From Clostridia bacterium (lineage in GTDB: Bacteria > Bacillota > Clostridia > Oscillospirales > CAG-382), in the NCBI GenBank assembly GCA_017549365.1, contig JAFYUZ010000100.1, forward strand, positions 1 through 64,000: a stretch of DNA of 64,000 nt, in the 5' to 3' direction. Position 1 is the first letter of the stretch. Each line of letters starts with the position of its first letter. The translations under genes and the position numbers were made by a program. Under the pieces are notes generated by a model. The model searched no databases and was not told the DNA's origin. It saw only the letters and a list, made by a program, of their open reading frames with translations. Shown piece after piece: positions 1-64,000 of this stretch.

Positions 1-638
1 GCAACGCCTTCGGGAACATTGTCTGCACCGTAGCACTTAACCTTAGCTCTGGGACCATCGGAATAAGGAGTTTCGGAAACAACTTTGATTTCTTCTGTGT
101 TAGCGTTGAACTCTGTCTTTACGTAGGTAAAGCCGTTGATTCTGGAGATGATGAACGCAGCATCCTTGCCAAGACCGTTAAGGATAACACGGAGAGGCTT
201 GTTTCTTACCTTGTTTGCGTTGAGGGCGATCTTGATAGCACCTTCAGCAGCAGCAAAAGATTCGTGACCTGCAAGGAAGCAGAAGCATTCGGTTTCTTCG
301 GAAAGAAGCATGGAACCGAGGTTACCGTGGCCGAGACCAACCTTGCGGTTTTCAGCAACAGAACCGGGGATGCAGAATGCCTGGAGACCGATGCCGATGG
401 CAGCTGCAGCGTCAGCAGCCTTTGTGCAACCCTTCTTGATTGCAATAGCGGCACCAACGGTGTATGCCCAAACTGCATTTTCAAAGCAGATAGGCTGAGT
501 TTCCTTTACGATCTTGTCGCAGTCAATGCCCTTCGCAAGGGTGATCTCGCGACATTCTTCGATGGATTTGATTCCGTATTCAGCAAGAACAGCATTGATT
601 TTATCAACGCGTCTTTCGTAGTTTTCAAATAATGCCAT
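1..638 (-). CDS. GGGtGRT family protein, C-terminus cut by window edge
   Basis: The first 212 codons are present, from the ATG at 638 to the window edge. The translation starts MALFENYERRVDKINAVLAE and continues with QPICFENAVWAYTVGAA and KVGLGHGNLGSMLLSEETE. I recognise this as the N-terminal part of the GGGtGRT family, which is common in anaerobic Firmicutes; the motif that names the family lies further downstream and is outside the window. No biochemical function is established. The gene follows the NifU-like scaffold gene by 17 bp, with a GGGAGGT ribosome binding site in the gap, so the two are translated from one message. The adjacency suggests an iron-sulfur or redox role, but that is inference. 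Family assignment is strong, function is unknown. Confidence 0.85.
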   Translation of the reverse strand, partial: MALFENYERRVDKINAVLAEYGIKSIEECREITLAKGIDCDKIVKETQPICFENAVWAYTVGAAIAIKKGCTKAADAAAAIGIGLQAFCIPGSVAENRKVGLGHGNLGSMLLSEETECFCFLAGHESFAAAEGAIKIALNANKVRNKPLRVILNGLGKDAAFIISRINGFTYVKTEFNANTEEIKVVSETPYSDGPRAKVKCYGADNVPEGV

Positions 639-655
639 TATTTCGTACCTCCCGA

Positions 656-1351
656 TTATTCTTTACGAGGATCGATGTACTTTACAGCTTCGTCGAATCT
701 GCCGTAGGTACCCTGAGCCTTCTTGTATGCGGTGTTGGGGTCGTCGCCCTTCTTGATGAAATCTGTCATCTTGCCGAGAGAAACGAATTCGTAACCGATA
801 ACCTGGTCGTCCTTGTCGAGAGCCATTCTTGTAACGTAGCCCTCAGCCATTTCAAGGTAACGAACGCCCTTTGCACGGGTGCCGTACATTGTACCAACCT
901 GCGAACGTGTGCCCTTGCCGAGGTCTTCAAGACCTGCGCCGATGGTAAGACCGTCTTCCGAGAAAGCAGACTGGCTTCTGCCGTATACGATCTGGAGGAA
1001 GAGTTCTCTCATTGCTGTGTTGATAGCGTCACAAACGAGGTCTGTGTTGAGAGCTTCGAGAATTGTCTTGCCCTGAAGAATTTCTGCCGCCATAGCTGCA
1101 GAGTGAGTCATACCCGAGCAACCGATGGTTTCAACGAGAGCTTCCTCGATGATACCGTTCTTGATGTTGAGCGAGAGCTTGCAGGCGCCCTGCTGAGGTG
1201 CGCACCAGCCGATACCGTGGGTAAAGCCCGAGATATCCTTGATTTCTTTTGCCTGGATCCATTTTCCTTCTTCGGGAATAGGAGCGGGACCGTGGTTAGG
1301 ACCCTTGGCAACAACACACATTTCTTCTACTTCGCGTGAATAAATAGCCAT
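656..1351 (-). CDS. NifU/IscU-like iron-sulfur scaffold protein associated with GGGtGRT
   Basis: This 231-residue protein carries a scaffold-like core. A first cysteine region (GWCAPQQGACKLSLNI, about residues 48-63) is followed by GIIEEALVETIGCSGM and later DLVCDAI, which match the order of the three cluster-ligand cysteines of IscU/SufU. Both ends are extended compared with a typical scaffold of about 130-150 residues: the N-terminus contains MCVVAKGPNHGPAPIPEEGK and there is a C-terminal alpha-helical part of about 80 residues. It is therefore a specialised relative rather than the general housekeeping scaffold. It sits between pduL and the GGGtGRT gene. Assembly or delivery of a cluster to its neighbour is plausible but inferred. 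Confidence 0.8.
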   Translation of the reverse strand: MAIYSREVEEMCVVAKGPNHGPAPIPEEGKWIQAKEIKDISGFTHGIGWCAPQQGACKLSLNIKNGIIEEALVETIGCSGMTHSAAMAAEILQGKTILEALNTDLVCDAINTAMRELFLQIVYGRSQSAFSEDGLTIGAGLEDLGKGTRSQVGTMYGTRAKGVRYLEMAEGYVTRMALDKDDQVIGYEFVSLGKMTDFIKKGDDPNTAYKKAQGTYGRFDEAVKYIDPRKE

Positions 1352-1421
1352 GATTTATGTCTCCTTTATTTTTATTTTTCTATTTTACCTTTGCATATCG
1401 CAAAAAGGTGTTTACAAATAA

Positions 1422-2018
1422 TTATTTGCAGTTGCAAACGCAGGTGTCGAGGATCTCAACTTCCATGCCGGGTACAGCACCGACAGCGTTGGATTCGTCT
1501 GTGTCGATGTGCATTGCGGAAGCAAACTTGTCGCTTACTCTTACAACAACGTCGCCGAGGATCGCTTTTCTTCCGTCAGAATCAACCTTAACGCAAACAA
1601 CCTGCTTGTCAGAAAGACCCATGTCGTTTGCTGTCTTTGTGTCGAGGTGGATGTGACGCATAGCTGCGATAACACCTTCTGCGATCTCAACTTCGCCGCA
1701 GGGACCAACAAGCTTGCATGCGCCCGAGCCTGCGATGTCGCCGGATTCTCTGATGGGAGCGTTAACGCCGATGCTGCGTGCATCTGTGAGCGAAAGCTCA
1801 ACCTGTGTTGCGGGTCTTGCGGGACCGAGAACAGAAACTCCGGGAAGCTCCTTCTTTGCGCCTACAACAGTTACTCTTTCTTCGCAAGCGAACTGACCGG
1901 GCTGGGAAAGATCCTTTTTCTTTGTGAGTTCGTGTCCCTTACCGAAAAGGATTTCGATGTGTTCGGCAGAAAGATGAAGATGTCTTGCCGATGTTTCGAG
2001 AAGAACTTTGTTTGCCAT
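1422..2018 (-). CDS. pduL: Phosphate propanoyltransferase PduL
   Basis: The 198-residue protein matches PduL, the phosphotransacylase unrelated to Pta that interconverts acyl-CoA and acyl-phosphate. Visible family blocks are SARHLHLSAEHIEILFG (zinc-binding histidines), LSQPGQFACEE, VLGPARPATQVELS, VIAAMRHIHL and the C-terminal SAMHIDTDESNA. It lacks the N-terminal encapsulation peptide seen on microcompartment forms and no shell-protein gene is nearby, so it is probably cytosolic and works with acetate kinase on acetyl-CoA. It is the first gene of the operon; the promoter lies at 2124-2152. The pairing with a scaffold and a GGGtGRT gene is unusual. The name is secure; the physiological acyl group is inferred. 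Confidence 0.93.
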   Translation of the reverse strand: MANKVLLETSARHLHLSAEHIEILFGKGHELTKKKDLSQPGQFACEERVTVVGAKKELPGVSVLGPARPATQVELSLTDARSIGVNAPIRESGDIAGSGACKLVGPCGEVEIAEGVIAAMRHIHLDTKTANDMGLSDKQVVCVKVDSDGRKAILGDVVVRVSDKFASAMHIDTDESNAVGAVPGMEVEILDTCVCNCK

Positions 2019-2123
2019 GATTTTATATCTCCTTTTTGTTTTGATTACAAAAAATGTTTGCCGGTAAAAAAACGGCCTTTTGGCGAAAAGACACTCTTTT
2101 CACATAATAAACCATTTTAGAAT

Positions 2124-2152
2124 AGTATAACACATTCTGATGAATCTTTCAA
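2124..2152 (-). promoter_or_regulatory. Sigma-A-type promoter for the pduL operon
   Basis: On the minus strand a -35 TTGAAA (2152-2147) and a -10 TATACT (2129-2124) are separated by 17 bp. They lie about 105 bp upstream of the pduL ATG and no other promoter is seen before the two downstream genes. Confidence 0.7.
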
Positions 2153-2193
2153 GACCTGCAGAAAATATTGTTATTATTTTTACAATCTTTTTT

Positions 2194-2222
2194 GGATATT
2201 TTTTGCCAAAAGGGAAAAAATA
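2194..2222 (+). promoter_or_regulatory. Candidate forespore-type (sigma-F/G) promoter for the germination operon
   Basis: GGATA (2194-2198) and GGAAAAAATA (2213-2222) lie 14 bp apart just before the germination receptor gene. The second box fits the sigma-F -10 consensus; the first is one base off the sigma-F -35 and fits the looser sigma-G -35. The spacer is short. No TTGACA/TATAAT pair was found in this interval. This is an inference from consensus matching in an A/T-rich stretch. Confidence 0.3.
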
Positions 2223-2252
2223 TAACAAAAGTTTATTGTTGAGGAAGAAAAA

Positions 2253-3665
2253 ATGCAAAAAGATCTTACGTCAAACGGGCTTTGCCTATATCTCAAGGAC
2301 AAATTTTCGGCAAGCTGTGATTTTGCCCTGCGCAAAATCGATCTGCCCTGCGGCGTTCGGGTGTATGCCGCGTCGATAATCGGACTTTGCGACAAGGAGT
2401 ATATTTCCGAATTTGTAATAGAACCGCTTTTTGAGCTTGACGACAAAAAATATTTACCCGACGCGGTGTTTGCTTCAAGTCTTTTAAGACTTGAAGATGC
2501 CGAAAAAGCGGTTTCCTCTCTTCTTTTTGGCAACGTTGTCATATTTTTTGATCTTGATGGGCAAAACTTTATTTTTGCCACCGATGCAAGATCAAAAAAT
2601 GCAAGATCCATAAGCGAGCCGGAAGGCGAAGTGGTGATAAGAGGACCGAGAGAGGGGTTTGTGGAAAGCGCCGTGTTGAACGTGGCGCTTTTGCGAAAAA
2701 GGCTTGTGACCGAAAGGCTTTGTGTAGAGAAAACGACGGTGGGATATATTTCGCCCACCGAAGTTTACATCGTTTATCTCGACGGAATTGCAGACAAAAA
2801 GGTGATAGAGCGCATCAAGCAAAGATTGTCAAAAATAGATATTCCCACCGTTATCGATTCGGGATATATCGAGCATACGCTTGGCGATTCGCGCTATCCG
2901 CTGTTTCCCGACGTGGGAAATTCCGAAAAGCCCGACAAGGTGGCGGCGAAGCTTGTGGGGGGCAGAGTTGCCGTGGTTTGCGACGGAAGTCCGTGTGTGC
3001 TTACCCTGCCGTATTTTTTTGTTGAAAGTCTGCAATCGGCAGAAGATTATCTGAAATCTCCGTATTATGCCACTTTTTTGCGAATACTGCGGGTTTTGGG
3101 CACTCTTATTGCCGTTTTTTTGCCCGGAATATACATTGCCCTTTTGCAATTTGACGTTTCGGCGATACCCCACACTTTGTATATGACGATAACCGAAGCA
3201 CGAAACGATATTCCGTTCACTCCCTTTACAGAGCTTGTCGTTTTGCTTTTTGTTTTCGAAATAATCCGAGAGGTGGGAGTGCGGATGCCAAGAGCAGTGG
3301 GAGATGCCGTGTCGATCGTGGCAGGCATAATTCTCGGGGATGCCGCCATAAAAGCGGGCATTGCCTCGGCACCCGTAATAATGGTGGCGGCACTTTCGGC
3401 AACCTGCAATTTTATCGATCCGCCGATAATGAATGCATTGCCGCTGATAAGACTTTCAAACCTTGTTTTTGCCCGAATTTTCGGACTTTTCGGAGTGGCG
3501 TTTTTTATGCTTGCGCTTGCCGCCGCGCTGTGTGTCAAAACGAGCGGGGGAAAACCGTATCTTCTGCCCTTTGCGCCTACCGTTCCGAAAGGACTTCTTG
3601 ACGGCATTGTTGCCGTACCCGATATTGCGCTTAAACATGCACCCGACGAAACGGAGGAAAAATGA
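2253..3665 (+). CDS. Spore germination receptor A subunit (GerA/GerKA family)
   Basis: This 470-residue protein matches the A subunit of spore germinant receptors, which sit in the inner spore membrane. The soluble N-terminal half contains VVIRGPREGFVESAVLNVAL and the DKKVIERIKQRL block. The C-terminal half has several hydrophobic segments from about residue 265, with the family stretches TPFTELVVLLFVFEIIREVGVRMP and FIDPPIMNALPLIRLSN. The length is near the usual 480-500. The start is set by GAGGAAG nine bases upstream of the ATG. The stop overlaps the next gene's start (ATGA), so the operon is translationally coupled. The germinant is not predictable from sequence. Confidence 0.92.
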   Translation: MQKDLTSNGLCLYLKDKFSASCDFALRKIDLPCGVRVYAASIIGLCDKEYISEFVIEPLFELDDKKYLPDAVFASSLLRLEDAEKAVSSLLFGNVVIFFDLDGQNFIFATDARSKNARSISEPEGEVVIRGPREGFVESAVLNVALLRKRLVTERLCVEKTTVGYISPTEVYIVYLDGIADKKVIERIKQRLSKIDIPTVIDSGYIEHTLGDSRYPLFPDVGNSEKPDKVAAKLVGGRVAVVCDGSPCVLTLPYFFVESLQSAEDYLKSPYYATFLRILRVLGTLIAVFLPGIYIALLQFDVSAIPHTLYMTITEARNDIPFTPFTELVVLLFVFEIIREVGVRMPRAVGDAVSIVAGIILGDAAIKAGIASAPVIMVAALSATCNFIDPPIMNALPLIRLSNLVFARIFGLFGVAFFMLALAAALCVKTSGGKPYLLPFAPTVPKGLLDGIVAVPDIALKHAPDETEEK

Positions 3666-4159
3666 TAAAAAGGTTTATATTTGTTTTGCTGGCGGCATTT
3701 TTCCTTTCTTCCTGCACTGCCGAGCGGCAGGATGAGCATCTTTTTTGCAAAAAATTGGGCTTTGACCTTGACTCTGACGGGAAAATACGCATCACGGCAT
3801 ATCTCACCTCGTCGGGAAAGGACACCCCCGAAAAAGACGGCGCAAGGCTTGTGACAAGGACGGCAAACGATGTGCACGGCGCGATGGCTATGCTTGAAAA
3901 CGAATTTGACAGCATACTTTTCAAACCGCTTGAAGAAATAATCTTCGGGCAGACGGTGGACCGGAAGACCGAAAGAAAACTGATGGAAATGCTTGTTAAT
4001 CAAAGCGAATTTCAGCTGAAATGCAGTATCCGCCGCGAAAAAAGCGCGCATATTGCGATAAAGGAAAACGATGGTGCATCCGAAAACGAATCGGTTGCTT
4101 TTTCGGAATATTTCAGAAACATGAAGGAGAGAAGGAATGAAAAAGAGCAGGGAACTTGA
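3662..4159 (+). CDS. Short lipoprotein in the germination operon (possible reduced C subunit)
   Basis: A 165-residue protein with a clear lipoprotein signal: a basic start, hydrophobic core and lipobox LSSC with the cysteine near residue 18. The mature part contains LVTRTANDVHGAMAMLENEFD and KPLEEIIFGQTVDRKTERKLMEML, which resemble the early part of Ger(x)C lipoproteins. Standard C subunits are about 370 residues, so this would cover only the first domain. The coding frame is intact on both sides and the gene overlaps both neighbours, so it does not look like a frameshift fragment. Position between A and B subunits supports a GerC role; the assignment is an inference. Confidence 0.65.
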   Translation: MIKRFIFVLLAAFFLSSCTAERQDEHLFCKKLGFDLDSDGKIRITAYLTSSGKDTPEKDGARLVTRTANDVHGAMAMLENEFDSILFKPLEEIIFGQTVDRKTERKLMEMLVNQSEFQLKCSIRREKSAHIAIKENDGASENESVAFSEYFRNMKERRNEKEQGT

Positions 4160-5195
4160 GAATTTTTTTGCATATTTTGCCTGTCTTTTGTCGGGGATTT
4201 CGTTTTTTTCTCTGCCTGCGGATGCCGAAAATTTTGCATCTGCAATCCTGACACAACTTTTTACCCTTGCGGTGGTTTTTGCCGTTTTGTGCCCGTTTTT
4301 AAAGATAAAAAACGCCGCGAGCACAGAAGTAAAAAAGGAAAAGAGCGTAAGTAACCTGTTTTTTTCGATCCTTGGGGCAATATTCTGTGCCGCGGCGTAC
4401 GCTTTTTTTACAAAAACCTTTGTGCTTGATCTTCCGTCGGTGTCCCACGATTTTTCGGGCGGAAGGTTTTCGCACTTTTTCGTTTTCCTTTCACTTTTGC
4501 TTTCGCTATATATCGGCAAACGCTCGTTTTTTTCGTATTCGGGGGTGAGTTTGCTGGTTTTGCCGATTCTCGTTTTGCCGTTTTTTCTGACCTTTTTCAA
4601 TTTTCTCGAATACAAAGATGGCTTTGATGTCGCTTTATTTGCCGCAAAGCCTGCGTTTTGCGCAAATTACTTTTTTGATGCGCTGATAAATTGTGCGGGT
4701 ATTTCCACACTTATCTTTCTGAATCCGCGAGGGGGCGGCTGTGACAAAAAAGGCCTTGGTGCGGCTTTTCTTGCCTTTGCGATTTTTACGGTTTTTGAGG
4801 GGGCAAAATATCTTTTGTGGTTCGGAAAGGAAAATCTTCCGCTCGTCGTCCGCCCCGACAGAACCATGCTTTCGCAGGTCCCGTTTATGAATGTTCAGGA
4901 GATATTTTTGTTTTCGTGGTATTTTGCATATATGCTGAAGATCGTGATTTTTTCGACTGCGACAAGAATTTTTGTGCAAAACGTATTGGGCTTTGGGGCA
5001 AAAAGAAAAAGACCGCCCGAATGGCAGGGCTATCTTCTGACGGTTGTTTTATTGTATTCTGCTTTTTTGTTTTTGCCGTATTCGCAGAGCAAAACATTTG
5101 CCCTTGCGGCTTTTTTGGGATTGTTTGTCTGCTGTTTTTCGTTTCTTTTGGCAAAATCACTGAAAAATCGGCGAAAAAGCGGAAAAGCTTCTTGA
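4137..5195 (+). CDS. Germination receptor B subunit-like permease (GerAB/GerKB type)
   Basis: A 352-residue polytopic membrane protein with about ten hydrophobic segments and an otherwise basic, short-looped layout. Length and context (behind an A subunit and a lipoprotein) match the B subunit, a member of the amino acid/polyamine/organocation transporter superfamily that binds germinant. Sequence conservation is low to my eye; EYKDGFDVALF and RPDRTMLSQVPFMNVQEIFLFSWY resemble the family positions around the fourth and seventh helices. It starts 23 bp inside the lipoprotein gene with GAGAAGG upstream. Gene order A-C-B differs from the A-B-C order in Bacillus. Alternative: an unrelated membrane protein of a degenerate receptor. 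Confidence 0.7.
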   Translation: MKKSRELENFFAYFACLLSGISFFSLPADAENFASAILTQLFTLAVVFAVLCPFLKIKNAASTEVKKEKSVSNLFFSILGAIFCAAAYAFFTKTFVLDLPSVSHDFSGGRFSHFFVFLSLLLSLYIGKRSFFSYSGVSLLVLPILVLPFFLTFFNFLEYKDGFDVALFAAKPAFCANYFFDALINCAGISTLIFLNPRGGGCDKKGLGAAFLAFAIFTVFEGAKYLLWFGKENLPLVVRPDRTMLSQVPFMNVQEIFLFSWYFAYMLKIVIFSTATRIFVQNVLGFGAKRKRPPEWQGYLLTVVLLYSAFLFLPYSQSKTFALAAFLGLFVCCFSFLLAKSLKNRRKSGKAS

Positions 5196-5278
5196 ATAAA
5201 CCCGTTTTCCGACAACAGGATAAGACAGTTTTTTTGCGCAGGGCAAGGTATAATCAAAAAAGTATCGGAGGTGAAAAA

Positions 5279-5605
5279 ATGGATCTTACCGTATGGAACG
5301 AAAAGGACAAGCTTTTTTTGAAAATTTGCGGAGAGGTTGACCATCACGCCGTAAAGGACACACGCGAAAAGGTGGACAGCCTGATTTTGAAAAACCATCC
5401 AAAAACCCTTATTATGGATCTTTCGCAGATCGACTTTATGGACTCGTCGGGTCTTGGCTTTGTTTTGGGCAGACTTCGTAAAATGAATGATATAAAGGGT
5501 GAAATGCTGGTGCTTGACCCCGCGCGGCGCGTGGAGGATATGCTGAAAATGGCAGGCGCCGACAAGCTTTTGAAGATAGTACGCACAAAGGACAAGATAT
5601 CCTGA
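5279..5605 (+). CDS. spoIIAA: Anti-sigma-F factor antagonist SpoIIAA
   Basis: A STAS-domain protein of 108 residues. The phosphorylation motif DFMDSSGLGFVLGR is present, with the conserved serine that SpoIIAB phosphorylates and SpoIIE dephosphorylates. The unphosphorylated form releases sigma-F by binding SpoIIAB, starting forespore gene expression. The start at 5279 is chosen because GGAGGT lies seven bases upstream and the product then has exactly the family length; the longer open frame upstream only overlaps the previous gene. First gene of the spoIIAA-spoIIAB-sigF operon. A TATAAT (5249-5254) lies upstream but without a good -35, and I could not find a clean sigma-H promoter. Confidence 0.95.
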   Translation: MDLTVWNEKDKLFLKICGEVDHHAVKDTREKVDSLILKNHPKTLIMDLSQIDFMDSSGLGFVLGRLRKMNDIKGEMLVLDPARRVEDMLKMAGADKLLKIVRTKDKIS

Positions 5606-5641
5606 ACTTTTTTATAAAAAACGAAAGGACTTTGCAACAAA

Positions 5642-6106
5642 ATGAAAAAAATTCTCAATTATTTCAAGACCACCTTGTATGCCTCGTCGGTAAACGAGGG
5701 GTATGCGCGGGTTTTGGTGTCGGCGTTTGCCGCCCAGCTCGACCCAACCGTTGAGGAGATTGCTGACATAAAAACCGCTGTGTCCGAGGCGGTGACAAAC
5801 TGTATTGTCCACGCATACAAATACGAGCAGGACGAAAAAAAGAAAAAGATATACATACAGGGCAAATATGACACGGATGGATTTTTGACGGTCGTGGTAA
5901 AAGACAGCGGATGCGGTATAGACGACGTGAAGCTTGCCATGCAACCTCTTTTTACCACCGATGCGGCAAACGAAAGAAGCGGAATGGGTTTTTCGATAAT
6001 GGAAAGCTTTACCGACAAGCTGACGGTGCGTTCGCAAAAAGACAAGGGCACCAGCGTGACCATGGTAAAAAGGCTGAATTTCAAAAAAAGACTGTCGGAT
6101 TCATAA
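5642..6106 (+). CDS. spoIIAB: Anti-sigma-F factor and serine kinase SpoIIAB
   Basis: A 154-residue GHKL-fold kinase. The N box is seen at EAVTNCIVHAYKYE, the G1 box at DSGCGIDD and the G2 box at ERSGMGFSIMESF. It holds sigma-F inactive in an ATP-bound complex and phosphorylates SpoIIAA. It lies 36 bp after spoIIAA and 17 bp before sigF, in the same order as in Bacillus and Clostridium. The C-terminal tail is slightly longer than the roughly 146 residues of the Bacillus protein. Confidence 0.96.
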   Translation: MKKILNYFKTTLYASSVNEGYARVLVSAFAAQLDPTVEEIADIKTAVSEAVTNCIVHAYKYEQDEKKKKIYIQGKYDTDGFLTVVVKDSGCGIDDVKLAMQPLFTTDAANERSGMGFSIMESFTDKLTVRSQKDKGTSVTMVKRLNFKKRLSDS

Positions 6107-6123
6107 ATTTGCGGTGAAAGTTT

Positions 6124-6840
6124 ATGTATGACAATACAAGAAATATTGAACTGGTGCGGCTTGCAAAGCAGGGGGACGAGAGGGCGCTTGACGAGCTGAT
6201 CGGCGAAAACACGGGACTTGTCAAAAGCATTGCCCTGCGTTTTCAGGGACGTGGGCAGGAAGCTGAGGATCTGATACAGATAGGAAATATCGGAATGATG
6301 AAAGCGGTGCGCGGTTTTGACGAAAGCTTCGGCACGGCTTTTTCCACCTACGCCGTGCATATGGTAACGGGAGAGCTCAAACGTTTTTTGCGGGACGACG
6401 GCCTTGTAAAGATCAGCCGCGATATCAAGCGCCGCGGATATCTGCTTTATCGCGCATCCGAAGAATTTGCGGCAAAAAACGGGCGCGAGCCCAAAGTTTC
6501 CGAGCTGTGCGAGCTTTGTTCGATGAGCTATGACGAGGTGGTAACCTCTATGGAGGCGATGTTGCCTCCCGTATCACTGCAGGAAAAGACGGGCGACGAG
6601 GATTCGGCAACCTTTGAGGAGCTTATCGGAGTGGACAACGGCGAGGAGTTGACCGACAGGCTTGCGCTTTCGGAGGCGCTGAAAAAACTGCCCGATGACG
6701 AGAGAAAACTGATATACCTGCGATATTTTCGCGGAATGACCCAAAGCGAAAGCGCAAAACAGCTGGGGCTTTCGCAGGTAAAGGTTTCGCGACGGGAAAA
6801 GAAGATCATCGAAAAACTGCGCCGTGAAATAATAGTTTGA
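6124..6840 (+). CDS. sigF: RNA polymerase sporulation sigma factor sigma-F
   Basis: A 238-residue sigma-70 family factor. Region 2 contains FQGRGQEAEDLIQIGNIGMMKAVRGFD and FSTYAVHMVTGELKRFLRDDG; region 3 follows; region 4 ends with the helix-turn-helix LGLSQVKVSRREKKIIEKLR. The operon position directly after spoIIAB identifies it as the first forespore factor rather than sigma-G. The ribosome binding site is weak (GCGGTGAAAG), consistent with coupling to spoIIAB. A short weak hairpin (GCAAA/TTTGC, about 6844-6861) follows, not a convincing terminator. Confidence 0.95.
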   Translation: MYDNTRNIELVRLAKQGDERALDELIGENTGLVKSIALRFQGRGQEAEDLIQIGNIGMMKAVRGFDESFGTAFSTYAVHMVTGELKRFLRDDGLVKISRDIKRRGYLLYRASEEFAAKNGREPKVSELCELCSMSYDEVVTSMEAMLPPVSLQEKTGDEDSATFEELIGVDNGEELTDRLALSEALKKLPDDERKLIYLRYFRGMTQSESAKQLGLSQVKVSRREKKIIEKLRREIIV

Positions 6841-6880
6841 AAAGCAAAGACGCAGTTTTGCATTTTAATAAGGGTGGTTA

Positions 6881-6909
6881 TTGACAAAAGTGCAAAAAAT
6901 TGGTACAAT
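6881..6909 (+). promoter_or_regulatory. Sigma-A promoter for the phosphohexomutase
   Basis: TTGACA (6881-6886) and TACAAT (6904-6909) with a 17-bp spacer, ending 43 bp before the start codon. It uncouples this gene from the sporulation operon upstream. Confidence 0.85.
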
Positions 6910-6952
6910 AGAGGTAAAGTTATAACAAACCCTTATGAAAGGAATTTTTAAA

Positions 6953-8674
6953 ATGCTGAATCACGAAATCCTTGAAAAATATAATTTGTGGTGCGAAAAA
7001 GCCGTGGACGATCCCGCTCTTGTGACAGAGCTTAAGAGCGTTGCTTCTGACGAAGACGGTGTTTTTGACCGTTTTTATACCGAGCTTAAATTCGGCACTG
7101 CGGGTCTTCGCGGAGTTATCGGCGCAGGCACCAACCGAATGAACATATATACCGTCGGCAGAGTAACAAAAGGTCTTGCCGATTGCATCAATTCCAAAAG
7201 ATCGGGCGGTAGCGTTGCCATTTCCTACGACCCCAGAATAAATTCCGAGCTTTTTGCCAAGCACGCGGCACGTGTTCTTGCGGCAAACGGCATAAAAGTA
7301 TATATCACCCCCGTGCTCGAGCCCACTCCCGTTTTGTCGTTTATGGTGCGCTATTACGGATGCGATGCAGGTATTATGATTACCGCCAGCCACAACCCTG
7401 CGCAGTACAACGGATACAAATGCTATGGCCCCGATGGTTGCCAGATGACCGACGTTTATGCCGACGAAACCACAGCTTTTGTCAACAAGGTCGACTATTT
7501 CGGTGTTGAGGTTGCAGATTTTGACGAGGGCGTGAAGTCGGGCGTTATTGAGTATACAGACGACGCCATGCTCGATAATTATTACAAAAAAGTACTTGAA
7601 AGAGCCATCGACCCCGAAATCTGCGAAAAGAGCGGACTTTCGGTGCTTTATACCCCCCTTAACGGTACAGGAAACATCCCCGTAAGAGAGATACTTGCGC
7701 GCATGAAGGTGAAGTGCGACGTGGTGCACGAGCAGGAAATGCCCGATGGCAATTTCCCCACAACACCATACCCCAACCCCGAATTTCCCAAGGCGTTTGA
7801 GATCGGAATCGAGATGGCAAAGACCACCGCGCCCGATATCATCCTTGCCACCGACCCCGATGCCGACCGCGCAGGCGTTGCCGTGCGTGACAAGGACGGA
7901 CAGTACAAGCTTCTGACCGGAAACGAGATCGGATGCATGATGACCTATTACATTCTTTCGAGAAAGAGCGAAATGGGCAAATTGCCCGCAAACAGCATGG
8001 TCGTAAAGAGCCTTGTTACCTCTGACCTTGCATCCAAGATCGCCGAAAAATATTCCTGCCGCATGGTGAACGTGCTTACGGGATTTAAATACATCGGCGA
8101 GCAGATAAAACTGCTTGAAGAAAAGGGCAACGAGGAGCTTTTCCAGCTTGGATTTGAAGAAAGCTACGGCTATCTTTCGGGCTCGTACGTTCGCGACAAG
8201 GATGCTGTTTTTGCCGCAATGATGATAAGCGAAATGGCGGCATACTGCAAGCTTTCGGGCAAAACCCTGCTTGACTTTATGCAGGAAATATACTCGGAAT
8301 TCGGAGTTTTCCGCCACAAGACCATAAGTGCTTCGTTTGACGGCGAGCAGGGTATGAACACCATGGCAGGCATTATGAAATCGTTGCGTGAAAACGCCCC
8401 CGAAAAGGTCGCGGGTCTTGAAGTTGTAAGCGTTGCCGACCATCTCGAAAGAAAGATACTCGACAAAAAGACAGGTGCCGTTTCGGCAATCGATCTTCCT
8501 CCTGCCGACGTTTTTGTTATGAATCTTGAAAACGATTGCAGCCTTATCATCCGTCCCTCGGGCACAGAACCCAAGATCAAGGCATATCTCACCGCCTGCG
8601 CCAAAACTCTTGAGCAGGCAGATGCCATTGTTGCGCAGATAGAAAAAACCGCAAACGAAATATTCGATAAGTGA
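6953..8674 (+). CDS. Phospho-sugar mutase (phosphoglucomutase/phosphomannomutase)
   Basis: A 573-residue alpha-D-phosphohexomutase that interconverts hexose 1- and 6-phosphates. Signature parts are the catalytic phosphoserine loop GIMITASHNPAQYNGYK, the metal-binding DPDADR (in ATDPDADRAGVAV), the sugar-binding GFEESYGYL and the phosphate-binding RPSGTEPKIKAYL. Length fits the PgcA-type clade of Firmicutes (about 575-600) rather than the 450-residue GlmM. I chose the second ATG because AAAGGA lies seven bases before it; the ATG 18 bp upstream overlaps this ribosome binding site. It probably feeds UDP-glucose or cell envelope synthesis. Substrate preference cannot be read from sequence. Confidence 0.92.
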   Translation: MLNHEILEKYNLWCEKAVDDPALVTELKSVASDEDGVFDRFYTELKFGTAGLRGVIGAGTNRMNIYTVGRVTKGLADCINSKRSGGSVAISYDPRINSELFAKHAARVLAANGIKVYITPVLEPTPVLSFMVRYYGCDAGIMITASHNPAQYNGYKCYGPDGCQMTDVYADETTAFVNKVDYFGVEVADFDEGVKSGVIEYTDDAMLDNYYKKVLERAIDPEICEKSGLSVLYTPLNGTGNIPVREILARMKVKCDVVHEQEMPDGNFPTTPYPNPEFPKAFEIGIEMAKTTAPDIILATDPDADRAGVAVRDKDGQYKLLTGNEIGCMMTYYILSRKSEMGKLPANSMVVKSLVTSDLASKIAEKYSCRMVNVLTGFKYIGEQIKLLEEKGNEELFQLGFEESYGYLSGSYVRDKDAVFAAMMISEMAAYCKLSGKTLLDFMQEIYSEFGVFRHKTISASFDGEQGMNTMAGIMKSLRENAPEKVAGLEVVSVADHLERKILDKKTGAVSAIDLPPADVFVMNLENDCSLIIRPSGTEPKIKAYLTACAKTLEQADAIVAQIEKTANEIFDK

Positions 8675-8690
8675 TTTTTCAAATAAAAAT

Positions 8691-8722
8691 ACCGCACAGA
8701 TTGCTCTGCGCGGTGTTTTTTT
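8691..8722. terminator. Bidirectional terminator between mutase and clpX
   Basis: A 10-bp stem (ACCGCACAGA with TCTGCGCGGT, one G-T pair) and a TTGC loop, followed on the plus strand by seven T and preceded by an A-rich run that serves the minus strand. It separates two convergent genes. Confidence 0.9.
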
Positions 8723-9947
8723 ATTTGTTGTTTATCATATCCGCCGTGATGACGATCTCTTTTTTTGTCTTGTCAGAGGGGGCGTCGAACATAAGCTTTG
8801 TCATGATCTCCTCGGTGATGGCACGAAGTCCTCTTGCACCCGTTTTTCTTTCGCAGGCAAGCTCGGCAATGGCGTCAAGCGCCGCATCTTCAAACGAAAG
8901 CTCGATGCCGTCCATTTTAAAGAGCTTTTTATACTGCTTTACCAGCGAATTTTTGGGTTCGACAAGAATACGCTTAAGGGCGTCCTTGTCAAGATTGTGC
9001 AGACCGACGATAACAGGCATTCTGCCCACAAGCTCGGGGATAATGCCGTATTTCACAAGGTCGCGTGCCTGGATCTTTGAGATAAGCGACTCTTTTTCCT
9101 TCTCTTTGGCGGTGAGAACGCTGGCTCCGTAGCCGATGGTCTGGGTGCCCTTGGTGCGCTCGGAGATGATATCTTCGATGCCGTCAAAAGCGCCGCCGCA
9201 GATAAAGAGGATGTTTGAGGTGTCTATCTCAATAAATTCCTGATTTGGGTGTTTTCTGCCGCCCTGGGGAGGAACGTTTGAAACGGTTCCTTCAAGGATC
9301 TTTAAAAGAGCCTGCTGCACGCCCTCGCCCGAAACGTCACGGGTGATCGAGCGGTTTTCGCTGCGTCTCGAGATCTTGTCGATCTCATCGACGTAAATAA
9401 TACCCTTTTCTGCCCTTTCCACGTCAAAATCCGCCGCCTGGATAAGACGGAGCAGAATGTTTTCAACGTCCTCGCCCACGTAGCCTGCCTCGGTGAGAGT
9501 GGTGGCATCGGCGATGGCAAAGGGAACTTTCAGCATTTTTGCAAGGGTCTGGGCAAGCAGAGTTTTGCCGACACCGGTGGGACCGAGCATAAGGACGTTG
9601 CTCTTCTGGATCTCAACATCGTCCTCGTCATTTTTCTGCAAAATTCTCTTGTAGTGGTTGTATACCGCAACGCAAAGGGCGATCTTTGCATCGTCCTGAC
9701 CGATAACGTAGCGGTCGAGCTCTGCTTTCAGCTCTTGGGGCTTGGGCAGATTTTCGAGGGAGATCTCGTCGTCCTCGCCGCTTTTTTCGGGGGCAAGGCT
9801 TTCGGCGTATTCTTCAAGAATACTGTCGCATATAGAAACACAGTTTGCGCAGATATTTATGCCGTTCGGGCCGATAATGATCTTTGAAAGATCGCTTTCT
9901 GCCTTGCCGCAAAAAGCGCAAACGGGATTTTTTGTATTGTCGTCCAT
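8721..9947 (-). CDS. clpX: ATP-dependent Clp protease ATP-binding subunit ClpX
   Basis: A 408-residue AAA+ unfoldase. The N-terminal zinc-binding domain has CAFCGK and ICANCV; Walker A is GPTGVGKT, Walker B is [10 protein letters not shown], and the pore loop is GYVGED. The C-terminal part has [11 protein letters not shown] (sensor 2). It recognises tagged substrates and feeds them to ClpP, whose gene lies 45 bp upstream in the same operon. Length is slightly below the 420 of Bacillus. Nothing is missing. Confidence 0.98.
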
Positions 9948-9992
9948 GGGTGTGATTTGCCTTTCTGTGGGCGTATTTTTTGAAAAAGAGAC

Positions 9993-10574
9993 TTATCTCT
10001 TTTCGATGACCTTGTCGATAAGACCGTATTCCATCGCTTCCTTTGCAGACATAAAGTTGTCGCGGTCGGTATCCTTTTCGATGATCTCAATGGGCTTGCC
10101 TGTCTTTTCGGCAAGGATAGAATTGAGAGTTTCGCGCATTTTGATGATGCGATCGGCGTGGATCTTGATATCGGTTGCCTGACCCTGCATTCCGCCGAGC
10201 GGCTGATGGATCATGATCTCGGAGTTGGGAAGAGCAAGTCTTTTTCCCTTGGCGCCTGCGGCGAGCAAAAATGCTCCCATGCTTGCCGCCATTCCGACGC
10301 AGATGGTCGAAACGTCACACTTGATGAAATTCATCGTGTCATAGATCGCCATGCCTGCGGTGATAGATCCGCCGGGGCTGTTGATATAAAGGCAAATGTC
10401 CTTTTCGGGGTCTTTTGCTTCAAGATAAAGAAGCTGGGCGACCACAAGGGATGCCGTAACATCGTTTACTTCGTCAGACAAAAAGATAATGCGGTCATTC
10501 AAAAGTCTGGAATAAATGTCATAAGAACGCTCGCCGCGTCCTTCCTGTTCAACGACCATTGGTACGAGTGCCAT
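9993..10574 (-). CDS. clpP: ATP-dependent Clp protease proteolytic subunit ClpP
   Basis: A 193-residue serine protease that forms the tetradecameric chamber used by ClpX. The catalytic triad is readable: serine in [14 protein letters not shown], histidine in MIHQPLGG, and the aspartate near TDRDNFMS. The N-terminal axial loop ([20 protein letters not shown]) is normal. The ribosome binding site GAAAGGATGA precedes the ATG. It sits between tig and clpX; a hairpin in the 169-bp gap after tig may reduce or uncouple its expression. Confidence 0.98.
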
Positions 10575-10670
10575 AAAAAATCATCCTTTCATAAGTTTTA
10601 AAAAATGTTTCCGAATTGTGGCGTATCGGAAAGAAAAACGTCACATTTTGACGCAAAATCCGTATCAAAC

Positions 10671-10715
10671 AGCAAATGCGAAACCGTGAGATTAGTCAAG
10701 GCTTCGCATTTTGCT
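10671..10715. terminator. Hairpin between tig and clpP, possible weak terminator
   Basis: AGCAAATGCGAA (10671-10682) pairs with TTCGCATTTTGCT (10703-10715), with one bulge and a loop of about 20 bases. On the tig strand the run after the stem is GTTTGA, which is poor for intrinsic termination; partial read-through into clpP is likely. No clear clpP promoter was found in this gap. Confidence 0.5.
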
Positions 10716-10743
10716 TTTTAATTGATCTTTTTATAAAAACCGA

Positions 10744-12270
10744 TTATTCGGCGTCAGCCTTCTTTGTGGTTTTTCTGGTTGTCTTTTTGGGAGCCTCTTC
10801 GCCCTCTGCCTTTTCAACCTTGGGCTTGCAGGTTCTCTTTGCGGCGGGCTTTTCTGCCTTTTCTTCGCCTTCAGCCTCTGCCTTCTTTGCAGTGGTCTTC
10901 TTTGCGGTGGTCTTCTTCTTGGGCTTTTCTTCTGTTGCTGCAGCTGCCTCGGGGTTGAGGATAGCTTCAAGCTCTTCGCGGGTAACTGTCTTTTCTGTTA
11001 CCTTTGCAGAGTTCTTTACAACTTCGAATGCCTTGAGAGTTTCAACTTCGCTCTTGATGTCTTCAACGTCGATTCTTGCCTTAACGTCTTCAACCTTCAT
11101 GCCGAACTGAGTTGCGAGCTCTTCAAATCTTGCTTCAACGGAAGCGTCGTCTGCTTCGATCTTTTCAGCCTTGACGATCTCGGCAAGAGCGAGCTGCTTT
11201 CTTACGTTTGCAACAGCCATTGTTGCGTATCTTGCACGGATGTCTTCCATCTTCATGCCTGTGTACTGCATAAGCATTTCAAGAGAGAGACCCTGCTGAC
11301 GGAGGTTCATGTCGTGCTCGCGAACGAGAAGATCTGTTTCCTTTTCGTACATAACTTCGGGAATTTCGGCGTCGATTGCCGCACAGAGCTTTTCTGCGAG
11401 TTCTTCGCCAACTCTCATATCAGCTTCGTCTGCGTTTCTCTTTTCTATTTTAGCCTTGATATCAGCCTTGTATTCAGCGATTGTGTCAAAATCAGAGGCA
11501 TCCTTTGCAAATTCGTCGTCGAGAAGAGGAAGCTCTTCAAATTCGATGGCGTTGAGCTTGATGTGGAAGGTTGCTTCCTTGCCCTTAAGATCTTCGGAGT
11601 GGTAGTCTTCGGGGAACTTAACAACGATGTCAAATTCTTCGCCCTTGGAGTGACCGATGATCTGCTCTTCAAAGCCGGGGATAAACTGCTTGGATCCGAT
11701 CTTGAGCTTGTGGCCTTCTGCCTTGCCGCCGTCAAAAGCAACGCCGTCAACAAAGCCTTCGTAGTCGATGTCGGCGATGTCGCCGTCAACAACTGCTCTG
11801 TCGTCAACGCTTACTGTGCGGGCATAGCGCTTCTGAACGTTTTCAAGCTCTGCGTCAACGTCAGCGTCTGTGGCGTCAACTGTGTATTTTGTAACTTCAT
11901 AGCCCTTGTATTCGCCGAGCTTAACGTCGGGGCGGCGTGTGAAGGCTGCCTTTACAACGATACCTTCTTCCGCTTCAAAATCAGCGTCGGTGATAGCAGG
12001 GGTTTCAACGGGGATAAAGCCGGATTCCTTAACTGCGGAATCAATAGCATCGGGAAGGAGCTCGTTAAGAGCATCTTCGTAGAAAACTCCCTTGCCGTAG
12101 AACTTTTCGATGATGCCTCTGGTTGCCTTTCCCTTGCGGAAGCCGGGAACCTGGATCTTCTTTGCGTTCTTCTTGAAAACGCCTGCAACTGCGGCTTCAA
12201 ATTCAGCTCTGTCGATAACTACGACAAGCTCAACCTTGTTCTTTTCGGTTTCCTGAACATTCTTAAGCAT
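10744..12270 (-). CDS. tig: Trigger factor with lysine/alanine-rich C-terminal tail
   Basis: A 508-residue ribosome-associated chaperone and peptidyl-prolyl isomerase. The ribosome-binding loop is QVPGFRKGKA; the FKBP-type domain contains VVDGDIADIDYEGFVDG and IGSKQFIPGFEEQIIGHSKG. The start is set by AAGGAA before the ATG at 12270, which gives the usual MLKNV-type N-terminus; the open frame runs 29 codons further but without a ribosome binding site. Residues about 442-508 are an extra tail rich in K, A, T and E (for example PKKKTTAKKTTAKK, APKKTTRKTTKK), absent from typical trigger factors of about 430 residues. First gene of tig-clpP-clpX. Confidence 0.96.
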   Translation of the reverse strand: MLKNVQETEKNKVELVVVIDRAEFEAAVAGVFKKNAKKIQVPGFRKGKATRGIIEKFYGKGVFYEDALNELLPDAIDSAVKESGFIPVETPAITDADFEAEEGIVVKAAFTRRPDVKLGEYKGYEVTKYTVDATDADVDAELENVQKRYARTVSVDDRAVVDGDIADIDYEGFVDGVAFDGGKAEGHKLKIGSKQFIPGFEEQIIGHSKGEEFDIVVKFPEDYHSEDLKGKEATFHIKLNAIEFEELPLLDDEFAKDASDFDTIAEYKADIKAKIEKRNADEADMRVGEELAEKLCAAIDAEIPEVMYEKETDLLVREHDMNLRQQGLSLEMLMQYTGMKMEDIRARYATMAVANVRKQLALAEIVKAEKIEADDASVEARFEELATQFGMKVEDVKARIDVEDIKSEVETLKAFEVVKNSAKVTEKTVTREELEAILNPEAAAATEEKPKKKTTAKKTTAKKAEAEGEEKAEKPAAKRTCKPKVEKAEGEEAPKKTTRKTTKKADAE

Positions 12271-12401
12271 TTTATAACCATTCCTTTCTCCGGAAGACGC
12301 CGGTTTGCGTTTCCGAAACCCACACCCTTCGGCGCAGGCAAAATAAATTATTAACAAAAATAAGTAAAGGTTAAAGCGATTCTATCCACTTTATCTTATA
12401 T

Positions 12402-12429
12402 ATTGTATATGATTTACAAAATATGTCAA
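12402..12429 (-). promoter_or_regulatory. Promoter for tig-clpP-clpX
   Basis: TTGACA (12429-12424) and TACAAT (12407-12402) on the minus strand, spacer 16 bp, about 130 bp upstream of the tig start. The remaining 12430-12514 has only an inverted repeat at 12499-12525. Confidence 0.7.
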
Positions 12430-12498
12430 GGGCTTTCGTGTAAATTAATTAAAAATTCAACTATTGATATAATCCTTGAACAAAAAAATCGCGCATTT

Positions 12499-12525
12499 TT
12501 GTACAATTTAACCGCTATTGTACAA
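12499..12525. repeat. Inverted repeat at the end of the metallophosphoesterase gene
   Basis: TTGTACAAT (12499-12507) and its exact reverse complement ATTGTACAA (12517-12525), nine-base gap. It overlaps the minus-strand stop codon at 12515-12517. As a hairpin it lacks an immediate T-run on the minus strand (a T-run follows about ten bases later), so it could be a weak terminator or a protein site. Confidence 0.45.
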
Positions 12526-13216
12526 GCCGGGGCACAAAATCCACGTAATCACAGGCGACAAGATTCAGCTTTATGCCGATATATTCCTTGTCCAGCTGTT
12601 CTTCGCGCACGTTGTGCAGATGGCCGAAATAAACCTTTGTTATATCGAAGCGGTAGAGGATGTCGAGAATGTCGAGATTCATAAATTCGCCAAAAATCGG
12701 CGGATAGTGCAGAAAAACGATCATCTCGTTGTCGGGATATTGCTCTTTCAGCTTCATCCCTTCGTTCAGCGAAATTTCAAGTCGCGCCGCTTCGCGCTTT
12801 ATCAATCTTTCGTCCTCGCTTTTCACCCCGAATTCGTTTACCCATCCGCGGGTGCCGCAGATGATCTTGTTTTCGACGGCGTAGGCGTTGTTGAAAAGAA
12901 AATCGATGGTAGAAAGCTTTTTTTCTTCCTTGAAGTTTGTAAGCTTGTTCATGGTCGCCCACCAATAGTCGTGGTTTCCCTTGCCGATAAGCTTTTTGCC
13001 GGGGAGGTCGTTGATGAATTTCAGATCTTCATACACCTGTTCAAACGAGCTTGCCCACGAGATATCTCCGGGGATAACGACGGTGTCGGTGTCTTTTACA
13101 ACTTTTTTCCATTCGGTCTCGAATTTTTCGGCGTGGTTGTCCCAGCGCGAGCCAAAGATGTCCATCGGCTTGTCTGTGGAAAACGAAAGATGGGGATCCG
13201 ATATCGTGTAAATTAT
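12515..13216 (-). CDS. Metallophosphoesterase, probably starting at a non-AUG codon
   Basis: A calcineurin-like phosphoesterase. All five metal motifs are present if the frame is read upstream of the first ATG (13165): SDPHLS, IPGDISWA, GKGNHDYWW, FLHYPP and FGHLHN. Starting at the ATG would delete the first motif. The 17 upstream codons read IYTISDPHLSFSTDKP, the normal family N-terminus, yet there is no in-frame ATG, GTG or TTG before the stop at 13262-13264. AAAGGA lies eight bases before ATA at 13216, which I take as the start; ATT at 13213 is an alternative. Substrate unknown. A sequencing error at this codon is also possible. Confidence 0.85.
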   Translation of the reverse strand: MIYTISDPHLSFSTDKPMDIFGSRWDNHAEKFETEWKKVVKDTDTVVIPGDISWASSFEQVYEDLKFINDLPGKKLIGKGNHDYWWATMNKLTNFKEEKKLSTIDFLFNNAYAVENKIICGTRGWVNEFGVKSEDERLIKREAARLEISLNEGMKLKEQYPDNEMIVFLHYPPIFGEFMNLDILDILYRFDITKVYFGHLHNVREEQLDKEYIGIKLNLVACDYVDFVPRLVQ

Positions 13217-13302
13217 AAAAATCGTCCTTTCGCGGTATATTCGGCTCGATTTTTGCCGAAACTATACCCGTGATAATCCCTTATGAAAAGGAGGTTTTGA
13301 AT

Positions 13303-13506
13303 ATGGGAAAAGGCTTTTTTGACAATTCGCTTCTGAATTCCGACGTGCCCGATCATATCAGAGGCATATCGTGCAACGTGAAAAATTGCATTTATCACGA
13401 CGGCGACGCATATTGCACGGCATCACGCATCAGCGTGGGACCGAGTTATGCCACTTCCTGCACAGACACCGTCTGTGCCACCTTTAAAGCGAAGAGTCTG
13501 AAATGA
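13303..13506 (+). CDS. DUF1540 domain protein, 67 residues
   Basis: A small cysteine-containing protein with the DUF1540 pattern: ISCNVKNCIYHDGDAYCTAS followed by ISVG and TDTVCATF. Four to five cysteines are spaced like a metal-binding knot. The start is set by AAAAGGAGG seven bases upstream of this ATG; a longer frame exists upstream without such a site. Such proteins are frequent in spore-forming Firmicutes and have no known function. The stop codon directly abuts the stop codon of thrC on the other strand, with no terminator between these converging genes. Confidence 0.85.
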   Translation: MGKGFFDNSLLNSDVPDHIRGISCNVKNCIYHDGDAYCTASRISVGPSYATSCTDTVCATFKAKSLK

Positions 13507-15012
13507 TTATTTGATTCCGACAAACTTTTCGGAAGCTGCAAGCATTTCTTCCCAGCTCTTGCCGACAGAGGCGGTGAAGCGAACCTTTGCATCGCGAAGA
13601 GCCGCAAGGGGTGCGGGGATCTCTGTATCGGTTGCATCCGAAAGCTCGTAGATGACCTCAAAGCTTTCGCTCTTGGGGGTCTTGCCGAGTGATTTCAGAA
13701 CGTCTGCCGCAAACTTATAGGGGGATGCGGTCGAAGCGGTAAGGATCTTTACGTTTCTGCCCTCGGTCGCGTTCTTCTTTTCGGCGTTTACAGATGCATA
13801 AAGCGCGCAAGCCGTGTGGGTGTCGATGAGGTAAGAATATTTGTCAAAGGTGTTGCGGATGGTCGATGCGGTGTTTTCTTCGGTGCAGTAGTCGGCAACA
13901 AAGCTTTCCTTTATCTTTGCAAGCACGTCATCTTCAACCTCGTATTTTCCGGTTTCGGAAAGCGACTTCATATATGCGGCGCACTTTTCGGGGCCGGCAA
14001 TGAGATAAAGAAGTCTTTCAAGGTTGGAGGAGATAAGAATGTCCATAGAGGGGGACATGGTGGTGAAAAATTCGCGGTTGCGATCGTAAACACCGGTGTT
14101 TATGAAATCTGTGAGGATGTTGTTTCGGTTGGAGGCACAGATAAGCTTGCCGAAGGGCATACCCATAAGCTTTGCAACGTATGCCGCGAAGATGTTGCCG
14201 AAGTTTCCTGTGGGAACGGTGATGTCAATGACGTCGCCGAGCTTGATGTCACCCTCCGAAACGAGATCGCAATATGCCGATACATAATATACGATCTGAG
14301 GCACAAGTCTTCCCCAGTTGATCGAGTTTGCGCTCGAAAGGAAGATGCCGTTTTCGTCAAGTTTTTTTGCAACGTCAGCGTTGGAGAAGATCTTTTTTAC
14401 TCCTGTCTGGGCATCGTCAAAATTGCCCTTGATAGCGCAAACGTTTACATTTTCGCCCGTCTGCGATGTCATCTGAAGCTTCTGCATTGCCGAAACGCCG
14501 TCTTCGGGATAGAAAACGGTGATCTTTACGCTGTCAACGTCCTTGTAGCCTTCGAGTGCGGCTTTGCCCGTATCGCCCGAGGTTGCAACAAGAATATACG
14601 CTGTGCGCTTTTCTCCGGTCTTTTTAAGAGCCAGCGAGAGAAGGCGGGGCATGATCTGAAGAGCCATGTCCTTGAATGCGCAGGTGGGACCGTGCCAAAG
14701 CTCGAGCACGCGGTGGGTGTCGCCCAGGGCAGAAATGCCTGTGGCGCCGCCTGCAAATTTTTCTTCGGAATACGCCGCTTTTGCCGAGGCAAGAAGCTCG
14801 TCATAGGTGTAATCTGTCAGGAATTTCGAAAGGATATTGGCCGCACGCTCGGTGTAGGGCAGAGCGGAAAGCGCCGATATCTCGGAAAGGGAGATGGCAG
14901 GAATATTTTCGGGCATAAAAAGTCCGCCGTCCTGCGCGATTCCCTGCTTGATGGCCTGGGCGCTGGTTTTGGGTGTTGTTCTTTCGGTGTCACGGGTGCT
15001 GAAATAGTTCAT
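13507..15012 (-). CDS. thrC: Threonine synthase
   Basis: A 501-residue PLP enzyme that converts O-phosphohomoserine to threonine. The N-terminus MNYFSTRDTERTTPKTSAQA, GLFMPENIP, the PLP lysine in GPTCAFKDMALQIMPRLL, ATSGDTGKAALEG and the phosphate-binding PTGNFGNIFAAYVA are diagnostic for the longer (class II) type. The start at 15012 is preceded by GAAAGGAAGGAT; the frame extends 12 codons further but into the dipeptidase gene. Only one base separates it from the stop of the M19 gene, so it is the last gene of the rnhB operon. No other threonine genes are nearby. Confidence 0.97.
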   Translation of the reverse strand: MNYFSTRDTERTTPKTSAQAIKQGIAQDGGLFMPENIPAISLSEISALSALPYTERAANILSKFLTDYTYDELLASAKAAYSEEKFAGGATGISALGDTHRVLELWHGPTCAFKDMALQIMPRLLSLALKKTGEKRTAYILVATSGDTGKAALEGYKDVDSVKITVFYPEDGVSAMQKLQMTSQTGENVNVCAIKGNFDDAQTGVKKIFSNADVAKKLDENGIFLSSANSINWGRLVPQIVYYVSAYCDLVSEGDIKLGDVIDITVPTGNFGNIFAAYVAKLMGMPFGKLICASNRNNILTDFINTGVYDRNREFFTTMSPSMDILISSNLERLLYLIAGPEKCAAYMKSLSETGKYEVEDDVLAKIKESFVADYCTEENTASTIRNTFDKYSYLIDTHTACALYASVNAEKKNATEGRNVKILTASTASPYKFAADVLKSLGKTPKSESFEVIYELSDATDTEIPAPLAALRDAKVRFTASVGKSWEEMLAASEKFVGIK

Positions 15013-15013
15013 T

Positions 15014-15967
15014 TTATATCCTTCCTTTCGACGGCAGCATTTTTTCAAAAAATCTTTTTGCGTTGCCGCAGAATATATCTTTTATAATTTTTTCATCAAC
15101 GTTTTTTTGCAAAAGCTTTTCGTAAAGTTCATACGCAAAGCGGGCGGGCGTGTACCCGTCGGTGTGTGGTATCCCGTCGCGGTCTGCGCCGAGAGCCAGA
15201 TTTTTTTCTCCGCCGAGCGAGAGAAAATACATAATATGCTCGGCACAGGCATCAAACAGCTCGTCGGGGGTGTAATCATGAGCGTTTGCGCCTTGTATCA
15301 AAAAGGGTGCGTAAAGATTTATGCCCACAAGACCGCCCCGTTGCACTATCTCGCAAAACTCATCGTCAAGCAGATTTCGCGTGTGGGGACAGATCGAATA
15401 GGCGTTTGAATGAGAGGCAACAAGAGGGAAATCTCCCATCTGTGCCACCTGCTCAAAGGTTTGTCGCGAAGCGTGAGAAAGGTCGATGACAATGCCGAGC
15501 TTTTCACATTCGGAAACGAGCTGTCTGCCGAATTGGGAAAGTCCGTTTTCGGTGTCGTGTGCACCGCCTGCACAGTTGTCGCCCTGCCACATAAGGGTGA
15601 GAAGGCGCACTCCGCGGCGATAAAGCTCGAAAAGTCGGGTGATGTTGCCGCACAAAAGATCGGCTCCCTCGACTGCAAGGATGATCTTCAGCTTTTCGTC
15701 GCCGAAAAGATCCCCCTTTTCAGGGCACAGACGAACATTTCCTCTGTGTTTTTCTATTTCTCTTTCGAGGTTTGTAACTGTGGGAAAAAAGTCGATGTAA
15801 TTCTGCTGGCCGCCGCGCTTTTTGTCAGACCAGACGGCAAAGACCTGAAAAGCCTTGTCAAAAAAAGCAAGCTCCGAAAGTCCGCCGTCAAGCTTTTCCG
15901 AATCGATCGGAAGCCTGTCGTTATACATATTGTAGGCAGTGTCGCAGTGCAGATCGAAAAATTCCGT
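15014..15967 (-). CDS. Membrane dipeptidase-like protein (peptidase M19), non-AUG start
   Basis: A zinc dipeptidase of the renal dipeptidase/amidohydrolase type. Zinc ligands appear in FDLHCDT (HxD), IILAVEGADLL (bridging glutamate), IVIDLSHAS and LVASHSNA; the aspartate is near GADRDG. The first ATG (15928) lies after the HxD motif, so translation must begin earlier. From the upstream stop (15997-15995) the codons contain no ATG, GTG or TTG. GGGGTGATC sits seven bases before ACG at 15967, giving a product of 317 residues that begins one residue before FFDLHCDT; I use that start. Physiological substrate may be D-amino-acid dipeptides. An error changing ATG to ACG cannot be excluded. Confidence 0.87.
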   Translation of the reverse strand, partial: TEFFDLHCDTAYNMYNDRLPIDSEKLDGGLSELAFFDKAFQVFAVWSDKKRGGQQNYIDFFPTVTNLEREIEKHRGNVRLCPEKGDLFGDEKLKIILAVEGADLLCGNITRLFELYRRGVRLLTLMWQGDNCAGGAHDTENGLSQFGRQLVSECEKLGIVIDLSHASRQTFEQVAQMGDFPLVASHSNAYSICPHTRNLLDDEFCEIVQRGGLVGINLYAPFLIQGANAHDYTPDELFDACAEHIMYFLSLGGEKNLALGADRDGIPHTDGYTPARFAYELYEKLLQKNVDEKIIKDIFCGNAKRFFEKMLPSKGRI

Positions 15968-15983
15968 AAGATCACCCCGGATT

Positions 15984-16358
15984 TCAGTTGATGTCTATTG
16001 ATTTTATATGATTTATCGTGCCTTTTTGTGTGTAGACTTCGATAACGTCAAATCTCGGTTGCTTTCCCGAAAAATCGGCACTGTCGCCGTTTTCAAAAAG
16101 AAACCTTTCGGCGGCGGCAACAAGATGGGCAATCTTTTTTGCATCCACCGCATCGCGCGCCTTTGAATAAAAGTCGTTTTCGCGGCATTTCACTTCGACA
16201 AAGACTACGTGTTCGCCGTCGTACGCCACGATATCTATTTCTCCGCCGCGCACGGTATAGTTTCGGGCGGCAACAGAATAGCCGTTTTTCTCAAGAAAAG
16301 AGCAGGCGATATCTTCGCCGAGTTTTCCGAGTCTTTTCTTTTCAAGATTGCTTTTCAT
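15984..16358 (-). CDS. YraN/UPF0102 family endonuclease-like protein
   Basis: A 124-residue protein of the UPF0102 family with a restriction-endonuclease-like fold. Typical blocks are KLGEDIACSFLEKNGYSVAARNYTVRGGEIDIVA and VVFVEVKCREND, which hold the acidic and E-x-K residues of the nuclease core. It lies in the common rnhB-yraN order and starts 17 bp inside the end of rnhB. A DNA-processing role is inferred for the family; its substrate has not been firmly settled. Confidence 0.9.
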   Translation of the reverse strand: MKSNLEKKRLGKLGEDIACSFLEKNGYSVAARNYTVRGGEIDIVAYDGEHVVFVEVKCRENDFYSKARDAVDAKKIAHLVAAAERFLFENGDSADFSGKQPRFDVIEVYTQKGTINHIKSIDIN

Positions 16359-16980
16359 AGTATTTTCTCAAAAAGCTCATTCTATGCTCGGGGCAGGGGC
16401 CAAACTGAGATATGGCATCGTAATGCGCCTTTGTGCCGTAGCCCTTGTGCTTTGCAAAGCCGTACTGAGGATATTCACGATCGAGCACCTCACAGCACCA
16501 TTTATCCCTTTCGGTTTTTGCAAGGATAGATGCCGCGGCAATAGACGGAGATATTCCGTCGCCGCCGATGATGGCGTGGGCTTCGATCTGAAAGTTTCGG
16601 GAGATATTGCCGTCAATAAGGGCAACGCCGGGTTTTGGCGAAAGACCGTCGATAGCTCGGCGCATGGCAAGAAGAGAGGCTTCAAGAATGTTTATGCGTT
16701 CGATCTCTTCTACAGTAGAAAATGCCACGCAATAGGAAACGGCAAGCTTTTTTATCTCGTCGGCAAGAAGAAAACGCTTTTTTTCGGAAAGCTTTTTTGA
16801 ATCGTTGAGAGCGAGGATCGTTTCGTTTTCACGAAGCTCGTAGGGAAGAATGACCGCCGCGGCATAAACTCTGCCCACAAGAGGTCCTCTGCCCGCCTCG
16901 TCAACACCGCAGACGACTGACGGCAAATATTTCAGCTCGTGTTGCCACGACAGGGGTTCTGCCATCTTTTTTTCTGCCAT
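16342..16980 (-). CDS. rnhB: Ribonuclease HII
   Basis: A 212-residue type 2 RNase H that removes ribonucleotides from DNA duplexes. The metal-binding acidic residues are in VCGVDEAGRGPLVGRVYAAA, ALIDGN and the AHYDAISQFGPCPEHR end block. The ribosome binding site AAAGGAG and a strong promoter (17017-17045) precede it, so it opens the rnhB-yraN-M19-thrC unit. Confidence 0.97.
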   Translation of the reverse strand: MAEKKMAEPLSWQHELKYLPSVVCGVDEAGRGPLVGRVYAAAVILPYELRENETILALNDSKKLSEKKRFLLADEIKKLAVSYCVAFSTVEEIERINILEASLLAMRRAIDGLSPKPGVALIDGNISRNFQIEAHAIIGGDGISPSIAAASILAKTERDKWCCEVLDREYPQYGFAKHKGYGTKAHYDAISQFGPCPEHRMSFLRKYYEKQS

Positions 16981-17016
16981 AGCGTCTCCTTTTCAAAGCA
17001 TTGTTATCAATTTAAC

Positions 17017-17045
17017 AGTATAACATATTTTTTTCGGATTGTCAA
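17017..17045 (-). promoter_or_regulatory. Sigma-A promoter for rnhB-yraN-M19-thrC
   Basis: TTGACA (17045-17040) and TATACT (17022-17017) on the minus strand with a 17-bp spacer, 37 bp before the rnhB start. It lies in the 84-bp gap after the ATPase gene. Confidence 0.88.
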
Positions 17046-17064
17046 ATAATTAGTGCGCGTGTTT

Positions 17065-19302
17065 TTAAAGCTCAATAATATTGACACCGCCTGCTTTTTC
17101 AAGCATCTTCTTTTCGCGCTCGTGGCAGGTAAAGAGGAATATCTGATAGTTTTCCGAAAGCTTCACCAGACAGTCGAGCATTTTTTCGAGCCTTTCGTCA
17201 TCGACGTAGGCAAAGACCTCGTCAAGAAAGAGCGGAGGCTTTTCTCTGAAAAGGTTTTCGCAAAGCGAAAGACGCAGTGAAAGGTATGCCGCATCGGCGG
17301 TGCCGCGGCTCAGATATCCGCTGTCGCGGATGATGCCGCCGTGGGTTATGCCCACGCCGAATTCGCCCGACACTTCGAGAGAAGAATATTTTCCGTCGGT
17401 AAAGAGCGAGAAAAATTCGCCTGCCTTTGCCGCGATCCTCGGTGATATACCGCCTTTAAGATCGTCGCACGCCTGCTCCAGCGCCAAAAGAGCAAGCTCT
17501 GCCGCGTCGGCTTTTTCCGCCGCTCTTTCAAGAAGTGCTTCGGTGGCACGGCGTTCGGCAAGTATTTCGGAAGGTTTTCTTATGGCAGATGCGGGGGATG
17601 CCGCCTGCTTTATATACTGTTTTTCAAGGTCAAGAAGATTTGCGTTTGCCTTTTTGAAAAATTCGTATTCGCGCAAAACGGTCTTTTTGTCGCGCTCGGG
17701 GGTGTGGGTGTATTTGTCTGCCGCTTCCGAAAGGGCGTGCAGATCGTTGGTCGAAAGAAAAGTATCGTATACGCTTTCGCATCTTTTAAGCTCGTTTTCC
17801 TTTGAAGTGAACAGATCAAAGGCTTTTTTCAGCTTTTCAATGACCGCATCCGCGTTTTCTGGATCTGTATTTTCGCTGACGTGGGCAATAAGCGACTCAA
17901 ACGACGACCTTTCGCGGGCGTACTTTTCTTTTTTCTGTTCAAGATCATCGGTCACAACGCGCAGATGCGCTTCTTTTTCGGCAAGTTTTTCTTTTGCCTG
18001 CGGATAAACGATTGCAAATCTTTCAAGCTCGGCAACGCTTTCAAATCCCGAATCGGAGAGTATCTGCAAAAGTTTTTTTGATGCACGGAAAAAGAAAAAT
18101 CCCAATACTGCCGAAGCGGCTGAAAAACAGATGCCCATAATAAGAAGATACGAGCGAAATTCGGGCAGAGGAAGGGCAAAATATCCCACAAAAAACAGGA
18201 TCGCCGCCAAAAGTGCCACCGCACCGAATATCAAAAAGCTTCTTTTTGACGATGCGGCGCGTGCCATCGATTTTTCGGTCTCGCGGATATCGGGAACATC
18301 GCGGCCCGCAAACTTTGCAAGAACGGGATCTTCTTTTTCGGCGGCTGTGTTTTCGCTTTTCGCCTTTTCAAAGGATTTTTGTGCCGCATCGAGTTCTTCG
18401 GTTGCATGGCAGAGCGAATTGTGTGCCGAAAGCAGAAGCGAAATATTTTCCTGCGAAAGAGTTTTTCCAGAAAAAGTTATGCTTTCCTTTGCCTTTTCGT
18501 ATTCTTCCTTTGCGGTGTCAAGGTCTTTTTTTGCGGCAAGTATCTTTTCGATAACGAGCGATGCTTCAAAGCCGCTTATGTTTTCCAGCTCTTTTTCAAG
18601 ATTTTCCGCTTTTTCTTCGTTGCTCTTTATCTTGGCGCGGGTCTCGGCAAGCTTTGCCTCGGCCGAAAGCAGAGTTTTGTGGAGCTCGCTGGCTTTGTCA
18701 AAATCATATCTCAACTCGCGGATCTTTTCCTCAAGTTCATAGCATTTTCCTTTTTTGCCCACCTTCGAGCGGTAGACGTTGCGGAAGTCCGAAAGCTTTT
18801 TTCGCGCTTTTTCAATATCCACTGTTTCGTCGGCGGAATACACGGCGTTTTGTACCACGTCAGAAAGGTTGGACATTTTGTCGGCAGAAACATCGTTTTG
18901 ACGGATAAACGCCATTTTTGAAAATGCCGCCTCGTCAAGTCCAAAAAATTCTTCGCCCGGTTCCTTGCCGAAAAGCAACTCTTTGCCTGCGGCATCGATT
19001 ACCTTGACAGTGCTTTTTGCACCCGTTCTGCGCTCGATGCGCAAAGCTTCGCCGCTGTTTTCAATGGTGGCAGAGCCCGAGATCACGTCGGAATCCCACG
19101 GCATATATTTTGTTTTTTCGTTTGAATCCACGCTTCTTCCCTTTTGCGAGGAAAAACCGTAGAGCATATATTTCATGTAGGCGGAAAGGGTACTTTTTCC
19201 CGCCTCGTTTTTTCCGTAGATTATGTTAAGCTTGTCGGAAAAGCTGATCTCCTTGTCAGAAATCTTTCCAAAGCTTCCGACAGACAGATTTTTGAATTTC
19301 AT
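17065..19302 (-). CDS. SMC/YhaN-like AAA ATPase with coiled coils
   Basis: A 745-residue ATPase of the RecF/Rad50/SMC superfamily. The N-terminus has the beta strands and Walker A IIYGKNEAGKSTLSAYMKYML; long charged coiled-coil stretches occupy about residues 180-280 and 430-600, separated by two hydrophobic segments around 350-400 (FLIFGAVALLAAILFFVGYF and the next one) that are unusual for SMC proteins but known in YhaN-type members. The C-terminus has the signature LSRGTADAAYLSLRLSL and Walker B PPLFLDEVFAYVDDERLEKML. Such ATPases usually pair with a YhaO/SbcD nuclease; none is adjacent here. It lies between dnaD and rnhB, so a DNA repair or membrane-linked chromosome role is inferred. Confidence 0.85.
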   Translation of the reverse strand: MKFKNLSVGSFGKISDKEISFSDKLNIIYGKNEAGKSTLSAYMKYMLYGFSSQKGRSVDSNEKTKYMPWDSDVISGSATIENSGEALRIERRTGAKSTVKVIDAAGKELLFGKEPGEEFFGLDEAAFSKMAFIRQNDVSADKMSNLSDVVQNAVYSADETVDIEKARKKLSDFRNVYRSKVGKKGKCYELEEKIRELRYDFDKASELHKTLLSAEAKLAETRAKIKSNEEKAENLEKELENISGFEASLVIEKILAAKKDLDTAKEEYEKAKESITFSGKTLSQENISLLLSAHNSLCHATEELDAAQKSFEKAKSENTAAEKEDPVLAKFAGRDVPDIRETEKSMARAASSKRSFLIFGAVALLAAILFFVGYFALPLPEFRSYLLIMGICFSAASAVLGFFFFRASKKLLQILSDSGFESVAELERFAIVYPQAKEKLAEKEAHLRVVTDDLEQKKEKYARERSSFESLIAHVSENTDPENADAVIEKLKKAFDLFTSKENELKRCESVYDTFLSTNDLHALSEAADKYTHTPERDKKTVLREYEFFKKANANLLDLEKQYIKQAASPASAIRKPSEILAERRATEALLERAAEKADAAELALLALEQACDDLKGGISPRIAAKAGEFFSLFTDGKYSSLEVSGEFGVGITHGGIIRDSGYLSRGTADAAYLSLRLSLCENLFREKPPLFLDEVFAYVDDERLEKMLDCLVKLSENYQIFLFTCHEREKKMLEKAGGVNIIEL

Positions 19303-19323
19303 CTAAACCGCTCACTCCTTTTT

Positions 19324-20232
19324 TCAGATTAAGTCGTCGGGTTTTTCGGTAAAGTCGTCAAGGCTGAAGGCTCCCATGGCATCATTTTCTTCAAAGGGTT
19401 TCATACCATCGAGATCCGCCTTGTTCTTTATGCCCTGTGTGTTCCAGTTTTCGATAATTTTCGACATATAGGAAAGCGAAGGCTTGCCGATGGCACCGAT
19501 AGTGCGCTCGTAGGCAACAGAAATAAGCTCGTCCGAAACGTTTGCCGACGCAAATCCCGCAATGATCTCGCGCTCGGTTTTGGTGAGAGCGCGGTTTTCG
19601 GCGCCGATGATCGAGCGGACGGTGTTTTCAAAGGTCTTTTCTTTGGATTTCCGTGCGATATATTCTTCAAATTTCTCGTAGGTGTCCACGCCGTCCTCAT
19701 CGTGCATTTTTGCCGCCGTGCGTTCGATATATCTCACGCTTTTCTTGTCCATGGTGTTGCAACAATAGTCGATTATTCCCATCACAAGCTCACATCCCAT
19801 CGACATCGAATCGATGAGCGAAAGGATGATGCCCTGCTCGTTGGGGGTAAGTATCTTGCCGATGGTCTGCGAGGCAAAATTCATCAAAGAACGAACGTCC
19901 TCGTTGCCGTTTATGGCATCGGCGATCTCTTTTTGCGAGTATGAAACGGTTTTTTCGGAAGGTTTTGTTTCGGAAACTATGGTTATCTGCACCTCTTCCG
20001 ATTTTCCGTAAGAAATGATGTCCGCACCCCGCCAAAAGGCAAGGGCAGAAGAAATATCTCCCGACGGTATGCCAAGTTCTTTTGCCATCTGCGCTTCGTC
20101 GCAGATGCCGCCGTGCGAGAAAATATATATCAAAACCTTAAGCTCGTTGCCGCTTGCCGATGCAAGGTGTTTTTCAACATCCTTCGGCATCAGAAAAACG
20201 CCCGACAGCGAGCTGTTTTCAAATTTCAGCAT
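19324..20232 (-). CDS. DnaD domain protein
   Basis: A 302-residue protein with an N-terminal winged-helix-like region (NELKVLIYIFSHGGICDEAQMAKELGI) and two DnaD-type repeats: LTPNEQGIILSLIDSMSMG...ARKSKEK (about residues 132-198) and LTKTEREIIAGFASANVSDELI...IIENWNTQGI (about 216-277). DnaD proteins help load the replicative helicase in Firmicutes. It begins one base after the stop of the YnbB-like gene. Which of the possible primosomal paralogues this is cannot be decided here. Confidence 0.85.
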   Translation of the reverse strand: MLKFENSSLSGVFLMPKDVEKHLASASGNELKVLIYIFSHGGICDEAQMAKELGIPSGDISSALAFWRGADIISYGKSEEVQITIVSETKPSEKTVSYSQKEIADAINGNEDVRSLMNFASQTIGKILTPNEQGIILSLIDSMSMGCELVMGIIDYCCNTMDKKSVRYIERTAAKMHDEDGVDTYEKFEEYIARKSKEKTFENTVRSIIGAENRALTKTEREIIAGFASANVSDELISVAYERTIGAIGKPSLSYMSKIIENWNTQGIKNKADLDGMKPFEENDAMGAFSLDDFTEKPDDLI

Positions 20233-20233
20233 T

Positions 20234-21490
20234 TCAATTTTCTCCGATTATTTTCTGGGCCGCAAGAAGTATTCCGATCTTGCCGCTCTCGTATGTAAGT
20301 CCGCCCTGAAGGTATGCGGTAAAGGGAGCTTTCATGGGTCCGTCTGCCGAAAGCTCGATGGATGCACCCGAGACGAAAGCTCCTGCCGCCATGACCACGG
20401 CGTCTGCATAGCCGGGCATATCCCACGCTTCGGGGAGCACGTGTGAATCGACGGGCGAACCGCTTTGTATGCCCTGGCAGAATTTAAGAAGTCCGTCGGC
20501 GGTGCCGAGCGTTACTGTCTGGATAATATCGTGGCGTTCTTCCTCGGCCTTGGGGTAGATGTCGTAGCCGAGATATTCAAAAAGCTTTGCGGCAAAAACG
20601 CCCGTTTTCAGAGCCTGCGCCACCGTGTGGGGAGCGTAGAAAAGTCCTTTGTACATAAATTTTGTCTGACCGAGGCTTGCGCCCGCTTCTTTTCCGATGC
20701 CGGGGGTGGTCAGACGGTACGAGCAAAGTTCGACGGCTTTTTTTGTTCCTGCAATATATCCGCCGGTTTCCGCCATGCCGCCGCCCGCGTTTTTGATGAG
20801 CGAGCCGACACAAAGGTCTGCACCGTAATAGGTGGGTTCGTGCTCGTCGCAAAATTCGCCGTAGCAGTTGTCGACAAAGACGAAAACGTCCTTGTTTATG
20901 GCGTGTGCCGCCTTTGCGGCATCGCCTATTTCTTTTGCCGAAAGGGTGCGGCGCACCGCATAGCCTTTGGAACGCTGGATATACACCATCTTGATATCGT
21001 CGGTATTGCGCAGTGCTTCTTCCATGGCGGAAATATCAATGCCGCCGTCGGAGGTCATTGCGATCTCATCATATTTCACTCCGAAATCGCGCAGTGAACC
21101 CATGCCTTCTCCGCGCAGACCTATGACCTCGTCAAGGGTATCATACGGCTTTCCCGTAACCGAAAGCATTCTGTCGCCTGTGCGCAAAATTCCGAAAAGA
21201 CCGATGCAAAGCGCTTGGGTTCCCGAAATGATGTTGTGGCGGACGATGGCATCCTCGGTTTCGAAAACGTCGGCAAACATTTCTTCCAGCACGTCGCGGC
21301 CGCGGTCGTCATAACCATAACCCGTGGTGGGGCAAAAATGTGATTCGGATACCTGATGCTCTCTGAAAGCGTCCATTACACGCATCTGATTGTCAAAGGC
21401 TGTTTTTTCTATTCCTGCAAATACTCCGCTTTCCACAAGTTCGCGTTCTGCCTTTTCGGCAAGCGCAAGGAGATTTTCGTTTATCTTCAT
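20234..21490 (-). CDS. Methionine gamma-lyase family PLP protein (YnbB-like)
   Basis: A 418-residue PLP-dependent protein of the family once called aluminium resistance protein. Diagnostic parts are FCPTTGYGYDDRGRDVLE, NIISGTQALCIGLFGILRTGD, FVDNCYGEFCDEHEPT and the PLP lysine region GSLIKNAGGGMAETGGYIAG. Its closest enzymes act on sulfur amino acids, but the true reaction of this clade is not established. It overlaps the M42-like pseudoenzyme gene by four bases and precedes dnaD by one base. Confidence 0.92.
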   Translation of the reverse strand: MKINENLLALAEKAERELVESGVFAGIEKTAFDNQMRVMDAFREHQVSESHFCPTTGYGYDDRGRDVLEEMFADVFETEDAIVRHNIISGTQALCIGLFGILRTGDRMLSVTGKPYDTLDEVIGLRGEGMGSLRDFGVKYDEIAMTSDGGIDISAMEEALRNTDDIKMVYIQRSKGYAVRRTLSAKEIGDAAKAAHAINKDVFVFVDNCYGEFCDEHEPTYYGADLCVGSLIKNAGGGMAETGGYIAGTKKAVELCSYRLTTPGIGKEAGASLGQTKFMYKGLFYAPHTVAQALKTGVFAAKLFEYLGYDIYPKAEEERHDIIQTVTLGTADGLLKFCQGIQSGSPVDSHVLPEAWDMPGYADAVVMAAGAFVSGASIELSADGPMKAPFTAYLQGGLTYESGKIGILLAAQKIIGEN

Positions 21491-22488
21491 TTTTCTTCTT
21501 CCTTTTCAGTTTCTTCAAAAATAAGGTATGCGCAAACAAGCGCCGCGGCGCCGCGCAGATCGCAAAGATTGCAGATGCCGATACCCTTTGAAAGCTTTGA
21601 GGCGCAAACCGAAACAAGTGCGGTTTTGGTGCCGTTTGCAATAAAGGGGGCGATGACCGACGGGCGGTCTTTTTCGTTGTCGGCTTTCAGCTGATAGCCG
21701 ATGCCGATATTTTTTGCGGCGTTTTCAAGCTTTCCTATAAGCTCGCGAGAGCAGTTGCCCCCTGCATCCGAAAAGGCGATGCAAGGGCCTTTGCCGACAG
21801 AAGCGGTGCCCTCTGTGCACATATCAAGGCAGATACATTCGTCGGCATCTGCAACAAACGCTGCACATTTTTCTCCCCTTGCGCCTGAAAGATGCGCAGC
21901 GGCAAAGACAAAGATCACGTCAAAGGAAAAATCGCCTGCGCACTTTGCAACTGCAAGAAGAGATGCTCCGTGAGCCTTTGTGCAGACAGCACCCAGGGCC
22001 GAAAGATCGCCCGAAAGGAAAGAAGGAGTGTCGGAAATGCTTACAAAATCTCCCTCTGCGATACCGTCATCCTCGGGGGATGCACCTGTCTGAAGATAAA
22101 AATCGCCTGCCTCGGGGGTGTCCTTGTTACAGAGCAGTATGCCCGAAATATCTTTTCCGACAATTTTTGCTTCCTTGCCGCAAAGTCTTGAAAGATCGGG
22201 TTTTCCAATGGCTTGCAGTCGTGCGTTTTTTTCGTCCTTTACGCTTGTCACCACAAAGCCTGCCTCGTCAAAGGGGCAGACCACGGCGATCTTTTTGCGG
22301 TTTTCGCCGACGCCCTTTTTTACGGCATAGACGTTTCCGATATCGTCGGCAAATATCTCGTCGCAAAAGTCCGAAAGTTCGCTTTTTACAAAATCAAGGG
22401 CAGAATTTTCGCTGCCGCACACGGTTTTTACTTCGTATATTTTTTTAAGGTCTTCTCTGAGCCCGTTTTGTGTTGTAGTCGTTTTCAT
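21487..22488 (-). CDS. M42-family pseudopeptidase (metal site lost)
   Basis: A 333-residue protein with the fold pattern of M42 aminopeptidases and clear similarity to its two upstream neighbours, but every catalytic position is replaced. The HxDE motif reads CPFDEAGF, the DDR motif region reads ALGAVCTKAHGASLL, the catalytic E-E region reads AAAHLSGARGEK, and the C-terminal histidine region reads GICNLCDLRGA. The reading frame is intact with no stop or frameshift, so it is a maintained gene, not a pseudogene. A structural or regulatory subunit of a mixed oligomer with the other two is a reasonable inference. Confidence 0.8.
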   Translation of the reverse strand: MKTTTTQNGLREDLKKIYEVKTVCGSENSALDFVKSELSDFCDEIFADDIGNVYAVKKGVGENRKKIAVVCPFDEAGFVVTSVKDEKNARLQAIGKPDLSRLCGKEAKIVGKDISGILLCNKDTPEAGDFYLQTGASPEDDGIAEGDFVSISDTPSFLSGDLSALGAVCTKAHGASLLAVAKCAGDFSFDVIFVFAAAHLSGARGEKCAAFVADADECICLDMCTEGTASVGKGPCIAFSDAGGNCSRELIGKLENAAKNIGIGYQLKADNEKDRPSVIAPFIANGTKTALVSVCASKLSKGIGICNLCDLRGAAALVCAYLIFEETEKEEEK

Positions 22489-22509
22489 AATGTAATGATC
22501 CTCCCGTTT

Positions 22510-23538
22510 TCAAAGCAGGTCTTTTATATTGTCCGAAACGGCAAAAAGAAGCTTTTCGGTGGCCGCAACGTCGCTTTTTGCCGCAACGCAAGAGGCGGAA
22601 TGAATGTATCTTGTGGGAAGAGCGATTCCCGTTATCTTCGTGCCGCCTGCCGCGCGGGAATACGATCCTGCATCTGTGCCGCCGGCGATCTTTGTTTTGG
22701 TCTGGCAGGGAATGCCCTCTTTTTCGGCAAGGGCGCGCACTTTTTTGTAAAGCGAAGGAGTATACACCGCCGAGCCGTCCATGTGGGGCACTGCCGCGCC
22801 TCCTCCCACCGTGCAGGTGCGTTCGGCACCCGAAACGCTATATATATCGCCCGCCGTGGTACATTCGAGATTTACGCAGATATCGGGTCGTACAAGACTT
22901 GCCACGGCTTTTGATCCGCGAAGACCGAGCTCCTCGCCGACACAAAAAGCAAAATACGAATCGTACTCCACCCCTCTTTCGAGAAGAGAGATAAGGAGCG
23001 CACAACCGATTCTGTCATCAAGCGCCTTTGCCTTGATCTTATCTTCTCCAAAGTCGGAAAATTCGGTGTCAAACACGGCGTAATCGGCAAAAACTCCAAG
23101 CCCTTCGGCTTCGCTTTTGGTTTTTGCTCCGATGTCGATGAAAAGACTGTCGGCACAAGGCACTTTGTCGCGCTCGTCGGACGAAACGAGATGAAAGGGT
23201 TTTACGGCAATGATGCCGGGAATACGGTTTTTGCCCACCAACACTCTGCGACCCGCATATACAAGAGGGCTCATGCCGATGGCGTCAAAATACAGTCTGC
23301 CCTCCGCGTCCACGTGGTTTATGACAAAACCGACTTCGTCGGCGTGGCAGGAATAAAGGATGGTTTTTCCAAGCGATCCTTTCGTTCCCTTTTTGAACAC
23401 CACGAGGTTTCCGCATCTGTCGTATTGTGCACTTGTGGCATAAGGTTTTATTTTTTCTGCGATAAGCGACAGCACTTCGTCCTCGTATCCCGAAACTCCG
23501 CTTGCATCGCACAGCTCTTTCAAAAGACCGTAGTTCAT
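22510..23538 (-). CDS. M42 family metallopeptidase (glutamyl aminopeptidase-like)
   Basis: A 342-residue two-metal aminopeptidase, TET-type. Metal and catalytic residues are in SCHADEVGFVI, KALDDRIGC, CVGEELGLRGSK, ICVNLECTTAGD and RYIHSASCV, so it should be active. The start at 23538 is preceded by GGGGAGGTGA; the open frame runs 33 codons further, but that stretch lies inside the upstream gene. Start and the upstream stop overlap as ATGA. Such enzymes form large dodecameric shells that trim peptides in the cytosol. Confidence 0.93.
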   Translation of the reverse strand: MNYGLLKELCDASGVSGYEDEVLSLIAEKIKPYATSAQYDRCGNLVVFKKGTKGSLGKTILYSCHADEVGFVINHVDAEGRLYFDAIGMSPLVYAGRRVLVGKNRIPGIIAVKPFHLVSSDERDKVPCADSLFIDIGAKTKSEAEGLGVFADYAVFDTEFSDFGEDKIKAKALDDRIGCALLISLLERGVEYDSYFAFCVGEELGLRGSKAVASLVRPDICVNLECTTAGDIYSVSGAERTCTVGGGAAVPHMDGSAVYTPSLYKKVRALAEKEGIPCQTKTKIAGGTDAGSYSRAAGGTKITGIALPTRYIHSASCVAAKSDVAATEKLLFAVSDNIKDLL

Positions 23539-24647
23539 GCCGTCACCTCCCCGCAAAGAGAAATTTTTCTTTTCCGGTCCATTTCCTGCGCGATTGCGGG
23601 AAATTCGTCGGCAAAAGCGCAAAGCAGGCACGCGCACGACAAAACGTCGGCAAGATTTACCGCCTCATACGCCGAATGCATATATTTTTCGGGGATCGAA
23701 AGAACGGCGCACGGGGTGCCGAGATGAGCGTTTGAAAGATGGTGTGCGTTGGTTCCCGTGTGCTTTGTTTCGACGAGAGTATGAAGAGGAATATCTGCTT
23801 TTTTTGCGCACGAAACAAGGGCGTCGGTGAGCGTGCGCGAGGTGGTGCAGGAATAGGAAACACCGCATCCGTCGCCGAGCACATAGCTTTCTTTTTCGTG
23901 GATGTCCTTGTCTCTGCCGAAATTGACGTCGAGCACAACGGCTCCGTCGCACATAAGCTTGCCCAAAACTTCGCCGCCCGTGCCGTTTACTTCTTCGGCG
24001 GACGAGAAGGAAAAGATCACGTCGCATGAGAGATCCTTGTGTGCTATTTCCATCATTTTGGCGGCAAGCAGAATGGCGACGGCACATATCCTGTCGTCCA
24101 TACTGCGCGACGAAATCATATCGTTAAGATGCCGACGCATACTGTATGCAAAAGAGCAGGGGTCGCCGACGCGTACAAGCGACGAAAGGGTTTGATCGGA
24201 AAGTCCCGTGTCTATATAAATATCCGAGATATCGGGGAGCTTGTCCATGTCCTTTTTTGCAAGGTGGGGAGGGGTGGAAATAAAAACTCCCTTTACGTCG
24301 CATGTTCCGTGGATCTCGACCTCCGATGCAAAAAGCAGACGCTTGTCCACACCGCCCACAGGACGCACTCTTAAAAAGCCGCCGCAAAGTAGCTCTGTTA
24401 CCACAAAGCCGACAGTGTCAAGATGGGCGTCAAAAAGAAGCTTCGGCGCCCCTTGCTTTCCGCACGAATGGGTAAAGATCAACCCTCCGCAGGGAAGCTT
24501 TTCGCATTTGTCAAAAAACGAAGTATATTCAAAAACCGCCTTTTCGATCTCGTGTGAAAAGATCTCTTCACTGCCGCTGACGGCAGGGATAGAGGTGAGC
24601 TTTTCGCACAGAGATGCGATTTCGGAAAAAGTCGTGTTGTCGCTCAT
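23535..24647 (-). CDS. M42 family metallopeptidase, second paralogue
   Basis: A 370-residue paralogue of the next gene. The ligands are kept: FDAHLDTVGFV, SRSMDDRICAVAIL, SFSSAEEVNGTGGEV, VVLDVNFGRDKD and KYMHSAYEAV. The HLDT variant (T in place of E) occurs in several M42 clades. It overlaps the following M42 gene by four bases and follows murD by 31 bp, so all three M42-type genes are one unit. Confidence 0.92.
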   Translation of the reverse strand: MSDNTTFSEIASLCEKLTSIPAVSGSEEIFSHEIEKAVFEYTSFFDKCEKLPCGGLIFTHSCGKQGAPKLLFDAHLDTVGFVVTELLCGGFLRVRPVGGVDKRLLFASEVEIHGTCDVKGVFISTPPHLAKKDMDKLPDISDIYIDTGLSDQTLSSLVRVGDPCSFAYSMRRHLNDMISSRSMDDRICAVAILLAAKMMEIAHKDLSCDVIFSFSSAEEVNGTGGEVLGKLMCDGAVVLDVNFGRDKDIHEKESYVLGDGCGVSYSCTTSRTLTDALVSCAKKADIPLHTLVETKHTGTNAHHLSNAHLGTPCAVLSIPEKYMHSAYEAVNLADVLSCACLLCAFADEFPAIAQEMDRKRKISLCGEVTA

Positions 24648-24678
24648 GGATAAGAAAAAATCCTTTCGTTATGTCGGT

Positions 24679-26133
24679 TCAGTTTTCAAGTTCGTGTACG
24701 ATGGATTTGAAGCGTTTGCCGCGCTCGTCAAAGTTTTTGAAAAGATCAAAGCTTGCAGAGGCGGGCGTAAGGATGACCTTGTCACCGCTTTTTGCATATT
24801 TGCGTGCGGCGACTATGGTTTCTTTGAAATCCGAAAACTTGAAAATTTCGGTGGTATCGTCAAAATTTTTCGCTTCTTTTATTGCCGCTTCTATCTTGTC
24901 TGCTGTGGCGCCGCAAAGAAAAACTGCGCGTGCCATGCGGCAAACCGGCTCGCCCACGGGGGCGTACGGAATGTTTTTGTCATATCCGCCCATGATGAGA
25001 ACCAGCTTTTTTCTGAAAACGTCGGAAAAGCTTGACACTGCGGCAATTGTTCTTGAGGGGGACGAATCTATCGAGCTGTTGTAGTAATCTGCGCCGTCAA
25101 TGGTTGCGGTGTATTCGAGTCTGTGCTCCACTCCGCCAAAGCTTGAGGCAACCGCTTTTACGTCGTCAAGCGACACAAAATCCTCTGTTGCCGCCATTGC
25201 CGCCATATAGTTTTCGGCGTTGTGTGCACCGGGAAGCTTTATGTCGGCGCGCAAAAGAAGCTTTTCGCCGTTTTTGTATATCGCCTCGTCGTCGGCAAAA
25301 TATCCGGCAGTTTTCACCTTTGCCGAGAAAAAGCAGACTTTTTTGCCGTCTTTTTCTGCTTCTTTTGCAAACTTTTCGGTTATCTCACACGCGGCGTTGG
25401 TAACCAGCTTTCCGCCGCAGGCAAGGTTTTTGAAGATGGCTTTTTTAGAGTCGGCATATTCCTCGTAAGAGGTGTGCCAGTCGAGGTGGTTGGGGCTTAC
25501 GTTTGTTACTATTGCCACATCGGGAAAATGTCCGAGGGGCACGGGCAGAGGATTGTTTTCGAAAAATCCGATCGAATGAAGCTGGAAACTCGAAAGCTCG
25601 AGCACGGCAAAGTCCGACGGACGCATGCAGGGGGTTTCGTAAAGCAGAGGTTTTCCGATGTTGCCGCCGAGATGGACGGTATATCCTGCCTTTTCAAGGA
25701 TCTTTGCCACAAGGGTTGTGGTTGTTGTTTTTCCGTCGCTTCCCGTGACGGCAATTATCCTGCACGGGCAGATAGAAAGAAACGCTTCCATTTCGCTGGT
25801 GATAACAGCCCCGCGGGAACGTGCCCCGACAATTTCGGAAACGTCGGTGCGAAGCCCCGGAGTTTTGAAGATGACCTGCTCGGAAAGATCCGAAAGATAT
25901 TCTTCTCCCGTCACAAAGCGCACGCCTTTTTTCGTGAGGTTTTCTATATCAAGTGCAGGGTTTTCGGAAAGGGCCGAAAGGTCCTTTTTGTCGCGGGCGG
26001 TCACGATCGCGCCGCTTTCGAGAAGAAATTTTATAAGGGGGATGTTGCTTACGCCGATCCCCAAAACCGCGCAACTTTTGCCGCGAAGAAAGTTTTTGTA
26101 TTGTTCAAGCTTTTCGTTTCTGTAGTTTTCCAT
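24679..26133 (-). CDS. murD: UDP-N-acetylmuramoylalanine--D-glutamate ligase
   Basis: A 484-residue Mur ligase adding D-glutamate to UDP-MurNAc-L-alanine in peptidoglycan synthesis. The N-terminal Rossmann part has VLGIGVSNIPLIKFLLESGA, the ATP loop is VTGSDGKTTTTTLVAKIL, then GGNIGKPLL, SSFQLHSIGFF, TNVSPNHLDWH and the C-terminal GGYDKNIPY. The second residue block LSSFQL marks MurD rather than MurC/E/F. It stands apart from the usual mra/dcw cluster; its neighbours are a methyltransferase and M42 peptidases. Confidence 0.96.
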   Translation of the reverse strand: MENYRNEKLEQYKNFLRGKSCAVLGIGVSNIPLIKFLLESGAIVTARDKKDLSALSENPALDIENLTKKGVRFVTGEEYLSDLSEQVIFKTPGLRTDVSEIVGARSRGAVITSEMEAFLSICPCRIIAVTGSDGKTTTTTLVAKILEKAGYTVHLGGNIGKPLLYETPCMRPSDFAVLELSSFQLHSIGFFENNPLPVPLGHFPDVAIVTNVSPNHLDWHTSYEEYADSKKAIFKNLACGGKLVTNAACEITEKFAKEAEKDGKKVCFFSAKVKTAGYFADDEAIYKNGEKLLLRADIKLPGAHNAENYMAAMAATEDFVSLDDVKAVASSFGGVEHRLEYTATIDGADYYNSSIDSSPSRTIAAVSSFSDVFRKKLVLIMGGYDKNIPYAPVGEPVCRMARAVFLCGATADKIEAAIKEAKNFDDTTEIFKFSDFKETIVAARKYAKSGDKVILTPASASFDLFKNFDERGKRFKSIVHELEN

Positions 26134-26158
26134 AAGAAACTGCCTTTCATTGAAAAAA

Positions 26159-26794
26159 TTATGCTTTTTTTGCCTTTATCAATCTATAATATTCGGTGTC
26201 GCATTCGATAATGTCAACTATCTCAAAGCCTGCTTTTTCAAGAAGCGCGGCTTCTTCTTCGACGGTTATGGGCGTGTCGATGTGGGGGCGGGCATCCTTG
26301 TTTTCGTAATAGTCGGCAAGGCACGCCGCCTCTTCTTGTGCATCGTTTGCGTATTTGTCCGAGTTTATGAAGATGCCTCCGGGTTTGAGCGAGTTGTATA
26401 TTCTGTCAAAAAGTCTTTTTTTGTCTTCTTTCAGAAAATGATGGAGTGCCGAGGAGGAGATGACGGCATCATATCCTTCGCCCAGATCGACCGTGAAAAA
26501 ATCGCCCACGATCTTTGTCACCTTGTCTGCAAAATCGCGCTTGTCAAGCTCTGCAAGCATGTTTTCGGAAATGTCGGCGGCAAAAACTTTTGCATTTTCA
26601 AAACGTCTGAACAGATATATCAGTTCAAGTCCTGTACCTGCGCCGAGATCCAGCACCTTTTCGGTGTCGTCGGGAAGATTTTCTGTTATCATTTCTTTTG
26701 TGCGCATAAAAACAGTGTGCACTTCGTCATAACATTCTGCGGCTTTTCTGTTGAAAAAATCGCGCATGCTTTCGTTTCTTTCGTTAAGATCCAT
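26159..26794 (-). CDS. Class I SAM-dependent methyltransferase
   Basis: A 211-residue Rossmann methyltransferase. Motif I is VLDLGAGTGLELIYLFRRF, followed by VFAADISENMLAELDKR, VGDFFTVDLGEGYDAVISSSALHHF and the post-motif FDRIYNSLKPGGIFINSDKY. No substrate can be assigned. It is the first gene of the long minus-strand run; a promoter lies at 26851-26879. Confidence 0.88.
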   Translation of the reverse strand: MDLNERNESMRDFFNRKAAECYDEVHTVFMRTKEMITENLPDDTEKVLDLGAGTGLELIYLFRRFENAKVFAADISENMLAELDKRDFADKVTKIVGDFFTVDLGEGYDAVISSSALHHFLKEDKKRLFDRIYNSLKPGGIFINSDKYANDAQEEAACLADYYENKDARPHIDTPITVEEEAALLEKAGFEIVDIIECDTEYYRLIKAKKA

Positions 26795-26850
26795 TTATTA
26801 TTACCCCTTTAAAAAAAGCGATACAACCGCATTCTATTCCATCATATAAC

Positions 26851-26879
26851 ATTATAATCCCTTTCTGTAAAATAATCAA
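26851..26879 (-). promoter_or_regulatory. Promoter for the methyltransferase-murD-M42 unit
   Basis: TTGATT (26879-26874) and TATAAT (26856-26851) on the minus strand, spacer 17 bp, about 57 bp before the start codon. Confidence 0.78.
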
Positions 26880-26929
26880 TCCCTTTTTTCCCACGAATAC
26901 GATTTTTGAAAATAAAAATATCAAATCTC

Positions 26930-26958
26930 TTGACTTTTCTGTGGGGGTATGATATACT
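26930..26958 (+). promoter_or_regulatory. Promoter for the dockerin gene
   Basis: TTGACT (26930-26935) and TATACT (26953-26958), spacer 17 bp, 43 bp before the start codon. It is divergent from the methyltransferase promoter about 50 bp away. Confidence 0.82.
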
Positions 26959-27001
26959 TCATTATATATGTCATAATGTATAATTTTACGGGGTGAATAA
27001 A

Positions 27002-27307
27002 ATGAAAAATTGGAAAAAATGTCTTGCACTTGTTTTTGCTGTGATTCTTTGCAGCCTTTCGGCGATCACTGTTTTTGCCGAGATAGACAATTTCATCAAC
27101 GCTGACTGGGACAAAGACTACGAATCGGGGGATGTTAACGGCGACGGAAACGTAAATTCCGACGACATTCTTCTCATCAGAAAATACATTGCAGGTCTTG
27201 TGGGCGATGCCGACATCGAATATGATGCCGCAGACGTCAACCTTGATTCGAGCGTAAATTCCGACGATCTTCTTATCATCAGAAAGATGGTTGCAGGTCT
27301 TGTATAA
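27002..27307 (+). CDS. Secreted stand-alone type I dockerin protein
   Basis: A 101-residue protein: signal peptide (MKNWKKCLALVFAVILCSLS through AITVFA) and then almost only a type I dockerin. Its two calcium-binding repeats read DVNGDGNVNSDDILLIRKYIAGL and DVNLDSSVNSDDLLIIRKMVAGL. Dockerins bind cohesins on cellulosome scaffolds or cell-surface anchors; they are normally fused to a catalytic module, which is absent here. The start is the ATG ten bases after the GGGGTGA site; the GTG inside that site is not used. Neighbour downstream is a cytosolic metallophosphoesterase gene with no promoter of its own. Confidence 0.9.
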   Translation: MKNWKKCLALVFAVILCSLSAITVFAEIDNFINADWDKDYESGDVNGDGNVNSDDILLIRKYIAGLVGDADIEYDAADVNLDSSVNSDDLLIIRKMVAGLV

Positions 27308-27340
27308 TTTTTGCAAAACAAGCGTTTTTTAAGAAAAGCT

Positions 27341-27373
27341 TGCGGCATGGCAGATAGCCGTGCCGCATTTTTT
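27341..27373 (+). terminator. Intrinsic terminator after the dockerin gene
   Basis: TGCGGCATGGC pairs with GCCGTGCCGCA (one mismatch) around an AGATA-type loop, then a T-run. Only 28 bases separate it from the next start codon, so the next gene depends on read-through or on processing. Confidence 0.85.
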
Positions 27374-27401
27374 ATATATCAATCGCAAAAAGGAGAAAAA
27401 C

Positions 27402-28832
27402 ATGGACGAAATAAAGCTTATACTCCCACAGATAAAAGCGCCCACAGGCGAAGCTTTTGAAATAACTCCCACAGACACGCCCGGCGTTTTCAAAACCTAC
27501 AGCGGCTCGGATCTCAATTTCGGATACGGCAACACCACGTATATAGCGTACGTTTATTCCAACGACGGAAGAAGTATGTTCTATTCCGATTCCCGCACGA
27601 ATTTCACCCTCACCATTCCCGAACCCGGTGAATACAAGGTGCACATCTGTGCCGAAAAGGATTACGTTGCCCACAACGGCAAATACATCCTTGGTTTTTC
27701 GGGTATAAAACCGATGAAAACAGATGCTGTTCCCGAATGGAAAGACGATATGGCGGGCACGATAAGCGCCGCATGGAGACCGACAAAGGAAACCAAGGTG
27801 ATCTTCCCCGAAAGCATGAGAAAGCTTTCGGCGAAAGAAAAAGCAAAGCTTGAAACCCCTGTGGAATACCAGTTTGGCTCGGCAGACTCCACAGAAGAGG
27901 ATTACAAAAAAGGTCTTGTCAGCTACAAGACAGCCGCAGGAACAAGAGTGCGCGAGATACACATCGACGCCGTTACTCCCGGCAAAAAGACTGTGGTTGC
28001 GGGCCTTTGCGATATGCACATAAACTATGTAAACGAAGAAGACGAAAACGATGCCGAAATACAGTATACCAACAAAACACGCTATTGGGGATATGGCAAC
28101 TCGCTGACCCAGCGTGCGCTTTTCGGTATGGCTTTTGCGGATATTTACGACCAGTGCATTATTGCGGGCGATATTCTCGACTATATGTCGATGGGCGCCA
28201 CACGCATGGTTATTGAAGGTATCATAAAGCCTTATCCCGACGTGCTTATGACCCCCGGCGGACACGATATCACAAAGAATATGGAAACAGGATTTAGGGA
28301 CGTGCTTCCCGTTGAAGAAAGACGTGCCCATCTGCAAAGCTTCTGGCCCCACGACCTTTTCTACGCTTCAAAGGTTGTAAACGACAGTGTTCTTTGCGTT
28401 GCCATCGACAACGGCGCAGGGACATATCTCGATTGCCAGGTAGAAAAGCTTAAGGCAGACGTTGAACTTGCCAGAAAGAACGGCTACACCCTTCTCATGT
28501 TCCAGCACGAGCCGATCGCCACCGACATTGAAAAATACGAAAATACCTCCTGCCTTGATACCAACTGTGCCGACCCTGTCAAGCAGAACTTCAATTTCCG
28601 CGGTCCCAACAACATAGGCGGCATCGACCGCGAGGTTTCGGAGGCGACAAGGAAGATCTTTGAGATCATAAAGTCAAGCCCCGACGTTATCAAGGGCGTT
28701 TTCTCGGGACATCGCCACTACAATTTCTATTACGAGATCACCGCAGATGACGGCACTCTTATTCCCCAGTACGTTATGCGCGCCAGCGCCTATGACGAAT
28801 ACGGCAATATCGCAAAGATCGTTGTTGAATAA
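27402..28832 (+). CDS. Cytosolic metallophosphoesterase with N-terminal beta domain
   Basis: A 476-residue protein without a signal peptide. The first 150 residues are beta-rich (for example FTLTIPEPGEYKVHICAEKD), then comes a calcineurin-like domain from about residue 205: LCDMHINY, IAGDILDYMSMG, TPGGHDI, FQHEPIAT and FSGHRHYNF. The usual GNHD motif is GGHD here, so the asparagine metal ligand is missing. It is a paralogue of the C-terminal part of the S-layer protein at the right window edge: both contain the KPY/LFRVDTD-like block, the inserted stretch before the last motif and the end block IPQYxxxxxxYxxxGxxxKIxV. Substrate unknown. RBS AAGGAG precedes the ATG. Confidence 0.85.
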   Translation: MDEIKLILPQIKAPTGEAFEITPTDTPGVFKTYSGSDLNFGYGNTTYIAYVYSNDGRSMFYSDSRTNFTLTIPEPGEYKVHICAEKDYVAHNGKYILGFSGIKPMKTDAVPEWKDDMAGTISAAWRPTKETKVIFPESMRKLSAKEKAKLETPVEYQFGSADSTEEDYKKGLVSYKTAAGTRVREIHIDAVTPGKKTVVAGLCDMHINYVNEEDENDAEIQYTNKTRYWGYGNSLTQRALFGMAFADIYDQCIIAGDILDYMSMGATRMVIEGIIKPYPDVLMTPGGHDITKNMETGFRDVLPVEERRAHLQSFWPHDLFYASKVVNDSVLCVAIDNGAGTYLDCQVEKLKADVELARKNGYTLLMFQHEPIATDIEKYENTSCLDTNCADPVKQNFNFRGPNNIGGIDREVSEATRKIFEIIKSSPDVIKGVFSGHRHYNFYYEITADDGTLIPQYVMRASAYDEYGNIAKIVVE

Positions 28833-28838
28833 AACAAA

Positions 28839-28863
28839 AAACTCCGCGAAAGCGGAGTTTTTT
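28839..28863. terminator. Bidirectional terminator
   Basis: AACTCCGC and GCGGAGTT around a GAAA loop, A-run before and T-run after. It separates the metallophosphoesterase gene from the converging kinase gene. Confidence 0.92.
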
Positions 28864-28879
28864 GATATTTGTTTTGCTG

Positions 28880-29986
28880 TCAGTTGTAGTATTTGTCTAC
28901 GGCGCCGCACATTTTGCCGTAGTTTGCCATCATATCTTCGCACAGGCGCATCTGGCATCTTGCGCGTTCAAGGTTGTGCTTTTCATGGGCAATGCGGAAA
29001 TATTTGTCGCCGTCGATATAGTCGTGCAGGAAACGGACAACAAGCTCGTAGGTCATGGTCATTGCCGAAAGAGCAAGACTGTCTTTTTCGGAAACGGTGA
29101 GAAAATCCTTGGTGGAGGTGATAAAACCGCGGGTGAACTGCTCGTAATATTCGAAGTTCAATCCCACCTTGGAAAGGTCCTTTTCGTCCTCGGCGGTATA
29201 GTTTGCACCGGCGCGGATGGCATCGCCGAAATCGTATGCCACAAGGCCGGGCATAACTGTGTCGAGATCGAGAACGCAGATGGGTTTTCCGCTTTCTTTA
29301 TCGATAAGGATGTTGTTGAACTTTGTGTCGTTGTGTGTTACGCGGTAGGGAAGAATTCCGCATTCGTGAAGCTCGACAAGACGGGAAAAATCATTTCTGT
29401 GCTTGTCGAGGAAAGCGATCTCCTTTTCACATTCGGCGCATCTGCCGTGCTCGTCAAGGGCGACAGCTTCGAAAAATCTTTCGGTACGCTTTTTTGTGTT
29501 GTGGAAATCGGGAATCGTTTCTGTAAGCAGGTTTGCATCAAGATCGGCAAGGATGTTCTGGAATCTGCCGAAAGCAAAGCCTGTGTTGTAAAGCACGCGT
29601 GAATCGGAAACCGTATCGTAAGAATCGCCCACGATATACTTGGAAACTCTCCAAAGGCCTGCAGAATTTTTGACAAAGTTGTTTCCGTCCTTTGCTTTTT
29701 CAAAAGAGAGGATCATGCCTGCTTCTTCGCTGTTTTCGCCGTATTTATTGGCGATGTAGTCGGAAACGATCTTGATATTGTTCATGATTACGTCGGGATT
29801 CTTGAAAACGTAATCGTTTACGCGCTGGTAAACATAGCTCTTGTGCTCGCCGTCTGCGAGAAAATCTACTTTGTATGTATCATTTATGTGTCCGTTGCCG
29901 ACGGGAGCGGCGCCGATCACTCTGCCTTCAAAGCCATATAGATCTGTGATCTCGTCGATGTTCTGCTTGAAGATCTCTTCTGTCAT
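28880..29986 (-). CDS. Phosphotransferase, N-acetylhexosamine kinase (NahK)-like
   Basis: A 368-residue APH-fold kinase. PVGNGHINDTYKVDF near the N-terminus, the catalytic loop YRVTHNDTKFNNILID and the metal-binding VLDLDTVMPGLVAYDFGDAIR match the NahK-type kinases that phosphorylate N-acetylhexosamines at C1 in salvage of host or wall glycans. The start at 29986 follows GAAAGGATAT. A strong promoter (30031-30059) precedes it. No lacto-N-biose phosphorylase or epimerase gene is next to it, so sugar specificity is inferred from family only. Confidence 0.88.
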   Translation of the reverse strand: MTEEIFKQNIDEITDLYGFEGRVIGAAPVGNGHINDTYKVDFLADGEHKSYVYQRVNDYVFKNPDVIMNNIKIVSDYIANKYGENSEEAGMILSFEKAKDGNNFVKNSAGLWRVSKYIVGDSYDTVSDSRVLYNTGFAFGRFQNILADLDANLLTETIPDFHNTKKRTERFFEAVALDEHGRCAECEKEIAFLDKHRNDFSRLVELHECGILPYRVTHNDTKFNNILIDKESGKPICVLDLDTVMPGLVAYDFGDAIRAGANYTAEDEKDLSKVGLNFEYYEQFTRGFITSTKDFLTVSEKDSLALSAMTMTYELVVRFLHDYIDGDKYFRIAHEKHNLERARCQMRLCEDMMANYGKMCGAVDKYYN

Positions 29987-30030
29987 AAGAAATATCCTTT
30001 CACTACAATAATCAGTAATCAAACTAATAC

Positions 30031-30059
30031 ATTATACAACCTTTTTCACGATTTGTCAA
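30031..30059 (-). promoter_or_regulatory. Sigma-A promoter for the NahK-like kinase
   Basis: TTGACA (30059-30054) and TATAAT (30036-30031), minus strand, spacer 17 bp: a full consensus promoter 45 bp from the start codon. Confidence 0.92.
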
Positions 30060-30120
30060 ATTTTTTTCACAATAATTTTTAAACAATTGGAACAGAAGCG
30101 GTAAAATACGCAAAAATCGG

Positions 30121-30149
30121 TTGACCGAAAGGCACAGATGCGGTATAAT
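30121..30149 (+). promoter_or_regulatory. Sigma-A promoter for the RlmD-type methyltransferase
   Basis: TTGACC (30121-30126) and TATAAT (30144-30149), spacer 17 bp, 32 bp before the start codon. Confidence 0.9.
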
Positions 30150-30181
30150 GTAAAGAGAAAAACAAAAATCGGGCGGTAAAA

Positions 30182-31549
30182 ATGGCAGAATTACTTATTA
30201 AAAACAAAGAATACGAATTGAATATCGATACCCTTTGCGGCAACGGCAACGGAGTGGGACGTATCGACGGCTTTGTCGTTTTTGTGCCCGGTACCGCCGC
30301 GGGTGATACGGTGCGGGTAAAGATCATTAAGGTGACCAAAAGCTATGCCGTGGGAAAGCTTGTGCAGATCGTTTCTCCGTCTCCATCGAGATGCGACGAC
30401 AAATGCCCCGTTTCGTCAAGGTGCGGCGGTTGCAGCTTTGGTCATATCACATACGAGGCCGAATGTGAAATAAAAAAGGCCATGATAAACGACAGTTTTT
30501 CGCACATTGGCGGACTTGATCTTGCAATCGACGAATTTTTCGGTGCACAAGAGGTTACAAGATACCGCAACAAGGCGATGTACCCCGTGGCGCAGGATAG
30601 GGACGGAAAGCTTGTTTCGGGTTTTTATGCCGCCATGTCCCACAGGGTGATAGAGCACGACGACTGCCTTATCGGACCTGCGATCTTTTCAAAAATAAAA
30701 GACGCCGCCCTTGAAATAATGACAGACCTTGATCTTTCGGCATACGATGAAGAAAAAGAAAAGGGGCTTGTCAGAAGCATTTATATGCGAAAAAGCGCGG
30801 ACGACAAGGTGCTTTTGACGATAATTGCCAACGCCGACAGTCTTGGCAACGAAAACGAAAAGGCTTTTTGCCAAAGAATAACAGGGCGTTTTCCCGAGAT
30901 ACGCGGCATTCTTCTGAACACCAACAAAAAGGCAGGCAATTCTCTGCTTGGTGAAAAATGGCGCACCCTTTGGGGAGACGAATATCTTTACGATACCCTT
31001 TGCGGCAAAAAATTCCGCATTGCCCCCGCCGCTTTTTATCAGGTAAACCACGCCCAGACCGAGCGGCTTTACGCCAAAGCGCGCGAGATGGCGCAGATAA
31101 AAAAAGGTGACGTGGTGTTTGACCTTTATTGCGGCACCGGCACTATTGGCATAATTATGGCAGAGGATGACGTAAAGCTTGTGGGTGTTGAAATATCAAA
31201 GGAAGCCACGATCGATGCGGCGCATAACGCAAAAGAAAACGGCGTTGATGCAGAATTTGTCTGCCTTGATGCAGGCGAGGCGCTGGATACGCCCAGACTT
31301 AAAGAAAAGCACCCCGACGTTATCATCATCGACCCTCCCCGAAAAGGATGCGGCGAGGAGGCGGCAAAAAAGATTTCTTCTTTTGGCGCAGACAGAATAG
31401 TGTATATTTCGTGCAATCCCCAAACCCTTGCCCGCGATCTTGTTACCTTTAAGGCCTGCGGATATTCGGCAGAAAAAGCGGTTGGTGTGGACCTTTTCCC
31501 AAGGACGGGGCATGTGGAGAGCATCGTTTCTTTGAAGCGCATTTTGTGA
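30182..31549 (+). CDS. rlmD: 23S rRNA (uracil-C5)-methyltransferase, RlmD/TrmA family
   Basis: A 455-residue RNA m5U methyltransferase. It has an N-terminal TRAM domain (about residues 1-60), the four-cysteine iron-sulfur site CDDKCPVSSRCGGCSFGH, the SAM-binding VFDLYCGTGTIGIIMA, and the catalytic block DPPRKGCGEEAAKKISSF followed by VYISCNPQTLARDL with the nucleophilic cysteine. Firmicutes carry several paralogues (RlmCD type), so the exact uridine (747 or 1939) is not certain. Confidence 0.92.
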   Translation: MAELLIKNKEYELNIDTLCGNGNGVGRIDGFVVFVPGTAAGDTVRVKIIKVTKSYAVGKLVQIVSPSPSRCDDKCPVSSRCGGCSFGHITYEAECEIKKAMINDSFSHIGGLDLAIDEFFGAQEVTRYRNKAMYPVAQDRDGKLVSGFYAAMSHRVIEHDDCLIGPAIFSKIKDAALEIMTDLDLSAYDEEKEKGLVRSIYMRKSADDKVLLTIIANADSLGNENEKAFCQRITGRFPEIRGILLNTNKKAGNSLLGEKWRTLWGDEYLYDTLCGKKFRIAPAAFYQVNHAQTERLYAKAREMAQIKKGDVVFDLYCGTGTIGIIMAEDDVKLVGVEISKEATIDAAHNAKENGVDAEFVCLDAGEALDTPRLKEKHPDVIIIDPPRKGCGEEAAKKISSFGADRIVYISCNPQTLARDLVTFKACGYSAEKAVGVDLFPRTGHVESIVSLKRIL

Positions 31550-31589
31550 CATTCGCCCGAGATCTTTCTCAAAGCTCGAGGAGGTATAT

Positions 31590-32192
31590 ATGAAAACCAA
31601 AAAAATCAGCGGCCCCGCCATATTTATGTACAGTGTGATGGCTTTTTGCGTTGCGGCGTGCGCCTCGGGGTTTTATATTTACTATTCGGGCGTGTGCGAA
31701 AATTCCGTTGTGCTTTGGAGTTCGATCGTTCTTTTTATGATACTTTATCATTTCGGTATGCGCATCGGGTTTGGACTTATAACAAAGACTTTTCCCATAA
31801 ACTACCGCCACCCGTGGTATAGACAGCGCGGTTTTGAAAAAGGGCTATACAAATTTTTGCGGGTACGCCGATGGAAAGACAAGGTGCTTACCTTTGAGCC
31901 TGACAAATACGATTTTCAAAAAAGAACTCTTGACCAGCTTGCCACCACCATGGCAAAATCCGAGCTTGACCACTGGATAAACGAGGTGATCTCGATTTCA
32001 AGCATCTTTTTCTTCTTTGTCTGGGGGTGTTTTCCTGCGTTTTTTATCACAGCCGTTGCGGCGATGATTTTTGATGCGCAGTTTATAGTTGTGCAACGAT
32101 ACAACCGCCCGATCGTGCTTAAACTGAAGAAAATGAGGGAAAACAGAAAAAACTCTGCCCCCGAATGTGATGTTTGTGCGAAAAATTGCTGA
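31590..32192 (+). CDS. Membrane protein related to the CrtO acyltransferase family
   Basis: A 200-residue protein with two hydrophobic segments near the N-terminus (about residues 10-30 and 38-60) and two more around 130-165. Between them lies YRHPWYRQRGFEKGLYKFLRVRRWKDKVLTF, which resembles the conserved core of the glycosyl-diaponeurosporenoate acyltransferase (CrtO) family. No carotenoid genes are nearby, so the substrate is probably different. RBS GAGGAGGTAT is good. It follows rlmD by 40 bp and probably shares its message. Family call is tentative. Confidence 0.6.
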   Translation: MKTKKISGPAIFMYSVMAFCVAACASGFYIYYSGVCENSVVLWSSIVLFMILYHFGMRIGFGLITKTFPINYRHPWYRQRGFEKGLYKFLRVRRWKDKVLTFEPDKYDFQKRTLDQLATTMAKSELDHWINEVISISSIFFFFVWGCFPAFFITAVAAMIFDAQFIVVQRYNRPIVLKLKKMRENRKNSAPECDVCAKNC

Positions 32193-32209
32193 ATTTTTCC
32201 CTTTTACTG

Positions 32210-32238
32210 TTTACTTTTTCTTTTGTTGAGAATATAAT
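32210..32238 (+). promoter_or_regulatory. Promoter for the lipoprotein gene
   Basis: TTTACT (32210-32215) and TATAAT (32233-32238), spacer 17 bp. A small hairpin (CCGTCA/TGACGG, 32257-32272) lies in the leader directly before the GGAGGT ribosome binding site. Confidence 0.75.
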
Positions 32239-32292
32239 ATAGTGTAATAAAAAAGTTCCGTCAGGCATGACGGGAAACGGAGGTACAAATAA

Positions 32293-32910
32293 ATGAAAAA
32301 AGTGTTATTGCTCCTTTGCGCGGTGTCTATTGCGGCATCTCTTGCGGCGTGTGCCGACAAAACAGAGGAAAACGACAAGGTGGTTCCCGACGGAGTTGAG
32401 GACGAAATTCAAAATCCCGAAGAGGATGCCAATGCAGACGCAAAGGCTGCGGATGATTCTGCCAACACCGAGGAAGACGGACAACCTTTTGATCCGTTGG
32501 GCGCACACTTTGCAGGCAGATGGGTCAATGATTCGGGCACGTCCGCAGAACTTCAGATCATAGGCGACGGAACAGAACCTTTCCAGATAATCGGCAGAAT
32601 TTACGAAACTCCCACAGAATTTCTTCAGTACGAGATCCTTGCAGATCACGCGATCTCAGAAGATGGATCTAGCGGACTTCTTGTAACCGAATATCAGTGT
32701 TATAAAATGATGGATCTTGGCGGAGGTATGTTTGAGATCAGCATACTCCCCGAAATGTCGGACGAAATACTTTTTGTCTATGACAACACTTCTGCCTCGG
32801 GAATGGAATATGTCACCTGGTACTATAAGGACGATGACAGCGACGTCATCACCTTTATACGCACAGAGACAGACGAATATATGTTGCCCGTGGAAAAGCT
32901 CAGAAACTGA
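32293..32910 (+). CDS. Lipoprotein of unknown function
   Basis: A 205-residue protein with a lipoprotein signal (KKVLLLLCAVSIAASLAAC; lipid cysteine near residue 20). The next 50 residues are an acidic, low-complexity linker rich in E, D, N and A. The remaining domain (about 70-205) is beta-rich: HFAGRWVNDSGTSAELQI, then GLLVTEYQCYKM and YVTWYYKDDDSDVITFIR, suggestive of a small beta barrel or lipocalin-like fold. I do not recognise the family. It is a single-gene unit with its own promoter and terminator. Confidence 0.85.
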   Translation: MKKVLLLLCAVSIAASLAACADKTEENDKVVPDGVEDEIQNPEEDANADAKAADDSANTEEDGQPFDPLGAHFAGRWVNDSGTSAELQIIGDGTEPFQIIGRIYETPTEFLQYEILADHAISEDGSSGLLVTEYQCYKMMDLGGGMFEISILPEMSDEILFVYDNTSASGMEYVTWYYKDDDSDVITFIRTETDEYMLPVEKLRN

Positions 32911-32931
32911 TTTTTATATTATGGCAAAGAA

Positions 32932-32962
32932 CACCGCCTCTTTGACGGAGGCGGTGGTTTTT
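32932..32962 (+). terminator. Terminator after the lipoprotein gene
   Basis: CACCGCCTC (32932-32940) pairs perfectly with GAGGCGGTG (32948-32956), followed by GTTTTTT. Confidence 0.9.
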
Positions 32963-32982
32963 TGCGGAAAGTGTGATTTTTA

Positions 32983-33510
32983 ATGAATGCAATCGTGGTT
33001 TACAAAACAAAATACGGTTCGACCGAAACTTATGCACGCTGGATAGCGCAGGAACTGGGATGCGAGGCGGTGGATGCAAAAAACGTGAAGGCGCAGGAGC
33101 TTTCGGCATACGACACAATAGTTTACGGCGGCGGCCTTTATGCCGAGGTGATAAACGGCGTAAGCCTTATTACCAAAAATCTCGACATCTTGGCGGGTAA
33201 GAAAATTGTTGTTTTTTCAACAGGCATAACCCCCATCGACTGTCGCGGATATTACGATACTTACGTTATCAAAAAGAATTTCAAAAACGGAGTACCCGAA
33301 AACCTGCGCATCTTCAATTTTTTGGGAAAAATGAAGATGGATGAGCTTTCGATGGTACACAGAACAGCTCTGAAAACTCTTAAAAAGATAATGTCGTCAA
33401 AGGAAAATCCATCAGAGATGGAAAAGCTTCTTGTGGAGCTTTGCGATGCCGACGGAGATTTTTGCGACAGAGCTTCGATAAAAGAGCTTGTGGAATACGC
33501 AAGAGGCTGA
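32983..33510 (+). CDS. Flavodoxin-domain protein
   Basis: A 175-residue protein beginning with the FMN phosphate-binding loop MNAIVVYKTKYGSTETYARWIA, then YDTIVYGGGLYAEVINGV and KKIVVFSTGITPI. This matches the flavodoxin_5/HemG-like group found in anaerobes, in which the redox partner is usually unknown. The ribosome binding site (GGAAAGTG) is modest. It lies just after the lipoprotein terminator with no clear promoter of its own. Confidence 0.88.
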   Translation: MNAIVVYKTKYGSTETYARWIAQELGCEAVDAKNVKAQELSAYDTIVYGGGLYAEVINGVSLITKNLDILAGKKIVVFSTGITPIDCRGYYDTYVIKKNFKNGVPENLRIFNFLGKMKMDELSMVHRTALKTLKKIMSSKENPSEMEKLLVELCDADGDFCDRASIKELVEYARG

Positions 33511-33585
33511 AAACAGAATAATGCAATACGAAAGAAGGAATATGACGGTTTTTGTGGTAAAAATCGATAAATATTCCTTTTTCTA

Positions 33586-33614
33586 TTTACTTTTTTACCG
33601 TGTGAGTATATAAT
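33586..33614 (+). promoter_or_regulatory. Promoter for the beta-helix/heparinase operon
   Basis: TTTACT (33586-33591) and TATAAT (33609-33614), spacer 17 bp, the same box pair as at 32210. It lies 69 bp before the start codon. Confidence 0.75.
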
Positions 33615-33683
33615 CTTTTGTAAGGGAAAACAGTTTTTTCTCAAAAAAACATATCTTTTCGCAAAAAGAAAAGGAGAACGCTT

Positions 33684-35138
33684 ATGTACACAAAAAAGCT
33701 CACCGACGCAGCAAAAAACGCCGTCAAAAACATCGATGCTCTCAATGCCGCAGGAAATTTTGAATATGAAGTATACGAAGAAGGTATCGAAAAGCTTTCT
33801 GCACAGCTGAAAGAAGATATTGCAAACGCAGAAAGCGATTACGATCCCACTCTCCCCACATTTTACGTATCCAACAACGGCGATGACAATGCCGACGGTA
33901 TGTCTCCCGAAACCGCGTGGAAAACTCTTGACAAGATAAACCTTGCAGAGTCTACCCCCGAGCATTGCAACATTCTTTTCGAGCGTGGAGGTGTTTGGCG
34001 CGGACGCATCGTTGCTCCCCACGAATATATCACCTATTCTGCCTATGGCGAGGGTAAAAAGCCTTGTATTTACGGCTCTTTGAGAAACTATGCCGACCCC
34101 GACATCTGGGAAAAGACAGAATATCCCAACGTATGGCGCACCACCGCCTGCGGAAACAACATCGGCATCGTTGCCATCAACCACAGCGACGAATACGGAA
34201 GATACGACGAGCTTGTGGGCGTGCGCAGAGTTCGCGGAAGAGACGGCTTTGAAGGTCCGCAAAATCTTCGCCGCAACTACGAATATTGGTCGAACGTTGA
34301 GGAAAAAGAGCTTTATCTCTGCTGTCTTTACGGCAACCCCGGCGAAGTTTTTGAATCGATCGAGCTTGGCGAGAGATGGAATCTTATCTCGGGCGGTCAT
34401 CATATCAAGGTCGACAATCTCTGCGTGAAATTCACAGGTGCCCACGGCGTCGGCATCGGCGGCAGGGGAAATTTTGATTATACGATCCAGAACTGCATCT
34501 TTGCATACCTCGGAGGTTCGATACTTACGGGATTTTCCGGCGGAAATATCACAGGCTACGGCAACGCCATCCAGGTCTACGGTCAGTGCGACGGATACTA
34601 CGTCAACGGAAACTGGATATATCAGATCTACGACACCGCCATCACCCATCAGTTCAGCGGCAGCCGTTCTGACACTCCCAACCACATGAAGGACGTGGAA
34701 TACATCGGAAACCTCTGCGAATTCTGCCACTGGTCGATCGAATATTACAACCCCGCAAGCGTCACCGCCCCCGAAACCCCCAGAACAGTTAAGAACGTAA
34801 ACGTTTCGCACAACGTTTTGCGCTATGGTTGCTATGGTTGGGGAAGTTTTGGCAGACAGGACGAGGGCGCACTTTTCAACAGCTTTAACATGACCGACAA
34901 CACCGAGAATTTTGAGGCACATTCAAACATTCTCGACAGATGCTTCGGAAAGCTCGTTCGCCTGAACGTTGGCGGCGACGAAAAGCTTATTTCCTCCGAC
35001 AACGTTTTCATCCAGAAGCACGGCAGATCCTTTGGATTCTTCTACGGCAAAAACTATGCTTTTGATGACAACGCACAAAACACAGCACAAGAACTTTTCC
35101 ACGACAAGAGCGCAAAAATCATATATTCCAAAGCTTAA
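33684..35138 (+). CDS. Right-handed beta-helix protein, possible polysaccharide lyase or hydrolase
   Basis: A 484-residue protein without signal peptide. After an N-terminal helical part (about 1-60), TFYVSNNGDDNADGMSPETAWKTLDKIN is the typical entry strand of parallel beta-helix carbohydrate enzymes (DUF1565/pectate-lyase-like). Later coils contain repeating N-x-I/F-x strands such as NCIFAYLGGSIL, NGNWIYQIYD and HSNILDRCFGK. It is followed after 20 bp by a heparinase-like lyase gene. I infer action on an oligosaccharide in the cytosol; substrate and reaction type are not visible. Confidence 0.8.
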   Translation: MYTKKLTDAAKNAVKNIDALNAAGNFEYEVYEEGIEKLSAQLKEDIANAESDYDPTLPTFYVSNNGDDNADGMSPETAWKTLDKINLAESTPEHCNILFERGGVWRGRIVAPHEYITYSAYGEGKKPCIYGSLRNYADPDIWEKTEYPNVWRTTACGNNIGIVAINHSDEYGRYDELVGVRRVRGRDGFEGPQNLRRNYEYWSNVEEKELYLCCLYGNPGEVFESIELGERWNLISGGHHIKVDNLCVKFTGAHGVGIGGRGNFDYTIQNCIFAYLGGSILTGFSGGNITGYGNAIQVYGQCDGYYVNGNWIYQIYDTAITHQFSGSRSDTPNHMKDVEYIGNLCEFCHWSIEYYNPASVTAPETPRTVKNVNVSHNVLRYGCYGWGSFGRQDEGALFNSFNMTDNTENFEAHSNILDRCFGKLVRLNVGGDEKLISSDNVFIQKHGRSFGFFYGKNYAFDDNAQNTAQELFHDKSAKIIYSKA

Positions 35139-35158
35139 AAAAGTCGGAGGATGTAAAA

Positions 35159-37021
35159 ATGAAACTGTTTGACCCCGAAGTTTTTGCAGGACAGGTTTTG
35201 CCGATCGACAAATTTTGCCCTTTTGAAACCATAAACGGAAGGAAAACAAAATTCCCGTCAAAAAGATCGAAAACCGGAAAATTTGTAATTGAAAAGGCCG
35301 AAAAGCTTCTTGATTACGAAATGAAGGTTCTGCCCCTTTCGCAGTATATCCGCTTTAAGGGCGACGGAAACAGAACGGGATACGAAAGGCCGTATTTTGA
35401 GCGCAGGAACAATCTGAACGTCCTTTTTCTTGCCGAGCTTTGCGAAAAAGAAGGAAGATTTATCCCCAAGATCATGGATATCCTTTTTGCCATCTGCGAG
35501 GAATCTACCTGGGTGACGCCTGCTCACAATTACAGCGTCAAAAACCATTACAAACCTCTTATCGCACAGATGCCCGAGCCTGTGGGCGAAAACATATGGG
35601 CAATCGACCTTTTTTCGGCATCAACGGGAGCGATCGTTGCCCTTTGCTATCACTTCTTTTACGACGAGTTCGAAAAGCGCATCCCCGAGCACTTCAACGA
35701 CAGACTTTATTACGAGCTTAACCGCCGTATCATAAAGCCGTATCTTAACACAGTTGAGCTTTGGTGGATGGGATATAACAGAGATTCAGTCAACAACTGG
35801 AACATCTGGATCAACCACAACATCCTCACTGTCTGCGCCTTTGCGGTAAGCAATGTGCGCATTCGCCACGCCCTTGCCCGCAAGGTCGCCGAGAGTGCAA
35901 ACTTCTATTATGAATCGATGCCCGATGACGGCGGATGCGACGAAGGCCCGTCCTATTGGAGCATGGCAGGCGGTTGTCTTGCAAGCTTTTGCGAGCTTGC
36001 ATATTCGGTAACTGGCGGCAAGTGCAATGTTTTCAACGACAAAAAGCTTGAAAACATAGTTGACTACATAAGAAAAGTGAATATTGCGGATGGTTACTTT
36101 GTGAACTGTGCCGACGGTCATCCGCGGTCGGTCATCAACGGATCGTTGGTACGCCGTATGGGCAGTCTTTTCGGTAATACCGAAATGTTTGCTTTCGGAA
36201 ATGAAATTATCAAAAACTTTGGATATCAAGTAACTTTCGGACACGGATCGCCTTATTGCAATCTTACCACGGTGCTCGATATGGAATATGACAAAAACGC
36301 CGCGGAATATGTTCCCAAAACGCGGGAGTATTTCCCCGACCTTCAACTTGCCGTGATCCGCGAAAACAGCGATACAAAAAAGGGCTTTTATCTTGCCGCC
36401 AAAGGCGGTCACAACGCCGAAAGCCACAACCATCTTGACGTGGGCAATTTTATCGTCTACAACGACGGAAAGCCTGTCATTCTTGACGCGGGTGTCGGCA
36501 CATACACAAGATTTACCTTTGATATCAATTACCGCTACAAGATGTTTGCTTTCAGAACCGAAGATCACACCTTGCCTTTAATAAACGAAAAAGGCCAGTG
36601 GGTAGAAAAAGAACACCACGCCGACAATTTCCTGCTTGACGAGGGCAAAAATGAGATCTCGGTCGAGCTGAAAGAAGCATACGTCAACAAGGACGAGATC
36701 GATTCTTTCGAAAGAAAGATCTCGCTTTGCGGCGGAGAAGTGAAGCTTTGTGACAAAATCTTGCTGAAAAAGCCCGGTTCTGCCGAATTTTTCATTCCCG
36801 TATACAACAAGCCCGAAAAGGTGACAGAAAACAAATATAAGCTTGCCGATGGCGCGTACATTACCTTTGAAGGTGATTTTGAAACAAGAATTGAAACGAT
36901 AAAATTTGATGTCGAGTCTTTTGTCAAAGACTGGGACAAGGAAGAAATATATAAATTCTGCCTTGCGACAAAAGAGAATCTTGCGGAAATAAAGCTTTGC
37001 GCAAAGATCACACACAATTAA
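35159..37021 (+). CDS. Heparinase II/III family protein, cytosolic
   Basis: A 620-residue protein with an alpha/alpha toroid N-terminal half (IMDILFAICEESTWVTPAHN; MPDDGGCDEGPSYWSMAGG) and a C-terminal beta-sandwich starting near residue 400 with GHNAESHNHLDVGNFIVYNDG. These are the hallmarks of the heparinase II/III fold, which cleaves uronate-containing polysaccharides by beta-elimination. No signal peptide is present, so it would act on imported fragments. It resembles the protein encoded at 55903-57579 over its whole length. RBS GGAGGATG precedes the ATG. Confidence 0.88.
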   Translation: MKLFDPEVFAGQVLPIDKFCPFETINGRKTKFPSKRSKTGKFVIEKAEKLLDYEMKVLPLSQYIRFKGDGNRTGYERPYFERRNNLNVLFLAELCEKEGRFIPKIMDILFAICEESTWVTPAHNYSVKNHYKPLIAQMPEPVGENIWAIDLFSASTGAIVALCYHFFYDEFEKRIPEHFNDRLYYELNRRIIKPYLNTVELWWMGYNRDSVNNWNIWINHNILTVCAFAVSNVRIRHALARKVAESANFYYESMPDDGGCDEGPSYWSMAGGCLASFCELAYSVTGGKCNVFNDKKLENIVDYIRKVNIADGYFVNCADGHPRSVINGSLVRRMGSLFGNTEMFAFGNEIIKNFGYQVTFGHGSPYCNLTTVLDMEYDKNAAEYVPKTREYFPDLQLAVIRENSDTKKGFYLAAKGGHNAESHNHLDVGNFIVYNDGKPVILDAGVGTYTRFTFDINYRYKMFAFRTEDHTLPLINEKGQWVEKEHHADNFLLDEGKNEISVELKEAYVNKDEIDSFERKISLCGGEVKLCDKILLKKPGSAEFFIPVYNKPEKVTENKYKLADGAYITFEGDFETRIETIKFDVESFVKDWDKEEIYKFCLATKENLAEIKLCAKITHN

Positions 37022-37037
37022 CCCCTTTGGAGTACAA

Positions 37038-37886
37038 ATGGAAGAAAACACGATTATTTCTGAAAACACAAACGAGCTTTCGGATATGGTGCACTATGGC
37101 AACGTCCGCCGTATATTAAGCTTTGTGCGCAGAGCCGTCGATGATTATGATATGATCGAAGAGGGCGACCGCATCGCCGTTGGCGTTTCGGGCGGAAAAG
37201 ATTCTCTGGCGCTTCTTTGCGCCCTTGCCGAGCTTCGCATATTTTATCCCAAAAAGTTCGAGCTTTTTGCCATTCATCTCAACCCGTCCTTTTACAACGC
37301 AGGATTTTGCGAAAAGGACGAAGCGCTTTTGCAGATAGAAAAGCTGAAAGCTTTTTCGGAATCCTTGAAAGTTCCCATGACAGTGATCGACACCGACATT
37401 GCCGAGATCGTTTTTAAGGTAAGAAAAGAGCAAAATCCTTGCTCGCTTTGCTCGCGTATGCGCAGAGGCGCTCTTCACAATGCGGCAAAGGTGCTTGAAT
37501 GCAACAAAATGGCTCTCGGACATCATTTTGACGATGCCGTTGAAACTTTTGTGATGAATCTTTTCAACGAGGGACGCATCGGAAGTTTTTCGCCCGTCAC
37601 CTATCTTGACCGACGCGACATAACCATCATCCGTCCCCTCATATATTGTCCCGAAAAGAGCGTGCGGTACTATACCAACCACGCCGATCTTCCCATAACA
37701 AAAAGTCCGTGTCCCGCCGACAGAGATTCCGAAAGACAGAGGGTGAAGGATCTGCTTTATACTCTTGAAAAGGACTATGACGGTCTGAAACACCGTATCT
37801 TTGGGGCAATGCAGCGCGCTGACATTGACGGTTTTGGGCTTGGCGACAAGGTGCCGTATAAAGATATCGGAAACGAGAAAAAATAA
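37038..37886 (+). CDS. TtcA-like tRNA thiolation protein / PP-loop ATPase
   Basis: A 282-residue PP-loop ATPase. The ATP pyrophosphatase loop is GVSGGKDSLALLCALAEL; PCSLCSRMRRGALHNAA carries the CxxC and KMALGHHFDDAVETFVMNLF is the second family block; a further cysteine follows in KSPCPADRDSERQR. This is the layout of TtcA, which uses an iron-sulfur cluster to make 2-thiocytidine in tRNA. It lies 16 bp after the heparinase-like gene, so it appears to share the operon, a strange place for a tRNA enzyme. Confidence 0.87.
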   Translation: MEENTIISENTNELSDMVHYGNVRRILSFVRRAVDDYDMIEEGDRIAVGVSGGKDSLALLCALAELRIFYPKKFELFAIHLNPSFYNAGFCEKDEALLQIEKLKAFSESLKVPMTVIDTDIAEIVFKVRKEQNPCSLCSRMRRGALHNAAKVLECNKMALGHHFDDAVETFVMNLFNEGRIGSFSPVTYLDRRDITIIRPLIYCPEKSVRYYTNHADLPITKSPCPADRDSERQRVKDLLYTLEKDYDGLKHRIFGAMQRADIDGFGLGDKVPYKDIGNEKK

Positions 37887-37904
37887 TCGGAACAGGAGAA
37901 AAAT

Positions 37905-38672
37905 ATGAAAGTAAAACTTATGACATTCAATCTGCGCATTGCAAATGCGGGGGATGGAATAAATGCTTTTGACAACAGAAAAGAGCGCGTAAAAGAAACG
38001 ATCATGTACGAAAGCCCCGACGTCGTTGGATTTCAGGAGGCTTCCGACGGCATGATAGATTGGATCAAGGTTGCCATCCGTTCAAAATACGTAGTTGTCG
38101 GAACAGGCAGAAACGCCGACCGCACGGGCGAGGGCGCAAGAATTGCTTTCAAAAAGAAAAAGTTTGAACTTGTGTCACTTGAGACGATCTGGCTTTCCGA
38201 AACTCCAAACATTCCCGGCTCGTGCTATTCTGTCGATCAGAGCACCTGCCCCAGAGTTTTCACGGCAATCGAGCTTATGGACAAGAAAACGAAAAAGATA
38301 TTCCGTGTCATAAACACTCATCTTGACCACCGCGGAGAGCTTGCCCGCGTTTGCGGCGCAACCCAGATCGTGCAGTATATTTCGGTAAGAAACAAGATCG
38401 TTCCTTGCCCCAATGTTTTGATGGGCGATCTTAATGCACATCCCGATTCTGATGCCATAAAGATTTTGAAAGCGCACATTCCCGACATTGCCGAAGAGGT
38501 CGGTCAGACTTTCCACGGCTTTGGCAAGATAGAAAAAGACCCATCCATCCACATCGACTATATCTTTTCGGATGCGAAAAAGGCGGCTCCTTCTTATGCT
38601 GTGCCCGATGAATCGGTGGGGGGTGTGTATATTTCCGATCATTATCCCGTCTGTTCGTTTATCGAATTTTGA
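37905..38672 (+). CDS. Endonuclease/exonuclease/phosphatase family hydrolase
   Basis: A 255-residue EEP-fold protein. The motifs are MTFNLRIAN (metal-binding N), VVGFQEAS (metal-binding E), RVINTHLDHRGE (catalytic H), LMGDLNAHPDS (D and N) and the terminal ISDHYPVCSFIEF. Cytosolic members in Clostridia are mostly of unknown substrate, often phosphodiester or sugar-phosphate. It is 18 bp after the TtcA-like gene. Confidence 0.88.
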   Translation: MKVKLMTFNLRIANAGDGINAFDNRKERVKETIMYESPDVVGFQEASDGMIDWIKVAIRSKYVVVGTGRNADRTGEGARIAFKKKKFELVSLETIWLSETPNIPGSCYSVDQSTCPRVFTAIELMDKKTKKIFRVINTHLDHRGELARVCGATQIVQYISVRNKIVPCPNVLMGDLNAHPDSDAIKILKAHIPDIAEEVGQTFHGFGKIEKDPSIHIDYIFSDAKKAAPSYAVPDESVGGVYISDHYPVCSFIEF

Positions 38673-38688
38673 CAAAAATGTTTTTTTC

Positions 38689-38730
38689 GCATAACGGGGC
38701 GGTTTTTGGCATAAAATAGGAATATATTCC
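38689..38730 (+). promoter_or_regulatory. Candidate forespore-like promoter and palindrome before a small ORF
   Basis: GCATA (38689-38693), 15 bases, then GCATAAAATA (38709-38718) resembles sigma-F/G boxes with two mismatches in the -10. A perfect 12-base palindrome GGAATATATTCC (38719-38730) follows at once, suggesting an operator. Both are inferred from pattern only. Confidence 0.3.
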
Positions 38731-38757
38731 TCATTTTATACCCGGAGGTGACTTTGT

Positions 38758-38937
38758 ATGACGGAAAAAAGGCAAAAAGCGGTGTATCGCGAGGTGGTTG
38801 AGCGATATTGCCATGTGATAGATGCAAACACGGTTATCATAAAGACCATAAACGGCGACGACAGGATCGTTTCCGAATGCATGAATATCAACAAATGCAA
38901 GCTTCTCGGCGGATGCCGCAATTCAAAATTCAAATAA
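38758..38937 (+). CDS. Small cysteine-containing protein, 59 residues
   Basis: An open frame of 59 codons beginning MTEKRQKAVYREVVERY and ending CKLLGGCRNSKFK. It has four cysteines (residues 18, 41, 47, 53), a basic start and end, and strong translation signals: CCCGGAGGTG eight bases before the ATG. It is bounded by a palindrome upstream and a terminator directly downstream. I do not recognise a family. The cysteine spacing could hold a metal, but this is inference. Confidence 0.7.
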   Translation: MTEKRQKAVYREVVERYCHVIDANTVIIKTINGDDRIVSECMNINKCKLLGGCRNSKFK

Positions 38938-38944
38938 TATGAAA

Positions 38945-38973
38945 AATGAGCGGTAACGATACCGCTCATTTTG
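38945..38973. terminator. Bidirectional terminator
   Basis: AATGAGCGGTA and TACCGCTCATT, perfect 11-bp stem with an ACGA loop, A-run before and T-rich tail after. It separates the small ORF from the converging AraC gene. Confidence 0.88.
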
Positions 38974-38977
38974 ATTA

Positions 38978-39757
38978 TCATATCAATTCCTGCTTTTCTT
39001 TACGTATTTCCCTTGGGGTTTTGCCGAAATTTGCAAAAAGGACCTTGCGCAGATACATGGGGGATGAAAAATTCAGTTTTTCGCTGATGTATTCCACCGT
39101 GTAATCGGTTGAGCGCAAAAGCTCGGCGGCTTTCAGGCATCTTCTTCGGTTTTTGTATCCGATGGGGGTTGTACCCATCTGGCTTTTAAAAAGTGCGTAA
39201 AATCCCGACTCGCTCATTTTGCAAAGAGATGCAAGATGGGGCACGTCAAAATCTTCGTTGCAATGGTTTTCGATAAATTTTACGGCAGGATATATTGATT
39301 TTGCCGACGGCGGCTCTTTTTGCTTTTCAAGCACGTCAACGGCTTTTTCGTACAGGGTATAAAATTGGGAAAAAGCAGACAACGAGCCCCTTTCTTTTGC
39401 GTTGTAAATACAAGCGATATCCTGACAAAGATCGGGTATAACAAGCTTTTGCAGCGAGAATTGTATATTATTTTCCTGTTTTGAAAAAACAAAGGGCAAA
39501 GAATAAAACTGTGCCGAAGGCTCGCCGCTCCATTCCGAGCGGTAAACACATCCTTTCGGGATAAAAACCGTTTCGCCCTCGCGTACGGTTATGTCGGCAT
39601 CTTCCGAAACAAACCGACCTTCGCCGCGGATGATAGATCCAAAATAGTTCCACGCCGCGCCGAGATATATGTCGTTTTTTCTGCCGTTGGGGGTTTCGAG
39701 TATCAAAATGTCAAAGTATGATAGGCAAAAGCCGTCAAGATTTTCTATTTTTATCAC
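38978..39757 (-). CDS. AraC family transcriptional regulator
   Basis: A 259-residue regulator. The N-terminal cupin-like sensor contains ITVREGETVFIPKGCVYRSEW; the C-terminal double helix-turn-helix reads DVPHLASLCKMSESGFYALFKSQMG and TVEYISEKLNFSSPMYLRKVLFANFGKTP. It is divergent from the dehydrogenase-oxidoreductase genes that it probably controls, in response to a sugar. Its own promoter contains a palindrome that fills the spacer exactly, pointing to autoregulation. Confidence 0.92.
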   Translation of the reverse strand: MIKIENLDGFCLSYFDILILETPNGRKNDIYLGAAWNYFGSIIRGEGRFVSEDADITVREGETVFIPKGCVYRSEWSGEPSAQFYSLPFVFSKQENNIQFSLQKLVIPDLCQDIACIYNAKERGSLSAFSQFYTLYEKAVDVLEKQKEPPSAKSIYPAVKFIENHCNEDFDVPHLASLCKMSESGFYALFKSQMGTTPIGYKNRRRCLKAAELLRSTDYTVEYISEKLNFSSPMYLRKVLFANFGKTPREIRKEKQELI

Positions 39758-39788
39758 CCCGTTTTAGAGAATAGTAACCTTTTTGTAC

Positions 39789-39817
39789 AGTATAGCATAT
39801 TTTTTATATGCGGTCAA
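39789..39817 (-). promoter_or_regulatory. araC promoter with a palindromic operator as spacer
   Basis: On the minus strand TTGACC (39817-39812) and TATACT (39794-39789) are 17 bp apart. The 17 bp (39795-39811) are a perfect inverted repeat, GCATAT-5-ATATGC. A dimeric protein bound here would block RNA polymerase. The remaining gap up to 39862 has no clear plus-strand -35/-10 pair. Confidence 0.75.
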
Positions 39818-39862
39818 GCGGGTAATATAAAATCAGTATAAAAACTTTTCGGAGGTTGTTTT

Positions 39863-40885
39863 ATGAAAGTAAAAGCCATCGCTTTCACCGCTCCCGGTGT
39901 GGCAGAATACGTGGACCGCGAATTTGAAATTCCGTCCCACGGCAACTGGGTGCTTGTGCACAAATACGTTTCCACCATCAGTTGCGGCACAGAGCGCGCA
40001 AACCTTATGGGGCATCCCAACGTGGCAGGCGGTCACAAGGTTGATATGGCGACCTATTTTCCGAGATATCTCGGATATAGCAGTGCCGGTGTTATTGAAC
40101 AGGTCGGAGCGGATGTAACCGATTTTAAGGTTGGCGACAGAGTTGCTTTGAGTTGGGGTATCCATACAGAATACGATATTTACGATCTGCGCAACGTGAC
40201 AAAAATCCCCGACAACGTTTCGTTTGAGGATGCGGCTCTTTGCCATATAACTACCTTCCCCATGGGCGGCATCAGAAAAACAAACCTCGAGTTTGGCGAA
40301 TCGGCAATGACAGTGGGACTTGGTATTCTCGGTCAGATGTCGGTTATGTACCAGAAGCTTGCGGGCGCATATCCCGTAATTGCGGCAGATCCCAACCCCG
40401 AAAGACGCGAATTTGCCCTTAAAAACGGTGCGGATTTTGCATTTGACCCCACAAAAGAGGATTTTGAAGAAAATATCCGCCGTGTCACCGACGGAAGAAT
40501 GGTAAACGTTTGCGTTGAGGTTACGGGTAACGGCCCCGCCCTCGACAGAGCGCTTGACGTAATGGCAGAATTCGGCAGAGTTGCTCTTCTCGGTTGTACG
40601 AGAGATTCGGATTTTACCATCGATTATTACAAAAAGATCCATGCTCCCGGCATCACCATGGTCGGCGCACACACAAACGCGCGCCCGAAGTATGAATCCC
40701 ACGAGGGATGGTGGACAGAAAAGGACGATATCAAGGCATCGTTGCGCCTGATTTCGGCGGGAAGACTTGATTTTTCGGGCTTTGTTGCCGAAACACATTC
40801 GCCCAAAGAGGCAAAGGAAGTTTACGCCCGCCTTGCCGAAAACAAAAACTTTCCCGTATGCGTACAGTTCGACTGGAGAAAATAA
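39863..40885 (+). CDS. Zinc-type medium-chain dehydrogenase (sugar/polyol dehydrogenase-like)
   Basis: A 340-residue medium-chain dehydrogenase. The N-terminal GroES-like part has STISCGTERANLMGHPN and PRYLGYSSAGVIEQVGADVTDFKVGDRVALSW; the Rossmann part has MTVGLGILGQMSVMYQKLAGA and VCVEVTGNGPALDRALDVMA. The catalytic cysteine region is changed compared with classic alcohol dehydrogenases, as in the sugar-associated members next to Gfo/Idh/MocA proteins. It is 14 bp upstream of such a gene, suggesting sequential oxidation or epimerisation of a sugar. Confidence 0.87.
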   Translation: MKVKAIAFTAPGVAEYVDREFEIPSHGNWVLVHKYVSTISCGTERANLMGHPNVAGGHKVDMATYFPRYLGYSSAGVIEQVGADVTDFKVGDRVALSWGIHTEYDIYDLRNVTKIPDNVSFEDAALCHITTFPMGGIRKTNLEFGESAMTVGLGILGQMSVMYQKLAGAYPVIAADPNPERREFALKNGADFAFDPTKEDFEENIRRVTDGRMVNVCVEVTGNGPALDRALDVMAEFGRVALLGCTRDSDFTIDYYKKIHAPGITMVGAHTNARPKYESHEGWWTEKDDIKASLRLISAGRLDFSGFVAETHSPKEAKEVYARLAENKNFPVCVQFDWRK

Positions 40886-40899
40886 AAAGGAGAAAAATT

Positions 40900-41895
40900 A
40901 TGAAAACATTAAGAGTTGTTCAGGTCGGCTTTGCCCACGACCACGCCCCCGGACCTATTGATACCTTCAGAAGGATCGAAGGTTTTGAAATTATCGGTTT
41001 TATCAATGACAATGATGAAAGACAAAATTGGATACTCGAGCACTGTTACAAAGATATTCCCCATCCGCCCATCATCACATGGGAAGAAGCTTTTGAAATG
41101 AAGCCCGATGCTTTTATCATCGAAACCTGCGAGCTTGAACTTGTGGAAAACGCAATTCGCGCCCTTGAGGCGGGCTATCACGTATATATGGACAAGCCCG
41201 GCAGCCAGGACACCGAGCAGTTCCATCGTATGTGCAATATCGCAAAGGAAAAGGATCTTGTTCTCTGCCTTGGATATATGTACCGCTACAATCCCGCGAT
41301 CGTTCGCGCAATGCAGCTTAAAAACGAGGGCAAGCTCGGCGAGATTTTCAGCGTTGAGGCTCAGATGAGCGTTCGTCACGAAAACGACAAGCGTGCTTGG
41401 CTGTCGCGTTTTGAGGGCGGAATGCTTTATTTCCTCGGTTGCCATCTTATCGACCTTGTGGTTCAGTTCTGCGGATTCCCCGACGAGGTACATCCCTTTA
41501 ACTGCAACACGGGCGTTGACGGAAACGAAAGCCGTGACTATGGTTTTTGCCTTTACAAGTACAAGAACGGCGTTTCGTTCGTAAAGAGCTGTGCCACCGA
41601 AATAAACGGATATGACAGACGTCAGGTCGTCATCACCGGAAGCCTCGGCACGGTCGAGATCAAGCCCATCGAGTACAACAACGCAAATTGGACACTCGAC
41701 TGCGTATGGCGCGAAACGTTGAACAACGACAGAGCGTGGAGCGATAATTCCACCACCTACCGTGTAACAGATTACGGCAGATATGACGATATGTTCAAGG
41801 CGTTCCACTCGTACGTTACGGGCGAGGCAAAGAACCCCTATACCTACGACTACGAAGCAAAGCTTCACGATATTATCATGCAGTCGTGCAAATAA
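40900..41895 (+). CDS. Gfo/Idh/MocA family oxidoreductase
   Basis: A 331-residue NAD(P)-dependent oxidoreductase. The Rossmann start reads VVQVGFAHDHAPGPIDTF; the family EKP motif is replaced by YMDKPGSQDTEQF (DKP), with LVLCLGYMYRYNPAIVRAM after it, and GGMLYFLGCHLIDLVVQFCG carries the usual H-x-x-D. The start at 40900 follows AAAAGGAG; the frame extends 14 codons upstream into the dehydrogenase gene. A role in sugar or inositol-type oxidation is inferred. Confidence 0.9.
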   Translation: MKTLRVVQVGFAHDHAPGPIDTFRRIEGFEIIGFINDNDERQNWILEHCYKDIPHPPIITWEEAFEMKPDAFIIETCELELVENAIRALEAGYHVYMDKPGSQDTEQFHRMCNIAKEKDLVLCLGYMYRYNPAIVRAMQLKNEGKLGEIFSVEAQMSVRHENDKRAWLSRFEGGMLYFLGCHLIDLVVQFCGFPDEVHPFNCNTGVDGNESRDYGFCLYKYKNGVSFVKSCATEINGYDRRQVVITGSLGTVEIKPIEYNNANWTLDCVWRETLNNDRAWSDNSTTYRVTDYGRYDDMFKAFHSYVTGEAKNPYTYDYEAKLHDIIMQSCK

Positions 41896-41905
41896 CTTGA
41901 AAACC

Positions 41906-41936
41906 AAAGGGAGACTGCAAACAGTCTCCCTTTCCT
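41906..41936 (+). terminator. Terminator after the oxidoreductase gene
   Basis: AAAGGGAGACTG and CAGTCTCCCTTT form a perfect 12-bp stem with a CAAA loop, followed by a short T-rich tail. Confidence 0.85.
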
Positions 41937-41995
41937 TAATATAGCGCGGAACTTTTTTCTTTGTTTTTCGTCAAATACACAAAGGAGGGATGAAA

Positions 41996-42628
41996 ATGAA
42001 AAAGATCGTATTGCTTCTTCTTTCGGCACTTTTTGTTTTGTCTTCGATGACGCTTGTTTTTGCCGCAGAGTTTTCGGATTTTTCGTCGGATGCCTGGTTT
42101 GCAAAGGATGTGGAATACGTCACCGAAAACGGCATTTTCAACGGCATGGGCGCGGGGACTTTTTCGCCGAATGCCCCATTTACACGCGCCATGTTTGTGG
42201 TAACACTGGGCAGACTTCATGGGATAGACCCTGCATCTTATAGCTGGAAAGTTCTCGGCGACGTTGACCCTGACGTTTGGTATGGTCCATACGTGGCATG
42301 GGCTTTTGACAACGCCATAACCCAAAGCATGGGCAACGATGATTTTCGCCCCGATTACAATGTGACCCGTGAACAGATCGCGACTTTTATCGCGAGGTAT
42401 CTTAAGAAATTCAAGGGCCTGATGCCCGAAACAGAAGAGCTTTCGTGCAACTTCAAGGACGCGGACAAAATCTCGGCGTTTGCCGTCGAAAGCGCTGGCT
42501 TTTGCGCAGAGCTTGGCTTGATGCAGGGCGACGAAAACGGAAATTTCCGTCCGCAGGACGGCATCACCCGTGCAGAAGCCGCGGCGGTTGTTGCAAGACT
42601 TCATAGATTTTTGAACACCGAAAGGTAA
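41996..42628 (+). CDS. Secreted protein made of S-layer homology domains only
   Basis: A 210-residue exported protein: signal peptide (MKKIVLLLLSALFVLSSMTL to VFAA) and then three SLH modules, with FSDFSSDAWFAKDVEYVTEN/GTFSPNAPFTRAMFVVTLGRL, VDPDVWYGPYVAWAFDN/DDFRPDYNVTREQIATFIARYL and DKISAFAVESAGFCAELGL/GNFRPQDGITRAEAAAVVARL. SLH modules bind pyruvylated wall polysaccharide. No other domain is present. The ATG at 41996 is used since the earlier one touches the AAGGAGGG site. Confidence 0.92.
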   Translation: MKKIVLLLLSALFVLSSMTLVFAAEFSDFSSDAWFAKDVEYVTENGIFNGMGAGTFSPNAPFTRAMFVVTLGRLHGIDPASYSWKVLGDVDPDVWYGPYVAWAFDNAITQSMGNDDFRPDYNVTREQIATFIARYLKKFKGLMPETEELSCNFKDADKISAFAVESAGFCAELGLMQGDENGNFRPQDGITRAEAAAVVARLHRFLNTER

Positions 42629-42637
42629 AAGAACACG

Positions 42638-42665
42638 AAAAACCTCCCGAAAGGGAGGTTTTTGT
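42638..42665 (+). terminator. Terminator after the SLH gene
   Basis: AAAAACCTCCC and GGGAGGTTTTT, perfect 11-bp stem with a GAAA tetraloop and T-run. Confidence 0.93.
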
Positions 42666-42689
42666 TATCAACTTGTCGCGGTGGAAATA

Positions 42690-42725
42690 TGCAAAAACAA
42701 CGGGCAAGGAACAAACCTTGCCCGT
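42690..42725 (-). terminator. Terminator of the recA-recX-NfeD-SPFH operon
   Basis: On the minus strand ACGGGCAAGG, a six-base loop and CCTTGCCCGT form a 10-bp stem, followed by TGTTTTTGC. It starts six bases after the SPFH stop codon. Confidence 0.85.
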
Positions 42726-42731
42726 AGCTTA

Positions 42732-43679
42732 TTATTTTTCAAGTGTTTCCTTAACCACTGCGGTGTACGACGAGAGGTTCTGGAGATCGGAGGGAACGAT
42801 GATCTTTGTTGCCTGACCGTCTGCCACCTTTTCGAGAGCCTCAAAGCTCTTGATGGCAAGAACTTCTCTTGTGGGGGCGGCTTCGTTTATCAATCTGATA
42901 CCCTCGGCGGTTGCCTGCTGAACCTTAAGAATAGCCTCGGCGTCACCCTCTGCCTGACGGATTTTTGCTTCCTTTTCGGCCTCGGCCTTAAGGATCGCCG
43001 CCTGCTTGGATGCTTCTGCCTGCAGGATCATTGATTCTTTCTGACCTTCGGCAATAAGCACCGCTGCCTTCTTTTCGCCCTCTGCCTGAAGAATCTTTTC
43101 GCGGCGTTCGCGTTCGGCACGCATCTGCTTTTCCATGGCTTCCTGGATGTCTCTGGGAGGAGTGATGTTTTTAAGCTCAACTCTGTTTATCTTGATGCCC
43201 CAGGGGTCTGTGGCTTCGTCAAGGATCGAGCGCATCTTGGTGTTGATGATATCGCGGGAGGTGAGGGTGCTGTCAAGCTCGAGATCACCGATGATGTTAC
43301 GGAGAGTGGTGGTTGTGAGATTTTCGATTGCCGCCATGGGATATTCCACGCCGTAGGTATAAAGCTTGGGGTCGGCGATCTGGAAATATACAACCGTGTC
43401 TATCTGCATGTGAACGTTGTCTTTTGTAATAACGGGCTGGGGCGGAAAATCCGCAACCTGCTCTTTAAGCGACATGTTCTTCGAGATCTTGTCGATAAAG
43501 GGGATGAGAAAATGAAGTCCCGTTTTCCATGTGGAGTGGTATGCACCGAGTCTTTCGATAACCATGGCACGCGCCTGGGGAACGATTTTGATGCAGGATA
43601 TGAGGATAAGGAGTAAAACAACAAATCCTCCGATTATCCACATTGTTTCGGCTGATACGTTTTGAAGAAATTCAGGCAT
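42732..43679 (-). CDS. SPFH/Band 7 (stomatin-like) membrane protein
   Basis: A 315-residue protein with one N-terminal transmembrane helix (IIGGFVVLLLILISCIKIV) and the SPFH core: VERLGAYHSTWKTGLHFLIPFID, LKEQVADFPPQPVITKDNV and DPWGIKINRVELKNITPP. A long alanine/glutamate coiled coil follows (about 180-265). Stomatin-like proteins organise membrane microdomains and work with NfeD partners, whose gene is 22 bp upstream. Orientation and pairing match the QmcA/YbbK-type system. Confidence 0.93.
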   Translation of the reverse strand: MPEFLQNVSAETMWIIGGFVVLLLILISCIKIVPQARAMVIERLGAYHSTWKTGLHFLIPFIDKISKNMSLKEQVADFPPQPVITKDNVHMQIDTVVYFQIADPKLYTYGVEYPMAAIENLTTTTLRNIIGDLELDSTLTSRDIINTKMRSILDEATDPWGIKINRVELKNITPPRDIQEAMEKQMRAERERREKILQAEGEKKAAVLIAEGQKESMILQAEASKQAAILKAEAEKEAKIRQAEGDAEAILKVQQATAEGIRLINEAAPTREVLAIKSFEALEKVADGQATKIIVPSDLQNLSSYTAVVKETLEK

Positions 43680-43701
43680 AATAAATTACCTCCGTGTATT
43701 T

Positions 43702-44145
43702 TTATTTTGAAACGGGCTCGCACAAAAGCTTAACGCCCGAAATCTCAAGGATTTTTACCTTTTCGCCTGCGGTGACAGAAACGTTTTCGTCTGCATATGC
43801 CGCCCAGCTCATGCCGCCCACTTTCACTCTTCCGACAAGACCGTCTGTGATATCTTCTTCCACAACGGCGGTTTTGCCGATAAGAGAATCGACGTTTGTC
43901 TTTGTGGAACTGCGGTTAAAGCTTTCGCGGATCTTGTTGCGCAAAAAGTAAACGAGAAGCGCTGTAAGCAGGATGAAAACGGCAAGCTGTATGTAAATAT
44001 TTTTCACTCCGAAAAGCTCGAGCAAAACACACACTGCCGCCGATGGTGCAAACCAGATCGAAACGAGTGCCGTCGTGCAACATTCGACCACGACCGATAT
44101 CACAAGGATTGCCGCCCAGACAATTATTCTTTCCAAAAAGATCAC
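43702..44145 (-). CDS. NfeD-like membrane protein
   Basis: A 147-residue protein with two hydrophobic hairpin helices at the N-terminus (IIVWAAILVISVVVECCT; IYIQLAVFILLTALLVYFL) and a C-terminal OB-fold domain with GKTAVVEEDITDGLVGRVKVGGMSWAA. This is the short NfeD type without a protease domain and is the usual partner of the SPFH protein encoded next. Confidence 0.92.
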   Translation of the reverse strand: MIFLERIIVWAAILVISVVVECCTTALVSIWFAPSAAVCVLLELFGVKNIYIQLAVFILLTALLVYFLRNKIRESFNRSSTKTNVDSLIGKTAVVEEDITDGLVGRVKVGGMSWAAYADENVSVTAGEKVKILEISGVKLLCEPVSK

Positions 44146-44176
44146 CTCTTATCACAAATTAGAAAAACGAATATTT

Positions 44177-44848
44177 TCAGAAATCTTCAGAGATAATTCC
44201 GTCAAAAAGGCAGTTTATCTCGTCGTAACTGTAACCGTATCTGAGTAGTTTGTCGGAAATTTTCTTTTTTTGTTCCCAATCAAGCAAATTTTCGCCCTTG
44301 GAAATTTTTTCGTACAAAAGGGCAAGATTTGCTTCAAAGTCTATTTCTTGCTCGTCCACCGTCGCTTCGCAAAGACTGTACGGATACCCCTTTGCCATAA
44401 GCTCGGAAATAATTCTGCGCCTGCCGAAAAGCTTGCCGTTTGCAAGAAGTTCGCATTTTCTCTTGCAGGTGCGCTCGTCACAGATATACCCGTTGCGGCG
44501 CAAAACGTCAAAAGCTTCGTCGATGGCGCGGGTGGAATATCCTTTTGTTTTCAGCTTTGTGCGAAGTTGTTTTTCGCTTTTGTCGCCGATGCCGAGAATG
44601 TATGAGGCGTATTTTATCGCCTTCAGCTTTTCTACCAGCGCTTCAAGCTCGCCTTCTGCCTCGTCATCGACAAAAAGGGGAAGAAAATCAAGCTCTGCCC
44701 CCGGACGCACGGCAGACCGCACGTCCTCGCCAAGGAATTTTTGCAAAAATTCCATAAGGTCGGCGCGGGTCATATCAAAATATCCGCGGTCGGTGCGCAG
44801 GGTTGCCTGATTTCCCGATTCGGTGAAGGTTATGTTCAGTATATCCAT
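44177..44848 (-). CDS. recX: Regulatory protein RecX
   Basis: A 223-residue protein with three-helix repeats: YASYILGIGDKSEKQLRTKL, RAIDEAFDVLRRNGYICDE and RRRIISELMAKGYPYSLCE, ending with ISDKLLRYGYSYDEINCLF. RecX modulates RecA filament growth. It follows recA by 39 bp. The N-terminal 60 residues form a small beta domain seen in other clostridial RecX proteins. Confidence 0.92.
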   Translation of the reverse strand: MDILNITFTESGNQATLRTDRGYFDMTRADLMEFLQKFLGEDVRSAVRPGAELDFLPLFVDDEAEGELEALVEKLKAIKYASYILGIGDKSEKQLRTKLKTKGYSTRAIDEAFDVLRRNGYICDERTCKRKCELLANGKLFGRRRIISELMAKGYPYSLCEATVDEQEIDFEANLALLYEKISKGENLLDWEQKKKISDKLLRYGYSYDEINCLFDGIISEDF

Positions 44849-44887
44849 AATACCATCCGTTACAAATATAGGAGTTTTTGGGGGAAA

Positions 44888-45985
44888 TTATTCCTCGCCG
44901 AATTCCTCGGTAACCACAACTCCGCCTTCGCCGTCAACGTCGTCACTGTCAAGCGGACCTTCAAAGTTTACGTCCTGAGCCTTTGCCTTGATCTTTTCTT
45001 CGAGTTCTGCGGCAAATTCGGGGTTCTGCTCGAGATATTCGCGCGCCTTGTCGCGGCCCTGGGCAATTCTTTCCTCGCCGTAGTAGATCCACGATCCGCT
45101 CTTGCCGAGAATTTCAAGCTGAAGGCCAACGTCAAGTATCTCGCTCATCTTCGAGATACCCTTGCCGTAAAGCACGTCAAACTCTGCCGTGCGGAAGGGG
45201 GATGCAACCTTGTTCTTTACGACCTTGCAACGGGTTCTGTTGCCGATAACGTCGGCGCCCTGCTTGATGGGAAGGCCTTTTCTGATGTCAATTCTGACAG
45301 AGGCGTAAAATTTAAGAGCAACGCCGCCCGTTGTGGTTTCGGGGTTGCCGTAGATAACACCGATCTTCTGTCTTAACTGGTTGATGAAGATAACGATACA
45401 GTTGGACTTTGCCACAGCGCCCGAAAGCTTTCTTAATGCCTGGGACATAAGACGGGCGTGCTGACCCATGTGGCTTTCGCCCATGTCGCCTTCGATCTCA
45501 GCCTTGGGTACAAGGGCCGCAACAGAGTCGATTACAACGATGTCGATGGCGCCCGAGCGAACGAGTGCTTCGGTGATCTCAAGCGCCTGCTCGCCGTTGT
45601 CGGGCTGGGAAACGAGAAGCTCGTCGATGTTAACGCCGAGAGCCTTTGCGTAAACGGGGTCGAGAGCGTGTTCGGCGTCAATAAACGCCGCTTCTCCGCC
45701 CATTTTTTGCACTTCTGCAACGGCGTGGAGGGTAAGGGTTGTTTTACCCGAAGATTCGGGACCGTATATTTCAATAATTCTTCCTCTGGGAAGTCCGCCG
45801 ATACCAAGGGCGAGGTCGAGGGTGAGAGAGCCTGTGGAAACTGCGCTTACGTTCATTGCCGCGTTTTCGCCAAGCTTCATGATGGCACCTTTGCCATATT
45901 CCTTTTCTATTCTTGCAAGGGTAGTGGCAAGAGCCGCGTTCTTATCCTGAGTTGCTGATTCTTTTTTTATTTCTTTCTTTGCCAT
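44888..45985 (-). CDS. recA: Recombinase RecA
   Basis: A 365-residue RecA. Walker A is [19 protein letters not shown], Walker B region [20 protein letters not shown], the L1 loop follows in [21 protein letters not shown]2 lies around [22 protein letters not shown], and the acidic C-terminal tail is long. The ribosome binding site AAAGGATGAT lies upstream. The promoter carries a candidate SOS box (46030-46046). Confidence 0.98.
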
Positions 45986-46029
45986 GACCGATCATCCTTT
46001 CTTTTTCGCATATATATCCTGCGAAAACA

Positions 46030-46077
46030 GCAAACATTTGTTTTGCTCAGTATAACATATTTTTTGAAAGATGTCAA
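46030..46077 (-). promoter_or_regulatory. recA promoter with candidate LexA (SOS) box
   Basis: TTGACA (46077-46072) and TATACT (46054-46049) on the minus strand, spacer 17 bp. Directly downstream, 46030-46046 holds the near-palindrome GCAAACATTTGTTTTGC, whose core AAC-4-GTT matches the Gram-positive SOS box pattern (GAAC-4-GTTC) with A/T at the outer positions. It would cover the transcription start. Box assignment is by pattern only. Confidence 0.7.
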
Positions 46078-46165
46078 CCGATTTCAAAAAATATTCGAAC
46101 AAATCTTCTTTTCCTGCCTTTCGCACTATCATTCTACCACAATATCTGTCCAAAAAGTGGGACAG

Positions 46166-47884
46166 TTACGGCAGAAGAGACGAGAGATCCTGACGTTTGA
46201 TCTCTTCTTTGCCCTTGACGAATTTGATTTTGACACGAGGAGTAAATCCAAGCACCTTTGTAAGGGCGCTTTCAATACACGCCGCTTTGTCCGAACGGGA
46301 AAGCAGCATGGGAGCTATCGGATTCACAAGCTCGAGCTCGCAGATATTTCCGTCAACGATATATCCTCTTCCGCCTTCAAGCATTGATGCCGCCATTTTG
46401 TCGCAGGCTTCTGTTTCCTCCACAAATTCGGCGTAGCAATCCATAAGCTTTCGGTCGCCCGATGATTCTTCGGCGCCGCTTGCGGGGGCAGACACAGCAA
46501 TCGGTCTTGGCGCAAGGGGACGGGGGGCGATGGGTTTTGGCATGGTTTTTGGCTTTTCGGGTTCGGTGTACGGACCGTCAAAGGGCATATCGTCGTCCGA
46601 CGGCATGGGAGGCTCGTCGGGAAGGGGCGGAGCTTCGTATTCGCTTTCTGCGGGTGCGGCACTTGTCGGTGCGGGGGGAGCGACGGGGGTAGGTTGCACC
46701 GGTGCGCTTTGCGAAACGATGGGTGCACCTGTCGAAAGCTTTGCAAGCTTTTCTTCCAAAGCCGCAATGCGCGAAAGAAGGGTGGAATTGTCGGCAGACA
46801 GCTTTTCTTCGCACATTTTTATAAGTCCCGTTTCAATAATGGTTCGACGAGAGAAAACGGCACGGGAGAGCCTGTTTTGAATATCCTCGCACAGTTCCGA
46901 GCAATAAACAAGCTTTTCGTCCGAAAGCTGTGTCGCAAAAGCACGGAGTCTGTCGATATCCGACCCTGTGGCATCGATCAGCTTTTCGGGGGTCTTGCAG
47001 TATTTAGTCACAAGTATATCGCGCAGGGTGTCCGAAAGTTCAGAGCACAAAACGCCAAGATCCTTGCTGTTGTCGTAGGCTTCCGAAATAACCTCAAGGG
47101 CGCGGCTCGAATCTTTGGCGCAAACGGCATCGAGCAGTGAGAACACCACGGCACGTCCCACAACGCCCAGGCGTTCGGAGGCTTCGTCCTCGCTTATTTC
47201 GTGGTCGCTCATATAAAAAAGTTCGAGCATCGACAAAGCATCACGCATAGCTCCTGTTGCAAGGCGGGAGATGAGCATAAGCGCCGCATCCGAGATCTTT
47301 ATGTTTTCCTCGTTTGCGATCATGCGCAGACGTTCGCAGATCTTTTCGGGGGTGATGCGATGAAAATCAAATCTCTTGCAACGCGAAAGAATTGTTGCGG
47401 GTATTTTGCGCAGTTCTGTTGTTGCAAGGATAAAAAGGGCGTGCTCGGGCGGTTCTTCAAGGGTTTTTAAAAGAGCGTTGAAGGCGCCGTCGGACAGCAT
47501 ATGAACCTCGTCGATGATATAAACGCGACGTTTCATTTCGGACGGGGGATAAACCACCGTGTCGCGAAGGTCGCGGATGTTGTCAACGCCGTTGTGGCTT
47601 GCCGCGTCTATCTCGTATATATCAAGGGTGCTTTCTGCCGCAAGGCAGGATGGGCAAACTCCGCAGGGGTCACCGTTTTGCGGATTGTCACAGCTTACCG
47701 CCTTTGAAAGTATCTTTGCACAGGTGGTCTTGCCCGTTCCGCGCGAGCCGCAGAAAAGGTAGGCGTGCGACACGCTTTTTGACATTATTTCACTTTTCAG
47801 TACGCTTGTTATATGCTCCTGACCGATGACGTCCGAGAAGATCGCGGGGCGCCATTTTCTGTATAAAGCTTTGTAGCCTGACAT
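46166..47884 (-). CDS. dnaX: DNA polymerase III subunits gamma/tau
   Basis: A 572-residue clamp loader ATPase. The start MSGYKALYRKWRPAIFSDVIGQEH is typical; Walker A is FCGSRGTGKTTCAKILSKA, the zinc module is CDNPQNGDPCGVCPSC, then VYIIDEVHMLSDGAFNALLKTLEEPPE and TTELRKIPATILSRCKRFDF. After about residue 390 a proline/alanine-rich linker leads to a C-terminal tau-type domain. The start at 47884 has only a weak GAGAG upstream. recF-side genes (recR, ybaB) that often follow dnaX are absent; recA lies downstream. Confidence 0.96.
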   Translation of the reverse strand: MSGYKALYRKWRPAIFSDVIGQEHITSVLKSEIMSKSVSHAYLFCGSRGTGKTTCAKILSKAVSCDNPQNGDPCGVCPSCLAAESTLDIYEIDAASHNGVDNIRDLRDTVVYPPSEMKRRVYIIDEVHMLSDGAFNALLKTLEEPPEHALFILATTELRKIPATILSRCKRFDFHRITPEKICERLRMIANEENIKISDAALMLISRLATGAMRDALSMLELFYMSDHEISEDEASERLGVVGRAVVFSLLDAVCAKDSSRALEVISEAYDNSKDLGVLCSELSDTLRDILVTKYCKTPEKLIDATGSDIDRLRAFATQLSDEKLVYCSELCEDIQNRLSRAVFSRRTIIETGLIKMCEEKLSADNSTLLSRIAALEEKLAKLSTGAPIVSQSAPVQPTPVAPPAPTSAAPAESEYEAPPLPDEPPMPSDDDMPFDGPYTEPEKPKTMPKPIAPRPLAPRPIAVSAPASGAEESSGDRKLMDCYAEFVEETEACDKMAASMLEGGRGYIVDGNICELELVNPIAPMLLSRSDKAACIESALTKVLGFTPRVKIKFVKGKEEIKRQDLSSLLP

Positions 47885-47914
47885 ATATTTCTCTCTTTTC
47901 TTGTTTGTTTTAAC

Positions 47915-48000
47915 AGATCCATTCCCCATTTTCCGAGCTTCGGGACATCGGGAACAGGATCCGTCCTCTTTCGGACAGGGGAATCGACCCCTGTCCGAAA
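47915..48000 (-). other. Two-hairpin structured stretch between the GH106-like gene and dnaX
   Basis: Bases 47969-47981 pair perfectly with 47988-48000 (13 bp, six-base loop). On the minus strand a second, imperfect stem follows: GGATCCTGTTCCC (47962-47950) with GGGGAATGGATCT (47927-47915), enclosing a smaller TCCCGA/TCGGA stem. The first hairpin begins ten bases after the GH106-like stop and lacks a T-run. It may be a terminator, a processing site or a leader RNA of dnaX. It does not contain the conserved SRP RNA motif. Confidence 0.5.
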
Positions 48001-48010
48001 ATATTTTGTC

Positions 48011-51000
48011 TTATTTCTTAAGATCGCAGACAGGTGTGCGAAGAATGCCTGCCGGCTTTGTTTCGTATTCGTACGACCACATATCGCCCGATGTGCGCCA
48101 CGAGTCGGAATTGTACCACTTAAAGGCTTCGTTGTGGTGGCAATGTATCTGACCGAAGGTGTTGAAGCGTGTGCCGTAGATTGTAAGTTCAACGGTGTGC
48201 TCGCCCGCCTTGGTCTTTGCCTGCGCCTCATAAGGCGAGAAGGCGATGTTTCCGCATTCCTTGCCATCCACCTTCATGGATACGAGCGCTCCGCGCCAAA
48301 CGGGTGCATGCACACAGAGCAAGCCGTCCTTTTCTGTCTCGACCTTGCATTTATAGGTTATATTCGCACTGTAAAAAGCAAGTCCCTGGTTTCTGATATC
48401 ATCAAACCACAGCTTTTCGGGAAGGGCTGTTATTGTTTTGCTGCGGCCAATCACCTTTACACCGAAATTGCCGAGAAGATAAGCGTATTCAACCGCGGTG
48501 CGCTGGCCGATGGGACAAACGAGCTCGAGCACGTTTTCGCCCTTTTTAAGATCGGGAAGCTGAACTTTCTTGATGTATCTGTCGACGTAATATCCGATAA
48601 TATCGTTTTTAACTTCCTTGCCGTTGAGACGGATCTTTACGTTTTCTGCCTTTTCCACGGCAAGCACGGGGGCTTTTACGTCGATTTCCGAATTGATAAG
48701 GTAGCGGAGGGTGACGAAGTTTGAAATTTCGGGTTCGGGGGTGAGCCAGGGCTGAACCATGCGTCCGCCCATTTTGGGCCAACCGAGGGCATTTCTGCAG
48801 GCGGCGTCGATGCGAAGAATTTCTTCTTCGTCCAGCCACGCGCCGTCGTTGAGCTTGTACTGCGCCATATCAAGAACACAAACGTTGTCCTCCGAAAGGC
48901 TGTATTCGACCAAAGACGGGAAGTTTACGTTGCAGACATGCTCGGCGGCTTTCTTGATCTTGATCTGTTCACTGCCCTTTTCATACTTTTCGAGCTTCAG
49001 AAGCAGGCTGTCGTAATTGTACATTCTGCGGTCGATAAGGGTGTTTCCGTCAACAATGCGGAAGGCGATGGGCGATATTTCGCCCGTGAGGGTATCGTAA
49101 AGGGTGGGGGTGAACTTGCCCTTTATCGTGAGGGTAATATCCTGGCAGGTGGGAATATCCACGTTGGTATAATCCTTGCCGTTTACGATAAACAGCCACT
49201 TGGTGCCGTTTTTTTCTTTTCTCATCTGATAGATGAAATTGTTGGGGGTTGCGCCGTCGTTGCGGATAATGGAAATATCGCGAAGCCCGGAAAGCGCCGA
49301 AAGAATGTCGGTTTTTCCGAAGGATACCTTTTCGGAGGCATCAAAAAGCTCTTTTCCGCGCAGGGATGGCAGTGCATCGCACAGTGTGGGTGCATTTCCC
49401 ATGAAAATAAGCTTTCCGCCTGCCGCCTTAAAGGCCTCGAGTCTTTCAAGGGTGGTCGAGCGCAGGGTCTCGCAGGCAGGGACGATGATGCAGTCATACT
49501 TCATTTCGCCTACTTTAAATGGGTTTGCGCCTTTTTTGCAAAGTTTGGGAAGTGTCGATTCGCAGATATAGTCAAAATCGATGGTACCGAATATCAGCCA
49601 CTGAATGAGATTTTGGAAATTGCTTTCGAGCTGGTTTCTTATTTCGCTCGTGTTGTCCTTGGGACCGTAGTGGAGCCAATAGCTTTCGATGGGATGGATA
49701 ACGCCCACCTTGACGTCGGCTTTTCCGCGGGTCATGGCGGTGTTTACACGGGCAAAATGGTCTTCGATGTAGTTGTATTTTTCATACCACGGCGATTGAT
49801 ATCCGATGGATGCGGGATAATCGCGCTTTGCCTCGCCTTCCATCGAATAGTAGGCGAGGTGGTGAACTCGCGTTGTAACGCCAAGTGCTGCCTGCCAGTC
49901 ACCTTGATGCTTGTGGCCGCGGAAATCGTGGTCCCAGTTGGTAACGCCGTAAAGCTCTGAAAGCATACCGGGCTTGCCGTACTGATGCACAGCAGACTGG
50001 CACTGCTTTGCCGTCGTATATTCATGATAATTGCAGAGCATATCAATGCCGGGCAGACCGAAACCGCGATAGGTACGCATGGCTTCGCCCATGCAATCGG
50101 TCTGGTTTTCAAGAGCTTCTTCGTGAAGCACGTGACCTGTGAAGAGTATGCCGTGCTCTTCGCACCATTTTCCGCACTGATCGCAGAAGGCGCGTGTGAA
50201 CATTTCTACCGCAAGATCGTGGTAACGATAGCGGTGTACCGAAACCTTGCCGTTGGGAAGCTCCCAGAAGAGCTCGGGGATGTAGTCATAGATGTCGTCG
50301 CCGTAAAGCTTTTTGTATTCCTTTGCAAAGCCTGTGGTTATGGGGAAGCTGACGTCCTGCTTGCTGTTTGAAAAAGCAAAGATCTTTTTGTATCCCATGT
50401 TGGGCTCGTCGGTGAAGATGGCGGGAACGGTCTTGCCAAATTCTTTGCCGACAGCTTTTTCATACGCATTGTATGTGATGTCTATGAACTTTTTGATAGC
50501 TTCCTTGCTCATGGTGTCGACGTATGACTGACCGTTGAACCACGAATCGCCTCCGCGCGGAATTGCCATATATGCGCGCCATTTTGTGCCCTTGATATCA
50601 GTTTCATTTTCGTCAATGCGGCGATAGGATGCGATATATCCGCCATTGTCAAGAACAACGTCAAAGCAGGCAAGAAGAGTGTTGAATTCACCCACGGGGC
50701 GTTCGCCCACCGTGAGGATAAGATATTTTATTCTGTGCTTTATTTCCTTTGTAACGTATCCGCCTGCGGCGCCCGAGGGCCAGCGGTCTTCGTCATAAAG
50801 CCAGGACAGCATTTTTTCCTTCTTGAATTTTTCGGTGCAGTCTTTGATACACTGCATATGATCGTCGCCGAGATATTTTTGAACAAGACCTGTTCTTACG
50901 TGCATGTGTGCGCCGCCAAGACCCATTTTTTTGAAAGCGTCTATTTGATCGAAAAGATATTCTTTTTTCAGATCGCCGTTCCACGCCCAAAAGGGTGTTC

Positions 51001-51067
51001 CGCGGTATTCGGCTGTGGGGTTTTTAAAAAGCTTGTCTTCGAGTTTTTCGGTTTCTTTGTACAGCAT
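48011..51067 (-). CDS. Large glycoside hydrolase, GH106-like (alpha-L-rhamnosidase type)
   Basis: A 1018-residue protein. The N-terminal stretch FKNPTAEYRGTPFWAWNGDL with IDAFKKMGLGGAHMHVRTG and MLSWLYDEDRWPSGAAGG matches the catalytic barrel of GH106-like proteins. VPAIFTDEPNM, FTGHVLHEEALENQ and GKPGMLSELYGVTNWDHDF are candidate acidic active-site regions. A jelly-roll-like C-terminal domain (KGENVLELVCPIGQRTAVEYAYLLG; KAGEHTVELTIYGTRFNTFG) completes it. No signal peptide: the start at 51067 follows GAAAGGAAA, and the 29 codons before it have no ribosome binding site. Likely removes terminal deoxy-sugars from imported glycans; substrate inferred. Confidence 0.82.
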   Translation of the reverse strand: MLYKETEKLEDKLFKNPTAEYRGTPFWAWNGDLKKEYLFDQIDAFKKMGLGGAHMHVRTGLVQKYLGDDHMQCIKDCTEKFKKEKMLSWLYDEDRWPSGAAGGYVTKEIKHRIKYLILTVGERPVGEFNTLLACFDVVLDNGGYIASYRRIDENETDIKGTKWRAYMAIPRGGDSWFNGQSYVDTMSKEAIKKFIDITYNAYEKAVGKEFGKTVPAIFTDEPNMGYKKIFAFSNSKQDVSFPITTGFAKEYKKLYGDDIYDYIPELFWELPNGKVSVHRYRYHDLAVEMFTRAFCDQCGKWCEEHGILFTGHVLHEEALENQTDCMGEAMRTYRGFGLPGIDMLCNYHEYTTAKQCQSAVHQYGKPGMLSELYGVTNWDHDFRGHKHQGDWQAALGVTTRVHHLAYYSMEGEAKRDYPASIGYQSPWYEKYNYIEDHFARVNTAMTRGKADVKVGVIHPIESYWLHYGPKDNTSEIRNQLESNFQNLIQWLIFGTIDFDYICESTLPKLCKKGANPFKVGEMKYDCIIVPACETLRSTTLERLEAFKAAGGKLIFMGNAPTLCDALPSLRGKELFDASEKVSFGKTDILSALSGLRDISIIRNDGATPNNFIYQMRKEKNGTKWLFIVNGKDYTNVDIPTCQDITLTIKGKFTPTLYDTLTGEISPIAFRIVDGNTLIDRRMYNYDSLLLKLEKYEKGSEQIKIKKAAEHVCNVNFPSLVEYSLSEDNVCVLDMAQYKLNDGAWLDEEEILRIDAACRNALGWPKMGGRMVQPWLTPEPEISNFVTLRYLINSEIDVKAPVLAVEKAENVKIRLNGKEVKNDIIGYYVDRYIKKVQLPDLKKGENVLELVCPIGQRTAVEYAYLLGNFGVKVIGRSKTITALPEKLWFDDIRNQGLAFYSANITYKCKVETEKDGLLCVHAPVWRGALVSMKVDGKECGNIAFSPYEAQAKTKAGEHTVELTIYGTRFNTFGQIHCHHNEAFKWYNSDSWRTSGDMWSYEYETKPAGILRTPVCDLKK

Positions 51068-51112
51068 GGTTTTTCCTTTCTGCATTGTAAAAAGATACAT
51101 TTTGCTATCTTT

Positions 51113-51141
51113 ATTATACGTTTTTTCTCTCAATAAATCAA
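51113..51141 (-). promoter_or_regulatory. Promoter for the GH106-like gene
   Basis: TTGATT (51141-51136) and TATAAT (51118-51113), minus strand, spacer 17 bp, 45 bp before the start codon. Confidence 0.82.
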
Positions 51142-51198
51142 TATGTTTTGACATTCAAAAAGCGATATTTTTTGTTCTGTCGGCACAAAATGCCGCTG

Positions 51199-51227
51199 TT
51201 GACAGAGCAACGCTCTTTTGATATAAT
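51199..51227 (+). promoter_or_regulatory. Consensus promoter for the M55 peptidase
   Basis: TTGACA (51199-51204) and TATAAT (51222-51227), spacer exactly 17 bp, 24 bp before the GTG start. Confidence 0.93.
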
Positions 51228-51251
51228 ATCCGATGAAGGGAAGTGTATTTT

Positions 51252-52040
51252 GTGAACCTGCTTTTGCTGACCGACCTTGAGGGTATTCCCGGAATTTTTG
51301 ATATTGACGAGATCGACAGAACGAGCAAAAACTATGTGTTTGCCCGCAGAAAACTTACCGATCACATAAATTGCGCAGTAGCTCTTTGCAAAAAGTGCGG
51401 TGCCGATGACGTATATTATCTTGACGGCCACGCGGGCGGCGGCAACGTATTTGAAGAGGAGATCGGCGATTGTGCAAAAAAAGTTACGGTTGCAGATCTT
51501 GCGCCTCTTGTGAAAGAAAAACGTATCGACTGCGTGCTTGAGCTGGGAAGCCATGCACGGGCAGGGACGATGGGTGGATTTCTCGATCACACCTTTAACT
51601 CCAAAAGGATTTTTGAATACAGAATAAACGGCCTTCTTCACAGTGAGCTTTCTTCCCACGCCGTGTTTTTCTCGTCTTTTGGTGTGCCGACGGTACTTTG
51701 CTGCGGTGACGGTGCCGCGTGTGCCCAGGCAAAGGAATATATTCCGGACATCGTCACGGCTACCGTAAAGACGGCAAAGACGAGAAACTTCTGTACCCCG
51801 ACAGAAAACGCGCAAGAGATCTTTGAAAACGCCGTGCGAGAAGCGCTTTTGCGGTATGACAAGATATCACAGTATAAGATCGATGGAGATATTACCGTTT
51901 CGGTGACTTTTTATCGCACCGATATGTGCGAGGAGGCCTTGGAAAAAGTGAAATATCCGTGTGTACGCACAGATGCCCGAACGCTTGAAAGAGTTATTCC
52001 GCAAGGAAAACTCGAATCGTTTTATCAGCTTGTTTTTTAA
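51252..52040 (+). CDS. M55 family D-aminopeptidase-like protein
   Basis: A 262-residue protein of the DppA/M55 family. Zinc ligands appear in LLLLTDLEGIPGI (DxE), VYYLDGHAGGGN (DxH), LELGSHARAGT and the glutamate in LLHSELSSHA. The family removes N-terminal D-amino acids from peptides such as wall-derived D-Ala-D-Ala. Two GTG codons compete; the one at 51252 stands ten bases after AAGGGA, while 51243 is only one base from it, so I use 51252. A consensus promoter drives it alone. Confidence 0.9.
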   Translation: MNLLLLTDLEGIPGIFDIDEIDRTSKNYVFARRKLTDHINCAVALCKKCGADDVYYLDGHAGGGNVFEEEIGDCAKKVTVADLAPLVKEKRIDCVLELGSHARAGTMGGFLDHTFNSKRIFEYRINGLLHSELSSHAVFFSSFGVPTVLCCGDGAACAQAKEYIPDIVTATVKTAKTRNFCTPTENAQEIFENAVREALLRYDKISQYKIDGDITVSVTFYRTDMCEEALEKVKYPCVRTDARTLERVIPQGKLESFYQLVF

Positions 52041-52045
52041 TCAAA

Positions 52046-52074
52046 AAAAGACTGCCTTTTTCGGGCAGTCTTTT
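52046..52074. terminator. Bidirectional terminator
   Basis: AAAAGACTGCC and GGCAGTCTTTT around a T-rich loop; it serves the M55 gene and the converging sugar isomerase gene. Confidence 0.9.
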
Positions 52075-52079
52075 GCTTT

Positions 52080-52982
52080 TTATTCTTCAAAACAGTTGTA
52101 AGCGCAAAGCACGCTTTTTCCAATCTCGTAAAGCAGGTTTTCCGCCTTGATGCGGATATCGATCGGCGCTTTCCAGACACGCTTGTCTTTTTCGTACGGT
52201 CTTCTTTTGTCGGCGGAAAGAAGGATGTTTGTGGCTTCAAAGGTGAAATATCCGTTGTATCCGATGTCAATAAGTCCGTGCATAAGGCTATCGAGGCTGA
52301 GGGTGCCGAAATACGGCGCAATATGCGAATCGTCGTTGCCCATGTTGTCCTGGACGTGAAGTGCCATCACGTGCTTGCCGAGTATTTTAAGCTCTTCGTC
52401 CTGCGGCATTTTTTGCATATTTGCGTGTCCTGCGTCCCACACGGCGTGGAAAAGAGGGTGATCCACACATTCGATCATTTTAAGAAGGTCTGTCGCGTTG
52501 TCTATCCAGTAGAGGTTTTCGATGCAACGGATGTTGAAATTTTCCACAAGAATGTTTATGCCGTATTTTTCGGCATGGTGAAGCAGGGGCAAAAAGAAAT
52601 CTCTGTTGCGCAAAAAAGTCTGTTCGGGCGAAAGTCCGGGCTCATATCCCGAATGTATAACGATTTTGTCAATGCCGAGCTTTGCACAAAAATCGATACA
52701 ACGAATGTTGTCCTTGATAAACTGTGCGTTGTCGGGGGCAATGGGTGCGCCCATGGGAGCGTGCGACTGTATGAATCTTACCCCAAGCGCGTCAGCCTTT
52801 CTCTTTATAATATCGGCATATGCGTCGAGATCTTCGTTAGAAAAAGCCCCGTTTTTGCGGCGAAAGTCTGAGCCAAAATCATAATCAAGATATCTGAATC
52901 CTGCTGTGGCGCAATACTCCATGGCTTTTGTTTGCTCGACGGTGTAGTTTGAAAAATCCCCTGTGGTGGTTGCAAGTTTCAT
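52080..52982 (-). CDS. Sugar phosphate isomerase/epimerase (xylose isomerase-like barrel)
   Basis: A 300-residue TIM-barrel protein. Typical family positions are FRYLDYDFGSDF, FIQSHAPMGAP, IDKIVIHSGYEPG, ILVENFNIRCIENLYW (metal-binding E), HAVWDAGHANMQ (D and H) and GYFTFEATNIL (E). The start at 52982 follows AAGGAGGAAA. Members convert keto sugars or inositol derivatives. It is a single-gene unit divergent from the GH39-like gene. Confidence 0.9.
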   Translation of the reverse strand: MKLATTTGDFSNYTVEQTKAMEYCATAGFRYLDYDFGSDFRRKNGAFSNEDLDAYADIIKRKADALGVRFIQSHAPMGAPIAPDNAQFIKDNIRCIDFCAKLGIDKIVIHSGYEPGLSPEQTFLRNRDFFLPLLHHAEKYGINILVENFNIRCIENLYWIDNATDLLKMIECVDHPLFHAVWDAGHANMQKMPQDEELKILGKHVMALHVQDNMGNDDSHIAPYFGTLSLDSLMHGLIDIGYNGYFTFEATNILLSADKRRPYEKDKRVWKAPIDIRIKAENLLYEIGKSVLCAYNCFEE

Positions 52983-53012
52983 ACGGCGTTTCCTCCTTGG
53001 TGTATTAACAAC

Positions 53013-53041
53013 ATAATAGCACACACCTCGGCAAAAATCAA
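53013..53041 (-). promoter_or_regulatory. Promoter for the sugar isomerase gene
   Basis: TTGATT (53041-53036) and TATTAT (53018-53013), minus strand, spacer 17 bp, 31 bp before the start codon. Confidence 0.72.
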
Positions 53042-53087
53042 CTGCGTTTTGCTTTGATTTTTCGAAATTTTTTCGTTGCAAAAAGGG

Positions 53088-53116
53088 TTGACACGTATTT
53101 TTTTCGGTTATATAAT
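53088..53116 (+). promoter_or_regulatory. Consensus promoter for the GH39-like gene
   Basis: TTGACA (53088-53093) and TATAAT (53111-53116), spacer 17 bp, 46 bp before the start codon. Confidence 0.93.
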
Positions 53117-53162
53117 GAGAAAAAGAGAGTTTTTGCTCTTTTGAATTTTCGGAGGTGAGAAT

Positions 53163-54473
53163 ATGAATACAATCAAATTTGACCTTTCAAAAAAAGGCGG
53201 CACTTTCAAGATACTCAACGCCACCAACGGCGGCCCTTGGGGCAAGAGACACGTGGTAGACCAGCTCCGCTCTAATTTTGATGCTTACAGAGCGGCGCGA
53301 ATCCCTTATTCCAGAAATCACGACTCGGCGATGCACGGAGTTTACGGAGGACCTTACAGCCACGACATCACCTGCATTTTCCCCCGTTTTGATGCCGATC
53401 CTTACGATCCCGCATCCTACGATTTTGCCTGCACCGACGAGGCGATTAGATGCTGTCACGTCGTCGGCACAAAGACTTTCTTCCGTCTCGGACAGACAAT
53501 TGAGCACCAGATAAAAAAGCACGGAACAGTCCCCCCTGCCGATTTTAACAAGTGGGCGGTCATCTGCGAGCATATCATTCGCCATTACACCGAGGGGTGG
53601 GCAGACGGCTTTGATGCCGACATCGAATACTGGGAAATATGGAACGAGCCCGACCTCGACCTTGATGATGCAAAAAACAAGCGCACCTGGGGCGGAACGA
53701 AAGCGCAGTTTTTTGATCTTTACGAGACCGCATCAAAGCACCTCAAGGAAAATTTCCCCAACCTCAAGATAGGCGGTCCCGCACTTGCTCACGATATGGC
53801 CTGGGGCGAAGATTTTCTTGCCGAAATGCAAAAGCGCAATGCGCCTCTTGACTTTTTCTCGTGGCACATCTACTGTACCGAGCCCGATCCGCTTATTGAG
53901 CGCTCGAAAAAGGTAGACGCCCTTTTGAAAAAATACGGCTTTGACCGCACCGAAAGCATCCTCAACGAATGGAATTACGTCAGAGGATGGGTTGAAGATT
54001 TCAAATATTCCATCCTTGCTATCCACGGCATCAAGGGCGCAGCCTTCACCATGGCGTGCATCTCGGAAGCACAGAAAGCACCCATTGATATGCTTATGTA
54101 CTACGACACAAGACCCTCTGCCTTCTGCGGAATCTTCGACTACTACTCCTACGATCCCCTCAAGGGATACTACGCACTTTATTTCTACGGAATGTTTTAC
54201 GATATGAAGCACGAAGTGCGTGCTCAAAACGAGATTGAAAATGTCTACACCCTTTGCGGTGTTGACGAAAACGGCAAGATGCTCTGCGTTGTCACAAATT
54301 ACAGCGACGACGATAGCCTCGGAAACAAAAAAGTTGCGCTCGACATCGGAAGATGCGGAAAATTCGAGATCTACCGCGTTGATTCGACCCATGACGGCGA
54401 GCTTTGCGAAACGACCGAAAAACTTGAATTTGACATGGAAAATCAATCGTTTATCCTTGTTAAAGAGATCTGA
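53163..54473 (+). CDS. Glycoside hydrolase, GH39-like
   Basis: A 436-residue clan GH-A type enzyme without signal peptide. The acid/base glutamate is E162 in YWEIWNEPDLD; the nucleophile is most likely E269 in SILNEWNYVRG; HIYCTEPDP and the early SRNHDSAMHG also fit GH39 (beta-xylosidase or iduronidase type). A beta-sandwich C-terminal part with IENVYTLCGVDENGKMLCVV ends the protein. RBS CGGAGGTGAG. In a locus with heparinase-like lyases, either xylose or a uronic acid is a possible target; this is inferred. Confidence 0.86.
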   Translation: MNTIKFDLSKKGGTFKILNATNGGPWGKRHVVDQLRSNFDAYRAARIPYSRNHDSAMHGVYGGPYSHDITCIFPRFDADPYDPASYDFACTDEAIRCCHVVGTKTFFRLGQTIEHQIKKHGTVPPADFNKWAVICEHIIRHYTEGWADGFDADIEYWEIWNEPDLDLDDAKNKRTWGGTKAQFFDLYETASKHLKENFPNLKIGGPALAHDMAWGEDFLAEMQKRNAPLDFFSWHIYCTEPDPLIERSKKVDALLKKYGFDRTESILNEWNYVRGWVEDFKYSILAIHGIKGAAFTMACISEAQKAPIDMLMYYDTRPSAFCGIFDYYSYDPLKGYYALYFYGMFYDMKHEVRAQNEIENVYTLCGVDENGKMLCVVTNYSDDDSLGNKKVALDIGRCGKFEIYRVDSTHDGELCETTEKLEFDMENQSFILVKEI

Positions 54474-54483
54474 TAAAAGCAAG

Positions 54484-54512
54484 AAAGAGGCATGCTGTCA
54501 TGCCTCTTTTGC
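54484..54512. terminator. Bidirectional terminator
   Basis: AAAGAGGCATG and CATGCCTCTTT, perfect 11-bp stem with CTGT loop and T-rich tail; it separates the GH39-like gene from the converging oxidoreductase gene four bases away. Confidence 0.92.
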
Positions 54513-54515
54513 TTT

Positions 54516-55811
54516 TTATTCGTCTTTCTTTTTGCCCTGGTTAAATGCCGCGGCGGTGTAGCCGTCCTGCTTTTCGTATTCCTCGCGCCAGAGGCGGTAC
54601 ATTTTTTCATAAACCTCGTCGGGAATATCGGGTGTGCCCGATTTGCAGGTGGGAACAAGCATATCGCCTGCCACAGCGGGAGTGGCGCAGGTGGTGTCAT
54701 TGCGGTATTTTTCGCGTTCTTCCTTGTTGCGAAGATTGGGGATATCCATGGGGATGCCGCCTGCAAGGATCGAACGATAGGCAAACATACCGGGCAGGAA
54801 CATATCGAGCGCTTCATATATGTCGATGGAATCGGCATCCTTTGCGCCGAGTATTTTTTCGACAAAGTTGTACATCGAGTAGTAATCCGAGCCGCCGTGA
54901 CCAAAATTTGCGCTGTCTTGTTCAAAGGGCTTTGCCTCGTATGCTTTGAGGGTATCGTTGCCGTACTGTCCGTCGTATTCGTCGCAGTTGACGTATATCT
55001 TTTCCATACCGCCTGCCATTGCATCCTCGCGGGCGGATTCCATTCTGCCCTTCGAACCGTAGATCGAATACCAAATGGAATTTCTGTAAAGTCCGCCGTG
55101 GATACTCTTGACGATACCGCCGTTTTCAAGCTCGAGCATTTCGATACCGAAAGCGCCGCCCTTGGCGCCGATTCTGAGGTTGCGCGTGTTCATCGGGCTT
55201 TCAAAGCCGGTTACTTTTACGGGGCGCAGACCCGTTATATGAACGATCGGACCGATCGAATGGGTGCAATAAAATGTGGAATACATATTGTTGCGCCAGT
55301 GGTTTTTGTCGCCGTAGCTTATCGACGGCCAGATGGGCTCGCAGTTGTGTACGTATTCACATTCGCCGTATTCAAACTCGCCAAGCACACCTTTTTTATA
55401 AAGCTTTTTCATTTCATAAGCGGCGGGCATGTAGCAGTAGTTTTCGCCGTAGGCATAGACAAGGCCTGTTTCCTCGATGGTTTCGATAAGTTCAACTGCC
55501 TGTGCCATGGTTTCAACGGGAAGAACTTCGCTGAAGACGTGTTTTCCCGCACGCAAAGCTTTTATGGCAAAGGGGGCGTGCTCGTTGGCATAGTTTGCAA
55601 GAACAACGGCATCCATGTCGTGCTTGATAAATTCGTCGAAATCGGTGTAATATGCGATGTTGTCATCGTTGTATATCTGCTTTTGAGTTTCAAGCCCTTC
55701 GACCCATTTGTCACACATGGCAACTATCTGTGCGTTGTCTGCCTGACGGCAATAATTTATCATGCTGGTGCCGCGATAAACGCCCATAACACCAATGCGT
55801 ACTTTTTTCAT
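54516..55811 (-). CDS. Gfo/Idh/MocA family oxidoreductase, long form
   Basis: A 431-residue oxidoreductase. The nucleotide-binding start is RIGVMGVYRGTSMINYCRQ; the EKP-type motif is VFSEVLPVETMAQAVELI, followed by YAYGENYCYMPAAYEMKKLY. The C-terminal part is extended with GHGGSDYYSMYNFVEKILG and a catalytic-like histidine pair around YCTHSIGPIVHITG, as seen in GH109-like and related long members that may act as glycosidases using NAD. RBS AGGAGGT. The 91-bp gap before it contains a TATAAT (55848-55843, minus strand) with only a weak -35. It is the last gene of the operon starting at 59220. Confidence 0.86.
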   Translation of the reverse strand: MKKVRIGVMGVYRGTSMINYCRQADNAQIVAMCDKWVEGLETQKQIYNDDNIAYYTDFDEFIKHDMDAVVLANYANEHAPFAIKALRAGKHVFSEVLPVETMAQAVELIETIEETGLVYAYGENYCYMPAAYEMKKLYKKGVLGEFEYGECEYVHNCEPIWPSISYGDKNHWRNNMYSTFYCTHSIGPIVHITGLRPVKVTGFESPMNTRNLRIGAKGGAFGIEMLELENGGIVKSIHGGLYRNSIWYSIYGSKGRMESAREDAMAGGMEKIYVNCDEYDGQYGNDTLKAYEAKPFEQDSANFGHGGSDYYSMYNFVEKILGAKDADSIDIYEALDMFLPGMFAYRSILAGGIPMDIPNLRNKEEREKYRNDTTCATPAVAGDMLVPTCKSGTPDIPDEVYEKMYRLWREEYEKQDGYTAAAFNQGKKKDE

Positions 55812-55902
55812 GCTAATACCTCCTGTGATATCGGATGATTTGATTATAGCGCAAGATGATGAAAATAAAAATAGAAAATTCCCACAGATTTATAGAAAAA
55901 AG

Positions 55903-57579
55903 TTATTTTTCAAGAATAAATTTCGCTTCTTTGTTGCCGTGCAGGGCAAAATCGATAAGATAAACTCTCTCGGTTCCTGCCTTTTCGGTGCCAAAGCCCG
56001 CAAAGCGAGGTTCAAAATCAAAGTGCGAAACCGAAATGTCCGCTTTTTCCGAACAATACAGAAGGTACCCGTCAATTTTCACACGGTCGCCGCAAACTTG
56101 GGGTTTTATTCTTGTGGTATATCGGAAAACGATGTTTTCAAAATTGCCCTCGGCTTTTTCTGTTATTACAACGCGGTCTTTTTGAAGTGCAAAGCATCTT
56201 TCGAGCTTTGTAAGAGAGCTGATCCCGTAGGCCGCCGAATATTCTATGGCAAAGCCGTCGTCTGTGGCGGAAATTATTTTTCCGCAGTATTCCTTTCCGA
56301 ATTTCTGCGCACATCCGTCAATGATCGGCAGACTGTGTCCGAGCGACGTGGTACAGCTTGTGCCCTTGTATCTTTCGTTCGGGTCAAAGTATTTGTTGTC
56401 GTATATCGCCCAGCCCGCATCGTCAAGAATGTATTTTCCGCCGTCAAAAACAAGAAAGCTTCCCACGTCGTTGTGGTTGTGGGGTTCGTCGTTGTGGCCT
56501 GCCTTGGCGGCAAAAATATAGGAGTTTTTGCGGTTGATATACCACGCCGAATCGGGATATATCACAAGGTCATCGCGTATATTTTTGTCCTCGGGCTTCT
56601 TTTTGCTCCAATAAAGATTGCGCAGGAAGGTGGCAAAGCGGTAGCGTGCCGAGTTTTCAAACTTTTCGGCGTATTCGATGGGCGGAATTGCAATTTTTCC
56701 GTATTTTTCCGACAAAAAATGCAATATGCCGGGGTTGTAGTTGTAGGTGTGGGGCGAATCGGAAAAGGGAATGCAAAAATTGTCGGCAAGGTACATATTG
56801 TTGCAGAAGGAAGCGATCTTTTTTACCTTTTCGTCGGCAAAATAGTTTATCTTTCCGTCGGTGTACTCATAAAGCATTTGCGCAATATAGCAGAAGTGCG
56901 AAAAACCGTAGAACCAGTAAAGACTGCCTTCAAGGCAACAGCCGTCATCGGGAAAGCTTTCGAGAAAATCGCCAAGGTTCAAAAGAATATTGTCCTTTGC
57001 ACGGGTAAACTTTTCGTCAAGCCCCAGATAAATAAAGGTGGCTCCGACACCCGACGCACAAACGGCGGACCAGTTGTTTTTGCCCCATCTTCTGTTTCCT
57101 TCGAGATAAGGTGAAATTATCCTTCTGTCAAGCTCGTATTCAATGCGATCTTTCACCGCCTGCGGCAGTTTGTCACGCAAAAGACAGTGTATTTCCGAAA
57201 GCGCAAAGGCGGTTTCGGAGGCAAAAAGGTCGATGCACGAAGCGGTTTCTTTTGCGCTTTTGCATCTGACGATGTGTGCCGGCAAAGCCCAGGTATATTC
57301 GTCGCAGATTGCCCAGATGATATCGCAAAGCTTTTCGAGCCATTCGTCGCCCTTGTCGAGCAACACCATGGCACAAAAAGCGCAGAGCATCTTGCGGTGC
57401 TCCATATAGCTTTCTTCATATTCCACGCGGCTTCCCGTTTTTGCAAAAAGCATAAATTGCGAATACGGCAAAGTCTTTATGGGCTTATCAAACAGTTTTT
57501 TTGCCGCTAGTTCGACTTCGGCAACCATTTCGCGGTTGCCGTCTGTTACGGGCAGAGGATAGGTAAAACCGTTGTACAT
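55903..57579 (-). CDS. Heparinase II/III-like protein, cytosolic
   Basis: A 558-residue paralogue of the protein at 35159-37021. The toroid half contains LCDIIWAICDEYTWALPAHI and SFPDDGCCLEGSLYWFYGFS; the beta-sandwich half begins near GHNDEPHNHNDVGSFLVFDGG with the histidine and tyrosine positions expected for a lyase. No signal peptide is found. It is 15 bp after the PHP gene. Substrate unknown; uronate-containing oligosaccharides are the family norm. Confidence 0.87.
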   Translation of the reverse strand: MYNGFTYPLPVTDGNREMVAEVELAAKKLFDKPIKTLPYSQFMLFAKTGSRVEYEESYMEHRKMLCAFCAMVLLDKGDEWLEKLCDIIWAICDEYTWALPAHIVRCKSAKETASCIDLFASETAFALSEIHCLLRDKLPQAVKDRIEYELDRRIISPYLEGNRRWGKNNWSAVCASGVGATFIYLGLDEKFTRAKDNILLNLGDFLESFPDDGCCLEGSLYWFYGFSHFCYIAQMLYEYTDGKINYFADEKVKKIASFCNNMYLADNFCIPFSDSPHTYNYNPGILHFLSEKYGKIAIPPIEYAEKFENSARYRFATFLRNLYWSKKKPEDKNIRDDLVIYPDSAWYINRKNSYIFAAKAGHNDEPHNHNDVGSFLVFDGGKYILDDAGWAIYDNKYFDPNERYKGTSCTTSLGHSLPIIDGCAQKFGKEYCGKIISATDDGFAIEYSAAYGISSLTKLERCFALQKDRVVITEKAEGNFENIVFRYTTRIKPQVCGDRVKIDGYLLYCSEKADISVSHFDFEPRFAGFGTEKAGTERVYLIDFALHGNKEAKFILEK

Positions 57580-57594
57580 TTTTTCTCCTTTGTC

Positions 57595-58347
57595 TTACGG
57601 CAAAACCAGCGACGTGCCGCCGATCTCAAAGACGTAATCGTTTTCTTTCAAAAGCTTTGCAAGCTCAAACGAATCTTTCGGAAGCGTTTTTGTGCGGAGC
57701 GCCGAAATACCCACAACACCTTCCACGTCGTTGTGGCAGTCGCTTCCGCAGGTTTTGATATTTACCTGCGCGTTGTTTGCAAGACGTGCGGCAATGCCGA
57801 TGCGTCCGTTGTGACCGGGATGCATATTAAAGGTTTCTATGCCGTCAACAAGGCTTGTGTCGCAGGGGACCATTCCGTTGCGCCCGGGGTGCGCCCAGAT
57901 GAGAACACTATCCGAAAGAGCCAAATTTTTTCTGAAATTTTCGATGCCGTAGGGCAACAGATCGTAAACCTTTTCAAGAATGTCGCGGTCAACGCCGTAA
58001 AGCAGGTAGTCGTTCGGCGAATCGTCAAATCGAAGCTCGGCACCGAAATATACGGCAATGCCCAGCGTATCGCCGTGCTTTTTTGCCTTTTCATACCCTT
58101 CGCAATAAAAATCGAGCCGTTCTTTTTTGTCGCAGCCTTTAAGATATTCTTCGCCGTTTTCGGACGGATATCTTAAAAAGTGGTTGATGATAACGATGCC
58201 GTCAAAGCCCGCTTTTTTATAAAGCTCCACCTGTTCCTCGGGCGATTTGTGTCCGCAATGGCTGACGGGTGTTGTGTGGGCGTGAAGCTCGATGCGATAT
58301 TTGTATTCTTTTTCAAGAAGTTTTTTCAATGCAGATGCGTTTTCCAT
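57595..58347 (-). CDS. PHP domain metal-dependent hydrolase
   Basis: A 250-residue protein with the PHP pattern: IELHAHTTPVSHCGHKSPEE at the start, GIVIINHFLR, YFGAELRFDD, SVLIWAHPGRNG and TCGSDCHNDVEGV. The HxH, H and DxH metal ligands are all present. PHP proteins hydrolyse phosphoesters; here the neighbourhood points to a sugar phosphate. Spacing of 15 bp on both sides makes it part of the operon. Confidence 0.88.
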   Translation of the reverse strand: MENASALKKLLEKEYKYRIELHAHTTPVSHCGHKSPEEQVELYKKAGFDGIVIINHFLRYPSENGEEYLKGCDKKERLDFYCEGYEKAKKHGDTLGIAVYFGAELRFDDSPNDYLLYGVDRDILEKVYDLLPYGIENFRKNLALSDSVLIWAHPGRNGMVPCDTSLVDGIETFNMHPGHNGRIGIAARLANNAQVNIKTCGSDCHNDVEGVVGISALRTKTLPKDSFELAKLLKENDYVFEIGGTSLVLP

Positions 58348-58362
58348 TTTTTGCCTTTCTTT

Positions 58363-59220
58363 TCAGAATTCAATTGTGTAAAGATTTCCGAAGTTGTCGC
58401 TGTAATAGCAGATGCCGTCGCAAAAATCAATAAATTCAGGCTCGATCGTCATACCGTAATCGCCAAAGAGCACAAGCTCTTTCTGAATTTTCTTTGCAGT
58501 GTCGATAATACGCATGGCAGGAACATTTGTGGCGTCATTGGTAAAGCCTTCGAGCGAATAGATATTGCCCTCGTGATAAATTGCACCCTGGATGTATCTG
58601 TGATAGTCGCAATCGAAGTATTCTTTGATATCTTCTTTTTCAAGAACAACGCGGTTTACGCCGAATTTTTCGTCAAACTTTCCGTCGGTCACCTTCGGCA
58701 GGTCAAATGCGAAATAGCGGCTCTTTTTTTCGCCGTCACGCATTGTAAAGCCATAGTAAACGTTGTTTTTGGGGTCAAGCACAAAATTGCCGTACGGGCG
58801 CACGTCGCCACAGGTAGATGCCCAGAGAGAAGTGTCCTCGGTAAAGCCGATTTCGATTATCTGCACAAGCTTTGTATTAAAATTGTTACCGTTGCGTGTC
58901 AGACGGTATACGGCGCAGGTGCCCTTCATCTTGTCGTCGCATTTTGCATAGCTGTTGTAGAGATTGGTGTATAAAAGAGGAAATTCGTCATCGGGCGAGA
59001 AGTAGTTGCCGAACATAACGGCGTTGTTGTGGGGCATCAGAATATCGACCTTGTCAAGATCAAACGACGATGTTTCATCAACCTTGTTGCCTTCTGCGCA
59101 AAGCAGTTTTTTTGTTTCGTATACGTGGCATTTTGATTTTTCGTCAAATCGGAAAAGGAAACCGCCGTGTACCGCGCCGTCCTGTCCGCCTGCGATGTTT
59201 GCGATTTTTGTTATTTTCAT
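58363..59220 (-). CDS. Protein of unknown family, probable beta-propeller
   Basis: A 285-residue protein I cannot place. It has repeated short beta stretches with aromatic turns, such as FPLLYTNLYNSYAK, CAVYRLTRNGNNF, YYGFTMRDGEKKSRYFAFDLP, GAIYHEGNIYSLEG and CDGICYYSDNFGNLYTIEF, which suggests a propeller of about five or six blades. No signal peptide. It is the first gene of the operon with a PHP hydrolase, a heparinase-like lyase and a MocA oxidoreductase; RBS GGAGGAAA. A sugar-binding or lyase role is only a guess. Start at 59220 is preferred over an ATG 24 bases upstream that lies before the ribosome binding site. Confidence 0.8.
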   Translation of the reverse strand: MKITKIANIAGGQDGAVHGGFLFRFDEKSKCHVYETKKLLCAEGNKVDETSSFDLDKVDILMPHNNAVMFGNYFSPDDEFPLLYTNLYNSYAKCDDKMKGTCAVYRLTRNGNNFNTKLVQIIEIGFTEDTSLWASTCGDVRPYGNFVLDPKNNVYYGFTMRDGEKKSRYFAFDLPKVTDGKFDEKFGVNRVVLEKEDIKEYFDCDYHRYIQGAIYHEGNIYSLEGFTNDATNVPAMRIIDTAKKIQKELVLFGDYGMTIEPEFIDFCDGICYYSDNFGNLYTIEF

Positions 59221-59251
59221 GTTTTTTCCTCCGTTGAATTTCATTGAAAAT

Positions 59252-59280
59252 ATTATATCACATCAATTGCAAAAAAACAA
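59252..59280 (-). promoter_or_regulatory. Promoter for the propeller-PHP-heparinase-MocA operon
   Basis: TTGTTT (59280-59275) and TATAAT (59257-59252), minus strand, spacer 17 bp, 32 bp before the start codon. Confidence 0.75.
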
Positions 59281-59288
59281 CAAAAAGC

Positions 59289-59316
59289 TTGAAAAGTCAG
59301 GATAAAGTGATATAAT
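59289..59316 (+). promoter_or_regulatory. Promoter for the divergent toroid-acetyltransferase pair
   Basis: TTGAAA (59289-59294) and TATAAT (59311-59316), spacer 16 bp, 21 bp before the GTG start. The two divergent -35 boxes are eight bases apart, so one regulator could act on both operons. Confidence 0.78.
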
Positions 59317-59337
59317 GAAGTAAAGGCGGTGATATAT

Positions 59338-60519
59338 GTGGCAAAAAGCGTGGAAAAGCAGGCTCAGCTTGCATACGAATACATAAAAAATCGGGTTTTT
59401 AATCCGAAAACAAGGCTTATATACGATCACGCCCACGCCTGCGATATGGCGCATTTTCCAACCGCCGAAGAGGTGGCGGCGATATATCCCAACCCCTGCG
59501 GATATGCCGTTGGCATGGAGGATGGAATGATAAACGGCGGCACGATGATCGATGCCTGCCTTTTAAGATATGAAAAAACGGGGGATGACGGCGCCTGTGA
59601 TCTTGCCCGCCGACTTGTTTGGGGGATGCTCGATTGTGTTGCGTGTGCAAAAAGCGAAGGCTTTGTACCCCGCGGAGTCACCCCGACAGACGAAAAAAGC
59701 TGTTATCCCGACTCGTCGATAGATCAATATACCATGTTCGTCTTTGGAATGATAAGGTTTTTTGAATCGGGTCTTGCAACAGACGCAGAGAAAGAACGGA
59801 TAAAAAACGCAATAGTTTCGGTGGCAAAGCGAGCCGAAAAAAATCCCACGGCAGAAAACGATTACGATCTTCTTCGCGATGACGGCGGAAAAAGTATTGT
59901 CAGCCGCATCTGGGGCGAAAAACGCGGCAACCACGAGATGCTTCGTCTGCCCATGATATTTGCCGCGGCATATGGTTTGAGCGAGGACCGACACTGGCTT
60001 TCAAAATACGAAAAAATTATTGACATCGGCATCGAAAGATCGCTTCCGATGACCGAATATTTTCACATGTATTGCCTCCAGCAGATGCAGGCCTCTGTCT
60101 TTGTCTGCAGGAAATACGATCCCGATGATGGCAGAAGAAAAAAGCTTGCTTCTGTTTCGGAAAGTGTTGCAGACTACGCCGAAAGCATGGTGCCTTCGGT
60201 GGCGCGGCAGATAAGAGCGCACAGTAATTACAACGCTCGGTACATACCCTTTCGCGAGTGCGGAAAGGATTATCCCGGCAACCGATTTGTCGAGGTGGGT
60301 TTCCCCGATGCTTTCAAACCCGAAAGAGTTGACGAGCACGAATTTTTTGTTTTGCAGGATGCGGCAAACGTCAGCATTGTGGTGAGCTTTGCCGACGGCA
60401 GAAAACCGAGCGACGAAGCAAAAGCTTTGTTTGCCGAAGCTTTTGATATAATAGATTTTGAAAAACACGAAAGGTGCGTTCCCGTCCATTTTCTTGGCGG
60501 ATATTACAGAACTCTTTGA
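59338..60519 (+). CDS. Protein of unknown family, probable alpha/alpha toroid enzyme
   Basis: A 393-residue, helix-rich protein. YDHAHACDMAHFPTAEEV, NGGTMIDACLLRYEKTGDDGACDLARRLVWGML, EGFVPRGVTPTDEKSCYPDSSIDQYTMFVFGM and WGEKRGNHEMLRLPMIFAAAYGL have the spacing of paired helices seen in (alpha/alpha)6 glycosidases and lyases. I do not recognise a named family. The start is GTG at 59338, eight bases after AAAGGCGGTG; another GTG nine bases earlier overlaps this site. It is ten bases before the acetyltransferase gene. Confidence 0.78.
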   Translation: MAKSVEKQAQLAYEYIKNRVFNPKTRLIYDHAHACDMAHFPTAEEVAAIYPNPCGYAVGMEDGMINGGTMIDACLLRYEKTGDDGACDLARRLVWGMLDCVACAKSEGFVPRGVTPTDEKSCYPDSSIDQYTMFVFGMIRFFESGLATDAEKERIKNAIVSVAKRAEKNPTAENDYDLLRDDGGKSIVSRIWGEKRGNHEMLRLPMIFAAAYGLSEDRHWLSKYEKIIDIGIERSLPMTEYFHMYCLQQMQASVFVCRKYDPDDGRRKKLASVSESVADYAESMVPSVARQIRAHSNYNARYIPFRECGKDYPGNRFVEVGFPDAFKPERVDEHEFFVLQDAANVSIVVSFADGRKPSDEAKALFAEAFDIIDFEKHERCVPVHFLGGYYRTL

Positions 60520-60528
60520 GGTGACAAA

Positions 60529-61314
60529 ATGCTTACAAAAGAAAAAATATACGAACAGCTCGAAGCCTTCCGCTTTGCGGTGGGGAGACCCGTTCTTGTG
60601 CACACTTCTCTTAAGGCGGTGGGCGAAATAGAGGGCGGCGGACAAACTCTTCTCGATTGCCTTGTTGACTTTTTTACCCAAAACGACGGAATTTTCTGTG
60701 TCCCCACCCATACATGGTCAACGGGATCTCTTGACATGAGAAAAAGCGAGACCTGCATTGGCGTTTTGCCAAACCTTGCGGCGCAAGATCCGCGGGGAAC
60801 GAGAACTTTTCACCCATCCCATTCCATGGCGGTGTTTGGAAAAGCCGAACTTGTGGCGGAATTTGTGAGCGGCGAAGAAAAGGCAACCACCCCCGCACCC
60901 CCCGAAGGATGCTACGGCAAAATATACAAAATGGACGGTCATATCATGCTTCTTGGCGTTGGGCACAACAAAAACACCTATCTTCACTGCGTTGAAGAAA
61001 TGCTGGACGTCCCGAACCGTCTTGACGAATACCCCGGCAGACGAACTGTTGTTGACAAAAACGGAGTTGAACACACAGTCTTTTTGCGCGGTCACCACGC
61101 AGAGGGTATACGCGACGTTTCGGCAAACTACGTAAACTACGAGCCCGCTTTCAGACATCACGGATGTATAGTTGACGGCGTTATCGGAAACGCTCCCGTT
61201 CAGATGTGCTCGGCGCGGAAGATGAAGGAAGTTGTCGAGCTTTGCGACAAAAGACGAAACGGAAAAGAGATTCTTTTCGACCGAACCCCGCTTGACGAAA
61301 AGCTTTACAAATAA
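60529..61314 (+). CDS. AAC(3)-family acetyltransferase in a sugar locus
   Basis: A 261-residue protein of the aminoglycoside 3-N-acetyltransferase fold. Family blocks are VLVHTSLKAVGEIEGGGQTLLDCL, FCVPTHTWS, RTFHPSHSMAVFGKAELV and KMDGHIMLLGVGHNKNTYLHCVEEM, the last with the catalytic histidine. Known members acetylate an amino group with acetyl-CoA. Here the gene is ten bases behind a putative carbohydrate enzyme and inside a glycan locus, so an amino sugar is a more natural substrate than an antibiotic; this is inference from context. Confidence 0.88.
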   Translation: MLTKEKIYEQLEAFRFAVGRPVLVHTSLKAVGEIEGGGQTLLDCLVDFFTQNDGIFCVPTHTWSTGSLDMRKSETCIGVLPNLAAQDPRGTRTFHPSHSMAVFGKAELVAEFVSGEEKATTPAPPEGCYGKIYKMDGHIMLLGVGHNKNTYLHCVEEMLDVPNRLDEYPGRRTVVDKNGVEHTVFLRGHHAEGIRDVSANYVNYEPAFRHHGCIVDGVIGNAPVQMCSARKMKEVVELCDKRRNGKEILFDRTPLDEKLYK

Positions 61315-61316
61315 CA

Positions 61317-61353
61317 AAAAACACGGTATTTCAGACGAAATACCGTGTTTTGT
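61317..61353. terminator. Bidirectional terminator
   Basis: AAACACGGTATTTC and GAAATACCGTGTTT form a perfect 14-bp stem with an AGAC loop, A-run before and T-run after. It ends the acetyltransferase gene and the converging S-layer gene. Confidence 0.95.
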
Positions 61354-61363
61354 TTTGCTGATT

Positions 61364-64000
61364 TTACTTAACGGTGATCTTGATAACGTGTCCGACGTTG
61401 CCGTAAACGGTGGAGGTCAGAGTGTACTGGGGGATAACTGTGTCGACGATGTTTCCGTTTTCGTCCTTATAGGTTGCAAGGACTTCGGTGTAATAGTCTC
61501 CGTGTTCGTGTCCGTTGAAAACACCCTTGACGATATCGCCGTTAGAAACGAGGAGATCGCAGAAATCCTTTGTGGGGCCGGAGTTGTTTCCAAGCTTGGT
61601 GTAATAATTTATTTTATCACCATCGCCTGTGATTGTCGGCACTTCTGTGTCTTCAGGGTTACGGGTAGAGATCGGAATGTGGAAGAATACGAGGATTACA
61701 TAGTCGTTTTCTCTGGCCTTTTCGATGTCTGCTCTGAGCTTTTCGACCTGCTCTTCCACAAACTTTGATGTGCCGTTGTCAACGACAACACACATAACCT
61801 TGTCCTTGATAACGCGCGATTCGTATATTGCATCGTGGATCCAGAATTCTTCGATAAGCTTGAATCTGGATTCGTAGGAGGTGGGGTCAGCAACTGTACC
61901 CTGCATTACACGGGTGGTATCGTGGTTGCCAAGGCACGCCATGATATCTGTGTCAACGCGGAAGAGGTTTTCGATGGTAAGCTCTTTACAACCGTGCGAG
62001 AGATAGTCGAGAACGTCGCCTGTTACAATGGTGACATCAGAGTATCTTGCATATTCCATAGCTCTTGCAACGGGAGTTACGGAAACACCGTTTGCAAGCC
62101 AGGTTCTGCCGATCTTTGTGCTCATGACCGAGGGGTTCTTTTCTTCTTCGTCAAGAGCGTTTACAAGGTTAAAGTGGGTGTCGGAGGTCTGAACGATCTC
62201 AACAGGGTCTGTGTCGGGCTTTTTGCTTTCGATCACAACTTCACGAACATACGGACCGATCGAGTGTGAATATATGTAGGTCTTAAGATCGTCGGGCGAG
62301 CCGTTGATGACGCTGGTATTCTTGTTTCTTGCCTCGGTTTTCAGCTCGTCGATGGCAGCCTTGAGAGCTGTCTTCTGCTCGGCGGTGATATCCTTTGCCA
62401 CTGTTGCTTCTGTGCCCATCTTGTAGATGTGGGTGGCAATTGCTTTTGCAAGAGCGGTGGGCTTCTTTTCGTTCATAAGAAGTTTTACGTATTCGGGAAT
62501 AGCTGTGCCGTCTGCGGCGGCTCCGAGATCTGCGCTTCTTGTCCAATCTGTGCCGTGAGCACCTGCTGCCGCAACGATCTGCGAGCTTGCCCAGTGGCCC
62601 GAGATATCAGAGAAAACTGCGCCCGCAGTGCCCGAGGGCTTTCTGCCGAGCATTCTGTTTACAACAGTTACAACCTCGGCTCTTGTGATGTTTCCGTCGG
62701 GAGCAAAGGTGCCATCGGAATAACCGTTTACATATCCGTTTACAACTGCGTGGTAGATGGCGTTGCTGTATTTGTTTGTGTAATCAACGTCGGAAAATTC
62801 CTTGTATTTCTTGGCGTTTTCGATGTTTGCCGAAACGTTGTACACAAGCTTTGAAAATTCTGCGTAGGTGATGCCGTCTTCGTCAAGAAGTCTTTCGATA
62901 TTGTAGATCAGCTGAACGAATTCCGCACGGGTGATGGCTTTGGAGGGTTCGATGTTTTCGCCGTCTCCGATCTTGTTGAGAAGACCTGCTTTGTCAAAGA
63001 AACCAATGTACTTTGCATACCATGCGTTTGCATCAACGTCGGCAAAGTTGTTTTCAAAGTTGCCGCTCTTAACGGTTTTTTCGTCAGCGATTATTCTTGT
63101 CAGAAGTGTGATAGCTTCTGCTCTTGTCATGTTGTTCTGGGGAAGGAAAGTGCCGTCCTCGTAACCTGCAACATAGTTTGCGTTGTCGTTGATGCCGAGG
63201 TTGAGGGAAGAAACGACCTTGCCCGAATATTTTCCTTCGGGAAGAGCGAAGATGCCGTTTACGGGGAGAAGATCTCCGCTTTCCGACGAAAGCTTTTCTG
63301 CTTCACAGTCGAAATCGTCATAAGCCTTGATGCCCGAAAGCTTGCCGCCATCGAAAACGGGAATAATAGAGCCGCCCTTGATCGAAAGAATGGAGTTGTA
63401 TTTTGCGTTTTCCGAGATCTCAAGGTCGGATATGGTGTTGCTGACATAGATGACAGAGGCGTCTGTTTTGCCGTTGCCCGAATCGTCGATCTTGTTGACA
63501 GCGGCGCCCGAAACGGTGATGGTGGCAGAGCCTGTAAAGCTTGCATTTTCGCCGTAAGCACCTGTTTTGATGCTGCCGATGTTGCCGCCTGTGATATCAA
63601 CGGTGATGTTGCCGTTCATCGCGCCGTTTTCGGCACCGATGATAAGTTCTGCCACGTCGCCGCCTGCGATGGTGACTTTCATGTCACCGTCGTTTTTGCC
63701 GTCAAGCGAACCAACCACGAGCTTTTCGTAAGAACCGCCTGTGATGACCATTTCGGAATTTGCGGAAACGTTGCCGGAAGAAAGAGCAACAGTTGCAAAA
63801 GTGCCCGAGGTGAGGATGTATTTATAATCCTCTGTGGCGTCTCCGCTGAAAAGATTCATAAGAGGTGAATATTTTTTTTCGCCCGAGGGATAGCTTACAG
63901 TGTGGAAAGTGTCGATCTCGCCTTCGGTGGTGAAATTGTGACCGTTCATAAGAAATCCCGAGCCTTCTGCGGAGAATTTAAACGAAACATTCGAGAAGGT
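61364..64000 (-). CDS. S-layer-anchored metallophosphoesterase, N-terminus outside window
   Basis: The frame stays open from 61366 to the right window edge, so the ATG at 63949 is internal. At least 878 codons are present. The N-terminal part (about 63950-63250) is a glycine/serine-rich array of short beta repeats such as VTIAGGDVAELIIGAENG and VDITGGNIGSIKTGAYGEN, likely a beta-helix. Three SLH modules follow (about 63190-62590; NYVAGYEDGTFLPQNNMTRAEA, NIEPSKAITRAEFVQLIYN, NGYSDGTFAPDGNITRAEVV). The C-terminal part is a calcineurin-like domain with SDTHFN, VTGDVLDY, LGNHDTTR, FFHIPIS and FNGHEHGD, all ligands intact. It is a surface paralogue of the protein at 27402. Confidence 0.9.
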   Translation of the reverse strand, partial: TFSNVSFKFSAEGSGFLMNGHNFTTEGEIDTFHTVSYPSGEKKYSPLMNLFSGDATEDYKYILTSGTFATVALSSGNVSANSEMVITGGSYEKLVVGSLDGKNDGDMKVTIAGGDVAELIIGAENGAMNGNITVDITGGNIGSIKTGAYGENASFTGSATITVSGAAVNKIDDSGNGKTDASVIYVSNTISDLEISENAKYNSILSIKGGSIIPVFDGGKLSGIKAYDDFDCEAEKLSSESGDLLPVNGIFALPEGKYSGKVVSSLNLGINDNANYVAGYEDGTFLPQNNMTRAEAITLLTRIIADEKTVKSGNFENNFADVDANAWYAKYIGFFDKAGLLNKIGDGENIEPSKAITRAEFVQLIYNIERLLDEDGITYAEFSKLVYNVSANIENAKKYKEFSDVDYTNKYSNAIYHAVVNGYVNGYSDGTFAPDGNITRAEVVTVVNRMLGRKPSGTAGAVFSDISGHWASSQIVAAAGAHGTDWTRSADLGAAADGTAIPEYVKLLMNEKKPTALAKAIATHIYKMGTEATVAKDITAEQKTALKAAIDELKTEARNKNTSVINGSPDDLKTYIYSHSIGPYVREVVIESKKPDTDPVEIVQTSDTHFNLVNALDEEEKNPSVMSTKIGRTWLANGVSVTPVARAMEYARYSDVTIVTGDVLDYLSHGCKELTIENLFRVDTDIMACLGNHDTTRVMQGTVADPTSYESRFKLIEEFWIHDAIYESRVIKDKVMCVVVDNGTSKFVEEQVEKLRADIEKARENDYVILVFFHIPISTRNPEDTEVPTITGDGDKINYYTKLGNNSGPTKDFCDLLVSNGDIVKGVFNGHEHGDYYTEVLATYKDENGNIVDTVIPQYTLTSTVYGNVGHVIKITVK

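Follow-up and report, generated by a model that had tools for sequence, protein, structure and literature searches.

On the reverse strand of the 64,000-nt window, by which we mean the whole stretch of DNA analysed here, three consecutive genes encode proteins of the M42 aminopeptidase fold, one from each of three classes termed A, B and C. M42-A (23535-24647, 370 aa) and M42-B (22510-23538, 342 aa) are complete aminopeptidase subunits, and M42-C (21487-22488, 333 aa) is a catalytically dead subunit. The stop codon of M42-A and the start codon of M42-B share a 4-nt ATGA overlap (23535-23538, reverse strand) that points to translational coupling, and 21 nt separate M42-B from M42-C. All three exceed the Pfam M42 (PF05343) cut-off of 23.2 bits, with 196, 235 and 79.2 bits for A, B and C, respectively, and M42-C is a full-length match (profile positions 1-290 of 292). 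The coordinates, frames and coupling of this trio were all confirmed as given in the preliminary description. The 2.52-Mb draft genome (80.5% complete) contains no other full M42 gene; a fourth M42 match is weak and partial.

Downstream, M42-C overlaps by 4 nt (ATGA) a gene of the Met_gamma_lyase family (PF06838; 20234-21490, reverse strand), which is a frequent downstream neighbour of the M42 trio in the window's family. A murD-like Mur ligase gene (24679-26133, reverse strand) lies 31 nt upstream of M42-A and is likewise a frequent upstream neighbour of the trio.

Other parts of the window carry features of separate interest. A forward-strand gene (26993-27307) encodes a free-standing dockerin: the product is 104 aa long, seems to carry a signal peptide, and has one type I dockerin (PF00404, E 1.2e-12) as its sole domain. 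At 61364-63949 (reverse strand), an 861-aa protein has a calcineurin-like phosphoesterase domain preceded by three S-layer homology domains. Two frames have no Pfam match at E 0.001: one of 490 aa (27360-28832, forward strand), which looks metallophosphoesterase-like by eye, and one of 507 aa (6920-8443, reverse strand), which overlaps a long frame on the forward strand (6935-8674), so that either strand is possibly coding.

Active site and predicted fold of M42-C

In PhTET2, whose residue numbering is used here for the active site, the metal ligands are H68, D182, E213, D235 and H323, and E212 is the catalytic base (PMC8993905). M42-A and M42-B retain all metal and catalytic residues, in agreement with the two intact members first described, and M42-C does not. 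In M42-B the D235 position is occupied by Glu, as it is in 96% of live class B members and in TM1049. Damage to M42-B was rejected as an explanation of this substitution, given that nearly all class B members and TM1049 share it; it may instead mark a different metal preference of the class.

In M42-C (reverse strand throughout), P72 (22273-22275) replaces the metal ligand H68, C169 (21982-21984) the bridging ligand D182, H199-L200 (21889-21894) the base E212 together with the M1 ligand E213, and S300 (21589-21591) the metal ligand H323. The whole protein of 333 residues contains just two histidines. The preliminary description had every catalytic residue replaced, which holds for five of the six metal and base residues but not for D235, whose equivalent is D222, nor for the aspartate of the HxD motif, D74 (22267-22269; D70 in PhTET2, D62 in TmPep1050), which is kept in 12/12 dead C. 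With one metal ligand of five and no catalytic base, M42-C is very unlikely, judging from its sequence, to hydrolyse peptides by the M42 mechanism. Family-based annotation would name it an M42 peptidase, which would be wrong with respect to activity.

A second difference concerns the interior of the particle. In PhTET2, residues 120-138 form a mobile loop that contains a Pro-Pro-His motif, occupies much of the chamber and stabilises the substrate (PMC8993905). A loop of this length with its histidine is mostly kept in classes A and B, as PPH at residues 126-128 of M42-A and as PFH in M42-B. In class C the segment is shorter and has no loop histidine in any member, whether live or dead (residues 116-136 of M42-C; 22081-22143, reverse strand), and TmPep1050 likewise lacks this histidine. 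Since live and dead class C are alike in this respect, loss of the loop preceded loss of catalysis in class C.

An AlphaFold2 model of M42-C built from 48 aligned class C sequences (pLDDT 91.1, pTM 0.91) superposes on PhTET2 (1y0r) over 312 residues at 2.1 Å (VIA Z 38.9, Foldseek E 1.5e-29). M42-C is therefore predicted, with high confidence, to have a complete M42 fold with both the catalytic and the PDZ-like domain. Residues D48, D74, G77, G95, G116, G146-D147, F195, R204-G205 and D216 are invariant in the 12 dead C proteins. Among these, R204 (21877-21879, reverse strand), present in 100% of live and dead class C, aligns with R212 of PfTET3, which forms a hydrogen bond to the adjacent subunit (PMC4745047). 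Since the position is Arg in only 29% of A and 47% of B, and Val in TmPep1050, assembly does not depend on it, which limits the argument from contact residues. Around D182 and H323, pairwise identity is 24-25% among dead C compared to 52-69% among live C. These observations indicate that dead C retains its fold together with one putative contact residue, and that the active-site segments drift.

Conservation of M42-C and recurrent inactivation in class B

Complete cassettes were read from 36 genomes of the window's family and from the window itself, most of the genomes compared being metagenome assemblies. M42-C was dead in 12 cassettes, from genera g1, g5, g11 and g12, and live in 25; A and B were intact beside every dead C, and no stop or frameshift was present in C in 12/12 dead-C cassettes of these four genera. 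Independent genomes thus agree, and a lineage-specific oddity or an assembly error was rejected on that ground. In a tree built from A and B alone, the 12 dead-C genomes form one clade (support 100/100), and the genera sister to this group carry live C, which argues for a single old inactivation retained over a radiation of four genera.

Simple pairwise estimates of dN/dS by three methods between the window and genome G049 were 0.13-0.16 for C, 0.12-0.14 for A and 0.06-0.08 for B, and three dead-C pairs within genus g11 gave 0.10-0.24. Chance does not explain the open frame of M42-C, as other genomes also carry the gene intact and purifying selection acts on it. M42-C is a retained inactive homologue, a pseudoenzyme, kept by selection across species of related gut bacteria. 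Selection had been guessed from the intact frame and the coupling, with relatives named as the place to look for a conserved pseudoenzyme, and both expectations were borne out by these dN/dS values and by the dead C of 12 cassettes from four genera. A search of open-licence papers found no described case of an M42 pseudoenzyme. Genomes of family f1 mostly have either no M42 gene or at least the trio: G038 and G058-G060 carry zero M42, and the exceptions are G037 (one weak match) and G039 (one match, on a broken contig).

Sixty-eight distinct complete trios were compared across a wider set of genomes. In 44 of them all members are live, 13 have a dead C, 11 have a dead B, none has a dead A and none has two dead members, although dead-B and dead-C trios fall in few clades and the lack of double losses is therefore not statistical proof. 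In a dead-B clade of another family (L043, L049, L051, L057, L059, L070, L077, L082, L103, L195), the bridging D182 and the base E212 are lost, DDR having become GGR and E212 either R or G. This clade retains H68, the M1 ligand E213, D235 and the loop histidine, so that its pattern of inactivation differs from that of M42-C in the window. For one dead B of this clade, a well-folded protein was predicted (pLDDT 90.3). Class B is separately dead in two further Oscillospiraceae (L054, L068), and further candidates are L204 (class B), L198 (class C) and L163 and L164 (C-like, with partial losses).

By parsimony, class B requires three changes, two of which are forced by well-supported branches, and class C at least one inactivation, with two on the tree. 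L198, from another family, joins the dead C of the window in one tree, a placement that carries a warning of long-branch joining, and is tentatively regarded as a separate inactivation of C. The family of G705 yielded dead-B relatives; a search with strict cut-offs of sampled genomes from the window's order and class, which had no positive control there, yielded none. Among the trios compared, inactivation recurs independently in B and never in A.

Many Oscillospiraceae carry A and B only, and 6/8 of these duo genomes have just two M42 genes. A third M42 gene hidden between B and the lyase gene in the duos was considered and rejected for the two gaps read, in which the frame is not M42. By eye, the M42-to-Met_gamma_lyase gap contains an acetyltransferase-like frame in two loci (L052:5190-6000, L105:5176-6000) and a serine-hydrolase-like frame in another (L040:4905-5975).

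M42-C as a putative subunit of a mixed shell

M42 aminopeptidases usually form a hollow, peptide-shredding shell, and TET aminopeptidases have been regarded as homo-oligomers, only a few heteromers having been described. TET dimers associate via their PDZ-like domains into dodecamers with three active sites per apex, and the particle dissociates into smaller forms when its active-site metal M1 is removed (PMC4220976, PMC4745047). On the basis of this dissociation, the mixing of PhTET2 with PhTET3 and the crosslinks between YtoP and YsdC, we propose that M42-C most likely joins A and B in a mixed TET-type shell, in which it is a subunit without catalytic function.

Likely, M42-C would pair through its PDZ-like domain and enter the dodecamer with A and/or B. 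Unable to bind the stabilising metals of homododecamers, it would need metal-bearing partners to assemble. Having neither metals nor the bulky substrate loop, M42-C would free space in the chamber, and it would set the number and kind of live sites at each apex, spacing or tuning these. Class A would be the indispensable catalyst, and B and C the classes open to demotion. The preliminary description had suggested that such a subunit shapes access or activity, which may have a concrete basis in the absence of the substrate-holding chamber loop from class C.

Counted in support of the mixed shell are the coupling of the genes, the fixed A-B-C order, the near all-or-none presence of the trio and the inactivation of B elsewhere, never of A, together with the conservation, purifying selection and predicted fold of dead C and its invariant D74 and R204-G205, which persist despite the loss of metal ligands. 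However, the Oscillospiraceae duos imply that C is not needed for A and B to work in those genomes, joint presence of adjacent genes could follow from operon inheritance alone, and homo-oligomers are the working form of both CelM and TmPep1050, the latter a neighbour of class C in the tree (PMC3511314).

An alternative that we consider unlikely is that M42-C has left the shell to exist as a dimer on its own, perhaps binding peptides or serving as an adaptor, or acting with the Met_gamma_lyase protein. Metal loss breaks M42 dodecamers into smaller forms (PMC4745047), so M42-C may not join a shell at all; its gene overlaps the lyase gene by 4 nt, and H199, K171 and D74, invariant in 5/5 of genus g1, could be a new ligand site. 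Yet in g11 and g12 the dead C is kept and no Met_gamma_lyase gene was found in the DNA retrieved, the dead-C clade as a whole shares no new polar cluster, and the inter-subunit Arg is retained. Much harder to sustain is a rebuilt site with a different enzymatic activity: His at the base E212 position and the change of the neighbouring Arg to Lys, each in 5/5 of genus g1, would suit such a site, but the replacements differ in g5, g11 and g12, and the segments around D182 and H323 noted above for their low identity are the least conserved in dead C. That M42-C is a functionless, decaying copy open by chance is hardly credible, as the loss of catalytic residues and a faster evolution than that of live C are set against dN/dS of 0.10-0.24 in four pairs, intact frames in 12/12 cassettes over four genera and a complete predicted fold.

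The mixed shell is thus the reading that we prefer. A coupled, conserved trio in which catalysis was lost repeatedly in two of three classes argues that bacterial TET shells use specialised subunits. Natural non-catalytic subunits would also offer a means of separating the contributions of chamber, loop and metals.

Age of the trio and comparison with known systems

Classes A, B and C form three clades in trees, and the gene order A-B-C is fixed. From T. maritima, 1vho, which we take to be TM1048, groups with class A (100/98), and TM1049 (2fvg) groups with class B (100/99). TM1050 (4p6y) branches together with archaeal TET2 and TET3 beside class C (99/92), and C is not separated from the archaeal TETs. 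TM1048, TM1049 and TM1050 have been listed together as annotated endoglucanases (PMC4517919). With Thermotoga members in A, in B and beside C, the M42 trio may predate Bacillota, at least by this phylogeny; spread of the trio by transfer between phyla is possible as well. More speculatively, a three-part A/B/C shell could itself be older than the split of Thermotogota and Bacillota, with A staying the catalyst and B or C repeatedly made structural, as in ClpR. If this were true, TmPep1050 would be one part of a larger machine, studied alone.

The Thermotoga genes resemble the window trio in having consecutive tags and in representing class A, class B and a lineage beside class C; unlike the window trio, all three proteins retain their catalytic residues, and they have been studied singly (PMC3511314). 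Each has already been crystallised on its own, which makes the question of a heteromer testable at once.

Hetero-oligomers of M42 enzymes are indeed known in archaea, as the preliminary description stated. In the PhTET2-PhTET3 heterododecamer of P. horikoshii, M42 paralogues occupy defined positions in one mixed shell (PMC4220976), although there are two kinds of subunit, both live, and the genes form no coupled trio with a dead member. In B. subtilis, the bacterial M42 paralogues YtoP and YsdC were crosslinked in cells as a heteromer (PDB 9a5r; PMC10090944), but these are two paralogues with no reported loss of catalytic residues. A loop mutant of PhTET2 resembles class C in lacking the chamber loop that bears the PPH histidine and differs from dead C in being engineered and in keeping its metals and activity, with weaker substrate binding (PMC8993905). 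In logic, the closest analogy is the chloroplast Clp core with its non-catalytic ClpR, a compartment protease in which catalytic and non-catalytic paralogous subunits (CLPP and CLPR) are combined (PMC6508832), although it consists of serine protease rings working with chaperones and is unrelated to M42 in fold and chemistry.
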